From the NCBI GenBank assembly GCA_903837785.1, contig CAILVY010000270.1, positions 1 through 64,000 on the forward strand: DNA of 64,000 bases, written 5' to 3'. This document shows positions 1 through 64,000 of this stretch, one piece after another. This stretch comes from Candidatus Hydrogenedentota bacterium. Lineage in GTDB: Bacteria; Hydrogenedentota; Hydrogenedentia; Hydrogenedentales; CAILVY01. Under the pieces are notes generated by a model. The model did no database searches, was not told the origin of the DNA, and saw only the letters and a list, made by a program, of their open reading frames with translations. Position 1 is the first letter of the stretch; each line of letters opens with the position of its first letter. A program made the translations under genes and the position numbers.

Positions 1-248
1 ATTTTCTGCGCCCCCCTGGCCGCGTGCCCTGCATGCCCGCTGGAAGAATGTCCCACCGGACTTCATGAAGATGCGGCTCACCGGACTTCCGCCCAATGGC
101 GTCCACGTCACGGGAGATTTGCCGCCGTTGCACTTGACTTTGGCCATGTGTCTGCACGCCCCCGCTCAACGCTGTTCTTCGGAATGCCGTAATAGTGCAG
201 ATCTTGGAAACGTTCAATCGTGCCAGGACCCGGGCGGCATCTTAGCAT
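1..248 (-). CDS. Possible partial ORF running off the left edge
   Basis: An open frame begins at an ATG (complement of 246-248) and stays open for 82 codons to the window edge, so the ORF track does not list it. The translation contains plausible protein-like segments such as HYYGIPKNSVERG and a small Cys pair (CKCNGG). I see no convincing ribosome binding site and do not recognise the protein. In GC-rich DNA an 82-codon open frame can arise by chance, so this is weak. No other feature is visible in bases 1-343; the other ORFs there look like shadows. Confidence 0.22.
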
Positions 249-343
249 AAGCGCCGGGCGAAGAGAACCACAGGTATTCTGGACCTGCCTGCATCGCCCA
301 TGGAGGCGGGGCCGGGTGCCGGTGTCGTGGTACAGGGCGATAC

Positions 344-1843
344 TCAGTGTTCCACGCGCAGGACAATATCCCCGGTGCGCCGATGCGGGCCGTCGCCCGA
401 TTTTCCATTGTCATCGGTCCGGTTTATGCCGATGCCGTAGACGAGATAGTCGGCGTTTTCGCGCCGGAAGCGCAACGGCTTGCCGTCGAAGGGGTCCAGG
501 GGGATGCTGTCGAGGAAGGCGGGGATGAGGCCGTCCAGGTACTCGGGTGTAAAGCCGCCTACCAGCCGGTATCGTTCCATGGCCGAGGCTATGACCCCGG
601 CGCGAACCGTAGTGAGCAGTTCCGCGTAGGCGCGGATCATCCAGGGGGCGCTTGCGAGACTGTCGGAGGGGCGCGGCAGCCAGTGCTGCGAGGCCCAGGG
701 TCCCCGGATCATGCCGTCGACGCGGGCGGTCATCTCGTGCGCGGGGTGGCGTGAGGCCTCAATCACGCCGCTCATCATGCGGACGTAGCGCGCTTTGTCC
801 AGGTCGTTCCGGCCCAGCGAACCCATGCCCTGCATGAGGAGCGTGGTGGCCCCGGGAACATAATCGTCCAGGGGCATGTGCATTCCTTCGGTGATTTGGC
901 GCTGAAATTCCGGATCGTCATAGAGGGAGATGCCCATGGCCTGCTCGGTGATCAGGGCATTCGTGAGCGTCTGCGGCGTTTCTGCCTTTGCGAAAGCCGT
1001 CGAGAGTTTCGCAAGCTGCGCATCGGCGGGCGTGCAGCGCGACAGCACGTGCCCCAACGCTTCTGCGAGATTGGCCACGCATCGGCAATAGAAGATGTGG
1101 GAGTAAATGACGGGTTCATTGCGCATCGTGTCCGCAACCCGGAACCCGGTCAGGAGTGCTTCGGCAGCCTTGTCTGTGTTCCCATCCTCTCCCTCCAGCC
1201 GCGCTTCATAATCAAGATATCGGAGCACCTCGGCCACCGCCTTGACATGTGATGAATCCGGATTCCGGCCTCGGCTCAGATCGATGGGGAAGCGGCCGGG
1301 CGGCCGATGCGAGACTTCGTGCACCGCCCGCATCGCCTCTTGGCGGCCCGCGAGAAGCTTGCGCAATGTTTCACGTTCCGTCTCCTCCAGTCGCCGTGTC
1401 CCGGGCTCCTTCTTCAAGTTACGCAACGAGTCCATTTCCTCGGGGGTTTCCAGGGGGAGACTCAGGAGCCGGTACAACGCAGGGATTGCCGCGGCCAGCG
1501 TCTTCCCCGGAACTTGCACCCCGCCCGGGAGCGGGGGAGGGGATTGCGGGATCGCTGGGGAGGCCGTGTCTGCCCCAGGCGGATTCTCCGCCACCGCTGC
1601 GGCCTCCGTACCCTCGGAGTCCTCTTTCGCGGCTTGGGCCGGCGCCCACGTGGCCAGATCCTTGACAGACATGGGCAGCTTGGCGGCCCGTGCGGATTCG
1701 AACGCCTCGCGTATGCGGTCGCTGGCGGTCCAGCGGTACGCGATCAAGGGGAACACGACAAAGACACCGAGGGACGCAACTAGCAGCAGGACTTGCCGGC
1801 GGCGGCGTTGCCAGGGATAGGCTCGCTTGGGCGTGTGGTTCAT
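344..1843 (-). CDS. Membrane-anchored hypothetical protein, tandem paralog A
   Basis: A 499-aa protein of unknown function. The N-terminus has a basic stretch (WQRRRRQV) followed by one hydrophobic segment at about residues 17-37, so it is probably a type II membrane-anchored protein with most of the chain outside the cytoplasm. Residues ~75-110 are a Pro/Ala-rich linker. The C-terminus (ERYRLVGGFTPEYLDGLIP, then DPFDGKPLRF and a Gly/Asp-rich end) resembles the tail of pseudopilin-like proteins common in planctomycete-type genomes, where a sequence describing a small 'record' follows a helix. The next gene upstream is a paralog with the same plan (WQRRRRRS anchor; AAERYRIGHGAFP; DPFLEGEPLHYRT), 79 bp away. 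No catalytic motif is seen, and no function is assigned. Confidence 0.75.
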   Translation of the reverse strand: MNHTPKRAYPWQRRRRQVLLLVASLGVFVVFPLIAYRWTASDRIREAFESARAAKLPMSVKDLATWAPAQAAKEDSEGTEAAAVAENPPGADTASPAIPQSPPPLPGGVQVPGKTLAAAIPALYRLLSLPLETPEEMDSLRNLKKEPGTRRLEETERETLRKLLAGRQEAMRAVHEVSHRPPGRFPIDLSRGRNPDSSHVKAVAEVLRYLDYEARLEGEDGNTDKAAEALLTGFRVADTMRNEPVIYSHIFYCRCVANLAEALGHVLSRCTPADAQLAKLSTAFAKAETPQTLTNALITEQAMGISLYDDPEFQRQITEGMHMPLDDYVPGATTLLMQGMGSLGRNDLDKARYVRMMSGVIEASRHPAHEMTARVDGMIRGPWASQHWLPRPSDSLASAPWMIRAYAELLTTVRAGVIASAMERYRLVGGFTPEYLDGLIPAFLDSIPLDPFDGKPLRFRRENADYLVYGIGINRTDDNGKSGDGPHRRTGDIVLRVEH

Positions 1844-1922
1844 GCAAGAAACTTCCGGCGTCTAATGACATACGACCCGAAATACGATCAATCCTGATTT
1901 CAAGACGAGCAGTCCTGCCCCC

Positions 1923-3329
1923 TTACGTTCCGTTTCCCCGTTCGACCCGGAAGACCACGTCGCCCTGATTCGTCATGTAGATGTTCTGCGGGTCTGTCCC
2001 GCCTTCATCCTGGTGATTGTGCCCCACACTGTACAAGAGATAACCCCCCTCCAGTGTACGATAATGCAGCGGCTCCCCTTCCAGAAATGGGTCGCCGGGC
2101 AGATGATCAAGATAACCCGGCACGAGATCGGCAAGCGTGACCGGAAATGCCCCATGGCCGATGCGATATCGCTCCGCTGCGATCGCGGTCCGCACGAGCA
2201 GCATGTGAGCCACGGACTGTACGAAGAGTTCGCTTGTCCGGATCATCCGATCCGTCATTACGCGCCGAAGCGCCATGTCCTGTCGTATGCCGTTCGCGCT
2301 CAAGCGAAGCGCCTGGCCCGTCTTCAGCAACGCGGCCGTGGACGTGCGCGCCGCGTCAATCAACGCATCCGTATCCCGGATGAAGCCGGCCGCATCCTCT
2401 GTGTCCATCCCCAGGAGCGACTTGGCGCGAAGTGCGCCGAACAGGACACTCTTATGCAGGCGGTCCTGCTGCCACCCGCGCATTTCCTCGGGGTTGATCA
2501 GCAGTTCCGGATGTGCGGACTCATCAAGGATTTCGAGCCGGCTGCCCGCGATCGTGCGTACGATGGCATCCGGAGAAAGTGCGCGCAGCACGGTTTCGTC
2601 AAGGCACGCCAGGTCTTCGTCGTCAAACGCGAGGGCATTCAACGCGTGTTCAAGAACCTGCGCAATGGCCTGATGCTGGCGAAAGACGAATGTCTGCAGC
2701 GGCCATAGGTATTGTTCCCGAAAGCAGGCAAGCGGGGCCGCCATCGACACGATGGCTTCCGCAGCCTCTTTGGATCGCCCTTGTCCGGCGTGCATCATCG
2801 CCTCCGCCGTGTGCATTCGCTCGATGCTTTGGATGTTCCGCAGAAACGTCCAGTCAAAAATCTCCTTCCGCGGATCATCCGGAACCACAAGACATGTCTC
2901 GCAGTGCGCAGCCTCGTGAGAAACGGACAATATCTCCTGATACGGGGACAACATGCGCTCGAGATTGCTGTAGACATCTTTCCCCAAACCCCGGCGCGGA
3001 GGCGCATTTCCGGTCGCTTCAATCAGGAAAGTGATTTGATACGAAGACACATCGTACATTTCATTTCCCGGAAGACTCCGATAGAGGTCGCCGGCGTTGG
3101 GCCCTTGCGGAGGAGGGGAGTGCCAGGCGCCCAATTCCTCAAGCGTGGCCGGGAGCCCTTTGGAGCGGCCCGCTTCGAGCAGCGCGCGAATCGCGTGGCC
3201 GCGGTGCAGCCGCGACAGCGCGATGGGCACGGCAAGCGCTGCAAGCGCAACGCAAAAGATGTACAGCGAACGGCGGCGCCGGCGCTGCCACGGATAGCTT
3301 CGATGCGCTCTCTCGATGGACTGCGGCAT
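1923..3329 (-). CDS. Membrane-anchored hypothetical protein, tandem paralog B
   Basis: A 468-aa paralog of the downstream gene. I place the start at the ATG complementary to 3327-3329 (MPQSIERAHRSYPW) rather than at the ORF-track start 13 codons upstream, because this aligns its N-terminus with the paralog. It has a basic patch, one membrane segment at about residues 20-38, a largely helical middle and the same C-terminal pattern (RYRIGHGAFPVTLADLVP, GDPFLEG, LLYSVGHN). The pair probably arose by tandem duplication and has diverged strongly except at both ends. Role unknown; the exported C-terminal part is the most conserved visible piece. Confidence 0.75.
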   Translation of the reverse strand: MPQSIERAHRSYPWQRRRRRSLYIFCVALAALAVPIALSRLHRGHAIRALLEAGRSKGLPATLEELGAWHSPPPQGPNAGDLYRSLPGNEMYDVSSYQITFLIEATGNAPPRRGLGKDVYSNLERMLSPYQEILSVSHEAAHCETCLVVPDDPRKEIFDWTFLRNIQSIERMHTAEAMMHAGQGRSKEAAEAIVSMAAPLACFREQYLWPLQTFVFRQHQAIAQVLEHALNALAFDDEDLACLDETVLRALSPDAIVRTIAGSRLEILDESAHPELLINPEEMRGWQQDRLHKSVLFGALRAKSLLGMDTEDAAGFIRDTDALIDAARTSTAALLKTGQALRLSANGIRQDMALRRVMTDRMIRTSELFVQSVAHMLLVRTAIAAERYRIGHGAFPVTLADLVPGYLDHLPGDPFLEGEPLHYRTLEGGYLLYSVGHNHQDEGGTDPQNIYMTNQGDVVFRVERGNGT

Positions 3330-3401
3330 GACGGCGAAACAATGACACGGAGCAGCCGCCACGATCAACGGCGGGCGCCGGCCCGCGGCGAGGCCACGGA
3401 T

Positions 3402-4217
3402 TCAGCCCGTGAATTCCTTCACGAAGTCGAGGATGAGTCCGGTGAGAATGGAGGCGATGCCAAAGGAGAGGACAACGCCGTAGAGGGCAAGCAGGGCCTG
3501 AACGATGCGTTTCAGGCTGTAATCCCACGCATTGGCCAGGGGCAGCCCGCTCAGCACGGCGAGGGGCGTGCAGAGGGCCAGCGACCAGAAGAACAATTCG
3601 CCCGCGCGGACATGGAGCCAGGCCCAGTCGCCCAGTTCCGGAATGGGACGATGCAGATACTGCTCTTCGATATAGTAGATGCCGCGCACCGCGTATTGAC
3701 TGCCGTAGTGCAAGGCGAACGCCAGGGCCACCGCGCCGAAGCCTCGTCCGAGAACGCGGGCCTTGGCAATCCTCGGCTCCTCCTCGCCCCCGGCGAGGCG
3801 CAGCCAAACATACAGGGCGAGATAGGCGATAAGCGCCAGCGGTCCGGTCGTGAGGCCCAGCACGAATGCGAAGCCGCGCACGAGCCAGGGAGCCGCGTCG
3901 AGGTATTCGGCGAGCCCTCCGCACACCCCCAGCCAGACCCGGTCTTCCCGCGCAAGCTGAAGCGTGCCGGGCGCCGTCCGCCGCGCGGCAAACGATGCCG
4001 CCACTTCCGCGGGATCCCCAAGCCGTTCGATCAGCGCTGCGACATCCTCGTCGTGGATGGAGTCCCCGTCTGCGGCGTTCAGTTCGCGCTCCATGCGCGA
4101 TTGCAGGCGGACGAAACCCCGCTCACGCGCACGCTCGGGCAAGTCCTCCGGAAGATGGCTGTTCACTTCACGCACGAAGCGTGCAAGCAGGCTTTCCTGT
4201 TTCTGCGTCAAGCGCAT
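3402..4217 (-). CDS. HAAS-like / PspC-domain membrane protein
   Basis: A 271-aa protein. Residues 1-75 look like the HAAS helical signalling domain (ending ALIERLGDPAEVAASF). Residues ~88-150 match a PspC domain: a short phage-shock-C-type stretch with WLGVCGGLAEYLD followed by paired hydrophobic helices. Two to three more membrane helices fill the C-terminal half. PspC proteins sit in the inner membrane and act in envelope-stress signalling; HAAS domains usually couple membrane proteins to PadR-type regulators, but no PadR gene is visible here. Its start lies 9 bp after the stop of the upstream TPR protein, so the two are probably co-transcribed. Confidence 0.8.
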   Translation of the reverse strand: MRLTQKQESLLARFVREVNSHLPEDLPERARERGFVRLQSRMERELNAADGDSIHDEDVAALIERLGDPAEVAASFAARRTAPGTLQLAREDRVWLGVCGGLAEYLDAAPWLVRGFAFVLGLTTGPLALIAYLALYVWLRLAGGEEEPRIAKARVLGRGFGAVALAFALHYGSQYAVRGIYYIEEQYLHRPIPELGDWAWLHVRAGELFFWSLALCTPLAVLSGLPLANAWDYSLKRIVQALLALYGVVLSFGIASILTGLILDFVKEFTG

Positions 4218-4226
4218 GCGGCCCGC

Positions 4227-5540
4227 CTAGCGCAGGAACATCAGCGCCAGCGCAGCCGCCACCGCTATCGCGAGGACCGCCAGCACTATCCAGAGGCCCG
4301 GCTTTCCCTTGGCCGGAGCCGCCTTGAACAGGGCGGCAAGCTCCGGAAGCTCGGCGGCAAGGACGTCCTCCGCGGGCCGCCATTCGCCAATGCGGTCGCG
4401 CCGGCATTTCGCGCCGAGGACAATCGTGCCGCTCCGAAGCGCCTTCTCGATGTCTTTCGGAGACACGGCCTCGAAGATCACGTCCCCGTACTGATCCGCG
4501 AATTCCCATACATGGCCCAAGTGGTGTTGCGCGCGGAATTCCTGTATCCGATGGGCCAGGGCGGAACGCGCCTCGAAGCTGAGCTTTCCCTCGTACAGTC
4601 GCTCCAGAAAGCGCAATCCCTGCGGCGCTTCGCCGTTTGCGGCGAGCGCCTGCGCCAGCGTCGCAATGACCCCGGAATCCTCCGCACCCCCCAGCTCATA
4701 CGCCTCGCGCACGCATTCAAGCGATTTCCGCACGTCCTGCAAGGGGGCTTCCGATTCCAGATACACCCGCGCAAGCAGCCAATGCGCCGGCCAGCGGCCC
4801 GCGTCACGTGACAAGGCGACTTCCAGCACCGCCCGGGCATCCGCATACCGGCCGCGCCGCACCAGCTTCTCCGCTTCAACGAGATCGCCGGTCAATTCCT
4901 TGGGCGAGGATGTCGGCGTGTCCACGGAGGCGACCATGGTCTTCGCGTACGAGTCTTCCTGCGTCTCCGAGGTGGCCGTGGAACCGGGCACCACGTGATG
5001 CGGTTCGACCCGCAGCAGCAGCGGGGCTTTCTGGCCGGAACGTACAAAGTTGATGGGCGTTTCCGCCGATCCAATACGGACAATCGGCGCGAGCACCGGC
5101 AGGCCTTCCGGCGAGACTATCGTGAGTGCGTCGCCCACCCGGAACATCCCGGACTTCACGTGCCCCGTCACAATGGCCTGATCCGTGGAAGCCGGAAAGA
5201 CCGTCTCAATTACGAACACATTGGCGCCGTTCTCCTCGACGGGCGGCGCGGCGTTCGCCGACGCCTGAACCTGCGCTTCGGCCTGCTTCGCCGCAATCAA
5301 GGCACGCAATTCGTCAAGACGATCCTTCTCCGCTTTCCCATCCAGGCGCTGCATGCACTCGCGGGCCTCGGCCATGCGCCCGAGTCCAATCAGGCACCGC
5401 GCCCGGTGATACGTCACGTGGCGGCTGTTGGGGCGCTCCGCATCGATCTGATCCAGCAGTTGCAGCGCCAAATCCACCTGATTGGCGTCCGCAAGGCCTA
5501 CCGCCCGCGTGTAGAGATCCTTCGCCTCCTCGTTCGTCAT
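4227..5540 (-). CDS. TPR protein with EF-Tu domain-2-like barrel and C-terminal membrane anchor
   Basis: A 437-aa protein with an unusual order of parts. Residues ~1-90 are TPR-like helices (ADANQVDLALQLLDQIDAE). Residues ~105-195 closely follow the pattern of translation-factor domain 2 (EF-Tu beta-barrel): VFVIETVF, then IVTGHVKSGMFRVGDALTIV, then SGQKAPLLLRV. Residues ~220-330 are further TPR helices. The last ~20 residues (LWIVLAVLAIAVAAALALMF) form a single C-terminal hydrophobic segment, so it is probably tail-anchored with the bulk in the cytoplasm. There is no GTPase domain. Function unknown. It lies downstream of rplJL but behind a terminator, with its own ATG and no overlap. The domain-2 call rests on pattern reading only. 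Confidence 0.75.
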   Translation of the reverse strand: MTNEEAKDLYTRAVGLADANQVDLALQLLDQIDAERPNSRHVTYHRARCLIGLGRMAEARECMQRLDGKAEKDRLDELRALIAAKQAEAQVQASANAAPPVEENGANVFVIETVFPASTDQAIVTGHVKSGMFRVGDALTIVSPEGLPVLAPIVRIGSAETPINFVRSGQKAPLLLRVEPHHVVPGSTATSETQEDSYAKTMVASVDTPTSSPKELTGDLVEAEKLVRRGRYADARAVLEVALSRDAGRWPAHWLLARVYLESEAPLQDVRKSLECVREAYELGGAEDSGVIATLAQALAANGEAPQGLRFLERLYEGKLSFEARSALAHRIQEFRAQHHLGHVWEFADQYGDVIFEAVSPKDIEKALRSGTIVLGAKCRRDRIGEWRPAEDVLAAELPELAALFKAAPAKGKPGLWIVLAVLAIAVAAALALMFLR

Positions 5541-5630
5541 GTGCTACCTCCCGGCAATGGCGTCCATTGCTGGGCCACAGTATAGCATGAACCTTCCGGC
5601 CGCGGCGCGCCCGGACGCCGTCCCGCCGCA

Positions 5631-5668
5631 ACAAAAGAAAGGCGGCCGACCCCGGGGGATCAGCCGCC
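5631..5668 (-). terminator. Rho-independent terminator after rplL
   Basis: On the minus strand a GC-rich hairpin with arms GGCGGC/GCCGCC and an inner GATCCCC/GGGGTC pairing is followed directly by cgccTTTCTTTTGTTG. It lies 20 nt past the rplL stop and separates the ribosomal operon from the TPR gene downstream. Confidence 0.8.
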
Positions 5669-5688
5669 CATCGATTCGGTTGAAAGGA

Positions 5689-6087
5689 TTACGCGACGCC
5701 CTTGATCTCGACGACCGCGCCGGATCCCTCAAGCTGCTCTTTCAGCTTGTCCGCTTCTTCCTTCGTCACGCCCTGCTTCACCGCCTTGGGAACCGCGTCC
5801 ACGAGATCCTTGGCTTCCTTCAGGCCCAGGCCCGCAATGTCCTTCACGATCTTGATGACCGCGATCTTCTGCGAACCGTGTTCCTTGAGGATGACGTCGA
5901 ACGAGGTCGGGCCTTCATCAGACGCCGCCGCTTCGCCGCCGCCCGCGGCCATCATCGGCATGGCCATCGCCATCGGGGCCGACGCCGACACGCCGAACTT
6001 CTCTTCGAGGGCCTTCACCAACTCGCTCAGCTCCAGCACGGACAATTCCGCGATGGTATTGATAATGCTGTCAAACTTTTCCGACAT
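5689..6087 (-). CDS. rplL: 50S ribosomal protein L7/L12
   Basis: A 132-aa protein, the usual length. The N-terminal dimerisation region ([22 protein letters not shown]) is followed by an Ala/Met/Gly-rich hinge and the globular C-terminal domain ([36 protein letters not shown]). L7/L12 forms the stalk of the large subunit together with L10 and recruits translation factors. It is 61 bp downstream of rplJ in the expected order. The usual rpoB-rpoC do not follow; a terminator does. Confidence 0.97.
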
Positions 6088-6148
6088 GATGCTATCTTCC
6101 TTTGGTCCAAGTTGTTGCTGTATTGACTTTCCGCCAGGCGATCAGCCC

Positions 6149-6676
6149 TCAGGCTGCCGCGGCTTCCTCTTTCTGTTTCCGAATCTGATCGAGCACGTTG
6201 ACCAGGCTGCGCGGCACGGCATTGAGCACGCCCACGAACTGACTCAACGGCGCGGCGATCGTGCACACCACTTGTGCGACCAATTGCTCGCGGCTCGGCA
6301 GCGTGGCCAGCGCGATCAGTTGGTCCTTGTTGACCACCTTTCCGCTCAGCACGCCCCCAACCATGGATACGAATTTCACTTCCGCGGCCGCCTGCTTCAG
6401 GATCTTGGCCGGGGTCACGGGATCTTTGCAGAAGGCCCACGCCGTCGGCCCTTCCAAAAGGTCCGCGGCCGCTTCGACGCCCGCCTCGCGCAGGGCGCGC
6501 CGCGCCAAGGTGTTCTTGTACACCTTGAAATCGATGTCCGCGGCCCGAAGCTTGTTGCGCAGGTCGGTCACCTTCTCGACGTTGATGCCCACATACTTCG
6601 TGGCAATCGCCACCTCGCTGTTCGCAAGTTTCTCTTTGAACTCTTCTACAGCGGCAATTTTCTCTGGGGTCGGCAA
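6149..6676 (-). CDS. rplJ: 50S ribosomal protein L10
   Basis: A 175-aa protein of normal length for L10, the anchor of the ribosomal stalk. It shows the family's N-terminal pattern (KIAAVEEFKEKLANSEVAI), the KVYKNTLARRAL motif and a helical C-terminus that binds L7/L12 dimers. The start codon is TTG (complement of 6674-6676), supported by a strong AGGAGGTG site about 9 nt upstream; no ATG fits this frame better. It is first in an rplJ-rplL operon preceded by an L10-type leader. The usual rplK-rplA partners are absent upstream: the next gene is divergent. Confidence 0.96.
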   Translation of the reverse strand: MPTPEKIAAVEEFKEKLANSEVAIATKYVGINVEKVTDLRNKLRAADIDFKVYKNTLARRALREAGVEAAADLLEGPTAWAFCKDPVTPAKILKQAAAEVKFVSMVGGVLSGKVVNKDQLIALATLPSREQLVAQVVCTIAAPLSQFVGVLNAVPRSLVNVLDQIRKQKEEAAAA

Positions 6677-6724
6677 ATGCAGTCACCTCCTCTCAAGCGT
6701 TGTTGCAGGGTCCTTAAAAATGAT

Positions 6725-6807
6725 ACGTCCCGCGCCGTCATTGGACAGGGCGGGACGTGAAATTCCATTCACTTTCCCACGGTCTCGGCAGGCAACATTA
6801 AGGCCTT
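6725..6807 (-). promoter_or_regulatory. L10-type ribosomal leader: attenuator with alternative hairpins
   Basis: Read on the minus strand upstream of rplJ, the leader has three parts in order. First is CCTGCCGAGACCGTGG, similar to the L10 kink-turn binding site of autogenous ribosomal leaders. Second is an antiterminator in which GTGGGA pairs with TCCCGC around a nested GTGAA/TTCAC hairpin. Third is a terminator with perfect arms ACGTCCCGC (6750-6758) and GCGGGACGT (6725-6733), followed by ATCATTTTT. The 5' arm of the terminator overlaps the 3' arm of the antiterminator, so only one can form. The expected behaviour is that excess L10 favours termination; that is family knowledge, not seen here. 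Confidence 0.72.
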
Positions 6808-6848
6808 TCGGCCGCCGGCTGTCTTTGACGCGCAGTCACTACGGGTGC

Positions 6849-6878
6849 ATCATAGCAAATGCGCGCGGTTCCGCGCAA
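6849..6878 (-). promoter_or_regulatory. Probable rplJ-rplL promoter
   Basis: On the minus strand an extended -10, TGCTATGAT, has its TATGAT hexamer at 6849-6854. The candidate -35 (TTGCGC) is 18 nt upstream and weak. Transcription would start near 6842, about 40 nt before the L10 kink-turn motif, which suits a leader-regulated promoter. Confidence 0.5.
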
Positions 6879-6955
6879 ATCCCGGTTCCCATGGCGTTTG
6901 ACAATCCGGTCCGCCCTTTGCTCCAATACGCCGCGGATTAGTTTGGAGGTCTTTC

Positions 6956-7540
6956 GTGACGCAATCCCCCCGGCAACACGATGGCTGGCGCTGGCCGGCC
7001 TTCTTCTTGTGGATGCTGTTCTTTGCCGCCGGACTCTTCCCGGAATGGGTCTATTATCAACTCCGCGATGCCGGCCAGGTCGCCACACAGCGTGCCCTGA
7101 CCAATTCCTTCTATCTTCTGCCACTCGCCATGGCCGGCTTCTTCGCCGGCTTTGTCTTTGTCCGCTGCCGCGAAGCCGGCACAGGCGAGGCGGCGACCGG
7201 CAAAGCGGTGCAGGTCTGGATCCTCGCCCTCGTGGCTTTTCTGCCCATCCGCCTCGAACAGGTCGTCGATTACTGGAACATCCCCGTGCCGGAATATCGA
7301 CGCCTTATCCTCAGCATGGCTTCGGTAAAATGCATCGCGTGGCTGTATCTGCTCAGCATCGTCTTTCGGTACCACTTCTGCAGTGGCTACCGCCTTTTTC
7401 AGCGCATGCCTTCGGTCTTCCCCAGCAGCCGAAAAGCTTCCAAAACGGCGCACTCCCCTGAGGCGGCCGGTCCACAGCCGCCTGCTTCGCCTCCCGATCC
7501 CGAAGATACGGCAGAGGCCATCCGGGAGCACGGAATCTGA
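6956..7540 (+). CDS. Four-helix integral membrane protein, unknown
   Basis: A 194-aa protein starting at GTG, with a GGAGG site 7 nt upstream. About four hydrophobic segments are visible: AFFLWMLFFAAGLFP, FYLLPLAMAGFFAGFVF, ILALVAFLPI and AWLYLLSIVF. The last ~50 residues are a Pro/Ala-rich polar tail, probably disordered and cytoplasmic. It is transcribed divergently from rplJ across a 279-bp gap. No family is recognised. Confidence 0.65.
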   Translation: MTQSPRQHDGWRWPAFFLWMLFFAAGLFPEWVYYQLRDAGQVATQRALTNSFYLLPLAMAGFFAGFVFVRCREAGTGEAATGKAVQVWILALVAFLPIRLEQVVDYWNIPVPEYRRLILSMASVKCIAWLYLLSIVFRYHFCSGYRLFQRMPSVFPSSRKASKTAHSPEAAGPQPPASPPDPEDTAEAIREHGI

Positions 7541-7684
7541 CGCGCCGGTATTGCTTTCATGCAAGAAAGGCATCCCCCCGAACTCTGACACTGCTCGGTG
7601 TCACGGCTCACTTCGGGAGAAGCGCGCGCAAGATTCCATTAAAACAATGAATTCCTTCAAGTACGCAGCGCCATGAACAGCTAT

Positions 7685-7708
7685 TTGTAATCTAGATTAC
7701 AATATAAT
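7685..7708 (+). promoter_or_regulatory. 18-bp perfect palindrome abutting a consensus -10
   Basis: TTGTAATCTAGATTACAA (7685-7702) is a perfect inverted repeat with no spacer. It is followed at once by TATAAT (7703-7708), a perfect -10 hexamer. A palindrome directly upstream of a -10 is the classic geometry of a repressor operator. Transcription to the right would begin near 7715 and enter the hairpin-rich region that ends at the twin terminators. The protein that binds it is unknown, and no -35 stands out. Confidence 0.5.
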
Positions 7709-8076
7709 TCGGCGCCAGCAGCAGCCTCTTCGGGCTTCCCCGGTTCTTTTTCGGCCGTAGACATGGGGCTTGTACTCTGTAAGTGCTTATAAAACAATGC
7801 TTTGAATATGAGTGATGAAATGAGTCTCGTTGTTGCGGGACCTATTGAGTTTGGCCGGAACGTGGTGTAAACTTAGTTTCGAAGCGAGGAGAGCACGGTG
7901 CTCCTCCCCCAGTAGAAACGGACAGTGCGGCAGTCGCCAGCGCTGAGCAATAGTTGACTCGAAAAGCGTTGAGGGTTTCCTCAACAGGAAGCTTTTCGAA
8001 CGAAGGGTTTCCCCTAAGAAGAGGATGCCTAATCCTCTGCGAAGCTCTAACGCCCGTTAGAGCAACGCACCTCACC

Positions 8077-8118
8077 GGAGATGCCGGTCGCCCCCTACCG
8101 GCATCTCCCCCCTTCTTT
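8077..8118 (+). terminator. Intrinsic terminator 1 of a tandem pair
   Basis: GGAGATGCCGGT pairs perfectly with ACCGGCATCTCC across the loop CGCCCCCT. A weak CCCCTTCTTTA tail follows. The sequence is almost identical to the next hairpin. Confidence 0.7.
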
Positions 8119-8126
8119 ATCTCACC

Positions 8127-8168
8127 GGAGATGTCGGTCGCCCCCTGCCGACATCTCCCCCTTTTTTT
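8127..8168 (+). terminator. Intrinsic terminator 2 of a tandem pair
   Basis: GGAGATGTCGGT pairs with GCCGACATCTCC across the same CGCCCCCT loop and is followed by seven Ts (8162-8168). Relative to the first copy, one C-G pair has become T-A on both arms, so pairing is preserved. Confidence 0.85.
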
Positions 8169-8256
8169 ATGGGCTGTTTGTTGCCCTTCTTAGATGCAAC
8201 TCGTTCTTATTAGCATAACAGCATGCCCGAATTCAAGCACCCAGTGAAGGAATTTC

Positions 8257-8276
8257 CCCGCCGAAGGCGGGTTTTT
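8257..8276 (+). terminator. Small intrinsic terminator
   Basis: CCCGCC-GAA-GGCGGG is followed by TTTTTGTCTATTTT. It is the third plus-strand terminator-like hairpin within 200 bp, with no coding sequence in between. Confidence 0.65.
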
Positions 8277-8303
8277 GTCTATTTTAGTGAATTTGGTCAA
8301 AAA

Positions 8304-8333
8304 TTGATTCTGTGCCTGCACGACTGTTAGAAT
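8304..8333 (+). promoter_or_regulatory. Probable sigma70 promoter of the lipoprotein gene
   Basis: TTGATT (8304-8309), an 18-bp spacer and TAGAAT (8328-8333, five of six consensus) precede the lipoprotein gene. The implied untranslated leader is about 115 nt. Confidence 0.45.
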
Positions 8334-8456
8334 CGTGCTGACACGTTTCGTCTTGAAGACGGTACTGTTGATGTGAGAGTTTCTTGTGGGCGATCGGCAT
8401 GCGCCGGCTCACTTAATGTCCGCCTGATGCGGCGGATTCGGAAGGGAAAGAGGATA

Positions 8457-9479
8457 ATGGCTAGAGTCACGTCGTTTGTTCCAATGGTGGTTTTGCTGGC
8501 GGCCGGCTTGGGGCTGGCGGGTTGCCCGAAATCGCCGCAACTGGACGTTTCGGCAGCCACGCTGCATTTCGGCCTGGTGGAAGGCACGGTGCCGGGGACG
8601 ATGGTCTACGAGGTGGAGAAGACAGTCCAGGTGTGGAATGGCGGCGCCGCGGGCACGAGCGTGGTCTTTGACGTGAGCGCGGACAAGCCCTGGATTCAAG
8701 TGACCCCGCCGCACGGCCAGAGTGATGGCGCAAGCGACAAGGTCGCGGTCACCATCACCATAGACCGGTCGTACACGGAAGCGAAGGCGGCGGGATTTGC
8801 CAGCGGCACAGTCACTGTGGACGCCGGATTCGCCAAGCGGACCATTGCCGTGACCACGGCCCCCGATTACTTTACCGAGGCGTTTGCCGCCGGCACCAAT
8901 CTCGACAAAGTGAAGTTGACCTTCACCCCGAGCGGGGGGCCGAGCTTCTACGCGCTGAGCAATTCAGCCATTACGGCGTTTCCGACGGATCCCGCCGGCG
9001 GCCTCGTGCTGGATTTCGAGGCCTTCGGCGATCCCATAAAGGCGGCCCCCTTCGGCGGCGAGCAAGTGCCGTATTACGGGCAGAATTTCGACACCCTGTA
9101 CATCTCGAGCAAGGGTTGGATTAGTTTCGGGGAACCGGGCACGAATCCGACCACCCTCGGCAATCACTTCAAAGCGCCGCAAATCTCCGCCCTGTCCGTC
9201 GATGCTTCACAACCGGGCAGCATGGTCTCTTTCCTTCAAGATGCGGATAAGCTGGTGGTCACCTATGAGAACGTGCCCACTTTGAGCGACCCCTCCGGGA
9301 CAAACGACTTCCAGGTTGAGTTGTTCTTTGACGGACGCATCCAGGTGAGCTACCTGAACGTCGATCCCGCCATGGCGGGCGTGATCGGCCTGTCCAACGG
9401 CCTGGGTCAGAATGGCCTGCCGCCGGCGGACTTCCTCGAGACGACGTTGAACACGGGCGCGGCGAAAGCGGCCCTCTGA
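8457..9479 (+). CDS. Secreted lipoprotein with BACON-like domain
   Basis: A 340-aa lipoprotein. I choose the ATG at 8457 (MARVTSFVP), preceded by AAGAGG, because it begins a signal peptide ending in the lipobox LAGC; the ORF track starts 28 codons earlier. After the lipid-bearing Cys, residues ~25-125 look like a beta-sandwich of BACON type (FDVSADKPWIQVTPPHGQS). Residues ~130-330 are a second beta-rich domain with YYGQNFDTLYISSKGWISFG, seen in many surface proteins with carbohydrate-binding or adhesive roles. The exact function is unknown. It is flanked by its own promoter and a strong terminator, so it is monocistronic. Confidence 0.82.
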   Translation: MARVTSFVPMVVLLAAGLGLAGCPKSPQLDVSAATLHFGLVEGTVPGTMVYEVEKTVQVWNGGAAGTSVVFDVSADKPWIQVTPPHGQSDGASDKVAVTITIDRSYTEAKAAGFASGTVTVDAGFAKRTIAVTTAPDYFTEAFAAGTNLDKVKLTFTPSGGPSFYALSNSAITAFPTDPAGGLVLDFEAFGDPIKAAPFGGEQVPYYGQNFDTLYISSKGWISFGEPGTNPTTLGNHFKAPQISALSVDASQPGSMVSFLQDADKLVVTYENVPTLSDPSGTNDFQVELFFDGRIQVSYLNVDPAMAGVIGLSNGLGQNGLPPADFLETTLNTGAAKAAL

Positions 9480-9497
9480 GCGGCACGAAAAACAATC

Positions 9498-9534
9498 CGA
9501 AGGGTTCCCCCCAACCGGGAGGGAACCCTTCGGC
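9498..9534. terminator. Bidirectional intrinsic terminator
   Basis: CCGAAGGGTTCCC (9498-9510) pairs perfectly with GGGAACCCTTCGG (9522-9534). To the right lies GTTCTTTG; on the other strand ATTGTTTTTCG follows. It can end both the plus-strand lipoprotein gene and the minus-strand aroD/small-gene unit. Confidence 0.85.
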
Positions 9535-9555
9535 GTTCTTTGACCTGCGGATCGG

Positions 9556-9702
9556 CTACTTCTTCTCGAGGACGATCAAGAAGTCATTGTAGCTGGGTCC
9601 GTTGTTTGCAGCGATCGAAACTACCTTCCATCCGTCGCGCAATTCCTGTTCCAGATCCTCTTTGCCCGATCCATTGGACTGAATAATCAGCGCCTTCTGC
9701 AT
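9556..9702 (-). CDS. Small conserved-looking protein, 48 aa
   Basis: This gene is too short for the ORF track. It has an ATG (complement of 9700-9702) with a strong GAGGAGGAAG site and a TAG stop at 9556-9558. The predicted peptide begins MQKALIIQSNGSGKEDLEQ, continues ELRDGWKVVSIAANNGP and ends FLIVLEKK. The L-x-dGW-x-VVS pattern followed by a beta strand is reminiscent of DUF4177-type small proteins ('LNELGxEGWELVSV'), but this is a pattern match only. It sits 60 bp after aroD and before a shared terminator. Confidence 0.72.
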   Translation of the reverse strand: MQKALIIQSNGSGKEDLEQELRDGWKVVSIAANNGPSYNDFLIVLEKK

Positions 9703-9762
9703 ACTTCCTCCTCGCCAGACTGCCCGGCGCGCCTCCGGCGGGACGCGCCTTGTGTCCTGCGG

Positions 9763-10482
9763 CTATTGGGACCGCGCCGGATAGAAGGCTTCAAGATACT
9801 TGAGCGTGTCCTGCCAATTCAACTGTCCCGGTGCGGTCGCTTCTCCGAAGAAGGTGTAGGTGAGCAGCGAACCCAGCATGGGAAAGAATACGCGGGAGGC
9901 GCGGCCCAAGGGTCCCATTCCGATCACGGCGAGGGGCGTTTCCCCATGGCGGAGCATGAACGCTGCAAGACGCCGCACGTCTTCCGCCTCGGAGCACTCC
10001 GCAGCCACTTTCACCACGTCCACACCCAGTGCCTTGCCTCGTTCCACGACGGCCGCCAACTGTTCGATCGTGGGGGTCCGTTCAAAATCATGGCAGGAAC
10101 CGATCGTCAATTTGTGCTGTTCCCGGGCTTCGCAAACCACCGCCGCCGCGATTTCCGCCGCGCCGATTTCGATGTCCACGGCGTCCACGCACGGCAAGAC
10201 CGACTGGTAGAGTGCGAGACGCTCGGATTCGCTTCCGCGCCAGCCCCCGCCTTCCGCCGCGCCGCGAATGGTGCCCACAATGGGCACGCCCGCATGACGC
10301 TGGATCTCGCGGAGCACGAAACTCGCTTCGCACGAGGAAAACAAGTCGATGCGGAATTCCAGGGCGTCGACCCCTGCGTTGACCGCCCGCGAAACCTCCT
10401 CCCGTGCGATGCCGTCGCGCAGGGCCATTACCACGCGGGGCGCCGGGCCCAGTTCGACCTTGCCGAGATACATGGCGTTCAC
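9763..10482 (-). CDS. aroD: 3-dehydroquinate dehydratase, type I
   Basis: A 239-aa class I dehydroquinase, normal length. It converts 3-dehydroquinate to 3-dehydroshikimate in the shikimate pathway through a Schiff-base Lys. Visible motifs are EFRIDLF, TIRGAAEGGGWRGSE, the catalytic-type His in GSCHDF, the Schiff-base region VDVVKVA, and GPLGRASRVFFPMLGS followed by APGQL near the C-terminus. No other aro gene is nearby. It lies 39 bp downstream of an lpxL-like gene on the same strand, so it may share its transcript. Confidence 0.93.
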   Translation of the reverse strand: MNAMYLGKVELGPAPRVVMALRDGIAREEVSRAVNAGVDALEFRIDLFSSCEASFVLREIQRHAGVPIVGTIRGAAEGGGWRGSESERLALYQSVLPCVDAVDIEIGAAEIAAAVVCEAREQHKLTIGSCHDFERTPTIEQLAAVVERGKALGVDVVKVAAECSEAEDVRRLAAFMLRHGETPLAVIGMGPLGRASRVFFPMLGSLLTYTFFGEATAPGQLNWQDTLKYLEAFYPARSQ

Positions 10483-10521
10483 CCTTCCACCGCGCGCCCT
10501 GTCCCGGACACGCGCGCCTCC

Positions 10522-11451
10522 CTAATGTTTGTCCCGCAACAGTTTTGCGTCCCATTCCCGGCGCAGGCGTGTCCGTTCTTTCCAGCGCCGGTGCAGCCAC
10601 AGCCACTGCTCGGGATACTGCCGCACGAGCCCCTCAAAGAAGTCCTGGCAACGCTGCGTGTTCTCGACAATATCCTGCCGGAGATGGCCGCTGCGTTTCA
10701 TCTCAATCTCGGGATAGATGTGCAAAGTATAGTGGCCGCGCTCGCCCCGAATCATTGCGATGGGATGCACCGGCACTTTCGCCCGCACACTCACCATCAC
10801 GGGCGCGACGGTCGCCCAGCAGGATTCCCCGTAGAACGTGACAGGGACGCCGTTGTTTCTCGGACTCTGATCGGCCAGCAGCCCCACGATCCAGCCTTCT
10901 TTTAACAGCCGCACCACTTCGGCCCCGGCTTCTTGCTTGGGAATTGTGGTGATGCCGCCCGCCTGGCGCGTCCCATCCACCGCGCGATTCATCAGCGGTT
11001 CGTCAAAGGGCCGGACCACTTCCGCCACCTTCAACCCCCGGCTGCAGAGCACCGAGGCCATCCACTCCCAGTTGCCGAGGTGGGCCCCGACGAGGAGCAG
11101 GCCCCGCTTCAAGTCACAGTTTTCCAGACCTTCGACCGTCACGTATCCCTCAAAACGGCGTTCCGCCAGTTTCGGCATATGGGAGAACTCCGCCGCCACT
11201 ATCGCCAGGTTGCGCACGGCCCCCTTCAGAATGATCTCCTTCTCGGGAAGCGTCAGGTCGTCGCCGTAGGCGAGGTCAAGATTGGCCAGGCCCACTTTGC
11301 GGATGCGCGGGATCAGGAAATAGGCGGCCTTCCCCAGTTGCACCGCGATCGTGCGGCTCACCGGCAGCGGAAGTACGCTCGTCAACTTCCCGAACACGAT
11401 GGCCAGAATGGCCATGCTCTTCTGGACATACGGGTTGCGGCGCTGTGGCAT
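10522..11451 (-). CDS. LpxL/HtrB-family lipid A acyltransferase
   Basis: A 309-aa protein of the Kdo2-lipid A lauroyl/myristoyl acyltransferase family, which adds secondary acyl chains at the inner membrane. An N-terminal hydrophobic segment (MAILAIVFGKLTSVLP) precedes the catalytic HX4D/E-type motif in VGAHLGNWEWM. Further family signatures are GLLADQSPRNNGVPVTFYG and HPIAMIRGERGHYTLHI. It implies an outer membrane with lipid A-like lipids. The start is 3 bp after the beta-CASP hydrolase stop, so the two are coupled. Acyl donor and position cannot be told from sequence. Confidence 0.88.
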   Translation of the reverse strand: MPQRRNPYVQKSMAILAIVFGKLTSVLPLPVSRTIAVQLGKAAYFLIPRIRKVGLANLDLAYGDDLTLPEKEIILKGAVRNLAIVAAEFSHMPKLAERRFEGYVTVEGLENCDLKRGLLLVGAHLGNWEWMASVLCSRGLKVAEVVRPFDEPLMNRAVDGTRQAGGITTIPKQEAGAEVVRLLKEGWIVGLLADQSPRNNGVPVTFYGESCWATVAPVMVSVRAKVPVHPIAMIRGERGHYTLHIYPEIEMKRSGHLRQDIVENTQRCQDFFEGLVRQYPEQWLWLHRRWKERTRLRREWDAKLLRDKH

Positions 11452-11454
11452 CGG

Positions 11455-12831
11455 CTACGCCCCCAACGTGACGGTTTGCCCAATCTGAGGCATATACGTG
11501 TGGCTACCGTTCGCGGTATTGTCCCGCATCCACGTAAGGGCTTCAGGGTCTCCGTGCACGTAGACCACGTTCTTCGGCTTCAGCCGCTCAACGATCGCCC
11601 GCAGGGACTTCCGGTTCGCATGGGCGCTGAAGTGGAGCCGGTGAATGTTCTCCAGCTTGACCTCGACGGAGGGACACCCCAGGGCGAAACGCAGCCGTTC
11701 GCCGGGCTTTGCATTCAGGAGCTTATAGCCCAGCGTATCGGGATCCACGTAGCCCACAAAGAAGATGCCGTGGTGATTGTAGCGAACCATTTCCTGCGCG
11801 ATCAGCGCCGAGGGCGTGTTCTCCAGCATCATCCCTGAAGTCGCAACCATGATGCACGGCTCCTGCAGCAGGCGCTCGACCACCGCCGGGTCGAATACGT
11901 TCCCAATCCGCCCGAACTGCGTCAGCGGGCGCAACTCGGCGTCCGGCGCCAGATAGTCCGTGAAACGGTCGTACAGTTCATAGATGGCCCGGCCCAGTCC
12001 CGAGGCATAGACCGGCACCTCCGGAATCACGCCTTCTTCCTGAAGCCGCGCCACCACATTCAGAATTTCCTGCATGCGGCCCAGCGCAAAACTCGGCAGC
12101 AGCACGCTGCCTCCGCCCTTCAATACGCGGCGAATGCACTCGCCCAGCCGGAGCGACTCCTGGAAGTACGGAGAGACAATGCTCTCGTCGGCCGCGCCCT
12201 GCGTGGACTCGATTACAAGCGTATCGATCTCGACTCCGTCATCAAGCGGCGTGTAGCCGCCCATCAATTCCTGGTCGTTCTCGCAAATGTCGCCCGTGTA
12301 GAAGAGCGTGTGCCCCGGCATGCGCACAAGAATGCTTGCGCTTCCGAGCACGTGCCCGGCGTGGTGGAACGTCACCCCGATCTCTTCCTCGGCGCCCAGC
12401 GAAAAAGGTTGCTCAAAGTCGAAGTGCTCGACCCGCCGCATGGCGTAACCCACGTCTTCGTGGTCGTAGAGCGGGTATTCCGTGATGCCTCGCTCCTTTG
12501 CGATCGTCTCCATGACGGACACGCTGTTGTGCAGCATGCGATCCATGATGCGGGCCGTCGGCAGCGTCGTGTACGTGGTGACGGAAGGGAACTGACGCAG
12601 CAGATAGGGCATGGAACCGCAATGATCCACGTGGCCATGGGAGACGAGAAGGGCATCCGGCGCACGCGTCAACAACGAGAAAGCGGGCAGGGAATCCAGC
12701 CCCTCCTTCTTCGGATGCGTGCCACAATCCAGCAGCAATTGATAGCCGTTTTGGGTAATCTGGAAGCAGTTCGCACCCACTTCGCCGCCGCCACCCAATA
12801 CGCTGAATGTAATAGACTTACGACTTGCCAT
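11455..12831 (-). CDS. Metallo-beta-lactamase / beta-CASP RNA-processing hydrolase
   Basis: A 458-aa protein. I choose the ATG complementary to 12829-12831 (MASRKSITFSVLGGGGEVGA) with AGAGGTGAT upstream; the ORF-track start 86 codons earlier lies in a frame without coding character. The N-terminus carries the zinc-binding motif SHGHVDHCG, then FHHAGHVLGSAS and FYTGDICEND, and the beta-CASP region with TSGMMLENTPS and VHGDPEALTWM at the end. This set belongs to the YSH1/CPSF73-like exonucleases (Pfam RMMBL C-terminus), which cleave RNA. The bacterial role is not established. It sits between mprF and the lpxL-like gene. Confidence 0.88.
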   Translation of the reverse strand: MASRKSITFSVLGGGGEVGANCFQITQNGYQLLLDCGTHPKKEGLDSLPAFSLLTRAPDALLVSHGHVDHCGSMPYLLRQFPSVTTYTTLPTARIMDRMLHNSVSVMETIAKERGITEYPLYDHEDVGYAMRRVEHFDFEQPFSLGAEEEIGVTFHHAGHVLGSASILVRMPGHTLFYTGDICENDQELMGGYTPLDDGVEIDTLVIESTQGAADESIVSPYFQESLRLGECIRRVLKGGGSVLLPSFALGRMQEILNVVARLQEEGVIPEVPVYASGLGRAIYELYDRFTDYLAPDAELRPLTQFGRIGNVFDPAVVERLLQEPCIMVATSGMMLENTPSALIAQEMVRYNHHGIFFVGYVDPDTLGYKLLNAKPGERLRFALGCPSVEVKLENIHRLHFSAHANRKSLRAIVERLKPKNVVYVHGDPEALTWMRDNTANGSHTYMPQIGQTVTLGA

Positions 12832-12980
12832 ATCACCTCTCATTGTACGAGGTGGCGCCCCCATTGTCAAAATGCGCATTTCGACACGAGGGGCTGCGGA
12901 GGCGCCCTTGCGCGGGCCCGGAGGCTGCCAAGCCGTGACCACCCCCTGGACGCCTCCCCGGGAATTCCCCGGTGGCACGT

Positions 12981-15533
12981 CTACTTCGCGACGATGCCGG
13001 TGATGCCGCCCGAAATGAGCGAGGCGATACTTGTGAGGATGCCGGGAAGCGCCAAACCACCTGGCGACGCCAGATAACGGGGCTCCCACACGGGATGGAA
13101 TTGTTCCTTAAATCGGCGCAACCCCTGGAAGTTGTAGAAGTGTTCGCCATGGCGATGAAGCATCGCGCCCAGCCGGTGCCACAAGGGCGCGCTCTGGCGG
13201 CTCTCCAGCCCCGCAAGCGGTGCCATGCCGAGATTGAACCACTGATACCCCTGTTCCTTCCCCCAAAGCAGGAGCTCGTTGAAGAGGTACTTCATGATGC
13301 TCGCCGGGGCGTCCGGGACATGGCGCATGAGATCAACCGAGAGTTCCTGCTTGTCCGCGCCCTCGAGCACATTCGCAAACGCGACCACCCGCCCGTCCTT
13401 TCTAATAACCGCGAGCGGAAAGCGGACGAGGTAGGCTTCGTCGAAATTGCCGAGCGAAAACCGCTTCTCCCGTACATTCTTCTCCTGGAGCCATGCGTCC
13501 GAAATCGCGCGCAGTTCCGGAAGCAGCCCGGCCACCCCCTCCTGCGGCACAATTTCAAATACGTGTCCGTCCTTCTCAATCTTGTTCTTCAGGTTCCGGC
13601 TGTCCTTGTGAGCCGTTCCTGCCAGCGAGAAACTCGTCAAGTCCACCCGGGCCTCCTCGCCCAACTTGAACAATCCGAGCCCCGCATCGAGATACAAGTG
13701 CGCGGCGTCCGGAGACACCTGATAAAAGGCACAGAAGGCGCCGTGCCGGTCGCACAGTTCCTTGAACGCCCAGATCAGGTCGCGGGCGGCGCTGTCCGGC
13801 CCTACGGGTCCGCCCAGGGCAACCCAGACCCGATCCTGCACGGCATACATGATAAAGGCATCGTTGGCACGGCTGAACAGGAAGTGTTTGTCTCCCAACA
13901 GCGCCAGGCGGGCGGCTGTGCGAGGACTCTGCCGCACAATCGCCTCGACGCGCTGCACGTCCTCGGGGCTCGGCGGCGTCAAACGAGGCGGCGCGGGCCG
14001 CAGCAATTTCGCCAGCGAGAGCAACAGCGTGATCGAGACGACGCCGAACGTCGCCCGGAGGAAGCGCGGGGCATCCCCGCTGAAGCTGAATTGCCACCAC
14101 AACTCGCTGGAGTACTCCAGGTGCTTGTGCGCGAAGAGGCCCAGCCAGATCGAGCACCCGATGACCGCACCCATCGTCACCAGCCAGCCCGGGCTCACCC
14201 CCGGTGCGAACAACGAGGCCTTGCGATTGAAATGGGGATGGCAGGGAAGCAGGGCGCCCAGCATCACGCTCAGCAGGATGGCTTCCTCGTAATCGAAGCC
14301 CTTGACCAGGGAGAACACCACGCCTGCGGCCAGCATGGCGCTCGTGAGCCAATAGGCGGCGTCCACGCGCCGCTGCAGCGCCCGCGCCAGCAACAACAGG
14401 CTGATCCCCGCAATGCTCGCGAGCAGATGGGACGCCTCGACCACGGGCAGCGGGAGCAATGTGCGCAGTGCAAGCATGCGGGCGTGTGCCGCGGGCGTCA
14501 CGCCCGAGAAGAGCAGGATGGCGCCGCAGACCACGGAGGCGAAGGCGAATACCTGCGGCACGAGCGGGTACAACACGGCGCCAAAGGTCGTCGAAAGCCG
14601 CCGGACCGTCTCCCTGCGTGCGAAAACCTCGTACACAACCAGCACGAGGATGCCCGTCAAGAGCGGCAGCAAGTAATAGACGGCCCGAAAAAGGATTAGC
14701 GCGCCGAGTACGTGCGCGGTGCTCACCCGGCTTGCCAGCAGCAGAACCATGAGGCTTTCGAAGACGCCCAGACCGCCGGGAACCATGCTCATCATGCCTG
14801 CAACCATGGCCATCATGAACACGCCCAGGAAGGCAATGAACGAGAATGGAACGTCGAGCGGAAGCAGCGCGTACATCACCGCGCCCGCCACGAGGAAATC
14901 AAGGGAGGCCACCAGGATCTGCATCAGCGCCAGGCGGGCCGGGGGCAGGGGAAACTCATAGGCACGGACGCGCACCGGGCTGCGGCGGAATCGGCACAGG
15001 ACAAGATAGACGGCCGGCATGGCCACCAGCAGCACGCCCGCGGGACGGATCAGGCCGACGGGCAGATGCGCGGAGAGGAGCAACGGCTTGGATTCGAACA
15101 GGCACGAGATGCCGCCCAGCGTCATGAAGCCCGCCCAACCCGTCACGGTGCAGAAGGCGATGAGCCTGGCGATATCGAGCGAGGACAAACCCCAGCCGGA
15201 GTAAAAGCGATAGCGGACCGAGCCGCCGCTGAGGAAGGAATGCCCGATGTTATTGCTCATCGCGTATCCGACAAACGACGTGAGCGCGATCTTGCGATAG
15301 GGAAGCGTTCGCGCGATGTAGCGGAATGCAAGGACATCATAACACGTCATGATGCCGTAACCGAGGAAAGTCAAGCTGATGGCCAGCGCCAGGCGAGCGG
15401 AGGAAATGGCCCGGATGGCTTCCCGCACCTCGCTATAGCGGATTTCCCTCGATGCGTGGTGCACGGCCCAGAACGCGAGGAGGAAGATGAACAGCCCCAA
15501 GAAAGGGGCTAATGTTTGGGCCTCCCGTTTCAT
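12981..15533 (-). CDS. mprF: MprF-type phosphatidylglycerol lysyltransferase/flippase
   Basis: An 850-aa protein, the family's normal length. The start is the ATG complementary to 15531-15533 (MKREAQTLAPFLG) with GGAGG upstream. About 14 membrane helices fill residues ~1-520 (flippase part). The C-terminal ~300 residues are the cytoplasmic DUF2156/GNAT-like synthase: FCAFYQVSPDAAHLYLDAGL, then LKNKIEKDGH and WFNLGMAPLAGLESR. MprF transfers an amino acid from a charged tRNA to phosphatidylglycerol and flips it, lowering surface negative charge and giving resistance to cationic peptides. The amino acid cannot be read from sequence. It begins 16 bp after batE, so it is probably part of the bat operon. 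Confidence 0.9.
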   Translation of the reverse strand: MKREAQTLAPFLGLFIFLLAFWAVHHASREIRYSEVREAIRAISSARLALAISLTFLGYGIMTCYDVLAFRYIARTLPYRKIALTSFVGYAMSNNIGHSFLSGGSVRYRFYSGWGLSSLDIARLIAFCTVTGWAGFMTLGGISCLFESKPLLLSAHLPVGLIRPAGVLLVAMPAVYLVLCRFRRSPVRVRAYEFPLPPARLALMQILVASLDFLVAGAVMYALLPLDVPFSFIAFLGVFMMAMVAGMMSMVPGGLGVFESLMVLLLASRVSTAHVLGALILFRAVYYLLPLLTGILVLVVYEVFARRETVRRLSTTFGAVLYPLVPQVFAFASVVCGAILLFSGVTPAAHARMLALRTLLPLPVVEASHLLASIAGISLLLLARALQRRVDAAYWLTSAMLAAGVVFSLVKGFDYEEAILLSVMLGALLPCHPHFNRKASLFAPGVSPGWLVTMGAVIGCSIWLGLFAHKHLEYSSELWWQFSFSGDAPRFLRATFGVVSITLLLSLAKLLRPAPPRLTPPSPEDVQRVEAIVRQSPRTAARLALLGDKHFLFSRANDAFIMYAVQDRVWVALGGPVGPDSAARDLIWAFKELCDRHGAFCAFYQVSPDAAHLYLDAGLGLFKLGEEARVDLTSFSLAGTAHKDSRNLKNKIEKDGHVFEIVPQEGVAGLLPELRAISDAWLQEKNVREKRFSLGNFDEAYLVRFPLAVIRKDGRVVAFANVLEGADKQELSVDLMRHVPDAPASIMKYLFNELLLWGKEQGYQWFNLGMAPLAGLESRQSAPLWHRLGAMLHRHGEHFYNFQGLRRFKEQFHPVWEPRYLASPGGLALPGILTSIASLISGGITGIVAK

Positions 15534-15549
15534 CCCCTGCACCTCCGGT

Positions 15550-16362
15550 TTACATCGCTCCGACCAGCTCCATGGCCTGGGCCGGCACCCAACAGGTCCG
15601 GCCGTCCCGCAGACGTATGTTGCACCACTCGCCACGATCCTCAACCAGCGAGAGTTCCGTCCCCGCGTGGAGCGGCTCCTCGAAGCTTGGCTGATAAGTC
15701 TCTCCGTTTCCCTTGCGGGCCAGAACTTCCGGCGCCACTATCACGCCGCTCGCATCTTTCGCCTGGGCAACGGCATCCACGGCGAGCGATCCGAACAACG
15801 ACAGGCTGGCCACGGCGCAAAGGGCAATAGCCGCGTTCAATCCGGGCCGCCGCACGAAGAGCCGGACAACTGCGCAGAGCCACAGCGCCAGAAATGCAGG
15901 AACGAACAGAAGTGTCCGTGTCCGGACGCTCAAGTCGTAGTGCCAGAAAAAGAGGGTCTTCAGCACGCGCGTGTTCTGCGGTTCGTCTATCCGGTCGCTG
16001 CGTTGGCTGCGAACATAGGCAAGATTCTGAAGGAGATTGACGTCGTTCGGCAGATAGCGTTTCGCCCGGTGGTAGTTCAGAATGGCGCGGCCGAGGTCGC
16101 CGCCGAGGAAATAGGCATTTCCCAGATCGTAATACAACTTGCCGTTGCGTACGCCGCCCTCCTCCGCGATGCGTTCGAAACGCAGGATGGCCTTCTGATA
16201 GAGGGCTTTCGCGCCTTCCGGATCAGTGGCCGCCAGATCATTGGCCTGGCGAAAGAACCCGTTTCCCTCGGCAAAGAGCGATTGGAGTTGGGTTGCGTCC
16301 ATCACCGCAGCGCACGCGGATGTTCCAGCAATCACGAGCAATGCGGCCAGGATCCGTCTCAT
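15550..16362 (-). CDS. batE: BatE-like TPR/SH3 protein
   Basis: A 270-aa protein starting at the ATG complementary to 16360-16362 (MRRILAALLVIAG), overlapping the batD stop by 4 nt. It has a signal peptide and TPR helices at residues ~30-115 (YYDLGNAYFLGGDLGRAILN). Two membrane helices lie at about residues 145-200. A C-terminal SH3-like domain (EDRGEWCNIRLRDGRTCWVP) completes it. This is the standard plan of BatE in Bacteroides-type aerotolerance operons, where it probably works at the periplasmic face with the other Bat proteins. The molecular activity is not known. Confidence 0.85.
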   Translation of the reverse strand: MRRILAALLVIAGTSACAAVMDATQLQSLFAEGNGFFRQANDLAATDPEGAKALYQKAILRFERIAEEGGVRNGKLYYDLGNAYFLGGDLGRAILNYHRAKRYLPNDVNLLQNLAYVRSQRSDRIDEPQNTRVLKTLFFWHYDLSVRTRTLLFVPAFLALWLCAVVRLFVRRPGLNAAIALCAVASLSLFGSLAVDAVAQAKDASGVIVAPEVLARKGNGETYQPSFEEPLHAGTELSLVEDRGEWCNIRLRDGRTCWVPAQAMELVGAM

Positions 16363-18215
16363 CGCAATGCTCCTTTCTCCAGCGCGGCGGCCAGGGCGAG
16401 AGTTCGTTCCGCGAGCGCCCTGACGCCGGCGTCGCTGCTTTGGCCGGCGTATTGCGACGCCTCGCATTCCTGGAAAATCTCGCGCAGTTCCAGCAGCAGG
16501 GCATCGTCCGCGCCGCGTTGCGTCAGCGGCGCGGCGGCGTCTTCATACGTGAGTGCGGCCGCCGACAGCCCCAGCTTGGCGCCCAGGTAGGCCTGCAACG
16601 ATTCGAGCAGCACGCCGTAGGCCGCCGCCGGATTTTCTTGATCAATCGCCCTGAGCCGCTGCGCCAGTTCTGCATGCGCCCGCTTGCTTCTGCGCAAGGC
16701 CGGATTCGCAAGGCCGCGCCGCCGCACGAACACGAAACCGGCCAGGCCCGCATAAGCCAGTGGCGGCAGGCCCAGCACGGTAAGCCCGGCGGCAGAGCAC
16801 ATCCACAGGCCCGCGCCGTAAGCCTGATCCGTCAGCGCGCTGAAGTCCTCGTAGTTGTGCGCGATCCCCGCCTTCCACTGCGTCAGTTGGTTCTGCACTT
16901 TCGCCACCGCGGTGCCCTCGGCTTGATCGGCCGTCACCACGCGGTTGGCGTGTACGATCAGTGGAATGGGCGCGCTGCGCGCCTCCTGATACGAGCCGAT
17001 CTTCGAGTCAAAGTAGCTCAGGACAATGGGCGGTATCTCCGTGACCGAGGCGTCCTGCGCCCGAACCGTCTGGGCGAAGACTTTGGCATTGCCCTCGATT
17101 TTCCCCGCCGCCATCTCCTTCGGAATCTTGAAATGCTTCGCCAGCTCGGGTTGATTCTCGAGCGGCGGCAATTCCACGGCCTTGAGGTACGGCGGGCCGC
17201 TGATGCGGATCGTCAGGGTGATGGGATCCCCCACGTTGACCTCCGTCGGAGCCGCGCTCACGTCCAGTTCATAGCTCCCGACCAGTCCGCTGTAATTCGC
17301 GGGACGGCCCTGCTGCGGCACTTCCGCCACCTGCAAGTGCAGCGGATTTGAGGGCGTCACGAAGCTCTTGAACATGCCGCGCTGGCCAAAGAATGGATCG
17401 TTGTCGAAGATATCGCCGAAAAGCCCCCGCGCGCCCCGGCGCTGATCGCCCACCCGGGCTTCGCAGGCCACTGTGGCGGGCGGAAAATCGTACGTGCCCG
17501 CCTGTCTTGGAATCAGAATCTTGCGGAAGAGCAAGGTCGTGTACTGGAGGCCGTCCAGCGTGTCCGTGCCTTTCTCGCCTATGCATTCTTGAGAACCAAG
17601 CGGGAAGCGCACAAGTTCCCGTCGGGGATCCGGCGGCTGCGTTGACTCCTCTATCACAAAGCGGTTGTCCTCGAGAATCGGCAGCGTAAACGAGAAATTA
17701 CGCACGTCTTTGCGGAGATACCAGGTGATAGTCAACGCCACCGGTTCGCCCGCATAACAGCGTTCGCTGGAAAGCTCCAGGCGGAACTTGAAGTCCTGGG
17801 TCTCTTCGGGTTTTCGCCCCGTCAATTGGATGGGTTGCGTGGACATGGCTTTGCCGTCAACCGTCAGGGTCATCGCCGGAATATTGAGCACGCCGGTCCG
17901 TTTCGGCGACAGGCGGTAATTGAAGACATAGGCGCGTTGAACCGTCGTGCTCATGCGGCCGTTGACCACGGTGACGGACTGGCTGTTGTTCGTTTGCCCG
18001 CCCAGCGTTTGCACGTCGAAGTCATTGGAGAGCGCCGAGACATCTGGCGCGTCCGGGTGATCGTTGCCCTGCACTTGGATCTGGAAGATGAACGGCTCGC
18101 CCACAAAGGCGTCGGTCTTCTCGACCGCCGCGCGCACGGCGACATCCTCGGCGCTTGCGGCGGCCGCCAGGGATGCTGCCGCCACGCAGGCGGCTATGTA
18201 GAGCCAGGTGCGCAT
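16359..18215 (-). CDS. batD: BatD-like membrane protein
   Basis: A 618-aa BatD-family protein. It has a cleavable signal peptide (ending ASAEDVAVRA), two to three periplasmic beta-sandwich repeats typical of BatD (VGEPFIFQIQVQG; VNVGDPITLTIRISG), a membrane helix at about residue 475 and a cytoplasmic helical tail. It lies in the moxR-DUF58-bat cluster, 4 bp after batC and overlapping batE. The usual inference is an envelope scaffold for the paired VWA proteins BatA/BatB; direct biochemical evidence for the family is thin. Confidence 0.87.
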   Translation of the reverse strand: MRTWLYIAACVAAASLAAAASAEDVAVRAAVEKTDAFVGEPFIFQIQVQGNDHPDAPDVSALSNDFDVQTLGGQTNNSQSVTVVNGRMSTTVQRAYVFNYRLSPKRTGVLNIPAMTLTVDGKAMSTQPIQLTGRKPEETQDFKFRLELSSERCYAGEPVALTITWYLRKDVRNFSFTLPILEDNRFVIEESTQPPDPRRELVRFPLGSQECIGEKGTDTLDGLQYTTLLFRKILIPRQAGTYDFPPATVACEARVGDQRRGARGLFGDIFDNDPFFGQRGMFKSFVTPSNPLHLQVAEVPQQGRPANYSGLVGSYELDVSAAPTEVNVGDPITLTIRISGPPYLKAVELPPLENQPELAKHFKIPKEMAAGKIEGNAKVFAQTVRAQDASVTEIPPIVLSYFDSKIGSYQEARSAPIPLIVHANRVVTADQAEGTAVAKVQNQLTQWKAGIAHNYEDFSALTDQAYGAGLWMCSAAGLTVLGLPPLAYAGLAGFVFVRRRGLANPALRRSKRAHAELAQRLRAIDQENPAAAYGVLLESLQAYLGAKLGLSAAALTYEDAAAPLTQRGADDALLLELREIFQECEASQYAGQSSDAGVRALAERTLALAAALEKGALR

Positions 18216-18219
18216 TGCC

Positions 18220-19578
18220 TCACCAGTCCTTGTCCACGGGGCGGTATCCGCCCGCCGGCGTCAGGAGCATCTTCTGATGCTCTTTCTCTTCGTTCAGAAT
18301 TTCGCGCGCGACGTTGTCAGCCTGCTCGCCTTCGCCCTCCCCTTCCTGGGCAGCCTGCATTTCCTGCTGTTGCTGTTCGCCTTCCTGCTGCCCGGCTTGG
18401 GATTCCTTCTGTTTCTGCTCTTTCTGCTCCTGATTCTTCGCCTGCTGCTCGCCTTCCTGCTGTTCCGGCGAGTTCTTCTGCTGCTTGTCTTGCTGCTCCT
18501 GCTGTTCTTGTTGCCCCTGCTGGCCTTCCTGACCCTGCTGATCCTGTTGCTCCTGCTTGTCCTGTTCCTGTTTGTCCTGCTCCTGCTTGTCCGGATTATT
18601 GAGGAGGTCAATCGCCTTCTTCAATTCGTCCGCGGCGCTCGCCTGTGCTGCGGCGGATTCCGCGGACTTCGCCGCGCGCAACCCTTGTTCAGACGTGTCC
18701 TGATGTTGCGCCGCCAGATCAACGTGATCCTTCGCTTCGGCCACGGGCGAAGCGGCCTCCGGCTCCGGCGGACGCATCGGCGGCGCCACCGGCTGGGGCG
18801 CCTGTGCGGGAGGAACAAATGCGGCCATTTCCTGTGCGGCGCCCTGTGTGGACTCCTTGAGCGTCTTCTGTTCGTCTGCGAGCCCGTTCAGCGCCTCGAT
18901 ATTCAGCGGCGCGGCGGCTTCGGATGGCGTCTGCTCCGGGGCAAGTGGCGCGAGCGGCGGGGGCGGCGGGGCCGGCGGGGCCGGCGGAACCTGCGCGCGC
19001 TGCTCTGTTTTGTCCTTGAGCTGACGCTGTGCGGCCAGCAGCTTCTCCAGTTTCTCCTTGAGTTCCTTCAACTTCTCCTGGGCCGCCTCCTGCTGCTTCA
19101 TCGCCTCCTGGATGGCCTGGATCGTGAGCCGGGCGACCTCCACATTGTGTTTCGCATCGTGAAGAGCCGGGTCGAGCGCGGCCGCGCGTTGATAGTGCTT
19201 CACGCTCTTCGCCAATTCGCCGACGGCGTCCTTGGGCTTCTCCTGCATCTTGGCCTCGGCCTCGTGATAGCTGCAATTGCCGAGATTGAATTCGCACCGC
19301 GCTTCCAGCTTGGGATCGCGGCTCCGGACCGCGGACTGTTCGAAGGCTTCCCTGGCCTTGTCGAAGTCCTTCTGCTGATAGAACGCGGCGCCTTTGTTGA
19401 AGAGGACTTCCGGCGCGTCCGGCGCCGTGGCGCCGGCTTTCTCGTAGTCTTTCAGGGCCTCATCGTACTTGCCCTGCTCGTAGGCCTGATTGCCGCTCTC
19501 GACGAGGGTGCGGGGCGACTCGCCGGCGCTCACGGCGCCCCACACAGCCAGGCTGAGTATCCAAACGAGGCGTTTCAT
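18220..19578 (-). CDS. batC: BatC-like TPR protein with Gln-rich region
   Basis: A 452-aa exported protein. The signal peptide (MKRLVWILSLAVWGAVSAGE) is followed by TPRs at residues ~25-165 (GNQAYEQGKYDEALKDYEKA; FNKGAAFYQQKDFDKAREAF). A coiled-coil Lys/Glu stretch (EKLKELKEKLEKLL) comes next, then a Pro-rich linker and a striking Gln/Glu/Lys low-complexity region in the last ~120 residues (QEQDKQEQQDQQGQEGQQ). That region ends just before the conserved short tail GYRPVDKDW, which is typical of BatC. The low-complexity part makes it longer than typical BatC. Confidence 0.87.
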   Translation of the reverse strand: MKRLVWILSLAVWGAVSAGESPRTLVESGNQAYEQGKYDEALKDYEKAGATAPDAPEVLFNKGAAFYQQKDFDKAREAFEQSAVRSRDPKLEARCEFNLGNCSYHEAEAKMQEKPKDAVGELAKSVKHYQRAAALDPALHDAKHNVEVARLTIQAIQEAMKQQEAAQEKLKELKEKLEKLLAAQRQLKDKTEQRAQVPPAPPAPPPPPLAPLAPEQTPSEAAAPLNIEALNGLADEQKTLKESTQGAAQEMAAFVPPAQAPQPVAPPMRPPEPEAASPVAEAKDHVDLAAQHQDTSEQGLRAAKSAESAAAQASAADELKKAIDLLNNPDKQEQDKQEQDKQEQQDQQGQEGQQGQQEQQEQQDKQQKNSPEQQEGEQQAKNQEQKEQKQKESQAGQQEGEQQQQEMQAAQEGEGEGEQADNVAREILNEEKEHQKMLLTPAGGYRPVDKDW

Positions 19579-20588
19579 GCCTTCACCTTTTTCCGTTCGC
19601 TGATGAGCGTCTCGATGAGGAGCCCCGCGAGCGCGAGTGCCAGGAAGACCTGAAACTTCTCCTCATAGAGCGTAATCGTCTGCGATTCAAGCGATTTCTT
19701 CTCGGCCGAGGCGATCAAGTCCTGATAGATCTGGCCTAAATCGAACGTGCCCGTTGCGACGTTGAGATACTTGCCACCCGGCGTCTTCTCAACCATCTGG
19801 CGCAGCGTGTTCGCGTCCAGCTTGCTCCAGACTTCCTGGCCTTGATACTTGAGGAAGGTCTTCTGGCCGTTCTGATCCGTGATGGGGATGCGCTGGCCCT
19901 GCGACTCGTCGCCGAGCCCGATGGCGATGATGCGAATGCCGTGTTGACTCGCCTCTTCGGCGGCCTGAAGCGGGAAACTGTCGTGATCCTCGCCGTCCGT
20001 GATTAGCACCAGATCCTTGAATTGCTTGTCCTGATCGTCAAAGACCTGATCCACGGCGAGGCGCACGGCATCGCCGATCAGCGTGCCGCCGCGCGTGATG
20101 CTGTTGACGGAGATGTCATCAACCATGGCGCGGAAGAAGGCGTAGTCAAGCGTGAGCGGACACTTCACGGCTGCCGCGCCCGCGAAGAGGATCAGTCCAA
20201 CACGATCGCCTTGAAGCGTGTCCAGGCAGTCGCTGATGGCGAGCTTCGCGCGCTCGAGACGATTCGGCGCGAGGTCCTCCGCGAGCATGCTTTTCGAAAC
20301 GTCCAGAAGAAAGACCACGTCCCGGCCTTCGCGTTCCACCTTCCGCGGTTTCGGGTTCCAGGCCGGCCGTGCCAACGCGAAGGCCAGCAGGCCGATGGAC
20401 GCCAGCACGAAACCCGCCTTGATCCAGCGGCGGCGGGGGCTGAGGTGCACGTTCAGCCGTTCGAACAATCCCGAGGCCACGAAACGGCGCCCCGCGCGCC
20501 GCCGCTGCCGCGCCGCATAGAGATACACGCCCAGCAATACGGGCAGCACCCACAACAGAAGCAGCATCTCCACCTGATAGAGCTTCAT
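19575..20588 (-). CDS. batB: BatB-like von Willebrand A-domain membrane protein
   Basis: A 337-aa protein starting at the ATG complementary to 20586-20588 (MKLYQVEMLLLLWVLP); the ORF-track start is 28 codons earlier and lies inside batA. Two N-terminal membrane helices precede a VWA domain with the metal-ion site DVSKSM (DxSxS) and TDGEDHDS. A last helix lies near the C-terminus. BatA and BatB are paired VWA proteins that probably bind partners at the periplasmic side. It overlaps batA by 4 nt at its start and batC by 4 nt at its end. Confidence 0.9.
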   Translation of the reverse strand: MKLYQVEMLLLLWVLPVLLGVYLYAARQRRRAGRRFVASGLFERLNVHLSPRRRWIKAGFVLASIGLLAFALARPAWNPKPRKVEREGRDVVFLLDVSKSMLAEDLAPNRLERAKLAISDCLDTLQGDRVGLILFAGAAAVKCPLTLDYAFFRAMVDDISVNSITRGGTLIGDAVRLAVDQVFDDQDKQFKDLVLITDGEDHDSFPLQAAEEASQHGIRIIAIGLGDESQGQRIPITDQNGQKTFLKYQGQEVWSKLDANTLRQMVEKTPGGKYLNVATGTFDLGQIYQDLIASAEKKSLESQTITLYEEKFQVFLALALAGLLIETLISERKKVKA

Positions 20589-21643
20589 GGGACCCTCCTC
20601 AACAGTGTGCTGCTCAGAACGGCTTCCGAGATGAGGCACAGCAGCGCGAGGAGCGCAAAGGCCGGGAACCATTCGCGATAATCCAGATACTTGACGGATT
20701 CGATCTCCGTCTTCTCAAGCGCGTCGATCTCTTTGTACACGTCGCGGAGTGACTCGGCGTCGTCTGCGCGGCGGTAGATGCCTCCCGTCTTCGAAGCAAT
20801 GGCGCGAAGCGTGTCTTCGTCCAGCGGGGCGGCCGCGGCCACCGGAACCTGTCCAAAGGGCGTCTGCACAAAGGACTCGCCATCGCCTCCGCCCACGCCC
20901 ACAGTGTAGATCTTGATGCCCCATTCCGCGGCGAGCGCCGCCGCCTCCATGGGATTGCGCTTGCCGAAGTTGTGCTGGCCGTCCGTAAGCAGGATGACAA
21001 TCTTGCTCTTGATGTCATAGGGTTTCCGGGTGCCTTTGGCCTGGCGCGCCAATTCCTCTTCCGCGGTCTTCAGGCGGGCGGCGGCCAGTGCGAGCGCGTC
21101 GCCGATGGCGGTGCCGTCCTCCTCTTTGCGTTTGGCCAGGTCCACCCGCTCCAGGAACTGAGGCAGGGCCCCGTGCGCCAGGGTGAGCGGACACAGTGTT
21201 TCGGGAAACCGCGCAAAGGCGACAAGGCCCGCCAAATCGTCCGGGCGGCCGCGCAGGTCTTTTCCGTTTCCATTAATGAACTCATTGAAGACCCGTTTCA
21301 CCACTTCGAGGCGGTTCATCCGCTGACGGCCGAAACTCATCTCCGCGCCCATGCTCCCCGAGCGATCCACGACCATCTCAATTGCGACGCCTTTGCTCAC
21401 GTCCCGCACGCGTTCACGGCCCTGCTGCGGGCGCGCCAGCGCTATCACGAGAAGGATCATTGCGCACGTGCGCAGGATCGCCGGCAACGCCATGAAACGT
21501 TGGCGCAGCGAGATTCCCGACTGCGCGGCATGTTCCGTTGACGAGAAGGTGATGGCGGCGCCCCGCACGCGGCTGCGCCAGTACATGGCCGCGGGTATCA
21601 GCAGCAGTATCAGCAGCGTCCATGGAGATTCGAAGCGCATCAC
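20585..21643 (-). CDS. batA: BatA-like von Willebrand A-domain membrane protein
   Basis: A 352-aa protein with the layout of the neighbour: two N-terminal hydrophobic helices (PWTLLILLLIPAAMYW; LRTCAMILLVIALARP), then a VWA domain with the complete metal site DRSGSM and LLTDGQHNFG, then a C-terminal helix. A second ATG one codon downstream could be the true start. It overlaps the DUF4381-like gene by 4 nt upstream. It is part of the moxR/bat operon; the function is the same as inferred for BatB. Confidence 0.9.
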   Translation of the reverse strand: MMRFESPWTLLILLLIPAAMYWRSRVRGAAITFSSTEHAAQSGISLRQRFMALPAILRTCAMILLVIALARPQQGRERVRDVSKGVAIEMVVDRSGSMGAEMSFGRQRMNRLEVVKRVFNEFINGNGKDLRGRPDDLAGLVAFARFPETLCPLTLAHGALPQFLERVDLAKRKEEDGTAIGDALALAAARLKTAEEELARQAKGTRKPYDIKSKIVILLTDGQHNFGKRNPMEAAALAAEWGIKIYTVGVGGGDGESFVQTPFGQVPVAAAAPLDEDTLRAIASKTGGIYRRADDAESLRDVYKEIDALEKTEIESVKYLDYREWFPAFALLALLCLISEAVLSSTLLRRVP

Positions 21644-22662
21644 GCGGCCCTCTCCACGGGTTGGGGAATCGTGTCCAGCACGAACCGTCGGCAGGAGTCG
21701 GTCGCCTCCTGGGTCTCCTGATACCCCGGCTCAAGCTTGGCGAATTTCACCAAGTCGCAATGCTTCAGGAAATCGCGCAGCAGCAGCTTGTGATTGCCCG
21801 TCAGGGCGTCGCTTGCGCCAAGCTCCGTGAGGAATTCCTCCGTGGTGCGTTCCGGCGCATGCAGGCCGAAACGGCCTTCAATGTAGCGCCGGAGAATCAA
21901 GGACAGACGGAAGTAGAATTCCTTGTAATCGCCTTGTTCCACGAGCCGGGCCGCGATCAGCGCCTCCAAATCGCTCAATGCGCGCTCGTGCGGAGGGATC
22001 TGCTTTTCGAGCGCCACGCGTTCCTTTCCGCGCCGCCTGCGAAGCAACAGCACGAGGATGGACGCCACGGCGCCGCCGAGTGCGGCCGGAATCAGGTACA
22101 GCAGCCATCGATAGCTCCGGGGGAGGCCGACCGGCGACAGGATTTCGCGAAGCGTGGGCTGTTTCCCGTCTTGCGGCAGGACGGACGTGACCGACACACT
22201 CAGTTCCTCAGTCTCCGCGTCGTGCTTCTCTGATTCACCCGTCTTCCAGAACTGCACTTTAAGCGGTGGAACCTTGTATTCCCCGGCAAGAAAGGGCTCA
22301 AGCGTATACTGGCGCGCGATCGCCACTTTGCCCGTCCCTTCGAGCCTGGGCCGCGACTCGCGCTGGTCCCGTACGCTGAGCTCGCCGAGTTTTTTGTCCG
22401 GATCCGGCAGGGCGGCTTCATATCCCTCCGGCAGGGTCGCGGTCAGTTCGAGCGCAAACACGTCCGCCGTCGTGATTTCCTTCTTGTCCAGCGTCAGCGT
22501 GAGCGCAAGCGGGCCGCGTTCATACGTCTTCGTGATTCCCTCGGGCTCGGGCGGCGGCGTCTGCGATTTCGGCGACGAACACGATGCCACGAACGTCGCC
22601 ACGGCAACGAGTCCCAACGCGAAGCGGACCGCGTGCGTTGTCATATGGGTTCGCCGGTTCAT
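21640..22662 (-). CDS. Lipoprotein of the moxR/bat operon with DUF4381-like C-terminus
   Basis: A 340-aa protein. The N-terminal signal peptide ends in a lipobox-like sequence (FVASC) at residues ~24-28. Residues ~45-165 form a BatD-like beta-sandwich (LTLDKKEITTADVFALEL). One membrane helix at about residues 190-208 (LIPAALGGAVASILVLLL) is followed by an Arg/Lys stop-transfer stretch and a helical cytoplasmic domain like DUF4381 (YKEFYFRLSLILRRYIEGRF). Having both a lipobox and a later membrane helix is odd; the signal could instead be an uncleaved first helix. It overlaps both neighbours by 4 nt. Confidence 0.75.
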   Translation of the reverse strand: MNRRTHMTTHAVRFALGLVAVATFVASCSSPKSQTPPPEPEGITKTYERGPLALTLTLDKKEITTADVFALELTATLPEGYEAALPDPDKKLGELSVRDQRESRPRLEGTGKVAIARQYTLEPFLAGEYKVPPLKVQFWKTGESEKHDAETEELSVSVTSVLPQDGKQPTLREILSPVGLPRSYRWLLYLIPAALGGAVASILVLLLRRRRGKERVALEKQIPPHERALSDLEALIAARLVEQGDYKEFYFRLSLILRRYIEGRFGLHAPERTTEEFLTELGASDALTGNHKLLLRDFLKHCDLVKFAKLEPGYQETQEATDSCRRFVLDTIPQPVERAA

Positions 22663-23537
22663 CCCATCCTCCGTTCGCGCCGGCGGAAGAACAGCATGAG
22701 GTCCCGCACGTAGTTCTCTTCCGTGGACACATCGATGTGGTCCACGTCCATGGACGCAAAGAGCTCCCGGAGCCGTTGTTTGCGCGCGTGCGCGAGTTGC
22801 TCATAGCGTTTTCGGACGGCCGCGCTGGAAGTGTCGATCAAGACTTGGGCGCCGGTCTCCGCATCCTGAATCTCAACCAGCCCGGCGTTGGGCAGGCGCA
22901 TCTCGCGCGGGTCCGTGATGGACACCGCGATCAGGTCGTGCTTCTTGCTCAAGACCCGCATCGGTCGCTCGAAGCCGCCCCCGATGAAATCGGAGACCAG
23001 GAACACCACGCTGCGCTTGTTCGTGACCCGGCCGAGATAGTCCAGGCCGAGGGCGATGTTCGTCTGCGTCTGCTGCGGCGAAAAGGCGAGCAGATCGCGG
23101 ATCACGCGCAAGACGTGCGAGAGGCCCTTCTTCGGCGGGATGAACATCTCGATGGCGTCCGTGAACATGATCAGGCCGACTTTGTCGTTGTTCTTGATGG
23201 CGGAGAAGGCGAGCAGGGCGCAAAGCTCGGCGGCGATCTCGTTCTTCATCCGGCTCACGCTGCCGAACGCGCCAGAGGCGGACAGATCGACCAGAAACAT
23301 GATCGTGAGTTCACGTTCTTCGCGGTAACGCTTCACATACGGATGGCCCATGCGGGCCGTCACGTTCCAGTCAATCGTCCGGATTTCGTCGCCGGGCTGA
23401 TATTCGCGTACCTCGTCGAATTCCATGCCCCGGCCCTTGAAGACGCTCTGGTATTCGCCCGCCATCACGTCGTTCACGGTTTTGTTCGTGTATATCTGGA
23501 TATACCGAACCTTTTTCGCCAATTCCTTCGGGATCAT
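22659..23537 (-). CDS. DUF58 family protein
   Basis: A 292-aa DUF58 protein, the usual companion of MoxR ATPases. It shows the signature EYQPGDEIRTIDWNVTARMG and a VWA-like fold with FLVDLSASG. No transmembrane helix is seen, so it is probably cytoplasmic and peripheral. Start and stop overlap the neighbours by 4 nt. The MoxR/DUF58/VWA trio is thought to act as a chaperone-like module that matures or loads metal or cofactor proteins; the client here is unknown. Confidence 0.9.
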   Translation of the reverse strand: MIPKELAKKVRYIQIYTNKTVNDVMAGEYQSVFKGRGMEFDEVREYQPGDEIRTIDWNVTARMGHPYVKRYREERELTIMFLVDLSASGAFGSVSRMKNEIAAELCALLAFSAIKNNDKVGLIMFTDAIEMFIPPKKGLSHVLRVIRDLLAFSPQQTQTNIALGLDYLGRVTNKRSVVFLVSDFIGGGFERPMRVLSKKHDLIAVSITDPREMRLPNAGLVEIQDAETGAQVLIDTSSAAVRKRYEQLAHARKQRLRELFASMDVDHIDVSTEENYVRDLMLFFRRRERRMG

Positions 23538-24523
23538 GGCACATCCACGCGGTCCAGTATCTGGGCGACGATGTCTTCCGCCGTCCGTTCCTCAGCTTCG
23601 GCCTCGTACGTAAGAATGACGCGGTGACGCAGCACGTCCGGCGCGATGGACTTCACGTCCTGCGGCGTGACGTAGCCGCGGCCCTGCAGCAAGGCATGGG
23701 CGCGCGCCGCCATGGCCAGGTAGATCGTGGCGCGCGGCGACGCGCCGTACCGGATCAGGTTGCCGATGTCGAGCTTGTATGCGCCCGGATTGCGCGTGCA
23801 CTCGACCAGATCCACGATGTACTCTTCGATCCTCTCGTCCATGTAGATCTCGTCCGTCAGCGCGCGGAGCCGCACGATGTCGGCCGGCGTAAGCACGGGC
23901 GCCACATCGACGTTCGGAGACGAGCGCGCCATCCGCTTCAGAATCTTGTGCTCCTCCTCCTTCGAGGGATAACTCACGCGCAGCTTCAGCATGAACCGGT
24001 CGACCTGCGCTTCGGGCAAGGGGTAGGTCCCCTCCTGCTCGATCGGATTCTGCGTGGCGAGCACGAGGAAGGGCTCTTCCAGCCTGAACGTGTTCTCGCC
24101 AATCGTGACCTGCCGTTCCTGCATGGCTTCGAGCAGTGCGCTTTGCACCTTCGCCGGCGCGCGGTTGATTTCGTCCGCGAGAATGACGTTGGCGAAGATG
24201 GGCCCCTTCTTCGTGATGAAGCCGCCGTTCTTCGGATCGTAAATGAGCGTGCCGATCAGGTCGGCCGGCAGCAGATCCGGCGTGAACTGAATCCGGTGGA
24301 AGCTGCATTGGACGACCCGGGAGAGCGTGGTCACGGACAGTGTCTTGGCCAGGCCCGGCACGCCCTCAATCAGCACGTGGTTGTTGGCGAGCAGCGCCAG
24401 CAGCAGGCGATCCACAAGATACTCCTGGCCGATGATCACCCGCCCGATTTCCGTGCGCACCTGCCCGAGCAGTGCGCTCTCCCGTTCCACACGTTCGCCT
24501 ATTTGCTTGACGTCTACCGGCAT
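23534..24523 (-). CDS. moxR: MoxR-family AAA+ ATPase
   Basis: A 329-aa AAA+ ATPase, first gene of the long envelope operon. Walker A is GVPGLAKT (about residues 54-61), Walker B/sensor residues are in VILADEINRAPAKVQSALLE, and the second signature is VLATQNPIEQEGTYPLPEAQ. The length and motifs are those of the MRP/MoxR subfamily. The next seven genes follow with overlaps or gaps of 4 nt, a layout that implies translational coupling. It stands 69 bp downstream of the degP-like gene. Confidence 0.93.
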   Translation of the reverse strand: MPVDVKQIGERVERESALLGQVRTEIGRVIIGQEYLVDRLLLALLANNHVLIEGVPGLAKTLSVTTLSRVVQCSFHRIQFTPDLLPADLIGTLIYDPKNGGFITKKGPIFANVILADEINRAPAKVQSALLEAMQERQVTIGENTFRLEEPFLVLATQNPIEQEGTYPLPEAQVDRFMLKLRVSYPSKEEEHKILKRMARSSPNVDVAPVLTPADIVRLRALTDEIYMDERIEEYIVDLVECTRNPGAYKLDIGNLIRYGASPRATIYLAMAARAHALLQGRGYVTPQDVKSIAPDVLRHRVILTYEAEAEERTAEDIVAQILDRVDVP

Positions 24524-24592
24524 TGCGAAGTCTCCTTCAACGCTGGGCGCGCCCCGGCCAGGCGCGCCCGTCCCTAATCTATGTGATCCAGC

Positions 24593-26101
24593 TCAGTCTT
24601 TCAGTTTCAGCACCACGAAGCGCGAGTACTTGCCGTCCCGGACCAGCAGCAGCACGCTCTTCGCTTCTTTGTCCGCCTTGACGGCATCCTCGAACTCGCG
24701 GGTGTTGTGCACCGCTTTCCGGTTCACTTCCTGAACGAGCATCCCCGGTTGCAGGCCGGACTGCGCCGCCGCGGAGTTGGGGTCCACGTCCGTGATGACG
24801 ACGCCCTGCTCTTTCTCATAGCCGAACCGGCTGGCCAGTTCATCGCTCAGATTCTGAACCGTGATGCCCAGGTCCTTGTGGGTTTCTGCGCCGCCCCGGG
24901 AAGTTATCCGGCCTTCCTCATCCTTGGGCAGTTCGCCGATTTCAACCGTCTTCTGCTCTTCTTTCCCGTCCCGCAGGATTGTCAGGGCGACCGAAGTCCC
25001 CGGCTTTGTCGTCGACACGCGGCTGCGGAAGGACTGCACTTCATCCGCCGGGTGGCCGTCGAAGGAAGTGATGACATCGCCCTGCTTGATGCCGGCCTTC
25101 TCTGCGGGCGAATCTGGGCTCACGCCGCCCACGAGAATGCCCTTGTCCACCTGGACGCCAAACTGCTTGGCGAGATCCGGGGTGAGATTCTGGATGATGA
25201 TGCCCAGATACCCGCGCGAAACCGATCCCTTTTCGCGCAATTGGCTCTCGACGTACTTGATCATGTTCACGGGGATGGCGAGGCCGATGCCCATGTAGCC
25301 GCCCGTCCGGCTGAAGATGGCCGTGTTCATGCCGACCACTTCGCCGTTCACGTTGAGCAGGGGACCGCCGGAATTGCCCGGGTTAATGGCGGCATCCGTC
25401 TGGATGAAGTCGGCGTAATCCGTAATCCCGATGTCGCCCCGGCCGCGCGCGCTGACAATGCCCATGCTCACGGAGTGTTCCAGGCCGAAGGGATTGCCGA
25501 TGGCGACCACGAGTTCGCCCACGCGCAACGTGTCCGAGTCGCCCAGGGGGAGCGTGGGCAGGCCGGTCGCCTCAATCTTGATCAAGGCGACTTCCGTCTT
25601 CTCATCGCTGCCCACGATCTTCGCGTCGAACTCGCGGCCGTCCACAAGCTTCACGCTCACTTTGTCCGCGTCGCCCACCACGTGATGGTTCGTCAGGATG
25701 TAGCCGTCGCTCGACACGATAAACCCGCTGCCCTGGCCGAACGGCACTTGACGCTTCTGGCCTTCGTCGCGCCGGTCGTCGCGGCGATCCTCATTCTGCG
25801 GCATTCGGGGGCGTCCCGGCATGCCCGGGCCAAAGAAATACTCAAACAAGTCGTCGGGCATCATGCCGGGCCCCATCCCGTGCGGCATGCGCTCCCGCAT
25901 CTCTTTCGATACTGTGATGAATACGACGGACGGCGAGGCCTGCGATGCGATCTTCACGAGGCCGTCGCTCATTTCGCGCAGGGAAGTCTGCTGACCCGCC
26001 ACGGGAGACTTGCCCGTTACCGAAACCGTCACCGCCACGGCGGCGATCAGCAACGCCGCTATCGCCGCAGTTCTCATTAGGCCGTGTGATTTGCTGCTCA
26101 T
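24593..26101 (-). CDS. degP: DegP/HtrA-type periplasmic serine protease
   Basis: A 502-aa HtrA-family protein with an N-terminal hydrophobic segment (signal peptide or anchor). A Met/Pro/Gly-rich loop with a charged stretch (EDRRDDRRDEGQKRQ) follows. The trypsin-like domain has TNHHVV (His140) and PGNSGG (Ser244), and two PDZ domains follow (GYLGIIIQNLT..., ITVQNLSDEL...). The family Asp of the triad is expected where KTEVALIKIE stands, and the codon read there is GAA (Glu170). Members degrade or refold misfolded envelope proteins. Activity cannot be assumed with Glu in this position. It lies upstream of moxR on the same strand. Confidence 0.9.
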   Translation of the reverse strand: MSSKSHGLMRTAAIAALLIAAVAVTVSVTGKSPVAGQQTSLREMSDGLVKIASQASPSVVFITVSKEMRERMPHGMGPGMMPDDLFEYFFGPGMPGRPRMPQNEDRRDDRRDEGQKRQVPFGQGSGFIVSSDGYILTNHHVVGDADKVSVKLVDGREFDAKIVGSDEKTEVALIKIEATGLPTLPLGDSDTLRVGELVVAIGNPFGLEHSVSMGIVSARGRGDIGITDYADFIQTDAAINPGNSGGPLLNVNGEVVGMNTAIFSRTGGYMGIGLAIPVNMIKYVESQLREKGSVSRGYLGIIIQNLTPDLAKQFGVQVDKGILVGGVSPDSPAEKAGIKQGDVITSFDGHPADEVQSFRSRVSTTKPGTSVALTILRDGKEEQKTVEIGELPKDEEGRITSRGGAETHKDLGITVQNLSDELASRFGYEKEQGVVITDVDPNSAAAQSGLQPGMLVQEVNRKAVHNTREFEDAVKADKEAKSVLLLVRDGKYSRFVVLKLKD

Positions 26102-26330
26102 GGTTCATTCCTTTGCTCTCAGGTTCATCCGTTGCTTCCCCGGCGCCTGTTCCCCGGGGGGCCTTTCTCAACACACACGGTCAGGATAAAGCACGAATCA
26201 TGCCAAAGAGGGCAAATCACATATCCTGTTGTAAAAAAAGAACTTATAAACGATCTGCCAAAGCGCGGCGGCCGGTCGCCAGGCGCCCGATAACCCATAT
26301 GGGGTTTCGCAGCCGCAAATCAAGGCGGGT

Positions 26331-27491
26331 TTACCCCAGCTGCATCGGGGCGAAGGCGGCGTCGAAGTCCTTCCAAACCGGGTCGTAGCCCGCCCGGCGG
26401 ATCGCCGAAACCACTTCGCCGGGACTCCGGGTGTCTTCCACCTCGAACTGCTCGAGCACGGCTGTCTCGGCCATGCCCTCACAACATTCCTCCCGATGGA
26501 TGGCATAGCCGCCGGGCCGGGTTGAGGACCCCGCGCTCATCGCGGTGATCCCGAGCGGGATCAGCCGGTCCCGGAACGCCGCCGACTCGCGGGTCGAGAG
26601 GTTGAAACCCGATTCGGGTAGGAAGAGGCGCAACGCGAGCATTAGCTGGACCATCTCGGGATCGCTGACGGGATGCTCCACACGGAAGCGCGCCGGGGTG
26701 TGACGGAGTCGTGGGAAAGACACGGAGAGGGCGCTCTGCCAGCACACTTTTTGAAGATGGCGCGCGTGGAGCGCAAGCCAGAGGGCCTCAATGCGCCACT
26801 GATAGAGCCCCAGCAGGACGCCCAGGCCGAGACGGCGAACGCCGGCCTCGCCGGCACGTTCGATGGCGTCCAGGCGAAAGCCGTAATCCATCTTTTCCCC
26901 GCCGAGATGCACCCGCCGATACATGTCGCGGTCATAGGTTTCCATATACAGCGTGACCCCTTCGAGGCCGCGCCGGTGGAGTTCCGCGTAGCCCGCGGTA
27001 TCCATGGCATAGACCTCGACGGAGACGGACGAGAAGTACTCGCGGGCAATCGCCACCGCCCCGGCTATGTAGTCCACGGGAACGATGCGTGGGGCTTCGC
27101 CGGTGAGCAACAACACGTGTTGATAGCCCAGCGCCGCCAGCGCGCGGCATTCTTCGCGAATCTCGTCCGGGCCGAGCGTGGTGCGCTTGTCCCGGCTTCC
27201 GGAATGCGAGGCGAAACTGCAATAGAGGCAATCGGCCGCGCAGAGATTTGATATGTAGATGGGTGCGTAGAGGCTTATAGTCCGTCCGAAATGCCAGCGT
27301 GTCAGGCGCTGTGCCTCACGCGCCATGGCCTCGAGATAGGGCCGCGCCACCGGCGAGAGCAGGGCCGCCAGATCGTGTATCGAGCGCTCCTCGCGGGACA
27401 AGGCCCCCTCCACGTCGGCGGGCGTAATGCCCGCATACAATGCCTCGACCCGTTCCCGGGGCCAGGCCTCCATCGTGGCCTGGAAGCTCAT
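26331..27491 (-). CDS. thiH: 2-iminoacetate synthase (radical SAM)
   Basis: A 386-aa ThiH-type radical SAM enzyme, which cleaves tyrosine to give dehydroglycine for the thiazole ring of thiamine. The cluster motif is CAADCLYC (CX3CX2C) at about residues 83-90, preceded by YISNL as in ThiH. The C-terminal part includes [20 protein letters not shown], typical of ThiH. The start codon overlaps the thiG stop by 4 nt. The downstream 229 bp before degP hold no clear gene or terminator. Confidence 0.92.
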
Positions 27492-28282
27492 GCGGGGGAC
27501 TCCCCGGACGCGAACAGGAATCCGGTGAGCGGAGACGAGGCCTCGGCGGCATCGCGCTGCGGCCCCAATCCGGAGCGCCAGGCAAGGCGGCCCGCTTCCA
27601 CCGCCAGCGCAAAGGCCCGCGCCATGCCGCCGTGGTCACTGGCATCGGAGAGGGCGGTATTCACCAGCACGGCGTCCGCACCCATTTCCATGGCTTCGGC
27701 CGCATGCGACGGCGCGCCCAGGCCCGCATCCACCACGACCGGCACCTTGGCCTGCTCGATGATGATGCGGATCATGTCGCGTGTCCGGATACCGCGGTTG
27801 CTGCCGATGGGCGCGCCCAGCGGCATGACGGTGGCCGTGCCGATTTCCTCGAGCCGCTTGGCCAGCACGGGATCGGCCTGGATATAGGGCAGGACCACGA
27901 ATCCATCCTTGATCAGGATTTCGGCGGCCTTCACAGTCTCAATCGGATCGGGCAACAGATACCGGGGTTCGGGGGTCAGTTCCAGTTTCACCCAAGGCTC
28001 CAGGCCCGCCGCCCGCGCCAGCCGTGCCAGGCGGACCGCTTCTTCGGCGTTCCGCGCGCCGCTCGTGTTGGGCAGGAGCAGCTGCTTTTTCGGGTCGATT
28101 GCGGAGAGAATTCCTTCGTCCTCGGGGCGGGTCAGGTCCACGCGGCGCAACGCCACGGTGACGATTTCGGCGCCCGAAGCCGCAATAGCCTCGCGCAACG
28201 ACTGGGCCGACGGGAACTTGCCCGTGCCGATCATGAGGCGCGAGCGAAAGGTGCGTCCGGCGATTATCAAGGGATCGTCCAT
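27488..28282 (-). CDS. thiG: Thiazole synthase
   Basis: A 264-aa ThiG, which forms the thiazole phosphate from DXP, dehydroglycine and ThiS thiocarboxylate. Signatures are [54 protein letters not shown] and [11 protein letters not shown] choose the ATG complementary to 28280-28282 (MDDPLIIAG); ATG at 28292-28294 is an alternative. No TPP riboswitch core is visible in the 200 bp upstream. ThiS, ThiF and ThiC are not in this window, while ThiL is at 49.8 kb. Confidence 0.93.
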
Positions 28283-28518
28283 TGCGGACTCCATGAAGTT
28301 TTGGGTCCGGCCCGGCCGTATGCGGCGATACGCCCAAACCAATTGCAGCCGCCCTGATCCTCTTCAGAGCGCCATAGAGGCGTTCATCTTATCAAATCGC
28401 GCCCCGGCAATAAAGACCGGCACGCCTCCACGCCGGCACCAGCGCGCCGGGAAGGGCCTGAGGCTGGATATGCGTGTCCGCAATGATCTACTGTGTCTCC
28501 AGGCAGGGAGCCTTGCCC

Positions 28519-29028
28519 ATGATCACATTGCGCAAAGAATGCGCCGGGGACTTGGACGCCATAACACAGGTCATTCAGCGGGCCTTCGGGCGGCCGGAGG
28601 AAGCGAGACTCGTGAACGCCTTGCGGGGTAACGGGGCGGCTGTGGTTTCGCTCGTGGCCGTCGAGGAGGGCGTGTGCGTCGGCCATGTCCTCTTCAGCCC
28701 GGTGGTCCTGGAGGCCGAGACAGGGCGGATGGAAGGGGCGGGTCTGGCGCCGTTGGCGGTGTTGCCGTCCCGTCAGCGGCAAGGGATCGGCCAGGCCCTC
28801 GTACGGGCCGGACTCGAAACCTGCCGGGAACTCGGCTACGGATATGTCATCGTGCTCGGCCATCCTGAGTATTACCCGCGCTTCGGCTTTGTGCCCGCCG
28901 CCCGCTTTGGCATACAGTGCGAGTATGATGCCCCCGAAGAGGCATTCATGGCGATGGAATTGCACCCGGGCGTGCTGGATGGGCATTCCGGCCTCGTGCG
29001 CTACCGCCCGGAATTCGCCCAACTCTAA
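28519..29028 (+). CDS. GNAT family N-acetyltransferase (YhbS-like)
   Basis: A 169-aa acetyltransferase of GNAT type. The start at 28519 (MITLRKECAGDLDAI) has GGGAG 8 nt upstream; the ORF-track start 15 codons earlier is less likely. The acetyl-CoA site is seen in LAVLPSRQRQGIGQALV (R/Q-x-x-G-x-G), followed by VLGHPEYYPRFGFVPA, which is the YhbS-type C-terminus. The substrate is unknown. It precedes a Tat-exported protein by 28 bp. Confidence 0.83.
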   Translation: MITLRKECAGDLDAITQVIQRAFGRPEEARLVNALRGNGAAVVSLVAVEEGVCVGHVLFSPVVLEAETGRMEGAGLAPLAVLPSRQRQGIGQALVRAGLETCRELGYGYVIVLGHPEYYPRFGFVPAARFGIQCEYDAPEEAFMAMELHPGVLDGHSGLVRYRPEFAQL

Positions 29029-29056
29029 AGACACGCAGCAGGAAGGGACTTGAACA

Positions 29057-29923
29057 ATGACTATTCGCGGCAGCCGCAGACAATTCCTCGGCATGATGGG
29101 CGGGGCGGCGCTTGCCGCGGCCATGGCAGGCGGCCGGCAGTGCCTGGCAGCCGAAACGGGGCTCGACTTCCCACTGGTGGATCTCCATGTCCACCTCGAC
29201 AACAGCACGATCGACAAGGTGCTCGAACTCTCGAAAGAGCGCGGCGTGAAGTTCGGCATCGTCGAACATGCGGGAACCAAGGAGAACATCTACCCAGTCG
29301 TGTTGAGCAATGACGAAGAACTCCTGCAGCGCATCGCCCTCCTGGAGGGCAAGCCCGTCTACAAAGGCATTCAAGCCGAGTGGACGGACTGGATGGGGTG
29401 TTTCTCGAAAGAGGCGATTGCGAAACTTGACTATGTGCTCACCGACACCCTTACGTTCCCCGGAAAGAATGGCGAACGGATGAAACTCTGGGAGAAAGGC
29501 GCGGAGATCGGCGAGCCGCAGTACTTCATGGATCGTTACGTGGATTGGCACGTTGAAATCATGACGAAAGAGCCCATCGACATCCTGGCGAACGTGTCAT
29601 GGCTCCCGCAGCCCCTCGCGTCGGACTACGACGCCTTCTGGACCGATGCCCGCATCCGCAAAGTGCTCGATGTGGCGCTGAAATATGGCGTGGCCATCGA
29701 GATTAGTTCGGGGTTCGAACTGCCGAAGCTGCATTTCCTGCAGATGGCCAAAGAGGCGGGGCTGAAGTTCACTTTCGGCTCGAACGGCCGCTATCCCAAA
29801 ATGGGGCTGCTCGACTATTCCGTCCGCCTTGCCAGGCAACTGGGCTTGAAGTCTTCGGACATGTTTACCCCCGCCCCCGACGGCCAGAAGGCCGTGCAAC
29901 GGCGGACTTGGCAGGGGAAATAG
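29057..29923 (+). CDS. Tat-exported PHP/amidohydrolase-like protein
   Basis: A 288-aa protein. A twin-arginine signal (SRRQFLGMMGGAALAAAMAG) targets it to the Tat pathway. The mature part starts with LVDLHVHLDNS, a metal-binding DxHxH motif of PHP or amidohydrolase proteins, and has FGIVEHAGTKE and EISSGFELPKL later in the chain; the sheet-and-helix order FTFGSNGRYPK fits a PHP-like TIM barrel. It is likely a periplasmic metal-dependent hydrolase. The substrate is unknown. Its stop lies 155 bp before the sugar-binding lipoprotein. Confidence 0.78.
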   Translation: MTIRGSRRQFLGMMGGAALAAAMAGGRQCLAAETGLDFPLVDLHVHLDNSTIDKVLELSKERGVKFGIVEHAGTKENIYPVVLSNDEELLQRIALLEGKPVYKGIQAEWTDWMGCFSKEAIAKLDYVLTDTLTFPGKNGERMKLWEKGAEIGEPQYFMDRYVDWHVEIMTKEPIDILANVSWLPQPLASDYDAFWTDARIRKVLDVALKYGVAIEISSGFELPKLHFLQMAKEAGLKFTFGSNGRYPKMGLLDYSVRLARQLGLKSSDMFTPAPDGQKAVQRRTWQGK

Positions 29924-30078
29924 CGCTGACGGTTGCTGCGCTCCCGGGATAAGTACATGGGCTTCCCGCGACAATCCGGGGCGTCCTGAGCCCTCTCGTG
30001 GGGCATCGCGCCTCTCTGTGCGCCTCCACGCCTGTTCGTGTATCATGGGGCGCCAGGAGAACCAGTGGAGGCTGAATC

Positions 30079-31023
30079 ATGAAGCGGACATCGATGCTGT
30101 TGTTGGGCGCAGGGATCGTGGCGGCGCTTGCCTGTGGGTGCGGGGCGAAGGATGCGAAACCGGAAACGGGCGGCCAGGGGAAGCTCTTCGGCGTCGTATA
30201 TCAAACCATGAACAATCCCTTCTTCGTGGAGTTGAATGCCGGGCTGAAGTCGGTGATCGAGGCGCACGGCGACCAGTTGGTGACATTGGATTCGCAGTTC
30301 AACAGCCTCAAGCAGAAGAACGACATTTCCGACCTCCTGCTGAAGGGCGTTTCCGGCCTCTTCATCAATCCCGTGAATTGGGAAGGGATCAAAGGCAGCC
30401 TGATCCAGGCGAAGGACAAAGGCGTGCCCAGCATCGTGGTGGACGCGCCGGTGAAGGACGAGGAACTCGTCCTGTGCCAGGTGGCCTCGGACAACGTCGA
30501 AGCGGGGCGCCTGGCGGCGCGGGCACTGGCGCAAGTGCGGCGTCCGGCGAAGATCGTGATCCTTCATCACTCGATCAACAAGGCCTGCATCGATCGCGTG
30601 GAAGGCTTCCGCGAAGAGCTTGCGAAGTACCCGGACATGCAGGTCCTGGACACGCAGGAAGGGAAAGGCACGACGGAAGGGGCGCGCCCGGTGATGCGCG
30701 ACCTGCTGGGCCGTTTCCCCGAGGTGAACGCGGTGTTTCCCATTAACGATCCGAGCGCGCTGGGGGCGATTTCGGCGCTGGAATCGGCGGGCAAACTGAA
30801 GGATGTGACGGTCGTAACCGTGGACGGATCGGCCGAGGGCGTGGCCGCGATTAAGTCAGGCAAGCTGCATTCCACTTCGGCCCAGTTCCCGCGCGAAATT
30901 GGCCGGACTGCGGCCGAGAAGATGTACGATCATCTTGCGGGCAAAGCGGTGGAGAAGGATGTGGCAATTCGCGTCGAGCTGGTTTCCAAAGAGAACGCGG
31001 ACACGTTCGCCCAAGCGAAGTAA
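30079..31023 (+). CDS. RbsB-like sugar-binding lipoprotein
   Basis: A 314-aa periplasmic-binding-protein family 4 (RbsB/PBP1) protein anchored as a lipoprotein: signal MKRTSMLLLGAGIVAALA, lipobox region ACGCG. It shows VYQTMNNPFFVELNAGLKS, KQKNDISDLLLKGVSGLFIN, VASDNVEAGRLAA and VTVVTVDGSAEGVAAIKSGK. It would bind a sugar outside the inner membrane and deliver it to an ABC permease. The likely permease partner is 6.5 kb to the right, past the two-component genes. A -10-like TATCAT lies at 30041-30046. Confidence 0.88.
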   Translation: MKRTSMLLLGAGIVAALACGCGAKDAKPETGGQGKLFGVVYQTMNNPFFVELNAGLKSVIEAHGDQLVTLDSQFNSLKQKNDISDLLLKGVSGLFINPVNWEGIKGSLIQAKDKGVPSIVVDAPVKDEELVLCQVASDNVEAGRLAARALAQVRRPAKIVILHHSINKACIDRVEGFREELAKYPDMQVLDTQEGKGTTEGARPVMRDLLGRFPEVNAVFPINDPSALGAISALESAGKLKDVTVVTVDGSAEGVAAIKSGKLHSTSAQFPREIGRTAAEKMYDHLAGKAVEKDVAIRVELVSKENADTFAQAK

Positions 31024-31046
31024 GTCCGCGGATTGCCGCCGGCGCA

Positions 31047-32459
31047 TCATTTCTCCGGCTGGTTCAAGCGCTTGTTGAGGCCGGTGCGGGAAAGGCCCAG
31101 GAGCCGGGCCGCAATCGTCTGATTGCCCTCGGCGCGGCGCATCGCCTCGTCGATCAACAGGGAAATGGACTCCTTGATTGTCGGCAGCCGGTCAAAGAAC
31201 GCATACGGGCTCGTCTCATCCATTTGCCCTTGCAGCACCGGCGTAGTCTTCGTTTCCTGGGCGATCCGGGTCTCGAAGACCGTCATGGACAGCATGCGCG
31301 ACTCGTGGTTGGCCACGGCATCGAAGACCATGCTTTCGAGTTCACGGACGTTCCCCGGGAACGTATAGGCGGCCAGGAGTGCGTACAGTTCCTTGGGTGG
31401 CGACGGCTTCTTCTTGCCCAGGGCGGTGGCGGCCTTGTCGAGGAAGTGATCCACAAGCACCGGCACATCGTCGAGCCGCTTGCGCAACGGCGGAATGCAA
31501 ACGTGGTGCGTCTTCAGCCGGTGATAGAGGTCCCTTCGGAATTGGCCCGTGGCCTGCAGCGCATCCAGGTCCTTGTTCGTGGCAAAAACGATGCGGGCGT
31601 CGGTCCGCTTCGCGATATCGGAGCCGAGCGGATGGAACTCCCGCTCCTGTATCACCCGAAGCAATTTCACCTGCGATGCATGGGTGAGATCCCCGATCTC
31701 GTCCAGGAACAGCGTCCCGCTCTTGGCCTGCTCAATCAGGCCGCGTCTCGTCTCGTCCGCCCCCGTGTAGGCCCCGCGCACGTGCCCGAAGAGCGTATCG
31801 GAAAACACGTTGTCGTCCAGGCCGGCCGCATTCACGGCCACAAACGCGCCGCTGCGTCCGCTCAAGGCGTGGATGGCCTGTGCAAGCAATTCCTTGCCCA
31901 CGCCCGTTTCGCCCGTGATCAGCACGGGCCACAGGCTTTTGGCGACACTTTCGCAGTAGCGGAAGATGGCGTACATCCCGGGGTTGTTCGTGACAATGTG
32001 GGCGAAGGCCTCCGGATTCTTGACCATGTCCGAGAGCAGGTGGTCGCGCAGGATCTCGTTCTCCCGGCGGAGTTCGCGCATCTCGATGGCGCGGCGCAGG
32101 CCCGAGAGCAGCCGGCTCCGTTCGACGGGCTTGACCATGTAGTCGAAGGCGCCGGCCTGCATGCAGCGGACCGCCGTGTCCACTTCATTGGCGCCGGTCA
32201 CGATGATCACCGGGATTTCGGGGTAGGAGGACACGACGACGGGCAGGAGTTCCTCGCCCGAAATGTGCGGCATCGAGAGATCCAGCATGGCGGCCGAGAA
32301 CTCCTGGTTCTCGAGGATGCCTGCCACGCGCCGGGGATCCTGGCAGGAGATGATGTGATTGATGCCGTCGGAAACGAGCAAGCGTTCGACGCTCTGCAGC
32401 GCGTGTGCGTCGTCGTCCACCAGCAGTATCGGCAGATCGGGAAAGATGCCTTGCTTCAT
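31047..32459 (-). CDS. NtrC-type sigma54 response regulator
   Basis: A 470-aa regulator. Residues ~1-125 are a receiver (ILLVDDDAHAL; phosphoryl Asp in AAMLDLSMP; VKPVERSRLL). Residues ~150-385 are the sigma54 AAA+ domain with GETGVGKEL and an intact GAYTGA loop (HVRGAYTGADETRRG). The C-terminal Fis-type helix-turn-helix ends RLLGLSRTGLNKRL. It should activate sigma54 promoters when phosphorylated by the kinase encoded upstream, whose stop overlaps its start by 4 nt. No good -24/-12 site was found nearby; a GG-N10-GC at about 37370 is poor. Confidence 0.93.
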   Translation of the reverse strand: MKQGIFPDLPILLVDDDAHALQSVERLLVSDGINHIISCQDPRRVAGILENQEFSAAMLDLSMPHISGEELLPVVVSSYPEIPVIIVTGANEVDTAVRCMQAGAFDYMVKPVERSRLLSGLRRAIEMRELRRENEILRDHLLSDMVKNPEAFAHIVTNNPGMYAIFRYCESVAKSLWPVLITGETGVGKELLAQAIHALSGRSGAFVAVNAAGLDDNVFSDTLFGHVRGAYTGADETRRGLIEQAKSGTLFLDEIGDLTHASQVKLLRVIQEREFHPLGSDIAKRTDARIVFATNKDLDALQATGQFRRDLYHRLKTHHVCIPPLRKRLDDVPVLVDHFLDKAATALGKKKPSPPKELYALLAAYTFPGNVRELESMVFDAVANHESRMLSMTVFETRIAQETKTTPVLQGQMDETSPYAFFDRLPTIKESISLLIDEAMRRAEGNQTIAARLLGLSRTGLNKRLNQPEK

Positions 32460-35400
32460 GCTTCCGCCTCCAATGCATGTACTTCTTGCTTCTCTGGCTC
32501 AGGCGCTTGTTTTACCGGGAGGCTCAACTGGGCTTTTGTACCATGCCCTTCCCTGGAAGAGAAAGTCAACGAGCCCCCGTGTTCATGCACAATATTGAAA
32601 GAAATCCAGAGGCCCAGGCCCATGCCGCCGGCGCCCCGTTTCGTCGTGAAAAACGGGTCCCCGAGGCGCTTCAGGTCTTTTTCCGGGATGCCCTTTCCAT
32701 CGTCCTGGATCTCGATCATCACGGCGTCCGATTCCCGGGCATACGTCGTGCTTACGTGGATCCTTTGCTCACGGCGGGAGAGGGCCTGACAGGCATTCTG
32801 CAACAGATTGATGAACACCTGTTCGATGCGCTGGAAATTGCCGAAGACCGGCGGCAAGTCCGCGCCGTATTCGACCGAGAAGTGATCCGTCGATTTCTGG
32901 ATCATGTTCGTGATCAGGATGATCGCGGACTCGACCACCGCGTTAATGTCGACCGGCGCCATCTTCTCGGTCGGCCGGTAGCGCGCATAGTCCCGCAATT
33001 CCGTCACGATCACTTCGATGCGCCGGCAACTGGCCAAGGCGACAGCATACATGTCGGCCAGCTTGTCGCGGCATTCCGAGTAGTCAAATCCGCCCAGGAC
33101 GAAATCGCCGAAATCCTCGTAGAAACGGTCCAGGATTGGCAGGATGCTGTCCCAGACACCGGCCAGCGTCGACAAGTTCGCCATGATCGCGTGGTTCGGA
33201 TTATTGATCTCATGGGCGACTCCGGAGACGAGAATGCCCAGCGAAACCATCTTCTCGGCCTGGACGAGCTGTTGTTCCCGGAACTTGGACTCTTCCTCGG
33301 CATGGATCCGCTCCGTAATGTCCAGGATGGTTCCCAGCACGTGGTGCGTTTCGGCGGCGCCCCCATGCACCATTTCACCCAGGACGTGGACTATGCGAAC
33401 TTCGCCGTCTGGCCGGAGAATGCGGTGGCGGAGGCTGAACTTCTTGTCCTGAATCGAGGCCATGTGCTGGATGAGGCCTTCGACGTCGCCGCGGTCTTCC
33501 GGATGGACTTGTTCGAGGAATTGGGAGAAGGCAGGCGGGAAGGCGCGCGGTGCATGCCCGAAGATGCGGAAGACTTCGTCGGACCAGTGCAACTCGCCGG
33601 TGGCCAGGTTCCATTCCCAACTGCCCGAATGGGTCATGCGCTGCGCTTCTGCCAGCAACCGTTCGCTCCGTCGCAAGGCGTCCAGCGTGCGCGAGTGCTG
33701 CTGGATCTCTTCGATCAGCGCCGTATTCAACTCCGAAAGGGCCGCCGTACGCTCGGCCACGCGCCGCTCCAACTCGTTGTGCGCGCGGCGCAATGCTTCC
33801 TCCTGTTGCTTGCGCACGGTCACGTCGGCGGTCATCCCCACCAAGCGTTTCAGCTGTCCGCGTTCGTCAAAGAACCCCCGCGCAATCTCCTCCAGGATGA
33901 CGAATTCCCCGTTGGGTTTCGTCACACGATACGTTGTCTTGTACGTGTCATTTTCCGGTGCGAGCCCCTTGAGGACCTGGAGGAATTCCTCGCGATCTTC
34001 CGGGTACACCCGCTGAAAGTACCGTGCGCTCGTGTCGCGCGTCGCCTCAAGGCCGGACAGGCCCAGGACTTCGCCACATTCCGCGGTGCGCAGGACCAGG
34101 TCCGAGGCCACATCCCACTCGAAGGCGAATATGCGTCCCAACCGCATGGCCTGCTGCAGCGATTCCAGGGCGCGCGCGTGGGCGAGCCGCAGGCGGATTG
34201 CCGCCAGCCCGAAGGCTGCGTCGTTCGCCAGCTCCGAGAGGGTCTCTGTCTCCGCGTCTGTGAAGCCGCCCGGCTCTCTTGAATAGACGGTGATCGCTCC
34301 GAACGCCCGGCTGCCGTCGAACATCGGGAGCACGAGCGACGAGGCATAGCCTCGCTTCAACGCTTCCTCGCGCCACGGAGCGAATTGCGGGTCCGTCAGC
34401 ATGTTCCGGCACGTGGCCGGAGTCCCCGTGCGGATCGCCGTTCCGGTGGGGCCGCGCCCCCGTTCCGTATCCGCCCACGTGATCTTCAACGTCTCCAGAT
34501 ATCCGGAATCAAACCCGTACGAGGCCACAGGCCGCACAGTCTTCTCCGCATCATCCTCGGCCAGGCCCACCCAAACCATCGCGTGCCCGCAATTCTCGAC
34601 AATGATCCGGCAAATCTCGTTCAGATATTCCAGCTCGTCTCGGGCGCGCATTACGGCCTGCTCACTGCGGTTGCGCGCCATCAGCACCTCATTCAGGCGC
34701 TGGAGCTCCTTCGTCCGCTGCGCCACGAGGTCCTCGAGGTGCTCGCGGTACTGCGACAGTTCCGCCTCGGCCCGCTTGCGTTCCGTGATATCCCGCGCGG
34801 CGGCGAATACGCCTTGAACCTCGCCCGTCTCATTCGTATAAACCGCCGCGTTATACATCACGTCCGTCAACGCGCCGTTCGCGTGGCGGATGGTCAGGGG
34901 ATAATCAGTGACCTTGCCCTCTGCCAAGACCCGCTGATAACCGCTTCGGGCTTTTTCCGGCTCGGTGGCATAATCCGAGAAGTCACTGCCGATGAGTGTG
35001 TCGCGCGTCAGGCCGGTGACCGCCTCCGTGGCCCGGTTCACGTCGGTGATCTTGCCGTCGGGGCTGATGGTCACCAACGGATCCAGGCTGGCTTCAATAA
35101 GGCTGCGCGCGTGATGCGAGGCCGTGCGCAACGCATTTTCCACGCTAAACCGATGTATGGCCTCGCCCACGAGCGGCGCGAGCGATTCGAGAAACTCGAC
35201 GTTGTCCACCGGCACCCGCCCGGGATCGGGATCGCTGAGGTGAATCGCTCCCAGCGGCTCGCCGCGGTACCGGATGGGAATGACTGCGAGCGAGGCAAAA
35301 CCGTTTGCGATGCAGGCCCCGCGATAGTGCGTCCGTTCCTCGGGCGTCAATCCCTCGAACCAGGCGTGCGTGTCCTCGCAACGGAAGGATCGACCCGTGG

Positions 35401-37297
35401 TCAGGGCGATGGCTTCCGACGCCTCGAAGCGGCCCGCGATGACCCGGGTGCAGATGCAGGTGGGCGCATCCAGTGTCAGCCGCTTTTCCTGGCGCATGAA
35501 GTCCGGGCTGTAGCCGGCATACGATTGGAACAGCACTTCCCGCTGCTCATTGACGACGCGTATGCCCACGTTCCGGCAACCGCTCCAGTCCTGAATCACC
35601 TGTACCACCAGGTCGAGATATTCCTGCTGCGAGGTGCCCGTCGTAAACAGCCATTGCACGGTCTTCAGGACTTCTTCGCGGCGTTCGGTCTGGGTGCGTT
35701 CAGTCACGTCCACGAGGGAGAAGACGAGAAACTCGACGTCGCCCGAGGCGTCCAGGATCGGTGAGACGGCCAGGTCCCAGTAGGTTACGCCCCACTCGGG
35801 ATGATCCGCGAAACTGAACGGACGCGCGAAGACTTCGTACGGCTCTTTGCTTTGCACCACTTCGCGAAACTTGCCCTCCAGTTCTTCGGAGGGATAGAAC
35901 TCGAAATGGTTGTGTCCGGGGAAGTCCTCGGGAGCCCGCTGGCAGGCCTTCGCGTAGGCGTCGTTCACGCGGATGAAATTGAAGTCCCGGTCCAGAATCA
36001 CGAGCGGCGTCATGGCGTGGCGGTAGAAACCCTCGAGGATTCTGGACTGCTCGCTCACCGCATCCTGGATCGCCCTCCGTTCCGCAATCTCCCGAAGCAA
36101 TGATTCGTTGACCTCGCGTAACGCGGTGGTGCGTTCGTTCACCTGATGTTCGAGAAAGACGTTGGCGGCGCGCGCCGCGCCCAGGGCGTCATGGACGTGC
36201 TCGGCCATCGTGTTGAAGGCGTCAGCGAGGGTCCGAAACTCGCGAACTCCCGAAATCGCGATATGGCGCCCGGGTTCCCCCCGACCGACCGCTTCCGTGT
36301 GTTCTTGCAGAAGGCTCAAACTTCCCAGGATCCTGCGGTACAACGCCATGGACAACAACGCGGAGACGGCAATGGTCAGCACAGTCATTATCAAGGCCGG
36401 AGCCAGGCTCGCAACGATTGGAGCCAGCGTGTCACTGACCGGCCGGCTCGCCCCCGCCACCCAGCCCAAGGAAGCCACGGGAAGACGGCCCGCGAAGCGA
36501 GCCCGGTCATCCGCCGCGGAGCGAAGCCGCCCTTTGGCCTCCTTGCCCGTCAACGCGGCCGCCAGCAACGGATCGGCCGTCGCCGCCGCTCCCGTTGGCA
36601 TATTCAAGATGTCGGGGTGCCGGAAAACGCGTTGCCCCTCGCGATCAAACAGCGTAATCGCGCTCCCTTCGGAACGCGCAATCGGTTCAAACACGGAGGA
36701 CAATTGTGCGTCCGTCACTACGGCCGCCAGGACGCCTTGGAGAGTGCGGTCCGGGCTGCGCTCGCCCGAAGCGATGACGAAGAAAGGCTCGCCAAGTCCC
36801 ATGCCCTCCAAGCGGTTGCTGAGAATGAAATCCTGTCCCTCGAGAATTGGCCGGAAGAACTGACCGGCATCCAGGCGTTGTCCCGTCATCTTCGGGTCGC
36901 TGGAGGCCAGGATGCTTCCATCGGGCGCGATCCAGTGAAAGGCACGCACGGGGGGATGTTCGGCCTTGCAGTTGGCAAGCATCCACTCGGCTTCCTTCAC
37001 ATTCAGCGGATTCATGCGGACCAGGGATGCAGCCAATGAGGTGCTCTCACGCCGCACCTCCTGCACGAAGTCCGAGAAGAGCGAGGCAACAGACCGCGCC
37101 AACTCCAGATTGGCCTCGATTTCTGATTGACTAAGCGTCCTGCACCACGTCACAAAGACCGCGGACTGCACAACGAGCCCGGGAAGCAGTGTGACGAGCA
37201 ACAAAACCAGCAGCAGCGTGCGCAGACGGTGCGGCACGAGGCGGTTTGACACGAAGCGTAACAACCAGAAACTCCTTTGGACTACAAACCGGTCCAT
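32456..37297 (-). CDS. Large membrane sensor histidine kinase (CACHE-HAMP-PAS-GAF-PAS-GAF-PAS-PAS-HK)
   Basis: A 1613-aa sensor kinase. Approximate order: membrane helix at 28-50; extracytoplasmic CACHE-like domain at 50-290; second helix at 305-325; HAMP at 325-380 (LADAFNTMAEHVHD); PAS at ~430-555; GAF at ~560-710; PAS at ~725-850; coiled coil (REHLEDLVAQRTKELQRL); GAF at ~900-1045; PAS at ~1065-1185 and ~1240-1360. The kinase core has the H box SGVAHEINNPNH, N box NLLQNACQAL and G boxes DDGKGIPE and GMGLGLWIS. No receiver is fused. The external domain probably senses a small ligand, plausibly a sugar, given the neighbours. Confidence 0.92.
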   Translation of the reverse strand: MDRFVVQRSFWLLRFVSNRLVPHRLRTLLLVLLLVTLLPGLVVQSAVFVTWCRTLSQSEIEANLELARSVASLFSDFVQEVRRESTSLAASLVRMNPLNVKEAEWMLANCKAEHPPVRAFHWIAPDGSILASSDPKMTGQRLDAGQFFRPILEGQDFILSNRLEGMGLGEPFFVIASGERSPDRTLQGVLAAVVTDAQLSSVFEPIARSEGSAITLFDREGQRVFRHPDILNMPTGAAATADPLLAAALTGKEAKGRLRSAADDRARFAGRLPVASLGWVAGASRPVSDTLAPIVASLAPALIMTVLTIAVSALLSMALYRRILGSLSLLQEHTEAVGRGEPGRHIAISGVREFRTLADAFNTMAEHVHDALGAARAANVFLEHQVNERTTALREVNESLLREIAERRAIQDAVSEQSRILEGFYRHAMTPLVILDRDFNFIRVNDAYAKACQRAPEDFPGHNHFEFYPSEELEGKFREVVQSKEPYEVFARPFSFADHPEWGVTYWDLAVSPILDASGDVEFLVFSLVDVTERTQTERREEVLKTVQWLFTTGTSQQEYLDLVVQVIQDWSGCRNVGIRVVNEQREVLFQSYAGYSPDFMRQEKRLTLDAPTCICTRVIAGRFEASEAIALTTGRSFRCEDTHAWFEGLTPEERTHYRGACIANGFASLAVIPIRYRGEPLGAIHLSDPDPGRVPVDNVEFLESLAPLVGEAIHRFSVENALRTASHHARSLIEASLDPLVTISPDGKITDVNRATEAVTGLTRDTLIGSDFSDYATEPEKARSGYQRVLAEGKVTDYPLTIRHANGALTDVMYNAAVYTNETGEVQGVFAAARDITERKRAEAELSQYREHLEDLVAQRTKELQRLNEVLMARNRSEQAVMRARDELEYLNEICRIIVENCGHAMVWVGLAEDDAEKTVRPVASYGFDSGYLETLKITWADTERGRGPTGTAIRTGTPATCRNMLTDPQFAPWREEALKRGYASSLVLPMFDGSRAFGAITVYSREPGGFTDAETETLSELANDAAFGLAAIRLRLAHARALESLQQAMRLGRIFAFEWDVASDLVLRTAECGEVLGLSGLEATRDTSARYFQRVYPEDREEFLQVLKGLAPENDTYKTTYRVTKPNGEFVILEEIARGFFDERGQLKRLVGMTADVTVRKQQEEALRRAHNELERRVAERTAALSELNTALIEEIQQHSRTLDALRRSERLLAEAQRMTHSGSWEWNLATGELHWSDEVFRIFGHAPRAFPPAFSQFLEQVHPEDRGDVEGLIQHMASIQDKKFSLRHRILRPDGEVRIVHVLGEMVHGGAAETHHVLGTILDITERIHAEEESKFREQQLVQAEKMVSLGILVSGVAHEINNPNHAIMANLSTLAGVWDSILPILDRFYEDFGDFVLGGFDYSECRDKLADMYAVALASCRRIEVIVTELRDYARYRPTEKMAPVDINAVVESAIILITNMIQKSTDHFSVEYGADLPPVFGNFQRIEQVFINLLQNACQALSRREQRIHVSTTYARESDAVMIEIQDDGKGIPEKDLKRLGDPFFTTKRGAGGMGLGLWISFNIVHEHGGSLTFSSREGHGTKAQLSLPVKQAPEPEKQEVHALEAEA

Positions 37298-37429
37298 ACA
37301 CCCACGGACTGCCGCCTGAGATTGCGATCTCCTGCCGCACGGCGCCCATTCGTCAGCTTAGTCCCGAGGGCCAGTGCTAAGCAAAACTCCACCTAAAGGT
37401 TCAACACCCCAGCCGCCGCGTTAATTCCC

Positions 37430-37459
37430 TTGTTGCCTTCCGCCGCAGCCGGTTATGAT
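37430..37459 (+). promoter_or_regulatory. Possible promoter of the permease/GH32 operon
   Basis: A TATGAT -10 at 37454-37459 lies 18 bp from a weak TTGTTG. It is the best plus-strand hexamer pair in the 194-bp gap between the divergent kinase and permease genes. Confidence 0.35.
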
Positions 37460-37491
37460 ACAGTTCACCGACGGATTACGAGGAGAGAGTC

Positions 37492-38442
37492 GTGAGAGCG
37501 AGCAAGCAACTGCTGCCCCTGCTGGGGGCAGTCATCGGACTGTTGTTGTTCTTTCGAATGTGGGTGCCCAACCTGTTGGCTCCGGAGAACTTGTTGGACC
37601 TGACCCAGCAGATTTCCGTCAATGCGATTCTGGCCTTCGGCATGACCCTGGTTATCCTCATTGGAGGGATTGACCTCTCGGTTGGGGCGTTGCTGGCGCT
37701 CGTGGGAACCTGCGCCGTTTTCGTGCTGGACCGCAAGCTCGCGCTGGCGCAATCAAGCCTGTGGATTCTCCCCGCGGTCCTCGCCGGATTGGGCGTGGCG
37801 GCCCTGTTCGGCGCATTTACGGGCTTCTGCGCGTCCAAGACCAAGATTCCCCCCTTCATCATTACGCTGGCGACGATGCTGGTCGCACGCGGAATGGCCC
37901 TCGGTTTCAATGAAGGCCGGCCGATTCCGATTCCCGAGCATCAGACCCTCTTCCTGGGCTTGGGCAACGGCCGCCTCGGAGGGCTCTTGCCCACCCCCGT
38001 CTTCGTGATGCTCCTTGTTTTCGCAGTCACCACAGTCTTGCTGCATTTCACCCGTTTTGGACGCCATCTGTACGGCATCGGCGGGAACTACGAAGCGGCC
38101 CGGCTTTCGGGCATTCCGATCGTTCGAAACACGATCATTGTCTACATGATCTGCTCGCTCCTGGCCGGCATCGCCGGGATGATTCACACCTCGCAACTCT
38201 ATTCGGCGGAGCCGGCCTCGGGAACCGGCTTTGAACTGAATGCCATCGCCGCGGTCGTCGTCGGTGGCACGAGCTTCTCCGGCGGCATCGGAACCATGCC
38301 CGGAACCCTGGTTGGCGCCATCATCATTGGCATTCTCGACAAAGGTCTGAATCAGGCCGGGGTGCACTTCTCTCTGCAATACGTGGTCAAAGGCCTGGTG
38401 ATCCTGGCGGCAGTCTTTGCCGATGTGATCCGGCGGAAATAG
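37492..38442 (+). CDS. RbsC-type ABC transporter permease
   Basis: A 316-aa permease of the BPD_transp_2 (ribose/branched-chain) family with about 8-10 membrane helices. Signatures are ILIGGIDLSVGALLAL near the N-terminus and FELNAIAAVVVGGTSFSGG in the second half. It begins with GTG, with GAGGAGA upstream. It should form a channel dimer with an RbsA-type ATPase, but no ATPase gene is in the window. It is 10 bp before the first GH32 gene, so probably imports the hydrolysis product. Confidence 0.9.
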   Translation: MRASKQLLPLLGAVIGLLLFFRMWVPNLLAPENLLDLTQQISVNAILAFGMTLVILIGGIDLSVGALLALVGTCAVFVLDRKLALAQSSLWILPAVLAGLGVAALFGAFTGFCASKTKIPPFIITLATMLVARGMALGFNEGRPIPIPEHQTLFLGLGNGRLGGLLPTPVFVMLLVFAVTTVLLHFTRFGRHLYGIGGNYEAARLSGIPIVRNTIIVYMICSLLAGIAGMIHTSQLYSAEPASGTGFELNAIAAVVVGGTSFSGGIGTMPGTLVGAIIIGILDKGLNQAGVHFSLQYVVKGLVILAAVFADVIRRK

Positions 38443-38452
38443 GAGGCGGACA

Positions 38453-40531
38453 ATGAAGAAGCTTCTCGTGGCGGCGTTGGCAGTGTGTGCGGCGGGCGCC
38501 GGCGCGCAGGACCGCACAGCCGTGCTCAATCAGGCCTTGGCGCACTGGCGCCTGGCCGACGGCGGCAAGAATGCCATCCATCCGCTGGCGCTGGCGGGAA
38601 ACATCGACCTGGATATTCCCGCCGAGGGTCCCGGAGCGCAACCCGGCGCAAAGGCTGCGCGCCTGCGCAACGCCTGGTTTGACGCCGGCAAAGACTTGAG
38701 CGTTTCGGGAAACGGCATCACGGTTTATCTGCGGGCGCGCGATCCAAGAGGGCAATGGGCCTACGCCCTGTTCAGCAAGCGGGGCACGCATCAAAGCGTG
38801 CACTTCAACCTGTTCAGCGTGGACCTCGGCGGCACGCCCGGACCGGACATCGGCTTCGAGATCCACACAAGCCAGGGTTTTGTGATGACGAGTTTCCCCG
38901 TCTCTGCCATCGATCCCGCGGCCTGGCATGATTTCGTGGGCCGCTATGACGGGAAGTGCATCGAGGTGCTGTGTGACGGCAAAGTGATGGCCCGACAGCG
39001 CTGGCGGGGCGGCGACCTCACGAAGAATGACGAACCGGTTCTGATTGGCGGCGAGACGGACAACGGGAAGATCGTGCGGCCGTTCTCCGGCGAAATGGAG
39101 GAGGCGGCGCTCTGGCCCAAGGCGCTCAGCGATGCGGAATTGGCCTCGCTCATGCGCAAGGAGGCCATCGTCCGCGACGGAAACTTCGTCGAGCCTTACG
39201 CCTCGCCCATTCACTATCGTCCCGCCGTCGGCCGGCTTGCGGACACGATTCCCTTCTTCTGGAACGGCGAGTACCACATCTTCTATCTCCGGGCGCTCGA
39301 CAAAGTGCCTTGGGAGCATCTGGTCTCAGCGGACCTGATCCACTGGAAGGAATTGCCCACGGCCCTGCGTTCCGATGGCGCGCCGGACGGGCCGGACGGA
39401 CTCCACATGTTCACCGGTTCCGTGACGGAACACAACGGAACCTTTCACATCTTCTACACGGGCTGGAATCCGGCGAACAAGGAGGGCCGCGAGAAGATCA
39501 TGCATGCCACGAGCCCGGACCTGATCACCTGGACAAAACACCCGGAGTGGGGATTCTTCGCGGATGGCGTGCATTATGACAACAGCGATTTTCGCGATCC
39601 CTACGTCTTCCGGAGCGATGCGGATCAGTGCTTCTGGATGGCGGTGTGCGCGCGTGACGCGAAAACGAAGCGCCCGGTGCAGGGCCTCCTGAAGTCCACG
39701 GACATCAATCACTGGGAACAAGTGGCGCCGCTCACGCTCGAACCCCCACTCGGCGAAGGCACGCCGGAATGTCCCGATCTCTTCCAGATTGGCGACACGC
39801 ATTACCTGATCCATTCGCCCAGCGCGGGCACCACGGACATGCGTTGGGCGAAAGCGTTCCGCGGCCCTTATCTTGTGCCCCGGACCGCAAACATCGACAC
39901 GCCCATCCTCTATGCGGCGAAGCGGCTGTATGATGGAAAGCGGCACGTCATCACGGGCTGGATTCGCGATCTCGGCAACGATCGAGACGGGGGGGATTTC
40001 CAGTGGGGCGGCGACCAGAGCGTCCCCCGCGAGGTCTACGCCGGCGCCAATGGCCAACTGCTTTTCCGCGTGGTGCCCGAAGCGCTTGCCGTGTTCTCCG
40101 AGATGAACTTCACGCTGCCGCAGCCGGCAGACTTGGGAGACTCCCCCTTCCGGATGGACACGCCGGACAACTACTTTCTGGAGTGCTCGCTGAAACTCGA
40201 ACCGGGCGCCGAATGCACGCTGGCCCTGCGCCAGGCTTCGGCCTCCGATTCGGGCTATCGCCTGGCCCTGCGCCCGGGCAAGAACGAGGCGGCGATCATC
40301 GGCGCCAAGTTCAACTATGCACGGCCGGTCGATCTCGATACAGCCCAGCCGGTCAAGATTCAGGCATTTGTGCAGGGCTCCATTATCGAATGCTTTATCA
40401 ACGACGCCTATCCCTTCAGTTGCCGGGCGTATGACTTCCGCAAGGGCGGCATTGCCTTGTCGGCTTCGGGCGGAGCGCGGGTGGAATCGCTGGTGATCAA
40501 GAACTGCAAAGAGACGGAGACGCCGAAATGA
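38453..40531 (+). CDS. GH32-type fructosidase with N-terminal LamG-like domain
   Basis: A 692-aa secreted protein (signal MKKLLVAALAVCAAGAGAQD). Residues ~25-230 are a LamG-like jelly roll (ISVYLR-type strands, HDFVGRYDGKCIEVLCDGKV). The catalytic beta-propeller follows: DFRDPYVF (RDP motif) and GTPECPDLFQI (EC acid/base motif). The usual nucleophile motif W-x-N-D-P-N-G is replaced by LADTIPFFWNGEYHIFYL, in which the Asp could still be the nucleophile. The C-terminal ~160 residues are the GH32 beta-sandwich. It probably releases fructose from fructan. It overlaps the next gene by 4 nt (ATGA). Confidence 0.85.
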   Translation: MKKLLVAALAVCAAGAGAQDRTAVLNQALAHWRLADGGKNAIHPLALAGNIDLDIPAEGPGAQPGAKAARLRNAWFDAGKDLSVSGNGITVYLRARDPRGQWAYALFSKRGTHQSVHFNLFSVDLGGTPGPDIGFEIHTSQGFVMTSFPVSAIDPAAWHDFVGRYDGKCIEVLCDGKVMARQRWRGGDLTKNDEPVLIGGETDNGKIVRPFSGEMEEAALWPKALSDAELASLMRKEAIVRDGNFVEPYASPIHYRPAVGRLADTIPFFWNGEYHIFYLRALDKVPWEHLVSADLIHWKELPTALRSDGAPDGPDGLHMFTGSVTEHNGTFHIFYTGWNPANKEGREKIMHATSPDLITWTKHPEWGFFADGVHYDNSDFRDPYVFRSDADQCFWMAVCARDAKTKRPVQGLLKSTDINHWEQVAPLTLEPPLGEGTPECPDLFQIGDTHYLIHSPSAGTTDMRWAKAFRGPYLVPRTANIDTPILYAAKRLYDGKRHVITGWIRDLGNDRDGGDFQWGGDQSVPREVYAGANGQLLFRVVPEALAVFSEMNFTLPQPADLGDSPFRMDTPDNYFLECSLKLEPGAECTLALRQASASDSGYRLALRPGKNEAAIIGAKFNYARPVDLDTAQPVKIQAFVQGSIIECFINDAYPFSCRAYDFRKGGIALSASGGARVESLVIKNCKETETPK

Positions 40532-42384
40532 ACCTGATAGCTTGTGCCGTGTTGCTGCTGGCCGCTGCCGGCGGCGATCTGCTCATCGCGGATTTCGAGG
40601 CCAACGATTACGGGAAATGGACGGCGGCCGGGGACGCCTTCGGAACCGGCCCCGCGCGGGGAACGCTGCCCAATCAAATGGCCGTCTCGGGTTTCGAGGG
40701 GCGCGGCCTCGTGAACTCCTACCTCAACGGCGACGGGACGCAGGGAACACTCACCTCGCCCGAGTTCAAAATCGAGCGCAAGTACATAAATCTCCTCATT
40801 GGCGGCGGGTCGCATCCCGGGGAAACCGGCATCAAGCTGATGGTGGACGGCCAGAGCGTCCGCACCGCAACCGGTCCGGACAACGAGTCGCTCGAGTGGT
40901 GCACGTGGGAGGTGGGCGAGTTTCAGGGCAAGCCGGCGCGCATCGAGATCTTCGACAAGAACAGCGGCGGCTGGGGGCACATCAACATCGATCAGATCAT
41001 GCAAAGCGACGAGCGCAAGCAGGAGGAGCCCGAAGTGAGCGCGTTGTACAATGAAACCTATCGGCCGCAGTTCCATTTCTCGCCCAAGAAGAACTGGACG
41101 AACGACCCGAACGGACTGGTTTTCTACGAAGGCGAATACCACCTCTTCTTTCAGCACAATCCCTTCGGGATCAACTGGGGGAACATGCACTGGGGGCACG
41201 CGGTGAGCAAGGACCTCGTGCATTGGGAGGAACTGCCCATCGCACTCGAACCCGACGCCCTCGGGACCTGCTTCTCGGGCAGCGCCGTGGTTGACTGGAA
41301 CAACACGTCGGGATTGCAGACCGGCCCTGAGAAAGTGCTCGTGGCGCTGTACACCGGCGCGCCGGTCCCGGAGGTCGCGGGCGGGCCGAAATTCTCACAG
41401 TGCCTCGCCTACAGCAATGATCGCGGGCGCACCTGGACGAAGTACGAGAAGAACCCGGTTATCCCGCACATTATCGGCGGCAACCGCGACCCGAAAGTGT
41501 TCTGGCATCAGCCCTCACAACGCTGGGTGATGGCCCTCTACAAAGATGCGAACGATTTCGCCTTTTTCGGCTCCTCCAACCTGCGGGAGTGGACGCACTT
41601 GAGCGACATTACGCTCCAAGGCTCGACGGAATGCCCCGATATCTTCGAGCTTGCCGTGGACGGCGATCCCAAACACAAGAAATGGGTCTTCCTGGGCGGC
41701 GACGGCAGTTACATCCTCGGCAGCTTTGACGGCACGAAGTTTACGCCGGAATCCGAGAAACGCAAGGCGGATTGGGGCGCGAATTACTATGCCACCCAGT
41801 CCTACAGCGACATCCCCGCGAATGACGGCCGGCGCATTCAACTTGCCTGGATGAACGGCGGCCGCTATCCGCGCATGCCATTTAACCAGCAGATGAACTT
41901 CCCCTGCGAAGTGACGCTGAAATCGTTTCCGGAAGGCATTCGCATGTGCCGCATGCCCGTGCGCGAAATCGAGACCCTGCACGAGAAAGGGTTCTCCTGG
42001 GCGAATCTCCCGCTTGAACCCGATACAAACCCGTTGGCCGAGATCTCCGGCGACTTATTCGACATCCGCGCGGAAATTGCCTTGTCCGGCGCGGCCGAAG
42101 TGGGATTCAAGCTGCGGGGAGAACCCCTGCGCTACAGCGTGAAGGATCGTTCCCTGACGTGTCTCGGAAAGACCGCGCCGATGGAGGCGCCCGGCGGCAC
42201 ACTGTCCTTGCGGGTCCTCGTGGATCGTGCGTCGATAGAAGTCTTCGGCAACGGCGGAAGCGTGCCGATGTCCTCGTGTTTCACGCCGAAAAAGAAGGAC
42301 CGGTCGCTTGCATTGTACGCCGAAGGCGGCACGCCGAAGGTCCTGGCGCTCGACGTGTTTCCATTGCGCTCCGCGTGGCGATAG
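40528..42384 (+). CDS. GH32 levanase/inulinase-type fructosidase
   Basis: A 618-aa protein with a signal peptide (MNLIACAVLLLAAAGGDL). The N-terminal ~155 residues are a beta-sandwich accessory domain (TGIKLMVDGQSVRTATG). The GH32 catalytic domain has all three canonical motifs: NWTNDPNGLV (nucleophile Asp), GGNRDPKVF (transition-state Asp) and GSTECPDIFEL (acid/base Glu). The C-terminal sandwich includes LRVLVDRASIEVFGNGG, the classical GH32 tail. It acts on beta-fructans outside the cytoplasm. Levan versus inulin preference cannot be told. Confidence 0.93.
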   Translation: MNLIACAVLLLAAAGGDLLIADFEANDYGKWTAAGDAFGTGPARGTLPNQMAVSGFEGRGLVNSYLNGDGTQGTLTSPEFKIERKYINLLIGGGSHPGETGIKLMVDGQSVRTATGPDNESLEWCTWEVGEFQGKPARIEIFDKNSGGWGHINIDQIMQSDERKQEEPEVSALYNETYRPQFHFSPKKNWTNDPNGLVFYEGEYHLFFQHNPFGINWGNMHWGHAVSKDLVHWEELPIALEPDALGTCFSGSAVVDWNNTSGLQTGPEKVLVALYTGAPVPEVAGGPKFSQCLAYSNDRGRTWTKYEKNPVIPHIIGGNRDPKVFWHQPSQRWVMALYKDANDFAFFGSSNLREWTHLSDITLQGSTECPDIFELAVDGDPKHKKWVFLGGDGSYILGSFDGTKFTPESEKRKADWGANYYATQSYSDIPANDGRRIQLAWMNGGRYPRMPFNQQMNFPCEVTLKSFPEGIRMCRMPVREIETLHEKGFSWANLPLEPDTNPLAEISGDLFDIRAEIALSGAAEVGFKLRGEPLRYSVKDRSLTCLGKTAPMEAPGGTLSLRVLVDRASIEVFGNGGSVPMSSCFTPKKKDRSLALYAEGGTPKVLALDVFPLRSAWR

Positions 42385-42440
42385 ACTGTGCTCCGGCGCC
42401 GGTGTTACGATGCCCGCGGCATGACCGGGAGAGACAACCG

Positions 42441-43442
42441 ATGGCGAAGAAACGCATCATTCAGGCAGGTTTGGGCAGCATGGGTTTGTGCTGGAGCGAC
42501 CGCGTTGCGGAGTCGAAGCAGTGGGAAGCCGAGGCCTATGTGGATCCTTGCCCGGATACGCTGAAGGCGGCCGCGGCCCGTCACGGCATGCCCGCCGAAC
42601 GCTGCTTCACGAGCCTGGATGCGGCGTTGAAGGCGGTGTCGGCCGAGGCGCTGCTGGACGTCACGCCGCAACAGGCGCGCAAGGCCGTCTGCCTTGCCGC
42701 CTTCAAGCACGGCCTGCACGTCCTGAGCGAGAAACCCCTTGCGGATACGATGCGCAATGCCAGGGCGGTTGTGGATGCCGCCGCAAAGGCCAAACGCACG
42801 TATATGGTTGCACAGAACTACCGCTATCAGCCGGTGTTTCAGACGGCGAAACGATTCATCGCCAGCGGCCGGCTGGGCGCCATCGGGTATGTGGGCGTGA
42901 GCTTTCACAAGGGGCCGCATTTCGGCGGCTACCGCGAGGAAATGCCCTACCCGCTCGTGCTCGACATGTCCATCCATCACTTCGATCTGATGCGCTGCCT
43001 GCTCGGAAGCGATGTGCGCGCCGTGCACGCGGCCAGCGTCAATGCGCCCTGGAACTGGAACAAGGGCGAGGCCACGATCATGGCGCAACTCGAAATGATC
43101 GGCGGAGCCGTCGTGAATTACTTCGGAAGCTGGGTGAGCACGGGCTGGGAAAGCGCCTGGAATGCCGACTGGCGCATTGAAGGCGCAAAGGGCGTGCTGA
43201 TCATCGAACGCGACCTGCTGTATTTCTCGAACTCGGCGGGCGAGCGCCGCGCCGTGCCCCTGATCAGGATGGCGCGCGAGCATCAGGCGTGCCTGCTCGA
43301 ACTCTTCGGCAAAGCGCTCGATTCCGGCGCGGAACCGGAAACCAGCGGACGCAACAACCTCAACAGCCTGGCAACCACCCATGCCGTGGTCCGTGCGGCC
43401 AAGGAACGCCGGCGCGTGCCGGTGCGCGAGTTGATGGCGTGA
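42441..43442 (+). CDS. Gfo/Idh/MocA family oxidoreductase
   Basis: A 333-aa NAD(P)-dependent sugar oxidoreductase-like protein. The start at 42441 (MAKKRIIQAGLGSMG) gives the Rossmann GLGSMG. The conserved HVLSEKPLADT (EKP) follows, then LDMSIHHFDLMRCLLG with the catalytic-type His pair. Residues 130-330 are the substrate-binding alpha/beta domain. The ORF track extends it 94 codons upstream into the GH32 end, which is not credible. Substrate unknown; it may process a sugar from the locus. It is 56 bp after the GH32 gene and overlaps the next gene by 4 nt (GTGA). Confidence 0.88.
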   Translation: MAKKRIIQAGLGSMGLCWSDRVAESKQWEAEAYVDPCPDTLKAAAARHGMPAERCFTSLDAALKAVSAEALLDVTPQQARKAVCLAAFKHGLHVLSEKPLADTMRNARAVVDAAAKAKRTYMVAQNYRYQPVFQTAKRFIASGRLGAIGYVGVSFHKGPHFGGYREEMPYPLVLDMSIHHFDLMRCLLGSDVRAVHAASVNAPWNWNKGEATIMAQLEMIGGAVVNYFGSWVSTGWESAWNADWRIEGAKGVLIIERDLLYFSNSAGERRAVPLIRMAREHQACLLELFGKALDSGAEPETSGRNNLNSLATTHAVVRAAKERRRVPVRELMA

Positions 43443-45694
43443 GTCCCTTCTCCGAAGGACAGAACCGATACGCGCTGATGCCGCTCTTCCTGGCGGGGGT
43501 GCTCTTCGTGCTGCTGGCACCCTTGTTCTGGCTCAATTCGGGCGTGCCCGAAGGCGCGCATGCCGTGGGCGGCAGCGAATATTCCGGCCTCTATGATTGC
43601 GTCTTTCCCATCTTTCGCTATGGATTCACCCGGCTCCAGGAAGGCGAACTCTCCCTGTGGAATCCCATGCAGTGGTGCGGAACCCCCTACTTCGCGAACC
43701 CCGCCACCGGCCTTATCCAGCCGCTGAACGTGGTCTTCCTCCTCGTGAAGACCGAGCAGGCCCTTGCCGTGCAGGGATTCCTTTCGATGTTTCTGATGGG
43801 ACTATTCTTTGCCCTCTTCGCCCGGGCGCTCGGCACCGGATATGTCCCGGCGGTCATTGGCGGGATTGTATATGCCTTCGGCGGAACCGCCGCGACAGCC
43901 TTGGCCCATCCGGAGATACTTCCGGTGCTGGCGTGGACGCCGCTGGCGCTCTGGGCCATCCGTGAATTCTCCCGCACGGGACATTATGGCATTGCTGTGA
44001 TCGGCGGAATTATCCTCGCACTCATGGCCGTCGGATGCGCCGTTCAGGCCTTTGCGGCCATGCTGTGCATAGTGGTCCCCTACGCATTGTTGCGAATGCT
44101 GGCCGGGAATGCCCCCTTCTTTCGGCGGACAGCCGGTTTCCTCCTGATGCTCGTCATTGCGCTTCTTGTTTCTGCCCTGCAATGGGCGCCCAGCCTCTCC
44201 TGGCTTATCCAGCTCGACAATCCGCTCTCCGTCTTGGGTCCGTATGACCTTGCCGGGATCTTCCCCTCCAAACTTCGCGAAATTCCGTTCCAGTGCCTGG
44301 CGGCCACCCCCGACGTGTTGCCCCGGCCCGGTTACCTCGGCACGGCCACACTGCTCTTGATTCCCTTGGCGCTCTTTCAGCGCCACGCGCGCCTGGAGGC
44401 CCTGTTCTTTCTTCTGGCTTCCGCGCTCTTATTCCCCGCCGCTGCGCTTGGCCACAGCCTGTGGGGCGGCCGTCTGCCCCTCGAGGTGCTGGTCTTTCCG
44501 GCCGCGCTGGCGGTGGCGGTGTTGGCCGCCCTGGGCGCAAACCGGCTCTTTGCCGCGGGTCGGGACACGCTCTCCCCGCTCGTGTGGATTCCTCCGATGA
44601 TCGTGCTTGCCCTGGCGGCGGGCCTCTTTATTGCGGCTTCCGCGCCCATGCGCGGACGCCTTATCCCGTTTGCCGCGGTCGTCTTCCTCTTCCTGCTGCT
44701 TCGGCTGCGTCCCGTCGGCGTCTTCTGTGCCCTGCTTACAGCATCCCTGCTCTTTATTGACTTGTACGCGGCGGGTGTTCGCTACTATCCGCATCCTTTC
44801 GCGGAGCCCATCACCGAATTCGCGGATCACGCCCGGCTCTATCAGGCCGCCCAGGAACAGTCGCTTGACGGGCGGATCCTGATGAACACGCACCCCTCGG
44901 ATAAGAAGTTCACCGCGAACCTCGGCCTGCTCGCGCCGCTGCGCTCGGCCGGCGGCTCACGCTGGCCGCTGACGCGGGATCAAGCCCGGTGGTGGGCCAT
45001 GCTGAGCGATGAGAAAGCAGGCGAAGTTTCGCCACGTGCCGCCCAGCCGGAATTGCTGAACTACATGGCCGTGCGTGTGTTGCTGGCGGCGGCGGAACCG
45101 TTTGTGCCGGAAGGTTGGGAAACGCGTGGCGTGCGTTTGCGGCCTGCGCGCAGCGAAACCGGACTCAACATGTACCTCAACGAGACCGCGTTGCCGCGCT
45201 GTTACTGGACGCCGGGCTGGCGCGCGGTCAGCGGCATCGAGGAAGTCCTCAAGGTCCTTGGGGATCCCGGTTTCGACGGGCGGCGCAATTCCATTGTGGA
45301 ACCCAATTCCCCCGCGTTTGCCCAGCTTGCCATGCTCGCGCCCAATGGCGCCGCCGCCGCGGACGCCCCAAACAACGGCGTATGCACGATTCGGGAGGAC
45401 ACGCCCGGCCGGGTGGTGGTCCGGGTGGAAGCGCCGCAGGCAGGGCTGACAATCCTTGCGGACACGTATGATCCGGGCTGGATCGCAACCTTGAATGGGA
45501 AGCCCGTGCCCATCCTGAAAGTGAACGGCCTCTTCCGAGGCATCGCTACGCCGGCCGGCGGAAGCACTATCGTCTTTGTTTACCGGCCGCTGACCTTCTG
45601 GTTTGGGCTGGCCCTGAGCCTTGCAGCGCTCGCCACCCTGACGCTAATGGGCGTGGGAATGCTCTTTCGCCGCCGCCAGCTTTCGCCCAACTGA
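43439..45694 (+). CDS. YfhO-like polytopic membrane protein
   Basis: A 751-aa protein. I place the start at GTG 43439, which overlaps the oxidoreductase stop by 4 nt (VSPFSEGQNRYALMPLF); the ATG at 43478 is an alternative. About 12 membrane helices cover residues ~10-480, with an extracytoplasmic loop containing FRYGFTRLQEGELSLWNP, the pattern of YfhO/GT-C-like glycosyltransferase membrane proteins. The C-terminal ~250 residues are outside and end with TYDPGWIATLNGKPVPI, the YfhO family signature, then one more helix. Family members are linked to teichoic-acid or lipid glycosylation; the substrate here is unknown. Confidence 0.87.
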   Translation: MSPFSEGQNRYALMPLFLAGVLFVLLAPLFWLNSGVPEGAHAVGGSEYSGLYDCVFPIFRYGFTRLQEGELSLWNPMQWCGTPYFANPATGLIQPLNVVFLLVKTEQALAVQGFLSMFLMGLFFALFARALGTGYVPAVIGGIVYAFGGTAATALAHPEILPVLAWTPLALWAIREFSRTGHYGIAVIGGIILALMAVGCAVQAFAAMLCIVVPYALLRMLAGNAPFFRRTAGFLLMLVIALLVSALQWAPSLSWLIQLDNPLSVLGPYDLAGIFPSKLREIPFQCLAATPDVLPRPGYLGTATLLLIPLALFQRHARLEALFFLLASALLFPAAALGHSLWGGRLPLEVLVFPAALAVAVLAALGANRLFAAGRDTLSPLVWIPPMIVLALAAGLFIAASAPMRGRLIPFAAVVFLFLLLRLRPVGVFCALLTASLLFIDLYAAGVRYYPHPFAEPITEFADHARLYQAAQEQSLDGRILMNTHPSDKKFTANLGLLAPLRSAGGSRWPLTRDQARWWAMLSDEKAGEVSPRAAQPELLNYMAVRVLLAAAEPFVPEGWETRGVRLRPARSETGLNMYLNETALPRCYWTPGWRAVSGIEEVLKVLGDPGFDGRRNSIVEPNSPAFAQLAMLAPNGAAAADAPNNGVCTIREDTPGRVVVRVEAPQAGLTILADTYDPGWIATLNGKPVPILKVNGLFRGIATPAGGSTIVFVYRPLTFWFGLALSLAALATLTLMGVGMLFRRRQLSPN

Positions 45695-45773
45695 AGCGGA
45701 ACGCATACGGCCCAGCGGCTGGCTGCGGAGGAGGAATCCCCCGAATTCTGTGAAATCTGTCCCAGGGCCCGGC

Positions 45774-45793
45774 GTCCCTTAGAGCCAAGGGAC
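45774..45793. repeat. Short perfect hairpin after the YfhO-like gene
   Basis: GTCCCTT and AAGGGAC pair across a 6-nt loop. No T-tract follows, so this is a weak terminator candidate at best. The 281-bp gap to the next gene also holds a -10-like TATGAT at 45872-45877. Confidence 0.35.
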
Positions 45794-45871
45794 ACTACTG
45801 TCCGCCGTATTCCATGCTTTCATTCTTGCTACTGCGGCCCGGAGACTAAATTCCGCCGGTCGAGTGTATTG

Positions 45872-45877
45872 TATGAT
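45872..45877 (+). promoter_or_regulatory. Possible -10 element of the FecR/DUF6600 gene
   Basis: TATGAT lies 98 nt before the ATG, preceded by the T/A-rich TGTATTG. No good -35 is seen at 16-18 bp. Confidence 0.3.
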
Positions 45878-45975
45878 GTACGTGCGTTGGCGTCCGTTTA
45901 AAGTTCAAGTGAATGTGGCGGCGTCCAGAATCGTCTGATACGGCGGACGCGCAGAACAGCGCCCAGGAGGTTACG

Positions 45976-48222
45976 ATGATGCTTAGATGGAGTACAGGAG
46001 CGATAATACTCGTTGCGGCCATGGCGGTCATGCCTTGGGCGGCCGCCGACGGGTATGTGATGCACGCGCGCATCAGTTACGACGCGGGCAGCACGATGGT
46101 CAAGGGAACGGAAGACGCCGACTGGAGCCACGCCACGCTGAACACTCTCGTGCTTCCGGGCGACACCCTTTGGGTGGACAAGGGCGGCACGGCGGAAATC
46201 GAATTTGCGGGCGGGGCCTTCCTGCGCATGGCGGACGGCAGCAAACTCGAAGTGACCTCCATCCCGCCCAACGGGCTTGTCCGTGGATGGGATGGCTCGT
46301 TCTATCTGCAACGTCTGAGCCGGAGCACGGGCGATTTCGCACTGGCCACCCCGGCCTGCAAAGTCGAAGTGGAGAAGGACACCGCGGTGCGCGTGGACAT
46401 TCTGGACTCGGGCGCGACGACCGTGACGGTCCGCTGGGGCCGGGTCTGTGTCCGTACGGATGCCGGCGGCGCCACGAACGTCGGTGCGGGCGAGCGGTGC
46501 TGGGTGGACCCCGGACTCCTGCCCTCGACCCCGGCCGCGTTTGACCGGGACCTCGAAGATGGGTTGGATCAGTGGAATCGCGAGCGGGCGAAACACCTGG
46601 CGGCAGGCCCTGCCACAACACCCGTCCCGGTTACCATCGCCGAACCGACCATCGGCCTCTATGATTTGGACGGCTACGGCGAATGGGTCACTGTGGACTC
46701 GCGGCCCTATTGGCGGCCGACGGTTGTGGTTGATTACGTGCCGTACCGCTATGGCCATTGGACCTTCGTCTGCGGCGTCGGCAATGTCTGGGTCGAAGAT
46801 TATCCCTTCGCGTATGTGACGTGCCACTACGGGCGCTGGCAACATCTGCCGCACTACGGCTGGGTCTGGGGATACGACCCAGTGTGGAGTCCGGCGTGGG
46901 TGGCGACGGTGCATTGCGGCGACTATTTCATGTGGGCGCCGGTGGACTTCGCGTGCCGCCCCGTCGTCGTGCATGATTCCGTCTTCTTCAGCGTGGGCGG
47001 CGTCCATTTCGACTTCAGCGTGTGCAGCTACGTGCACGCGGACCACCTCTTTGGCTACCCGCGCTACGTCTGCGCGCCCGACCACGATTTCATCGGCTAC
47101 GTGCGGCACCACGAGCGCAACATCAACATCTGGAACATCAACATCAACGTGAACAACAATGTGGTGCGCGTGCCCTATCAACATGCGGACCGGCTCGTGC
47201 GCGATTATCACCCGCGGCGCGCGATTCGCGGCCCGGCGGCCTTCGACGGCGGCGTGGCCGTGTCGCAGCGCGTGAAATCCCTGGAAGGCTCGTTGGGTCG
47301 GGACCGATTCTCCCGGGTCGACCGCACGGGAGAGCGCAAGGAGCGCACCGCCCTCAACCGCGACGGCCGCAATCCGGGCGGACGCAGTGTGCGCCTCGAG
47401 GGGCCGGTGCAGGCGCAGGCCCCGAGCCTCTACGCCCACACGGCCAGCCTCGAACGCACCGGCCGCGACCGCAAAGCGATCCCTGAACGCGGCGAGCGCG
47501 TGGGAAATGTCCGGACGGACGGTCCCGGCGAGCGTGGCTCGGCCGGGCGCAGCCCGCGCGGACGCGACATGGACACCGTGCCCGCTTCCCGGGACAATGA
47601 GATGTCCGGACCCCGCCGCACGCCGCGCGGCGGAGAATCCGAGAACGCCAGCACCCCCGGACGGACCCTGCGCGGGCCGGCGGACACGGCCAGAATCGAT
47701 CGCCCGCCGCAGGACGAAGGGCGCGGCAGGGTTCTGGACACGCCGCGCGGTGGACGCACGGACGAACCGGCGGCGCCTTCGGAACGGCGTGGCGGACGCA
47801 CGCTCGAACGTTCCACGGCCAGAGAACCCGAATTCACTCCGCCCCCCGTGGACCGGACGCCCGAACGCACGGCGCCGGCGGATCGCGGCGGACGCACGAT
47901 TGAACGCGCTCCGGTGGGCGGCTTCGAACGCTCCGCGCCCAGAATGGAACGCAGTGTTCCTGAGACGAGAATCGAACGATCCGAGCCCGCGCCGCGTGTC
48001 GAACGCTCCGCGCCCAGGGTCGAACGCAGCGTTCCTGAAACGAGAATCGAACGTTCCGAACCCGCACCGCGCGTTGAGCGCTCCGCGCCGGCCCCCCGCA
48101 TCGAACGTTCCGCGCCCGAAACACGCGTCGAGCGTTCTGCTCCCCCGGTCTCGAGGGGAGATTCCGGCGGTGGACGGGGTTCGGGCGGAGATCATGGCGG
48201 GTCAGTCAGAGGCCGGCATTAA
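45976..48222 (+). CDS. Secreted FecR / DUF6600-type protein with Arg/Pro-rich repeat tail
   Basis: A 748-aa exported protein. The start at 45976 has AGGAGG 6 nt upstream; an adjacent ATG follows at 45979. After the signal peptide (ending PWAAADG) residues ~30-190 form a FecR-type beta-helix region (LVLPGDTLWVDKGGTAEIEF). Residues ~220-400 match DUF6600, rich in Tyr and Trp (YGEWVTVDSRPYWRPTVVVD; YGRWQHLPHYGWVWGYDP). From residue ~415 to the end the protein is basic, Pro/Arg/Glu-rich and low-complexity, with a repeated RIERSEPAPRVERSAP motif. It is likely a surface or periplasmic structural protein; role unknown. The minus-strand ORF of similar size is a GC-rich shadow. Confidence 0.85.
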   Translation: MMLRWSTGAIILVAAMAVMPWAAADGYVMHARISYDAGSTMVKGTEDADWSHATLNTLVLPGDTLWVDKGGTAEIEFAGGAFLRMADGSKLEVTSIPPNGLVRGWDGSFYLQRLSRSTGDFALATPACKVEVEKDTAVRVDILDSGATTVTVRWGRVCVRTDAGGATNVGAGERCWVDPGLLPSTPAAFDRDLEDGLDQWNRERAKHLAAGPATTPVPVTIAEPTIGLYDLDGYGEWVTVDSRPYWRPTVVVDYVPYRYGHWTFVCGVGNVWVEDYPFAYVTCHYGRWQHLPHYGWVWGYDPVWSPAWVATVHCGDYFMWAPVDFACRPVVVHDSVFFSVGGVHFDFSVCSYVHADHLFGYPRYVCAPDHDFIGYVRHHERNINIWNININVNNNVVRVPYQHADRLVRDYHPRRAIRGPAAFDGGVAVSQRVKSLEGSLGRDRFSRVDRTGERKERTALNRDGRNPGGRSVRLEGPVQAQAPSLYAHTASLERTGRDRKAIPERGERVGNVRTDGPGERGSAGRSPRGRDMDTVPASRDNEMSGPRRTPRGGESENASTPGRTLRGPADTARIDRPPQDEGRGRVLDTPRGGRTDEPAAPSERRGGRTLERSTAREPEFTPPPVDRTPERTAPADRGGRTIERAPVGGFERSAPRMERSVPETRIERSEPAPRVERSAPRVERSVPETRIERSEPAPRVERSAPAPRIERSAPETRVERSAPPVSRGDSGGGRGSGGDHGGSVRGRH
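47950..48150 (+). repeat. In-frame tandem repeats in the tail of the FecR/DUF6600 gene
   Basis: Degenerate units translating as VERSAP, IERSEPAPRVERS and RSVPETRIERS recur at least three times. They give a tail that alternates Arg/Glu with Ser/Pro. The DNA encoding RSVPETRIERSEPAPRVERS is present twice in near-identical form (47950-48010 and 48022-48082). Confidence 0.75.
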
Positions 48223-48246
48223 CGCCAACCAGCGAGGGAACTACTC

Positions 48247-49080
48247 ATGAATACGAACATCGTGATGAGACGCGTGGCGGCCCCGGCGCTGCTGCTTGCC
48301 GCGGGGATCATGTTCGCGGGCTGTCCCCCGGAGTTGCTCACGTATGATCAGGGCTTTGCCGATGGCTTCGCCCAGGACGACTACTATTGGGACGGGTACT
48401 TCGACAGTTACGACACAGTGGACGCCGGGCCGATTTACTATGACGTCAGCAACATTCCGGTTGTGCTCGACCCGCCCTACGATGCCGGCTACTACGACGG
48501 CCTGTGGTACGCCTACAACGACGGCTACTTCGTGGAGTACGACTACGCCTTCACGATCGGCTGGAGCGAAGGCTACGACATGGGCTATTACCCCGCATGG
48601 GCGCTATTCCTGGCCGCGGACGAACACCCCGAATTCCTGGACGGCGGATTCAGCGACGGCTATAACGACGGGTTCACGGAAGGCAGCGTCTTCGGCGCCT
48701 ATGACTGGGAAAACGACATCGCGTACGACTGGCTCGGCGCCATGCTCGACTATCGGAGCGGAATCGACGTCACGATCGGCGGTTACAGCACCGGCGATCT
48801 CGGCCCCGTCGAACTCTACGTCTACGGCACGGATCCCTATGATCTCGTGAAGACGGGCCAGCCTTCCCGCGTGAAACCGGATCGAGCGGGCCTGACGGTT
48901 CGATATCTTGGTCCCGAGAAGGCCGAGATTCCCGACGTCAGCTATCGTCCGTTGACAGCGGAAGCGCAGACGGAATTCAGCATCACGCCCACGACCTCAC
49001 CCCGCGGCAACCGCAACCTTACGTTGACGAGTTCCTGGCTCGCCCGCGTGAATGAATATCGGGCAAGCCTCAAGAAGTAA
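48247..49080 (+). CDS. Tyr/Gly/Asp-rich lipoprotein
   Basis: A 277-aa lipoprotein: signal peptide with lipobox MFAGC. The mature part is rich in Tyr, Gly and Asp with recurring G-F/Y-x-D/E-G patterns (DQGFADGFAQDD; YYDGLWYAYNDGYF; GWSEGYDMGY; GGFSDGYNDGFTEG). Such spacing often marks aromatic/glycine surface repeats. The last ~80 residues are more ordinary. It is 24 bp after the FecR/DUF6600 gene, with a strong terminator behind, so the two are probably an operon and may act together at the envelope. Function unknown. Confidence 0.8.
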   Translation: MNTNIVMRRVAAPALLLAAGIMFAGCPPELLTYDQGFADGFAQDDYYWDGYFDSYDTVDAGPIYYDVSNIPVVLDPPYDAGYYDGLWYAYNDGYFVEYDYAFTIGWSEGYDMGYYPAWALFLAADEHPEFLDGGFSDGYNDGFTEGSVFGAYDWENDIAYDWLGAMLDYRSGIDVTIGGYSTGDLGPVELYVYGTDPYDLVKTGQPSRVKPDRAGLTVRYLGPEKAEIPDVSYRPLTAEAQTEFSITPTTSPRGNRNLTLTSSWLARVNEYRASLKK

Positions 49081-49098
49081 TCCAACCTCTCCGCCAAC

Positions 49099-49133
49099 CC
49101 GAACCCCCGTCGCCTTAAGGCGCGGGGGTTCGG
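49099..49133 (+). terminator. Intrinsic terminator after the lipoprotein
   Basis: CCGAACCCCCG pairs with CGGGGGTTCGG, and the inner CGCC/GGCG closes a TTAA loop. A single T bulges out at 49110. CGTTTCT follows, a modest U-tract. Confidence 0.75.
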
Positions 49134-49218
49134 CGTTTCTCCGCCCTTCCCCGGAATAGCTCCTTGGGCGCGGGCTGTTGACATCCTGTATGGATACGTT
49201 GAATGGAAAGGAAGACCC

Positions 49219-49809
49219 ATGGCAGCAACACCTTCGACGATGATGCCGCTGGGAACCGCCGCGCCGCATTTCTCGCTTGAGGATTACGCGGGCAAGCGGT
49301 GGTCGCTGGCGGATTTTGAGGGCAAGAAGGGACTCCTCGTGATGTTCATCTGCAATCACTGTCCCTTCGTGAAACATGTCCGCGCAGAACTTTCGACCGT
49401 CGCCCGGGAATATCAGGCCAAAGACATCGGCATCGTGGGCATCATGTCCAACGACGTCGCCGCCTATCCCGACGATCGGCCGGAGAAGATGGCGGAAGAG
49501 GCCGCCACGGCAGGCTACGTGTTCCCGTATCTCTATGATGCGACGCAGGAGGTGGCGAAGGCGTATCACGCGGCGTGCACCCCGGACCTGTTCCTCTTCG
49601 ATGCCGGACACAAGCTGATCTACCGGGGGCAATTGGACGACTCGCGGCCGGGCAACGGCCTTCCGGTGACCGGGGCGGATCTCCGTGCGGCGCTCGACGC
49701 GCTGTTGGCGGGTGCGCCTGTCGCCGCGAAGCAGCGGCCAAGCCTCGGCTGCAACATCAAGTGGAGGCCGGGCAACGAACCCGCGTACTACAAGCAACTG
49801 GCTGCCTAA
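49219..49809 (+). CDS. Thioredoxin-fold protein (redoxin-like)
   Basis: A 196-aa protein with the thioredoxin fold. MFICNHCPFVKHV carries the CxxC-type redox motif CNHC, and the C-terminal SLGCNIKWRPGN is characteristic of this thioredoxin-like family. No signal peptide, so probably cytoplasmic. A TTGACA -35-like hexamer is at 49178-49183. It converges with thiL, the stops overlapping by 4 nt (49806-49809). The likely job is thiol-disulfide exchange or peroxide reduction; the substrate is unknown. Confidence 0.85.
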   Translation: MAATPSTMMPLGTAAPHFSLEDYAGKRWSLADFEGKKGLLVMFICNHCPFVKHVRAELSTVAREYQAKDIGIVGIMSNDVAAYPDDRPEKMAEEAATAGYVFPYLYDATQEVAKAYHAACTPDLFLFDAGHKLIYRGQLDDSRPGNGLPVTGADLRAALDALLAGAPVAAKQRPSLGCNIKWRPGNEPAYYKQLAA

Positions 49810-50783
49810 CCGCGGAAATGGTTGAAGCCCAGGGGCTGGATGGGCGCGCCGTCCATGCGGAGTCCCGATCCATGGCTTGTGAAGCGGCCGATGAGGGCGA
49901 GGGGGACTTGAAAGCGATGTGTGAACGCGGTGGCGATGGCTGCGGCTTCGTCGGGGCGGAGGGCAAGGATCAGTTCATACTCCTCGCCGCCGTTCAGGGC
50001 GAGATCGAGGGCGTTCACGTTCTGCGCCGCGCAGAAGGCGGTCAGTGCAGGGTCGAGCGGCAGCATGCGGCTGTCCAGGTCCAGCCCGAGCCCGCTGGCA
50101 TCGGCGAGGTGGCCCGCGTCCTGAAGGAGGCCGTCGCTCAAATCGATGGCCGCATGGACCGGGTGTTGTTCCGCCAGCCATTGGCCTTCGGCGATGCGGG
50201 GGATGGGATGGAGATGCGCCGGTACAAGCGATGGCGCATCAATATGGCGTTCAAGCGCCAGGAGCCCGGCCGCGGAGCAGCCGGGATGACCGGTCACGGC
50301 GAGGTAGTCCCCTTCGCAGGCGCCGCAGCGCAGCAGGTGCCGGGAGCCTGTGGGTTCGCCGATTACGGTGACATCAATGACAAGACCGGACGGGGATTGT
50401 GTCGTGTCGCCGCCGACGATCACTGCGCCGCAATGTGCCACGGCGTCCGCCATGCCGCGATAAACTCCCTCCAGAAACCCGAGGTCGGTTTCCGCCGGGC
50501 AGGCCAGGGTAATGAGGACAAAGCGGGGTTGGCCGCCCATGGCCGCGATGTCGCTCAGGGCGGAGGCCGCCGACTTCCAGCCGATGGCCTCGGGCGCGGC
50601 GAGCGCACGCCGGAAATGGACGTCTTCTATCGACGCATCGCAGGTTACGAGGAGCTGGCGGTCGCCCAGCCGCAGCACGGCGCAATCGTCGCCGATGCCG
50701 GTCAGCACGCCTTCGCCCGGATGCACGTTCTGGGTGAGCCGCCGGATCAGGCCGAATTCTCCCAGGCTGCTCAACGTGCTCAT
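49806..50783 (-). CDS. thiL: Thiamine-monophosphate kinase
   Basis: A 325-aa ThiL, which phosphorylates thiamine monophosphate to thiamine diphosphate. The start is the ATG complementary to 50781-50783 (MSTLSSLGEFGLI). Motifs are VLTGIGDDCAVL (metal/ATP), TCDASIEDVHFRR, SAASALSDIAAMGG, VIVGGDTTQ, and AIDLSDGLLQDAGHLADASG. Length fits the family. It is 4 bp downstream of nnrD, suggesting one transcript. Confidence 0.94.
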   Translation of the reverse strand: MSTLSSLGEFGLIRRLTQNVHPGEGVLTGIGDDCAVLRLGDRQLLVTCDASIEDVHFRRALAAPEAIGWKSAASALSDIAAMGGQPRFVLITLACPAETDLGFLEGVYRGMADAVAHCGAVIVGGDTTQSPSGLVIDVTVIGEPTGSRHLLRCGACEGDYLAVTGHPGCSAAGLLALERHIDAPSLVPAHLHPIPRIAEGQWLAEQHPVHAAIDLSDGLLQDAGHLADASGLGLDLDSRMLPLDPALTAFCAAQNVNALDLALNGGEEYELILALRPDEAAAIATAFTHRFQVPLALIGRFTSHGSGLRMDGAPIQPLGFNHFRG

Positions 50784-50787
50784 GGCG

Positions 50788-51657
50788 TCATGCCCCGATT
50801 GTGCGCCAGGCGTCGGGCAGGAGGGCAATGACGTCGCCGGCAGTCATACCTCGGGCCGTGAAGCGGGCCGCGGCGAGATCGCCCGCCAGGCCGTGCAGAT
50901 AGACGCCGAGACAGGCCGCATCAAAGGGCGGCAGGCCCTGCGCCAACAGGCCGCCCAGGAGTCCCGCCAGCACATCGCCGGTGCCGCCTTTGGCGAGGCC
51001 GTTGTTTCCCGTGAGATTCACGGCAAGGCGTTCGTCTGGTCCGGCGATCAGCGTGTGATGGCCTTTCAGCACCACCACACAGCGCGAGGAATTCGCCAGG
51101 CGCCGCGCGCTCGCCTCCCGGTCGCGCTGCACCTCGGCCGTCGTCGAGGCTGTCAGGCGCGCCATTTCGCCGGGGTGCGGTGTCAGGATGCAGGGCGCTT
51201 GTATCGCGGTCAGTGTTTCGGGACGTTCACTCAAGGCATTCAGGCCGTCCGCGTCCACGATCATCGGCGCGGTGCACCGGGCCACGAACGCATGGACAAA
51301 CGCCGTGGTTTCCGGGTGCCGCGAGAGCCCGGGCCCCAGGGCCACGGCCTGTTTGTCCGCCGCGAATTGCAGGGCGGGTTCGAGGGCCGCGAAGGAGAGG
51401 CTTTCCGCGTCCGTGGCAGGCAGGGGCAGGCTCATGGTCTCGAGAAGCGAGGCCGCCATGGCGTCTCCGAGGGTCCGTGGCACGCCCAACGTGACCAGGC
51501 CGACGCCGGACCGGCCCGCCGCTTCGCAGGCGAGTTTGGCCGCGCCGGTGAATCCGCGCGATCCGGCCAGAACAAAGAGATGGCCAAAGCTGCCCTTGTG
51601 CCCTTGTTCCGGGCGCTCGGGCAAGTGCGCGCGCAGATACTCTCGGGTCAGTTCCAT
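50788..51657 (-). CDS. nnrD: ADP/ATP-dependent NAD(P)H-hydrate dehydratase
   Basis: A 289-aa CARKD-domain repair enzyme that restores damaged NADHX/NADPHX. The start is the ATG complementary to 51655-51657 (MELTREYLRAHLP). Motifs are GHLFVLAGSRGFTGAAKLA, VDADGLNAL, LTPHPGEMARL, and NLTGNNGLAKGGTGDVLAG (the GTGD nucleotide site). It lacks the N-terminal epimerase (NnrE) domain that some bacteria fuse to it. It is coupled to thiL. Confidence 0.93.
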   Translation of the reverse strand: MELTREYLRAHLPERPEQGHKGSFGHLFVLAGSRGFTGAAKLACEAAGRSGVGLVTLGVPRTLGDAMAASLLETMSLPLPATDAESLSFAALEPALQFAADKQAVALGPGLSRHPETTAFVHAFVARCTAPMIVDADGLNALSERPETLTAIQAPCILTPHPGEMARLTASTTAEVQRDREASARRLANSSRCVVVLKGHHTLIAGPDERLAVNLTGNNGLAKGGTGDVLAGLLGGLLAQGLPPFDAACLGVYLHGLAGDLAAARFTARGMTAGDVIALLPDAWRTIGA

Positions 51658-51712
51658 GCCACGTTGTCCTTTCCCAACCAGCATACGGCACCGCGTGGGG
51701 AGAACGCCACGA

Positions 51713-53149
51713 CTAGAGCAACATATTCACGTACTTGGGAACTGTGTAGTGATCGAGGCCTTCAGCGCCGCCTTCGCGGCCGAAGCCGGATTTCTTTACA
51801 CCGCCGAAGGGCGCTTCGGCGGCCGCAATGACGAGGTTGTTCACGCCGATCATGCCGGCTTCGAGGCCTTCGGCCGCGAGGAACGCGGTGCGGAGGTCGC
51901 GGGTGAAGATGTAGCCCGCCAAGCCGAATTCGGTGGCATTGGCCTGGGCGAGCGCGTCGTCGAGGCTGGAGAAGGGCGCGATCGGGGCCACGGGGCAGAA
52001 CGGCTCTTCGTGCATGATCTTCATGGAGGGATCAGCAGCGCCGAGCACTGTGGGCTGGAAGTAGAAGCCCCGGGAGAAGGCGGGATCGCGGCGTCCGCCG
52101 CATTCGAGGCGCGCGCCTTTGTCGAGGGCGTCCTGCACGAAGGCTTCCGTCGCTTCGAGGCGGCGGCGGTTGGCGAGCGGGCCGATTTCCGTGGCCGGAT
52201 CGCGGCCGTCGCCGAGACGCAGGGACTTTGCCACTTCGACGAAGCGGCCGGTGAAGCGATCGGCCGCGGCCTCGTGCACGTAGAAGCGGCTGGCCGCGAT
52301 GCAGACCTGGCCGTTGTTGCGGAACTTTCCGCGAGCGGCAATCTCGGCCGCGCGCTCGACGTCCGCGTCCTCGAAGACGAGCACGGGGGAGTGTCCGCCG
52401 AGTTCCATCGTGCAGGGCTTCACGCCTTCGGCGCAGAGGCGCAGGAGTTCCTGGCCGACGGGCACGGAACCCGTCAGCGTCACTTTGCGGATGATGTCGG
52501 AGGCGATGAGGTGCCTGCTGATGAAGGCCGAACTGCCGGTGACGACATTGACCACCCCCGCGGGAATGCCCGCGTCCTGACAGGCCTGTGCGAGACAGAG
52601 CATCGTGCGCGGGGCCTCGGAGGCGGGCTTTACGATGATGGAGCAGCCCGCGGCGACGGCCGGGGCCACTTTGCGCGCGGGCAGGAGGGCGGGGAAGTTC
52701 CACGGGCTGAACGCGGCGACCGGGCCGATCGGTTCGCGCCAAACCAGGATGCGGTGTGCCCGCGAATGGCCGTCCACGGTCCGGCCATAGATGCGCCGGG
52801 CTTCGTCGGCGTACCAGTCGAACTGGTCCGCGGCCGCATTGACCTCCGCCCTGGCCTCGGCGACGGGCTTGCCCTGTTCCTCCGTGAGGACGAGCGCGAT
52901 GTCGTCCGCGCGTTCGCGCACGAGCGCCGCCACGCGGCGGAGGACCGCGCTCCGGGACCATGCGTCGACCTCGCGCCAGGAACGCCACGCGCGATCCGCG
53001 GCCGCCAGGGCGCGGTCGAGGTCGGCTGCGGTTGCCGCAGGCACGGCATCGGCCCGCTCCTCGTTGGCGGGGTTGATGATGTCCATCGTGCGTCCGTCGG
53101 AGGACGGCACCCATTCTCCGTCGATCAACATCAGATTCGGAACCGGCAT
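51713..53149 (-). CDS. gabD: Aldehyde dehydrogenase, succinate-semialdehyde type
   Basis: A 478-aa NAD(P)-dependent aldehyde dehydrogenase of GabD type. I use the ATG complementary to 53147-53149 (MPVPNLMLIDGEWVPSS); the ORF-track start 124 codons upstream reads through a repeat region. Signatures are FSPWNFPALLPARKVAPAVA, VTLTGSVPVGQELL, the catalytic Glu in CTMELGGHSPVLV and the catalytic Cys in NNGQVCIAASRF, then PFGGVKKSGFGREGG. The exact substrate (succinate semialdehyde or another aldehyde) is inferred only from the subfamily look. The ATG follows a phased repeat 150 bp upstream. Confidence 0.88.
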   Translation of the reverse strand: MPVPNLMLIDGEWVPSSDGRTMDIINPANEERADAVPAATAADLDRALAAADRAWRSWREVDAWSRSAVLRRVAALVRERADDIALVLTEEQGKPVAEARAEVNAAADQFDWYADEARRIYGRTVDGHSRAHRILVWREPIGPVAAFSPWNFPALLPARKVAPAVAAGCSIIVKPASEAPRTMLCLAQACQDAGIPAGVVNVVTGSSAFISRHLIASDIIRKVTLTGSVPVGQELLRLCAEGVKPCTMELGGHSPVLVFEDADVERAAEIAARGKFRNNGQVCIAASRFYVHEAAADRFTGRFVEVAKSLRLGDGRDPATEIGPLANRRRLEATEAFVQDALDKGARLECGGRRDPAFSRGFYFQPTVLGAADPSMKIMHEEPFCPVAPIAPFSSLDDALAQANATEFGLAGYIFTRDLRTAFLAAEGLEAGMIGVNNLVIAAAEAPFGGVKKSGFGREGGAEGLDHYTVPKYVNMLL

Positions 53150-53300
53150 TGACTGCCCCTCCCAGAGGATTCGTTTCCCAGCCCCGGCGGGTGGGGCCGG
53201 ATCGATTGTACACAAAGGCGTTGGAGAGATACAGAGATTGCGAAAGCTGCGAGGCTGCCCGTCGCGGAGGCCTTCGCATGTGACCGATTGCCGACAGGTC

Positions 53301-53399
53301 TTTCGTGGAAATAGACGCACTTTTCGTGGAAATAGACGGCCCATTTTGAAAATAGACGGGGCTGTTTTGTGCATAGATGACGTGAAATGGAAATAGAAT
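53301..53399. repeat. Five phased AAATAGA(CG) repeats, about 20.5-bp period
   Basis: The core ATAGA starts at 53311, 53332, 53352, 53373 and 53393. The gaps are 21, 20, 21 and 20 bp, which is two helical turns. The first two units are identical over 17 bp (TTTCGTGGAAATAGACG, 53301-53317 and 53322-53338); the later ones decay to TTTTGAAAATAGACG, GCATAGATGACG and TGGAAATAGAATG. They lie upstream of the aldehyde dehydrogenase gene, on whose strand the unit reads CGTCTATTTCCACGAAA. They may be an operator array or a decayed short tandem repeat. Confidence 0.7.
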
Positions 53400-53581
53400 G
53401 CAGGCCGAAATCGCGTGCCAGAGTGGGTTAAGGCATTGGCATTCCATGGCTTACGTTTCTGCGGCCGCGGGGCGAAGTGCGGATCTGGGCAATTCACGTG
53501 GTTCTTGGGTCCAGGATTCAATTGTCGGAGGGGAGACCGGGCTCATGGCGCGGGGTGAGGTACGCACCGATAGGCGCCGGA

Positions 53582-53603
53582 CCCGCAGCCGTTCGGCTGC
53601 GGG
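53582..53603. repeat. Perfect GC-rich hairpin in the gene-free stretch
   Basis: CCCGCAGCCG and CGGCTGCGGG pair with a TT loop. No T-tract follows on either strand. It sits in the 53150-54035 interval, where I see no credible gene: ORFs there encode low-complexity sequence and lack ribosome binding sites. Confidence 0.6.
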
Positions 53604-53735
53604 AGCGCATCTGACTTCTCCTATAGATCCTGACGGGGCATTGCATTCTGCGCGGGAGGACGCCGGGGAAGCGGGGGAGTGGGAATTCGGGAAACGAGGG
53701 GGTGGGGTGAGATTAAGTGATTCGGGGAGAAGGGG

Positions 53736-53760
53736 ATGGACGTTATGGACGTTATGGACG
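53736..53760. repeat. 9-bp tandem repeat ATGGACGTT
   Basis: Two full and one partial unit (ATGGACGTT, ATGGACGTT, ATGGACG) lie in a G-rich segment. No function is evident. Confidence 0.65.
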
Positions 53761-53900
53761 GGGGGAAGCGGCAGAGGTGCCGGGAAAGCGGGAAGATGGG
53801 GTGAGGCAAAGTAGACGCACTAGTTTACTTTTTTGGGGTGGTGCGATTATGGGAGCCTGGGCAGAGGCGGCCGGAGGGTGTCGCCGAAGTATGGGAGTTA

Positions 53901-53930
53901 CCCCCCCCTGCCCCCCCGCACGCGGGGGGG
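53901..53930. repeat. Poly-C run and C7/G7 hairpin
   Basis: A run of eight Cs is followed by CCCCCCC-GCACGC-GGGGGGG. The stem is very strong but no T-tract follows; it may be an assembly-sensitive spot. Confidence 0.6.
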
Positions 53931-54035
53931 TGAAGCAATCAGAAGATGAACGTGGGAATTGGAAGCAGATGCAGACGCGAAGATCCCAAAAATACCTGCG
54001 CGTCACGGGTGCTTCGCACCGCACAACCGACGGTG

Positions 54036-58052
<4,017 letters not shown>

Positions 58053-58210
58053 ATTCCCACCTTTCTTAGATTCCCACGAGGCCCAGACTAGCATCTTCTC
58101 CCTGGAAAAGGCACGTTCTCCGACAGCATCGCCGGGTTTCTTCCAAACGGGCGCTTGACGGTTGGGGAAGCCGGGGGCACAATTAGGGGACATGATGAGG
58201 ATGTCTCCAC

Positions 58211-59182
58211 GTGATCGTGCAATGTGAATTGTGCCCGAAGGGGTGTGTGATCAAGCCGGGTCAGAGCGGTGAATGCCGGGTGCGGGTGAATCTGGACGGG
58301 AAGCTGACGGCGGTCACGTATGGGTATCCGTGCACGGCGAATGTGGACCCGATTGAGAAGAAGCCGCTGTTCCATTTTTTGCCGGCGACGCCGACGTTCT
58401 CGCTGGCGACGGTGGGCTGTAATCTGCACTGCAAGAATTGTCAGAACTGGGAGATTTCGCAGGCCGACCCGGAGCATGCCGAGGCGTCGCCGCTGCCGGT
58501 GGAAGAGATAGTGCCGATTGCGAAACAATACGCGTGCCGGTCGATTTCGTTCACGTATACGGACCCGTCGGTGTATTACGAGTATGCGCTCGATGGCTGC
58601 ATTGCGGCGCGGGACGCCGGGCTCAAGACGGTTCTTGTGACGGCGGGTTATCTGAATCCGGAACCGGTGAAGAAGCTGTACAGGCATGTGGATGCCGCGC
58701 GGATTGATTTGAAGTCGATGTCGGAAGGATTTTACCGGGACGTGTGCGGGGCGACGCTGGCGCCGGTGCTCAACACGTGCGTGCTTGCGAAATCGCTCGG
58801 GAACCATCTAGAGATCATCAATCTGGTGATTCCAACCTTGAATGACAGCGACGAGGACTTGAAGCAGTTGTGCCGATGGATCGTCCGGCATCTTGGCCAG
58901 GACACGCCGCTGCATTTCTCGCGGTTCTTCCCGCAACACAAGATGCTGCATCTTCCGCCGACGCCCGACGAGACATTGAATCGCGCTTGCGCGATAGCGC
59001 AGAGCGAGGGGCTTGCATTCGTCTATCAGGGGAATGTGCGGCATCACGCGTCGGAGAATACATATTGCCCGGCGTGCCACGGGCTGTTGATCGAGCGGGT
59101 GGGTTTCCAGGTGATGCAGAACAAGCTCTTGAACGGCACATGCCCGGGCTGCGGCACGGCGATTCCAGGAGTGTGGTCATGA
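58211..59182 (+). CDS. amrS: AmmeMemoRadiSam system radical SAM enzyme
   Basis: A 323-aa radical SAM protein of the AmrS family (TIGR04337 style). It has an N-terminal Cys cluster (CELCPKGCVI, GECRVR) and the radical SAM motif CNLHCKNC (CX3CX2C), followed by QNWEISQ, the signature of this family. A C-terminal zinc-ribbon-like part has YCPACHG and CPGCGTAIPG. The start is GTG at 58211 with GAGGA about 10 nt upstream. Family members always occur with Memo and AMMECR1 homologs; the reaction is unknown. The start lies 158 bp from the divergent LRR gene. Confidence 0.93.
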   Translation: MIVQCELCPKGCVIKPGQSGECRVRVNLDGKLTAVTYGYPCTANVDPIEKKPLFHFLPATPTFSLATVGCNLHCKNCQNWEISQADPEHAEASPLPVEEIVPIAKQYACRSISFTYTDPSVYYEYALDGCIAARDAGLKTVLVTAGYLNPEPVKKLYRHVDAARIDLKSMSEGFYRDVCGATLAPVLNTCVLAKSLGNHLEIINLVIPTLNDSDEDLKQLCRWIVRHLGQDTPLHFSRFFPQHKMLHLPPTPDETLNRACAIAQSEGLAFVYQGNVRHHASENTYCPACHGLLIERVGFQVMQNKLLNGTCPGCGTAIPGVWS

Positions 59183-59343
59183 CTCGGCGGATTTTCATCA
59201 CGGTTGCGCTGGGGCTCCTGGCGCCGGTAGGCTGGATGACGCCCAAGCGCTGGCGCGAGGCGTTGCGTGCGCGGCGCTATCCGGGTCCGGTGCGTCCGCT
59301 GGACCGGGACGCGCTGGGGCAGCCGGGCAAGTGGGCGGGCTGA
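59179..59343 (+). CDS. 54-aa signal-bearing or membrane peptide
   Basis: The ATG at 59179 overlaps the amrS stop by 4 nt. The frame ends at 59343, 18 bp before the next start. The peptide begins MTRRIFITVALGLLAPVGWM, a basic tip plus hydrophobic stretch, then a basic, Pro-rich tail (RWREALRARRYPGPVRPLDR). It resembles an exported or Tat-like signal (RRIFI). No family is recognised. Its coupling to amrS suggests that it is a real gene. Confidence 0.62.
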   Translation: MTRRIFITVALGLLAPVGWMTPKRWREALRARRYPGPVRPLDRDALGQPGKWAG

Positions 59344-59361
59344 CGAGGGAGGAAGCTGGCC

Positions 59362-60987
59362 GTGAAACACATGCGAAGGGTCGTGTACTCCTTGCTTCCG
59401 CTGGCGGTGGTGACGTTTCTCGTCTTTCCCTACGCGAAGCCGGTGCTGCGAACGTGGTGGTCGGCCGAGCGCTTGCGCGAGTCTGCCCATGCCGCGCCGC
59501 AAGACGCCGCGCCGCAAGCGCCGGGTGAGAAGCGGGTGCTGGAATCGGCCCTGGCCGGCTCGTGGTACACGGGCGATCCGGCGGCGCTGAGGGCGGAAAT
59601 CAAAGGCTATTCCGATAAGGCCGAGGGGCCGGTGCTGGAGCACGTGCAGGCGCTGATTCTGCCGCACGCGGGCTATCGTTATTCCGGGCAGACGGCGGCG
59701 TACGGGATCAAGCAGATCGCGGGGAAGCCGTTCAGCCGGGTGATCGTGATGGGGCCTAGCCATCACGCCGCGCTGGAGAACCGGGTGTGCGTCAGCGACT
59801 TCACGCACTACAGGACGCCGCTCGGCGAGGTCCCGATTGACTGGGCGTTTGTGGCGGCGCTCCGGCAGAACGAGCTGTTTCAAAGCGTGCCGAGCGCGGA
59901 ACGGCCGGAGCACAGCGTCCAGATCGAAGTGCCGCTCCTGCAGGAGGCGTTGGGTTCATTCAAGCTCGTTCCGTTGGTTCTCGGACAATTGGACGCGGCC
60001 ACAGCGCGCGCGGCGGGCGAGCGCATCGCATCGCTGATTGACGAGGAGACGCTCGTGATAGCCAGCAGCGATTTTACGCACTACGGCGCGAACTACGATT
60101 TTGTGCCGTTCACGGAGAAGATCGAAGAGAACCTGAAGAAGCTCGATATGGGCGCGGTGGAGCAAATCACGGCGAAGGATCCCGAGGGATTCCTGCGCTA
60201 CGTGGGAAACAGCGGGGCGACGATCTGCGGGCGAGCGCCTATCGCCGTGCTGCTTTCGATGCTTCCCGGGGCGAGCGCGGCGCACTTGCTGCGTTATGAT
60301 ACGTCGGGTAAGCTGACGAACGATTTTTCGATGAGCGTGAGCTATTGCGCCATCGCCTTCACCGGAAAATGGCCCCGGGGGGCCAAGGCAGAGGAGGCCG
60401 TGAAAGCCGTGGAAGCCGTGAAAGAGCCGGAACTCACCCCGCAGGACAAGGAAGCGTTGCTGGCGATGGCGCGCAAGACGCTGGAGTATGTGTTCGAACA
60501 TCGGAAAGCGCCGACGCCGAAGGATCTGGGCATGGAGGTTACGGCCGCCATGAAGCCGATCCGGGGCGCGTTCGTCACGCTGGAAGAACAGGGCGAACTG
60601 CGCGGCTGCATCGGCGACATCTTCGGCGAACGGCCGTTGTACGAGGCGGTCATCGGCAATGCGATCAATGCGGCATTCCGTGACTATCGCTTTCCGACGC
60701 TCGAAGCCTCGGAGTTGCCGCGGATCGAGATCGAGATCAGCGCGCTGACGCCGTTGCGATCCGTGGCCTCGTTCAACGAGATCGAGGTGGGGAAGCATGG
60801 GGTGTTGCTGACGAAAGGATCGAGCCGGGCCGTCTTCCTGCCGCAAGTGGCGCCGGAACAAGGCTGGGATCGCGACACGATGCTCAATCATCTCGCCCAG
60901 AAGGCCGGTCTTCCGCAGGATGCGTGGCGGGACGGCGCGAAGTTTGAGGTTTTTGAAGCGATCGTCTTTGGCGAGAAGAAGCCGTGA
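59362..60987 (+). CDS. Fused Memo (AmrB) and AMMECR1 (AmrA) protein
   Basis: A 541-aa fusion. The start is GTG 59362 with GGGAGGAAG upstream (ATG 59371 is the alternative). Residues ~1-50 are a signal or membrane anchor (RVVYSLLPLAVVTFLVF) and a Pro/Ala linker. Residues ~50-320 are the Memo-like domain: ALILPHAGYRYSGQTAA, VIVMGPSHHAAL, ASSDFTHYGANY and TICGRAPIAVLL, with the conserved His ligands. Residues ~355-541 are AMMECR1: GAFVTLEEQGELRGCIGDIF and WDRDTMLNHLAQKAGLP. In many genomes the two are separate genes. The anchor puts at least the Memo part outside. Function unknown. Confidence 0.92.
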   Translation: MKHMRRVVYSLLPLAVVTFLVFPYAKPVLRTWWSAERLRESAHAAPQDAAPQAPGEKRVLESALAGSWYTGDPAALRAEIKGYSDKAEGPVLEHVQALILPHAGYRYSGQTAAYGIKQIAGKPFSRVIVMGPSHHAALENRVCVSDFTHYRTPLGEVPIDWAFVAALRQNELFQSVPSAERPEHSVQIEVPLLQEALGSFKLVPLVLGQLDAATARAAGERIASLIDEETLVIASSDFTHYGANYDFVPFTEKIEENLKKLDMGAVEQITAKDPEGFLRYVGNSGATICGRAPIAVLLSMLPGASAAHLLRYDTSGKLTNDFSMSVSYCAIAFTGKWPRGAKAEEAVKAVEAVKEPELTPQDKEALLAMARKTLEYVFEHRKAPTPKDLGMEVTAAMKPIRGAFVTLEEQGELRGCIGDIFGERPLYEAVIGNAINAAFRDYRFPTLEASELPRIEIEISALTPLRSVASFNEIEVGKHGVLLTKGSSRAVFLPQVAPEQGWDRDTMLNHLAQKAGLPQDAWRDGAKFEVFEAIVFGEKKP

Positions 60988-61403
60988 GACGGAGCGGAGG
61001 GGGCGGACGGCACGCGCCGTTTCTGTTGGCCGCTTCGCTCGGTTTCTTCTCGATCGCCGCCCAGACGTTGCTCTTCCGCGACTTTTTGAGCGCTTTCGAG
61101 GGGACGGAACTTGCCATCGGGCTCTTCTTCGCCTCATGGTTCCTTTGGATTGCCGTTGGCGCGGCCCTGGCGCGGCGTTGCGGGGCGCTTGCCGGCGCGT
61201 TGCCGATGCTGTCGCTGCTGTATCTTCCCGGGTATGTCCTGGAGCATCACTTCATCCTGGCCGCGCGCGGATGGGCGGGCGTGGCGGCGTATGAGGCATT
61301 CCCGTATGCCTCCATGTTCGCGCTCTCGCTGATCGCCACAGTCCCCGTAAGTTTCATCACAGGATTCCTGTTTGCGCTCGCGTGCCGGTGGTGGGAGCAG
61401 TAA
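60984..61403 (+). CDS. N-terminal membrane part of a spermidine-synthase-like/FMN fusion, ended by in-frame TAA
   Basis: A 139-aa reading frame from GTG 60984 (overlapping the previous stop by 4 nt) to TAA at 61401-61403. It has about four membrane helices (FLLAASLGFFSIAAQTLLF; LFFASWFLWIAVGAAL; and two more), as in fused membrane spermidine-synthase proteins. The same frame stays open after the stop and immediately reads HGAVLPAARVYVFETLGAAAGG, which continues this membrane domain. I therefore read the TAA as a nonsense codon inside one gene rather than a true end, with sequencing error as the main alternative. Confidence 0.75.
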   Translation: MRRSGGGGRHAPFLLAASLGFFSIAAQTLLFRDFLSAFEGTELAIGLFFASWFLWIAVGAALARRCGALAGALPMLSLLYLPGYVLEHHFILAARGWAGVAAYEAFPYASMFALSLIATVPVSFITGFLFALACRWWEQ

Positions 61404-61430
61404 CACGGCGCCGTTCTGCCTGCCGCGCGC

Positions 61431-64000
61431 GTGTACGTATTCGAGACGCTGGGTGCGGCGGCGGGCGGGTTGGCGGTTACGGGATGCCTCGTGCTGCGGG
61501 TTCCCGCGCAAACGGTAGCGCTGATCAGCGGACTGCTGCTGGCGCTGGCGATTATCCCCGCGTGGCGCTGCCACTGGCTTCGCTTCGTTCCGGCATTGTT
61601 GCTTTCAGGGGCGTTGATTCTGGGCGCAGGGGCGCAGTGGGCGCAGTATGACGCGCGTCATTCCTGGGGGCGCCTGCTGGACCCCGAATCGTATCGCGGC
61701 TCCTTTTCCACGGCGCAGGCGTCCTACGCCTACGGGCAACGCGGCGGGCAGTTCATCGTGATGTCGGCGGGCACGATCGCCGAGGCGCTGCCGAACGCGG
61801 AACACGGGGCGGAAGTGGCGGCGCTCGTTCTGGCGCAACGGCCGGAGAGCAAGCGCGTGCTTGTCATCGGGCCGGGGGCGCTGAGCCTCTGTCTGCAACT
61901 GCTTCGCCTGCCGCAGATTGAGTCCGTTCTCTGGAGCCATCCCGACCCGGAGTACGCCGAGACATTGCTTCGGGTGGTGCCGGAAGCGTTTCGGGGGGAC
62001 TTGGCGCGGTTCGCTACGCCGGCGATGGATGCGCGGGCGTTGTTGACGCGCGGCGCCGAAATGTACGACATTGCGGTGCTCAATCTGCCTGATGTGACGA
62101 CGCTTGCGCTCAATCGATATGCCACCCGCGAGTTTTTCGGCCTATTGAGGAAACGCCTGCCGCCGGACGGCGTGGCCGCGTTGCGCATCACGGCAGGAGC
62201 AAATGTGCTTGGGGGGGAACTTGCCAGTCTCGGCGCGTCCGCGCTGGCGACGTTCGGCAGCGTCTTTCCGCGGATTGTCCTCAAGCCGGGCGATGAAACG
62301 TGGCTGATGGGTTCGGCGGGGGACAGGCTCAGCGAAGATGCGGACGTCTTGCGCGAGCGGCTTGCGGGGATGCCGGGCCTGTCCTCGATCTATCCGCCGG
62401 ACGGGCTTCGCTCGCTCTACGTGCCGGACCGCATCTCGTTTCAGCGCGGGCGCTACGAGGCGGCTTTGCGGCAGTCTGGCGCGGAATCGCTCCTGAACAC
62501 GGACGAGCATCCGAAGGCGCTTCTGTTGGCCTTGATCGTGGCATGGCGTCAGTCCGGTTTGAGAGGCGTGTCGGCCAATCTGTCTGCGATCCAGCAGATC
62601 CTGTGCTTCACGGCGATGGTGGCCTTTCTTGCGGCCCTGCTTGCGCGCGTTGAGTATCGCCGCCGATTTCCCGTGATCGCGGAGCACGGCGCGAAAGAAG
62701 AGACGGGGTTTGGCATCGGCTATCTGATCTTTTCCACGGGTTTGGCGGGCATCGGCGCGAGCATCATGATCTTGTTTGCGTTTCAGTCGCGCTTTGGATC
62801 GCTTTCGCTGCACCTCGGTCTTTTCTCGGCGCTGTTCATGGCGGGTTCGTGTGCCGCGGGGCACGCGATGGAACGCCTGCTGGCGCGAGACGCCCTGCGT
62901 CCGGAGCGGCTTTCGCGAAGGATAGTCGTGCTGCACGCCGCGCTGATGTTGTGCGCGGCGGCCTGGGTATACAACGGGGGCGGGCTCGTCCTCGCGCTCG
63001 CCATGGCGATTGCGGGCGGGCTCACGGGCAGCTACTTCCCGCTGGCAGCGCACCGCCTGCGCGCGGCGGGCCGGGATGCGCTGGCTTCAGGGGGAGCACT
63101 CGAGAGCCTGGATCATGTGGGCGCGGCCCTGGGCGGCCTGTTCACAGGATTGCTGCTCTTGCCGTTCCTCGGGATGCGGTGGCCTTCCGTGATCTTTGCG
63201 TTGCTGCTGGCGCTGAACGTGCCGCTGCCCGTCAAGTCGAGAAGCACGGCACTGCCTGGGGTGGATGCAGTGGATCGCGCGATGATGCCTTGGCGGCTTG
63301 CGGTGGGGCTCGGCTGCGTGCTGCTGCTCAGTTCAGCGTATGCGGCGCGGCTGCATCGGGCACAGGAAGGGCAGCGTTTCGAGGAGACTGCCCGATCGAT
63401 GCTCGGGAATGTGGCCGTGAGCAGGCATGATGCGACGATCAAGGATGGCCGCGCGATCACGCACTTCACGCCTGCGGCGTCGCCTTCCGGTCCGTGCGCT
63501 TTTGATGCCACGCCGCTGGCGCCGCGCGTGCGCGGCTACGGCGGGCGCATGCCGGTCGCCGCGGCCGTGCGGCCGGACGGAACACTCGAGGAGGTCCGCA
63601 TCCTCGAGTCGCGGGAGACGCCGTCCTATCTCGAACTCGTGCGGCCCTGGCTTCGGCAACTGCGGGGCAAGCATCTTGGCGACCCGGCGGCCTATGAGCA
63701 TCTCGACGGCGTAACGGGGGCGACGATCACGTCGAGGGCCGTGCTGGAAACCCTGCGGCAATCCGTCCCCGTTGTCGCGCGGGACGTACTGCATCTGCGC
63801 GTGGATGCGGCACTGTCCAACGCGCCGTCGCGCCGTGCAGACACGCAATTCCTGTGGCTGATCGGGTTCTTTGTTGCGGCGTTCTTGTTGCGGTACCGGC
63901 CGGGCCGTTGGCGGCGGCGCGTGTTTCTACTGGCGGTCGTGGCGCTATTCGGCTTCTGGCTTAACGTGCAGTTTTCAACCCAGCACATCTTCTCCTTGCT
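61431..64000 (+). CDS. Membrane spermidine-synthase-like protein fused to an FMN-binding domain, partial
   Basis: This frame, the same as that of 60984-61403, is open to the window end, so it is absent from the ORF track. It reads more membrane helices and then a degenerate SAM-binding-like fold (RVLVIGPGALSLCLQLLR; YDIAVLNLPDVTTLALNRYA). A second set of helices follows, and then an RnfG/NqrC-type FMN-binding domain ending DGVTGATITSRAVLE, whose TGAT-T is the covalent flavin site. The last residues (FGFWLNVQFSTQHIFSL) look like the start of a NosR/NapH-type membrane ferredoxin domain. GTG 61431 is the first start codon after the TAA but has no clear ribosome site. The 3' end is cut off. Confidence 0.72.
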   Translation, partial: MYVFETLGAAAGGLAVTGCLVLRVPAQTVALISGLLLALAIIPAWRCHWLRFVPALLLSGALILGAGAQWAQYDARHSWGRLLDPESYRGSFSTAQASYAYGQRGGQFIVMSAGTIAEALPNAEHGAEVAALVLAQRPESKRVLVIGPGALSLCLQLLRLPQIESVLWSHPDPEYAETLLRVVPEAFRGDLARFATPAMDARALLTRGAEMYDIAVLNLPDVTTLALNRYATREFFGLLRKRLPPDGVAALRITAGANVLGGELASLGASALATFGSVFPRIVLKPGDETWLMGSAGDRLSEDADVLRERLAGMPGLSSIYPPDGLRSLYVPDRISFQRGRYEAALRQSGAESLLNTDEHPKALLLALIVAWRQSGLRGVSANLSAIQQILCFTAMVAFLAALLARVEYRRRFPVIAEHGAKEETGFGIGYLIFSTGLAGIGASIMILFAFQSRFGSLSLHLGLFSALFMAGSCAAGHAMERLLARDALRPERLSRRIVVLHAALMLCAAAWVYNGGGLVLALAMAIAGGLTGSYFPLAAHRLRAAGRDALASGGALESLDHVGAALGGLFTGLLLLPFLGMRWPSVIFALLLALNVPLPVKSRSTALPGVDAVDRAMMPWRLAVGLGCVLLLSSAYAARLHRAQEGQRFEETARSMLGNVAVSRHDATIKDGRAITHFTPAASPSGPCAFDATPLAPRVRGYGGRMPVAAAVRPDGTLEEVRILESRETPSYLELVRPWLRQLRGKHLGDPAAYEHLDGVTGATITSRAVLETLRQSVPVVARDVLHLRVDAALSNAPSRRADTQFLWLIGFFVAAFLLRYRPGRWRRRVFLLAVVALFGFWLNVQFSTQHIFSL

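Follow-up and report, generated by a model that had tools for sequence, protein, structure and literature searches.

A phased array of five ATAGA repeats lies in a duplicated non-coding block of a Hydrogenedentota genome

Introduction

Tandem DNA sites in helical phase are, as such, of a well-known kind. The iterons of plasmids such as RK2, P1 and R6K are sets of 2-7 direct repeats, each 17-22 bp long (RK2 and P1 have five), which are bound cooperatively in a manner that depends on helical phase; a shift of half a helical turn between two sites abolishes the cooperativity (PMC4980987). Among the tandem operators of the AraC/XylS type, XylS at the Pm promoter occupies bipartite direct-repeat sites, comprised of two 15-bp repeats with a box A of TGCA and a box B of GGTA (PMC5481539). 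The ends of IS21-family elements, which hold the sites of IstA, carry direct repeats at a fixed spacing that has been published as 23 bp (PMC10122671). Herein, we describe an array of five direct repeats in a stretch of 64,000 nucleotides (the window), and compare it with these systems.

Results

Five copies of ATAGA start at positions 53311, 53332, 53352, 53373 and 53393 of the 64-kb window, with spacings of 21, 20, 21 and 20 bp. These coordinates, listed in a first-pass annotation of the DNA, were confirmed, as was the identity of two units over 17 bp: the 17-mer TTTCGTGGAAATAGACG is found at 53301-53317 and again at 53322-53338 (units 1 and 2). The same annotation placed the copies exactly two helical turns apart; with a mean spacing of 20.5 bp (82 bp over four steps), the two-turn phasing is approximate. 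Elsewhere in the genome, a search allowing up to two mismatches found no further copy of the 17-mer, apart from one unrelated match with two mismatches.

The array is genuine and far beyond chance expectation. On the forward strand of the 64 kb, ATAGA was the sole 5-mer forming a chain of at least four copies at 20/21 bp. None of the 40 dinucleotide shuffles contained such a chain of any 5-mer, and their longest ATAGA chain was 1. When 68 genomes of the phylum were searched with a three-unit pattern, the only matches in the array's own genome were the window array and a second locus, and the remaining matches were mostly isolated chance matches or a 7-bp microsatellite. The features of the window locus are collected in Table 1.

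Table 1. Features at and around the array (window coordinates)
Feature	Position	Strand	Remarks
Aldehyde dehydrogenase (ALDH) gene	51713..53152	-	Neighbour; PF00171; best NCBIfam match succinate-semialdehyde dehydrogenase, below cut-off
Weak collinear extension of homology left of the array	53248..53296	+	Banded alignment p 0.0005-0.005
Non-coding block common to the window and G000:C377:39886-40401	53297..53831	+	73% identity (first 350 bp: ~78%)
Array of five direct repeats, core TGnnnATAGA(cgg)	53301..53399	+	Spacing 21/20/21/20
Unit 1 core, TGGAAATAGA	53306..53315	+	17-bp context identical to unit 2
Unit 2 core, TGGAAATAGA	53327..53336	+	
Unit 3 core, TGAAAATAGA	53347..53356	+	
Unit 4 core, TGTGCATAGA	53368..53377	+	Same in C377 copy
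Unit 5 core, TGGAAATAGA	53388..53397	+	Same in C377 copy; overlaps -10-like TAGAAT at 53394-53399 (by inspection only)
Body of block	53400..53660	+	No codon periodicity, no significant RNA structure
Hairpin AAAGTAGAC-GCACTA-GTTTACTTT, then a T run	53808..53831	+	Stem kept in C377 copy, without the T run
Leucine-rich-repeat (LRR) protein gene with (EG)n linkers	54036..58193	-	Neighbour

The second locus lies in the same assembly, where a blastn search aligned it to the window block over 538 columns. This copy, on contig C377, has all five units at the same 21/20/21/20 spacing, and its unit 2 reads ATAGG. A search of 67 further genomes of the phylum, one of the same genus among them, gave no third copy of the block. 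The block had no match among 50,697 phages and 72,556 plasmids, and none in IMG/VR by exact pattern. With a sequence profile of the array, the two copies scored 112 bits and no other match exceeded 18 bits; the weaker matches that we inspected lacked the array, and the two copies alone were found with confidence. Pairs of GAAAATAGAC at 20/21 bp in 257 Gb of genomes, and pairs of AAATAGAC in IMG/VR, were for the most part coiled-coil repeats in coding sequence or else unrelated arrays, and the block accompanied none of them; the exact AAATAGAC pairs in C25 of the same genome and in G049 lie inside genes.

The surroundings of the two copies differ. The window copy lies between tandem genes. In C377, the copy is flanked by a glucose/sorbosone dehydrogenase-PKD gene and, convergent with it, a WD40-like (PD40) gene, both with their 3' ends towards the block. 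An empty site for the C377 copy could not be demonstrated, the same-genus genome having no match to the region. Between the copies, the core of the block (53297-53660, ~360 bp) shows 1 indel event and 84 substitutions, compared to 4 indel events and 44 substitutions in the tail (core versus tail p=0.057). In the variable tail, a short tandem repeat, TGGACGTTA, present two to three times at 53737-53760, is lost from the C377 copy. To the left of the array, homology reaches 23-49 bp beyond the edge of the block in the banded alignment, while the same flank gave p 0.29 in a local alignment without the collinearity condition; the extension is thus supported but not certain. Since this weak collinear homology passes the block edge, the array is probably internal to the block. 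All of these evolutionary comparisons rest on two copies from one assembly of 407 contigs (93% complete, 3.7% contamination); because the assembly is fragmented, it may lack further copies and may include a foreign contig.

Substitutions between the copies are unevenly distributed over the array. The core TGnnnATAGA changed at 1 of its 35 positions, compared to 21 of the 64 positions elsewhere in the array, i.e., the linkers (Fisher p=2.7e-4). The TG of this core was picked after viewing the alignment; ATAGA alone, prespecified by the first-pass annotation, gives the safer test (1/25 versus 21/74, p=0.007). In units 3-5, every core position was kept (21/21), as were 30 of the 37 other positions. 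These three units, which had been described as decayed, are therefore the best conserved between the copies, and it is units 1 and 2 that diverged outside the core. The window units 1 and 2 resemble each other more than they resemble their C377 counterparts, and therefore some turnover of the repeats has occurred without selection. Because the core was kept at 34/35 positions compared to 43/64 in the linkers, the motif and its phasing look constrained.

A protein-coding body was rejected: mismatches between the copies are spread flatly over codon positions, and the body has no similarity to IstA. A structured RNA gene was likewise rejected. The fold and alifold z-scores were not convincing on either strand (0.04 and -0.85 on the forward strand; -2.08 and -1.86 on the reverse strand), and the block matched no Rfam family, with one sub-threshold chance match, and no tRNA or tmRNA. 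A consensus promoter scan of the block found no site. There are two weak hints of a rightward transcript, the -10-like TAGAAT in unit 5 and the hairpin at 53808-53831. In the most far-reaching reading, the block would be a new lineage-specific non-coding control element, present twice in the genome: an untranslated RNA gene of ~425 nt (~53406-53831, forward strand) with its promoter under a five-site phased operator. We regard this extended interpretation as unlikely.

Discussion

We propose that the five repeats are tandem sites of one putative sequence-specific DNA-binding protein, and that this row would serve the duplicated block itself; to this proposal we give about even chances. Each of the five sites would present the core TGnnnATAGA, often followed by CGG, to the predicted protein. 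Adjacent protomers would be placed ~20.5 bp apart, sitting on almost the same side of the helix, and would bind cooperatively. As a probable internal part of a non-coding block of ~540-630 bp that is present twice in the genome, the array most likely serves this block rather than the ALDH gene; it would be a nucleoprotein assembly or control region, which may lie upstream of an untranslated transcript reading rightwards. We favor binding sites because the core and the spacing are kept in a copy that is only 73% identical, has unrelated neighbours and shows one indel event in the core of the block. Cooperative binding of a protein on one DNA face had been suggested in the first-pass annotation together with a role at the ALDH gene; the row of sites gains from the survival of core and phasing while the linkers vary, and the link to ALDH is not supported.

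Among described systems, the array would work like iteron arrays and tandem operators, and we assign it to neither class. With the AraC/XylS type it shares phased direct-repeat sites with a conserved core. The bipartite sites of XylS at the Pm promoter are reportedly also spaced by about two turns; the window array, however, has five units instead of two, and its unit sequence is unrelated. Like plasmid iterons, it has several phased direct repeats within the 17-22 bp range. Unlike them, it belongs to a chromosomal, two-copy block with no match to plasmid sequences, and no rep gene was found nearby among the neighbours examined, for which profile scans covered part of the ORFs.

The first-pass annotation pointed to the ALDH gene, whose start it placed about 150 bp from the array; in that reading, a cooperative regulator would bind an operator ~150-250 bp upstream of the start. 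The array does precede the ALDH gene, which has its start codon at 53152; however, the C377 copy has convergent genes on its two sides, their 3' ends towards it. G001, the genome of the same genus, has no array at its ALDH orthologue, where ~88 bp lie between the preceding gene and the start, and the 500 bases before the aligned part of two further orthologues, from two other genomes, contain no ATAGA/TCTAT. Of the annotation's own two grounds for refutation, absence upstream of orthologous genes thus holds, and the lack of any other copy does not, since one exists. The array is not specific to the ALDH gene and is independent of its neighbouring genes, which makes the operator reading very unlikely. 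The case also shows that lying upstream of a gene says little about the target of a phased array. Less easily set aside, though still on the unlikely side, is that the block is inert DNA between genes, duplicated long ago as a segment or repeat along with a short tandem repeat to which nothing binds, so that the likeness of the copies reflects shared ancestry. There are only two copies, absent from all other genomes searched, 27% diverged and without sharp edges; units 1-2 appear locally homogenised, and the excess of core conservation comes from 99 bp. Against this reading stand the core positions, kept far better than the linkers, the unchanged spacing, and the distribution of indels between core and tail given above (p=0.057).

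The array may instead be the relic of a transposon end with multiple transposase-binding sites, of the IS21, Tn7 or Mu type, left by an element that is extinct or non-autonomous. That the copies are dispersed and their flanks unrelated fits this origin, as do the 4-6 direct repeats that IS21-family elements of the phylum bear beside istA, which are similar in kind. However, the spacing of those repeats is 23 bp compared to 20/21 bp here, no terminal inverted repeat was detected (p 0.88 and 0.91), and the array is probably not terminal, as homology extends to its left. The body has no istA remnant, and the flanking genes are other than istA/istB. The single above-cut-off rve match in the array's own genome is an IS30-like ORF; this ORF is also one of two weak, below-cut-off matches to IS21 profiles there. 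An IS21-family end was therefore rejected on its spacing, the lack of a terminal array with an inverted partner, and the lack of istA/istB. Transposon ends in general are quite improbable, given the probable position of the array inside the block and the lack of a terminal inverted repeat. The least probable origin that we considered, and a very doubtful one, is an iteron-like site for replication or partition, from a plasmid or phage since lost. Five direct repeats of ~20.5 bp do suit iterons in number and length, but neither the 72,556 plasmids nor the 50,697 phages contained a match, the neighbours examined encode ordinary metabolic and surface proteins, and no Rep/Par gene was among those searched.

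If binding were confirmed, the array would open a way to an uncharacterised DNA-binding protein, and to a non-coding element duplicated in a genome of a phylum that has been little studied.

Several minor observations were made along the way. Other AAATAGAC arrays at 20-21 bp occur at L104 1380-1490, L110 1180-1280 and L102 3654-3683; one lies between clpX and lon-like genes in Neobacillus novalis, the others are intergenic in two Bacteroidales-type MAGs, and no transposase is among the ORFs listed beside them. The long (EG)n linkers of the LRR surface protein (54036-58193) create long spurious ORFs on the opposite strand; surface proteins rich in (EG)n would point to Hydrogenedentota. A C/G-rich palindromic repeat at 53902-53935 has dozens of near-identical matches dispersed over the same genome. 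IS21-family elements of the phylum at L057 1232-1347, L060 1256-1361, L079 1246-1360 and L056 2620-2690 have 4-6 direct repeats next to istA, spaced by 23 bp, where two per end are described as typical.
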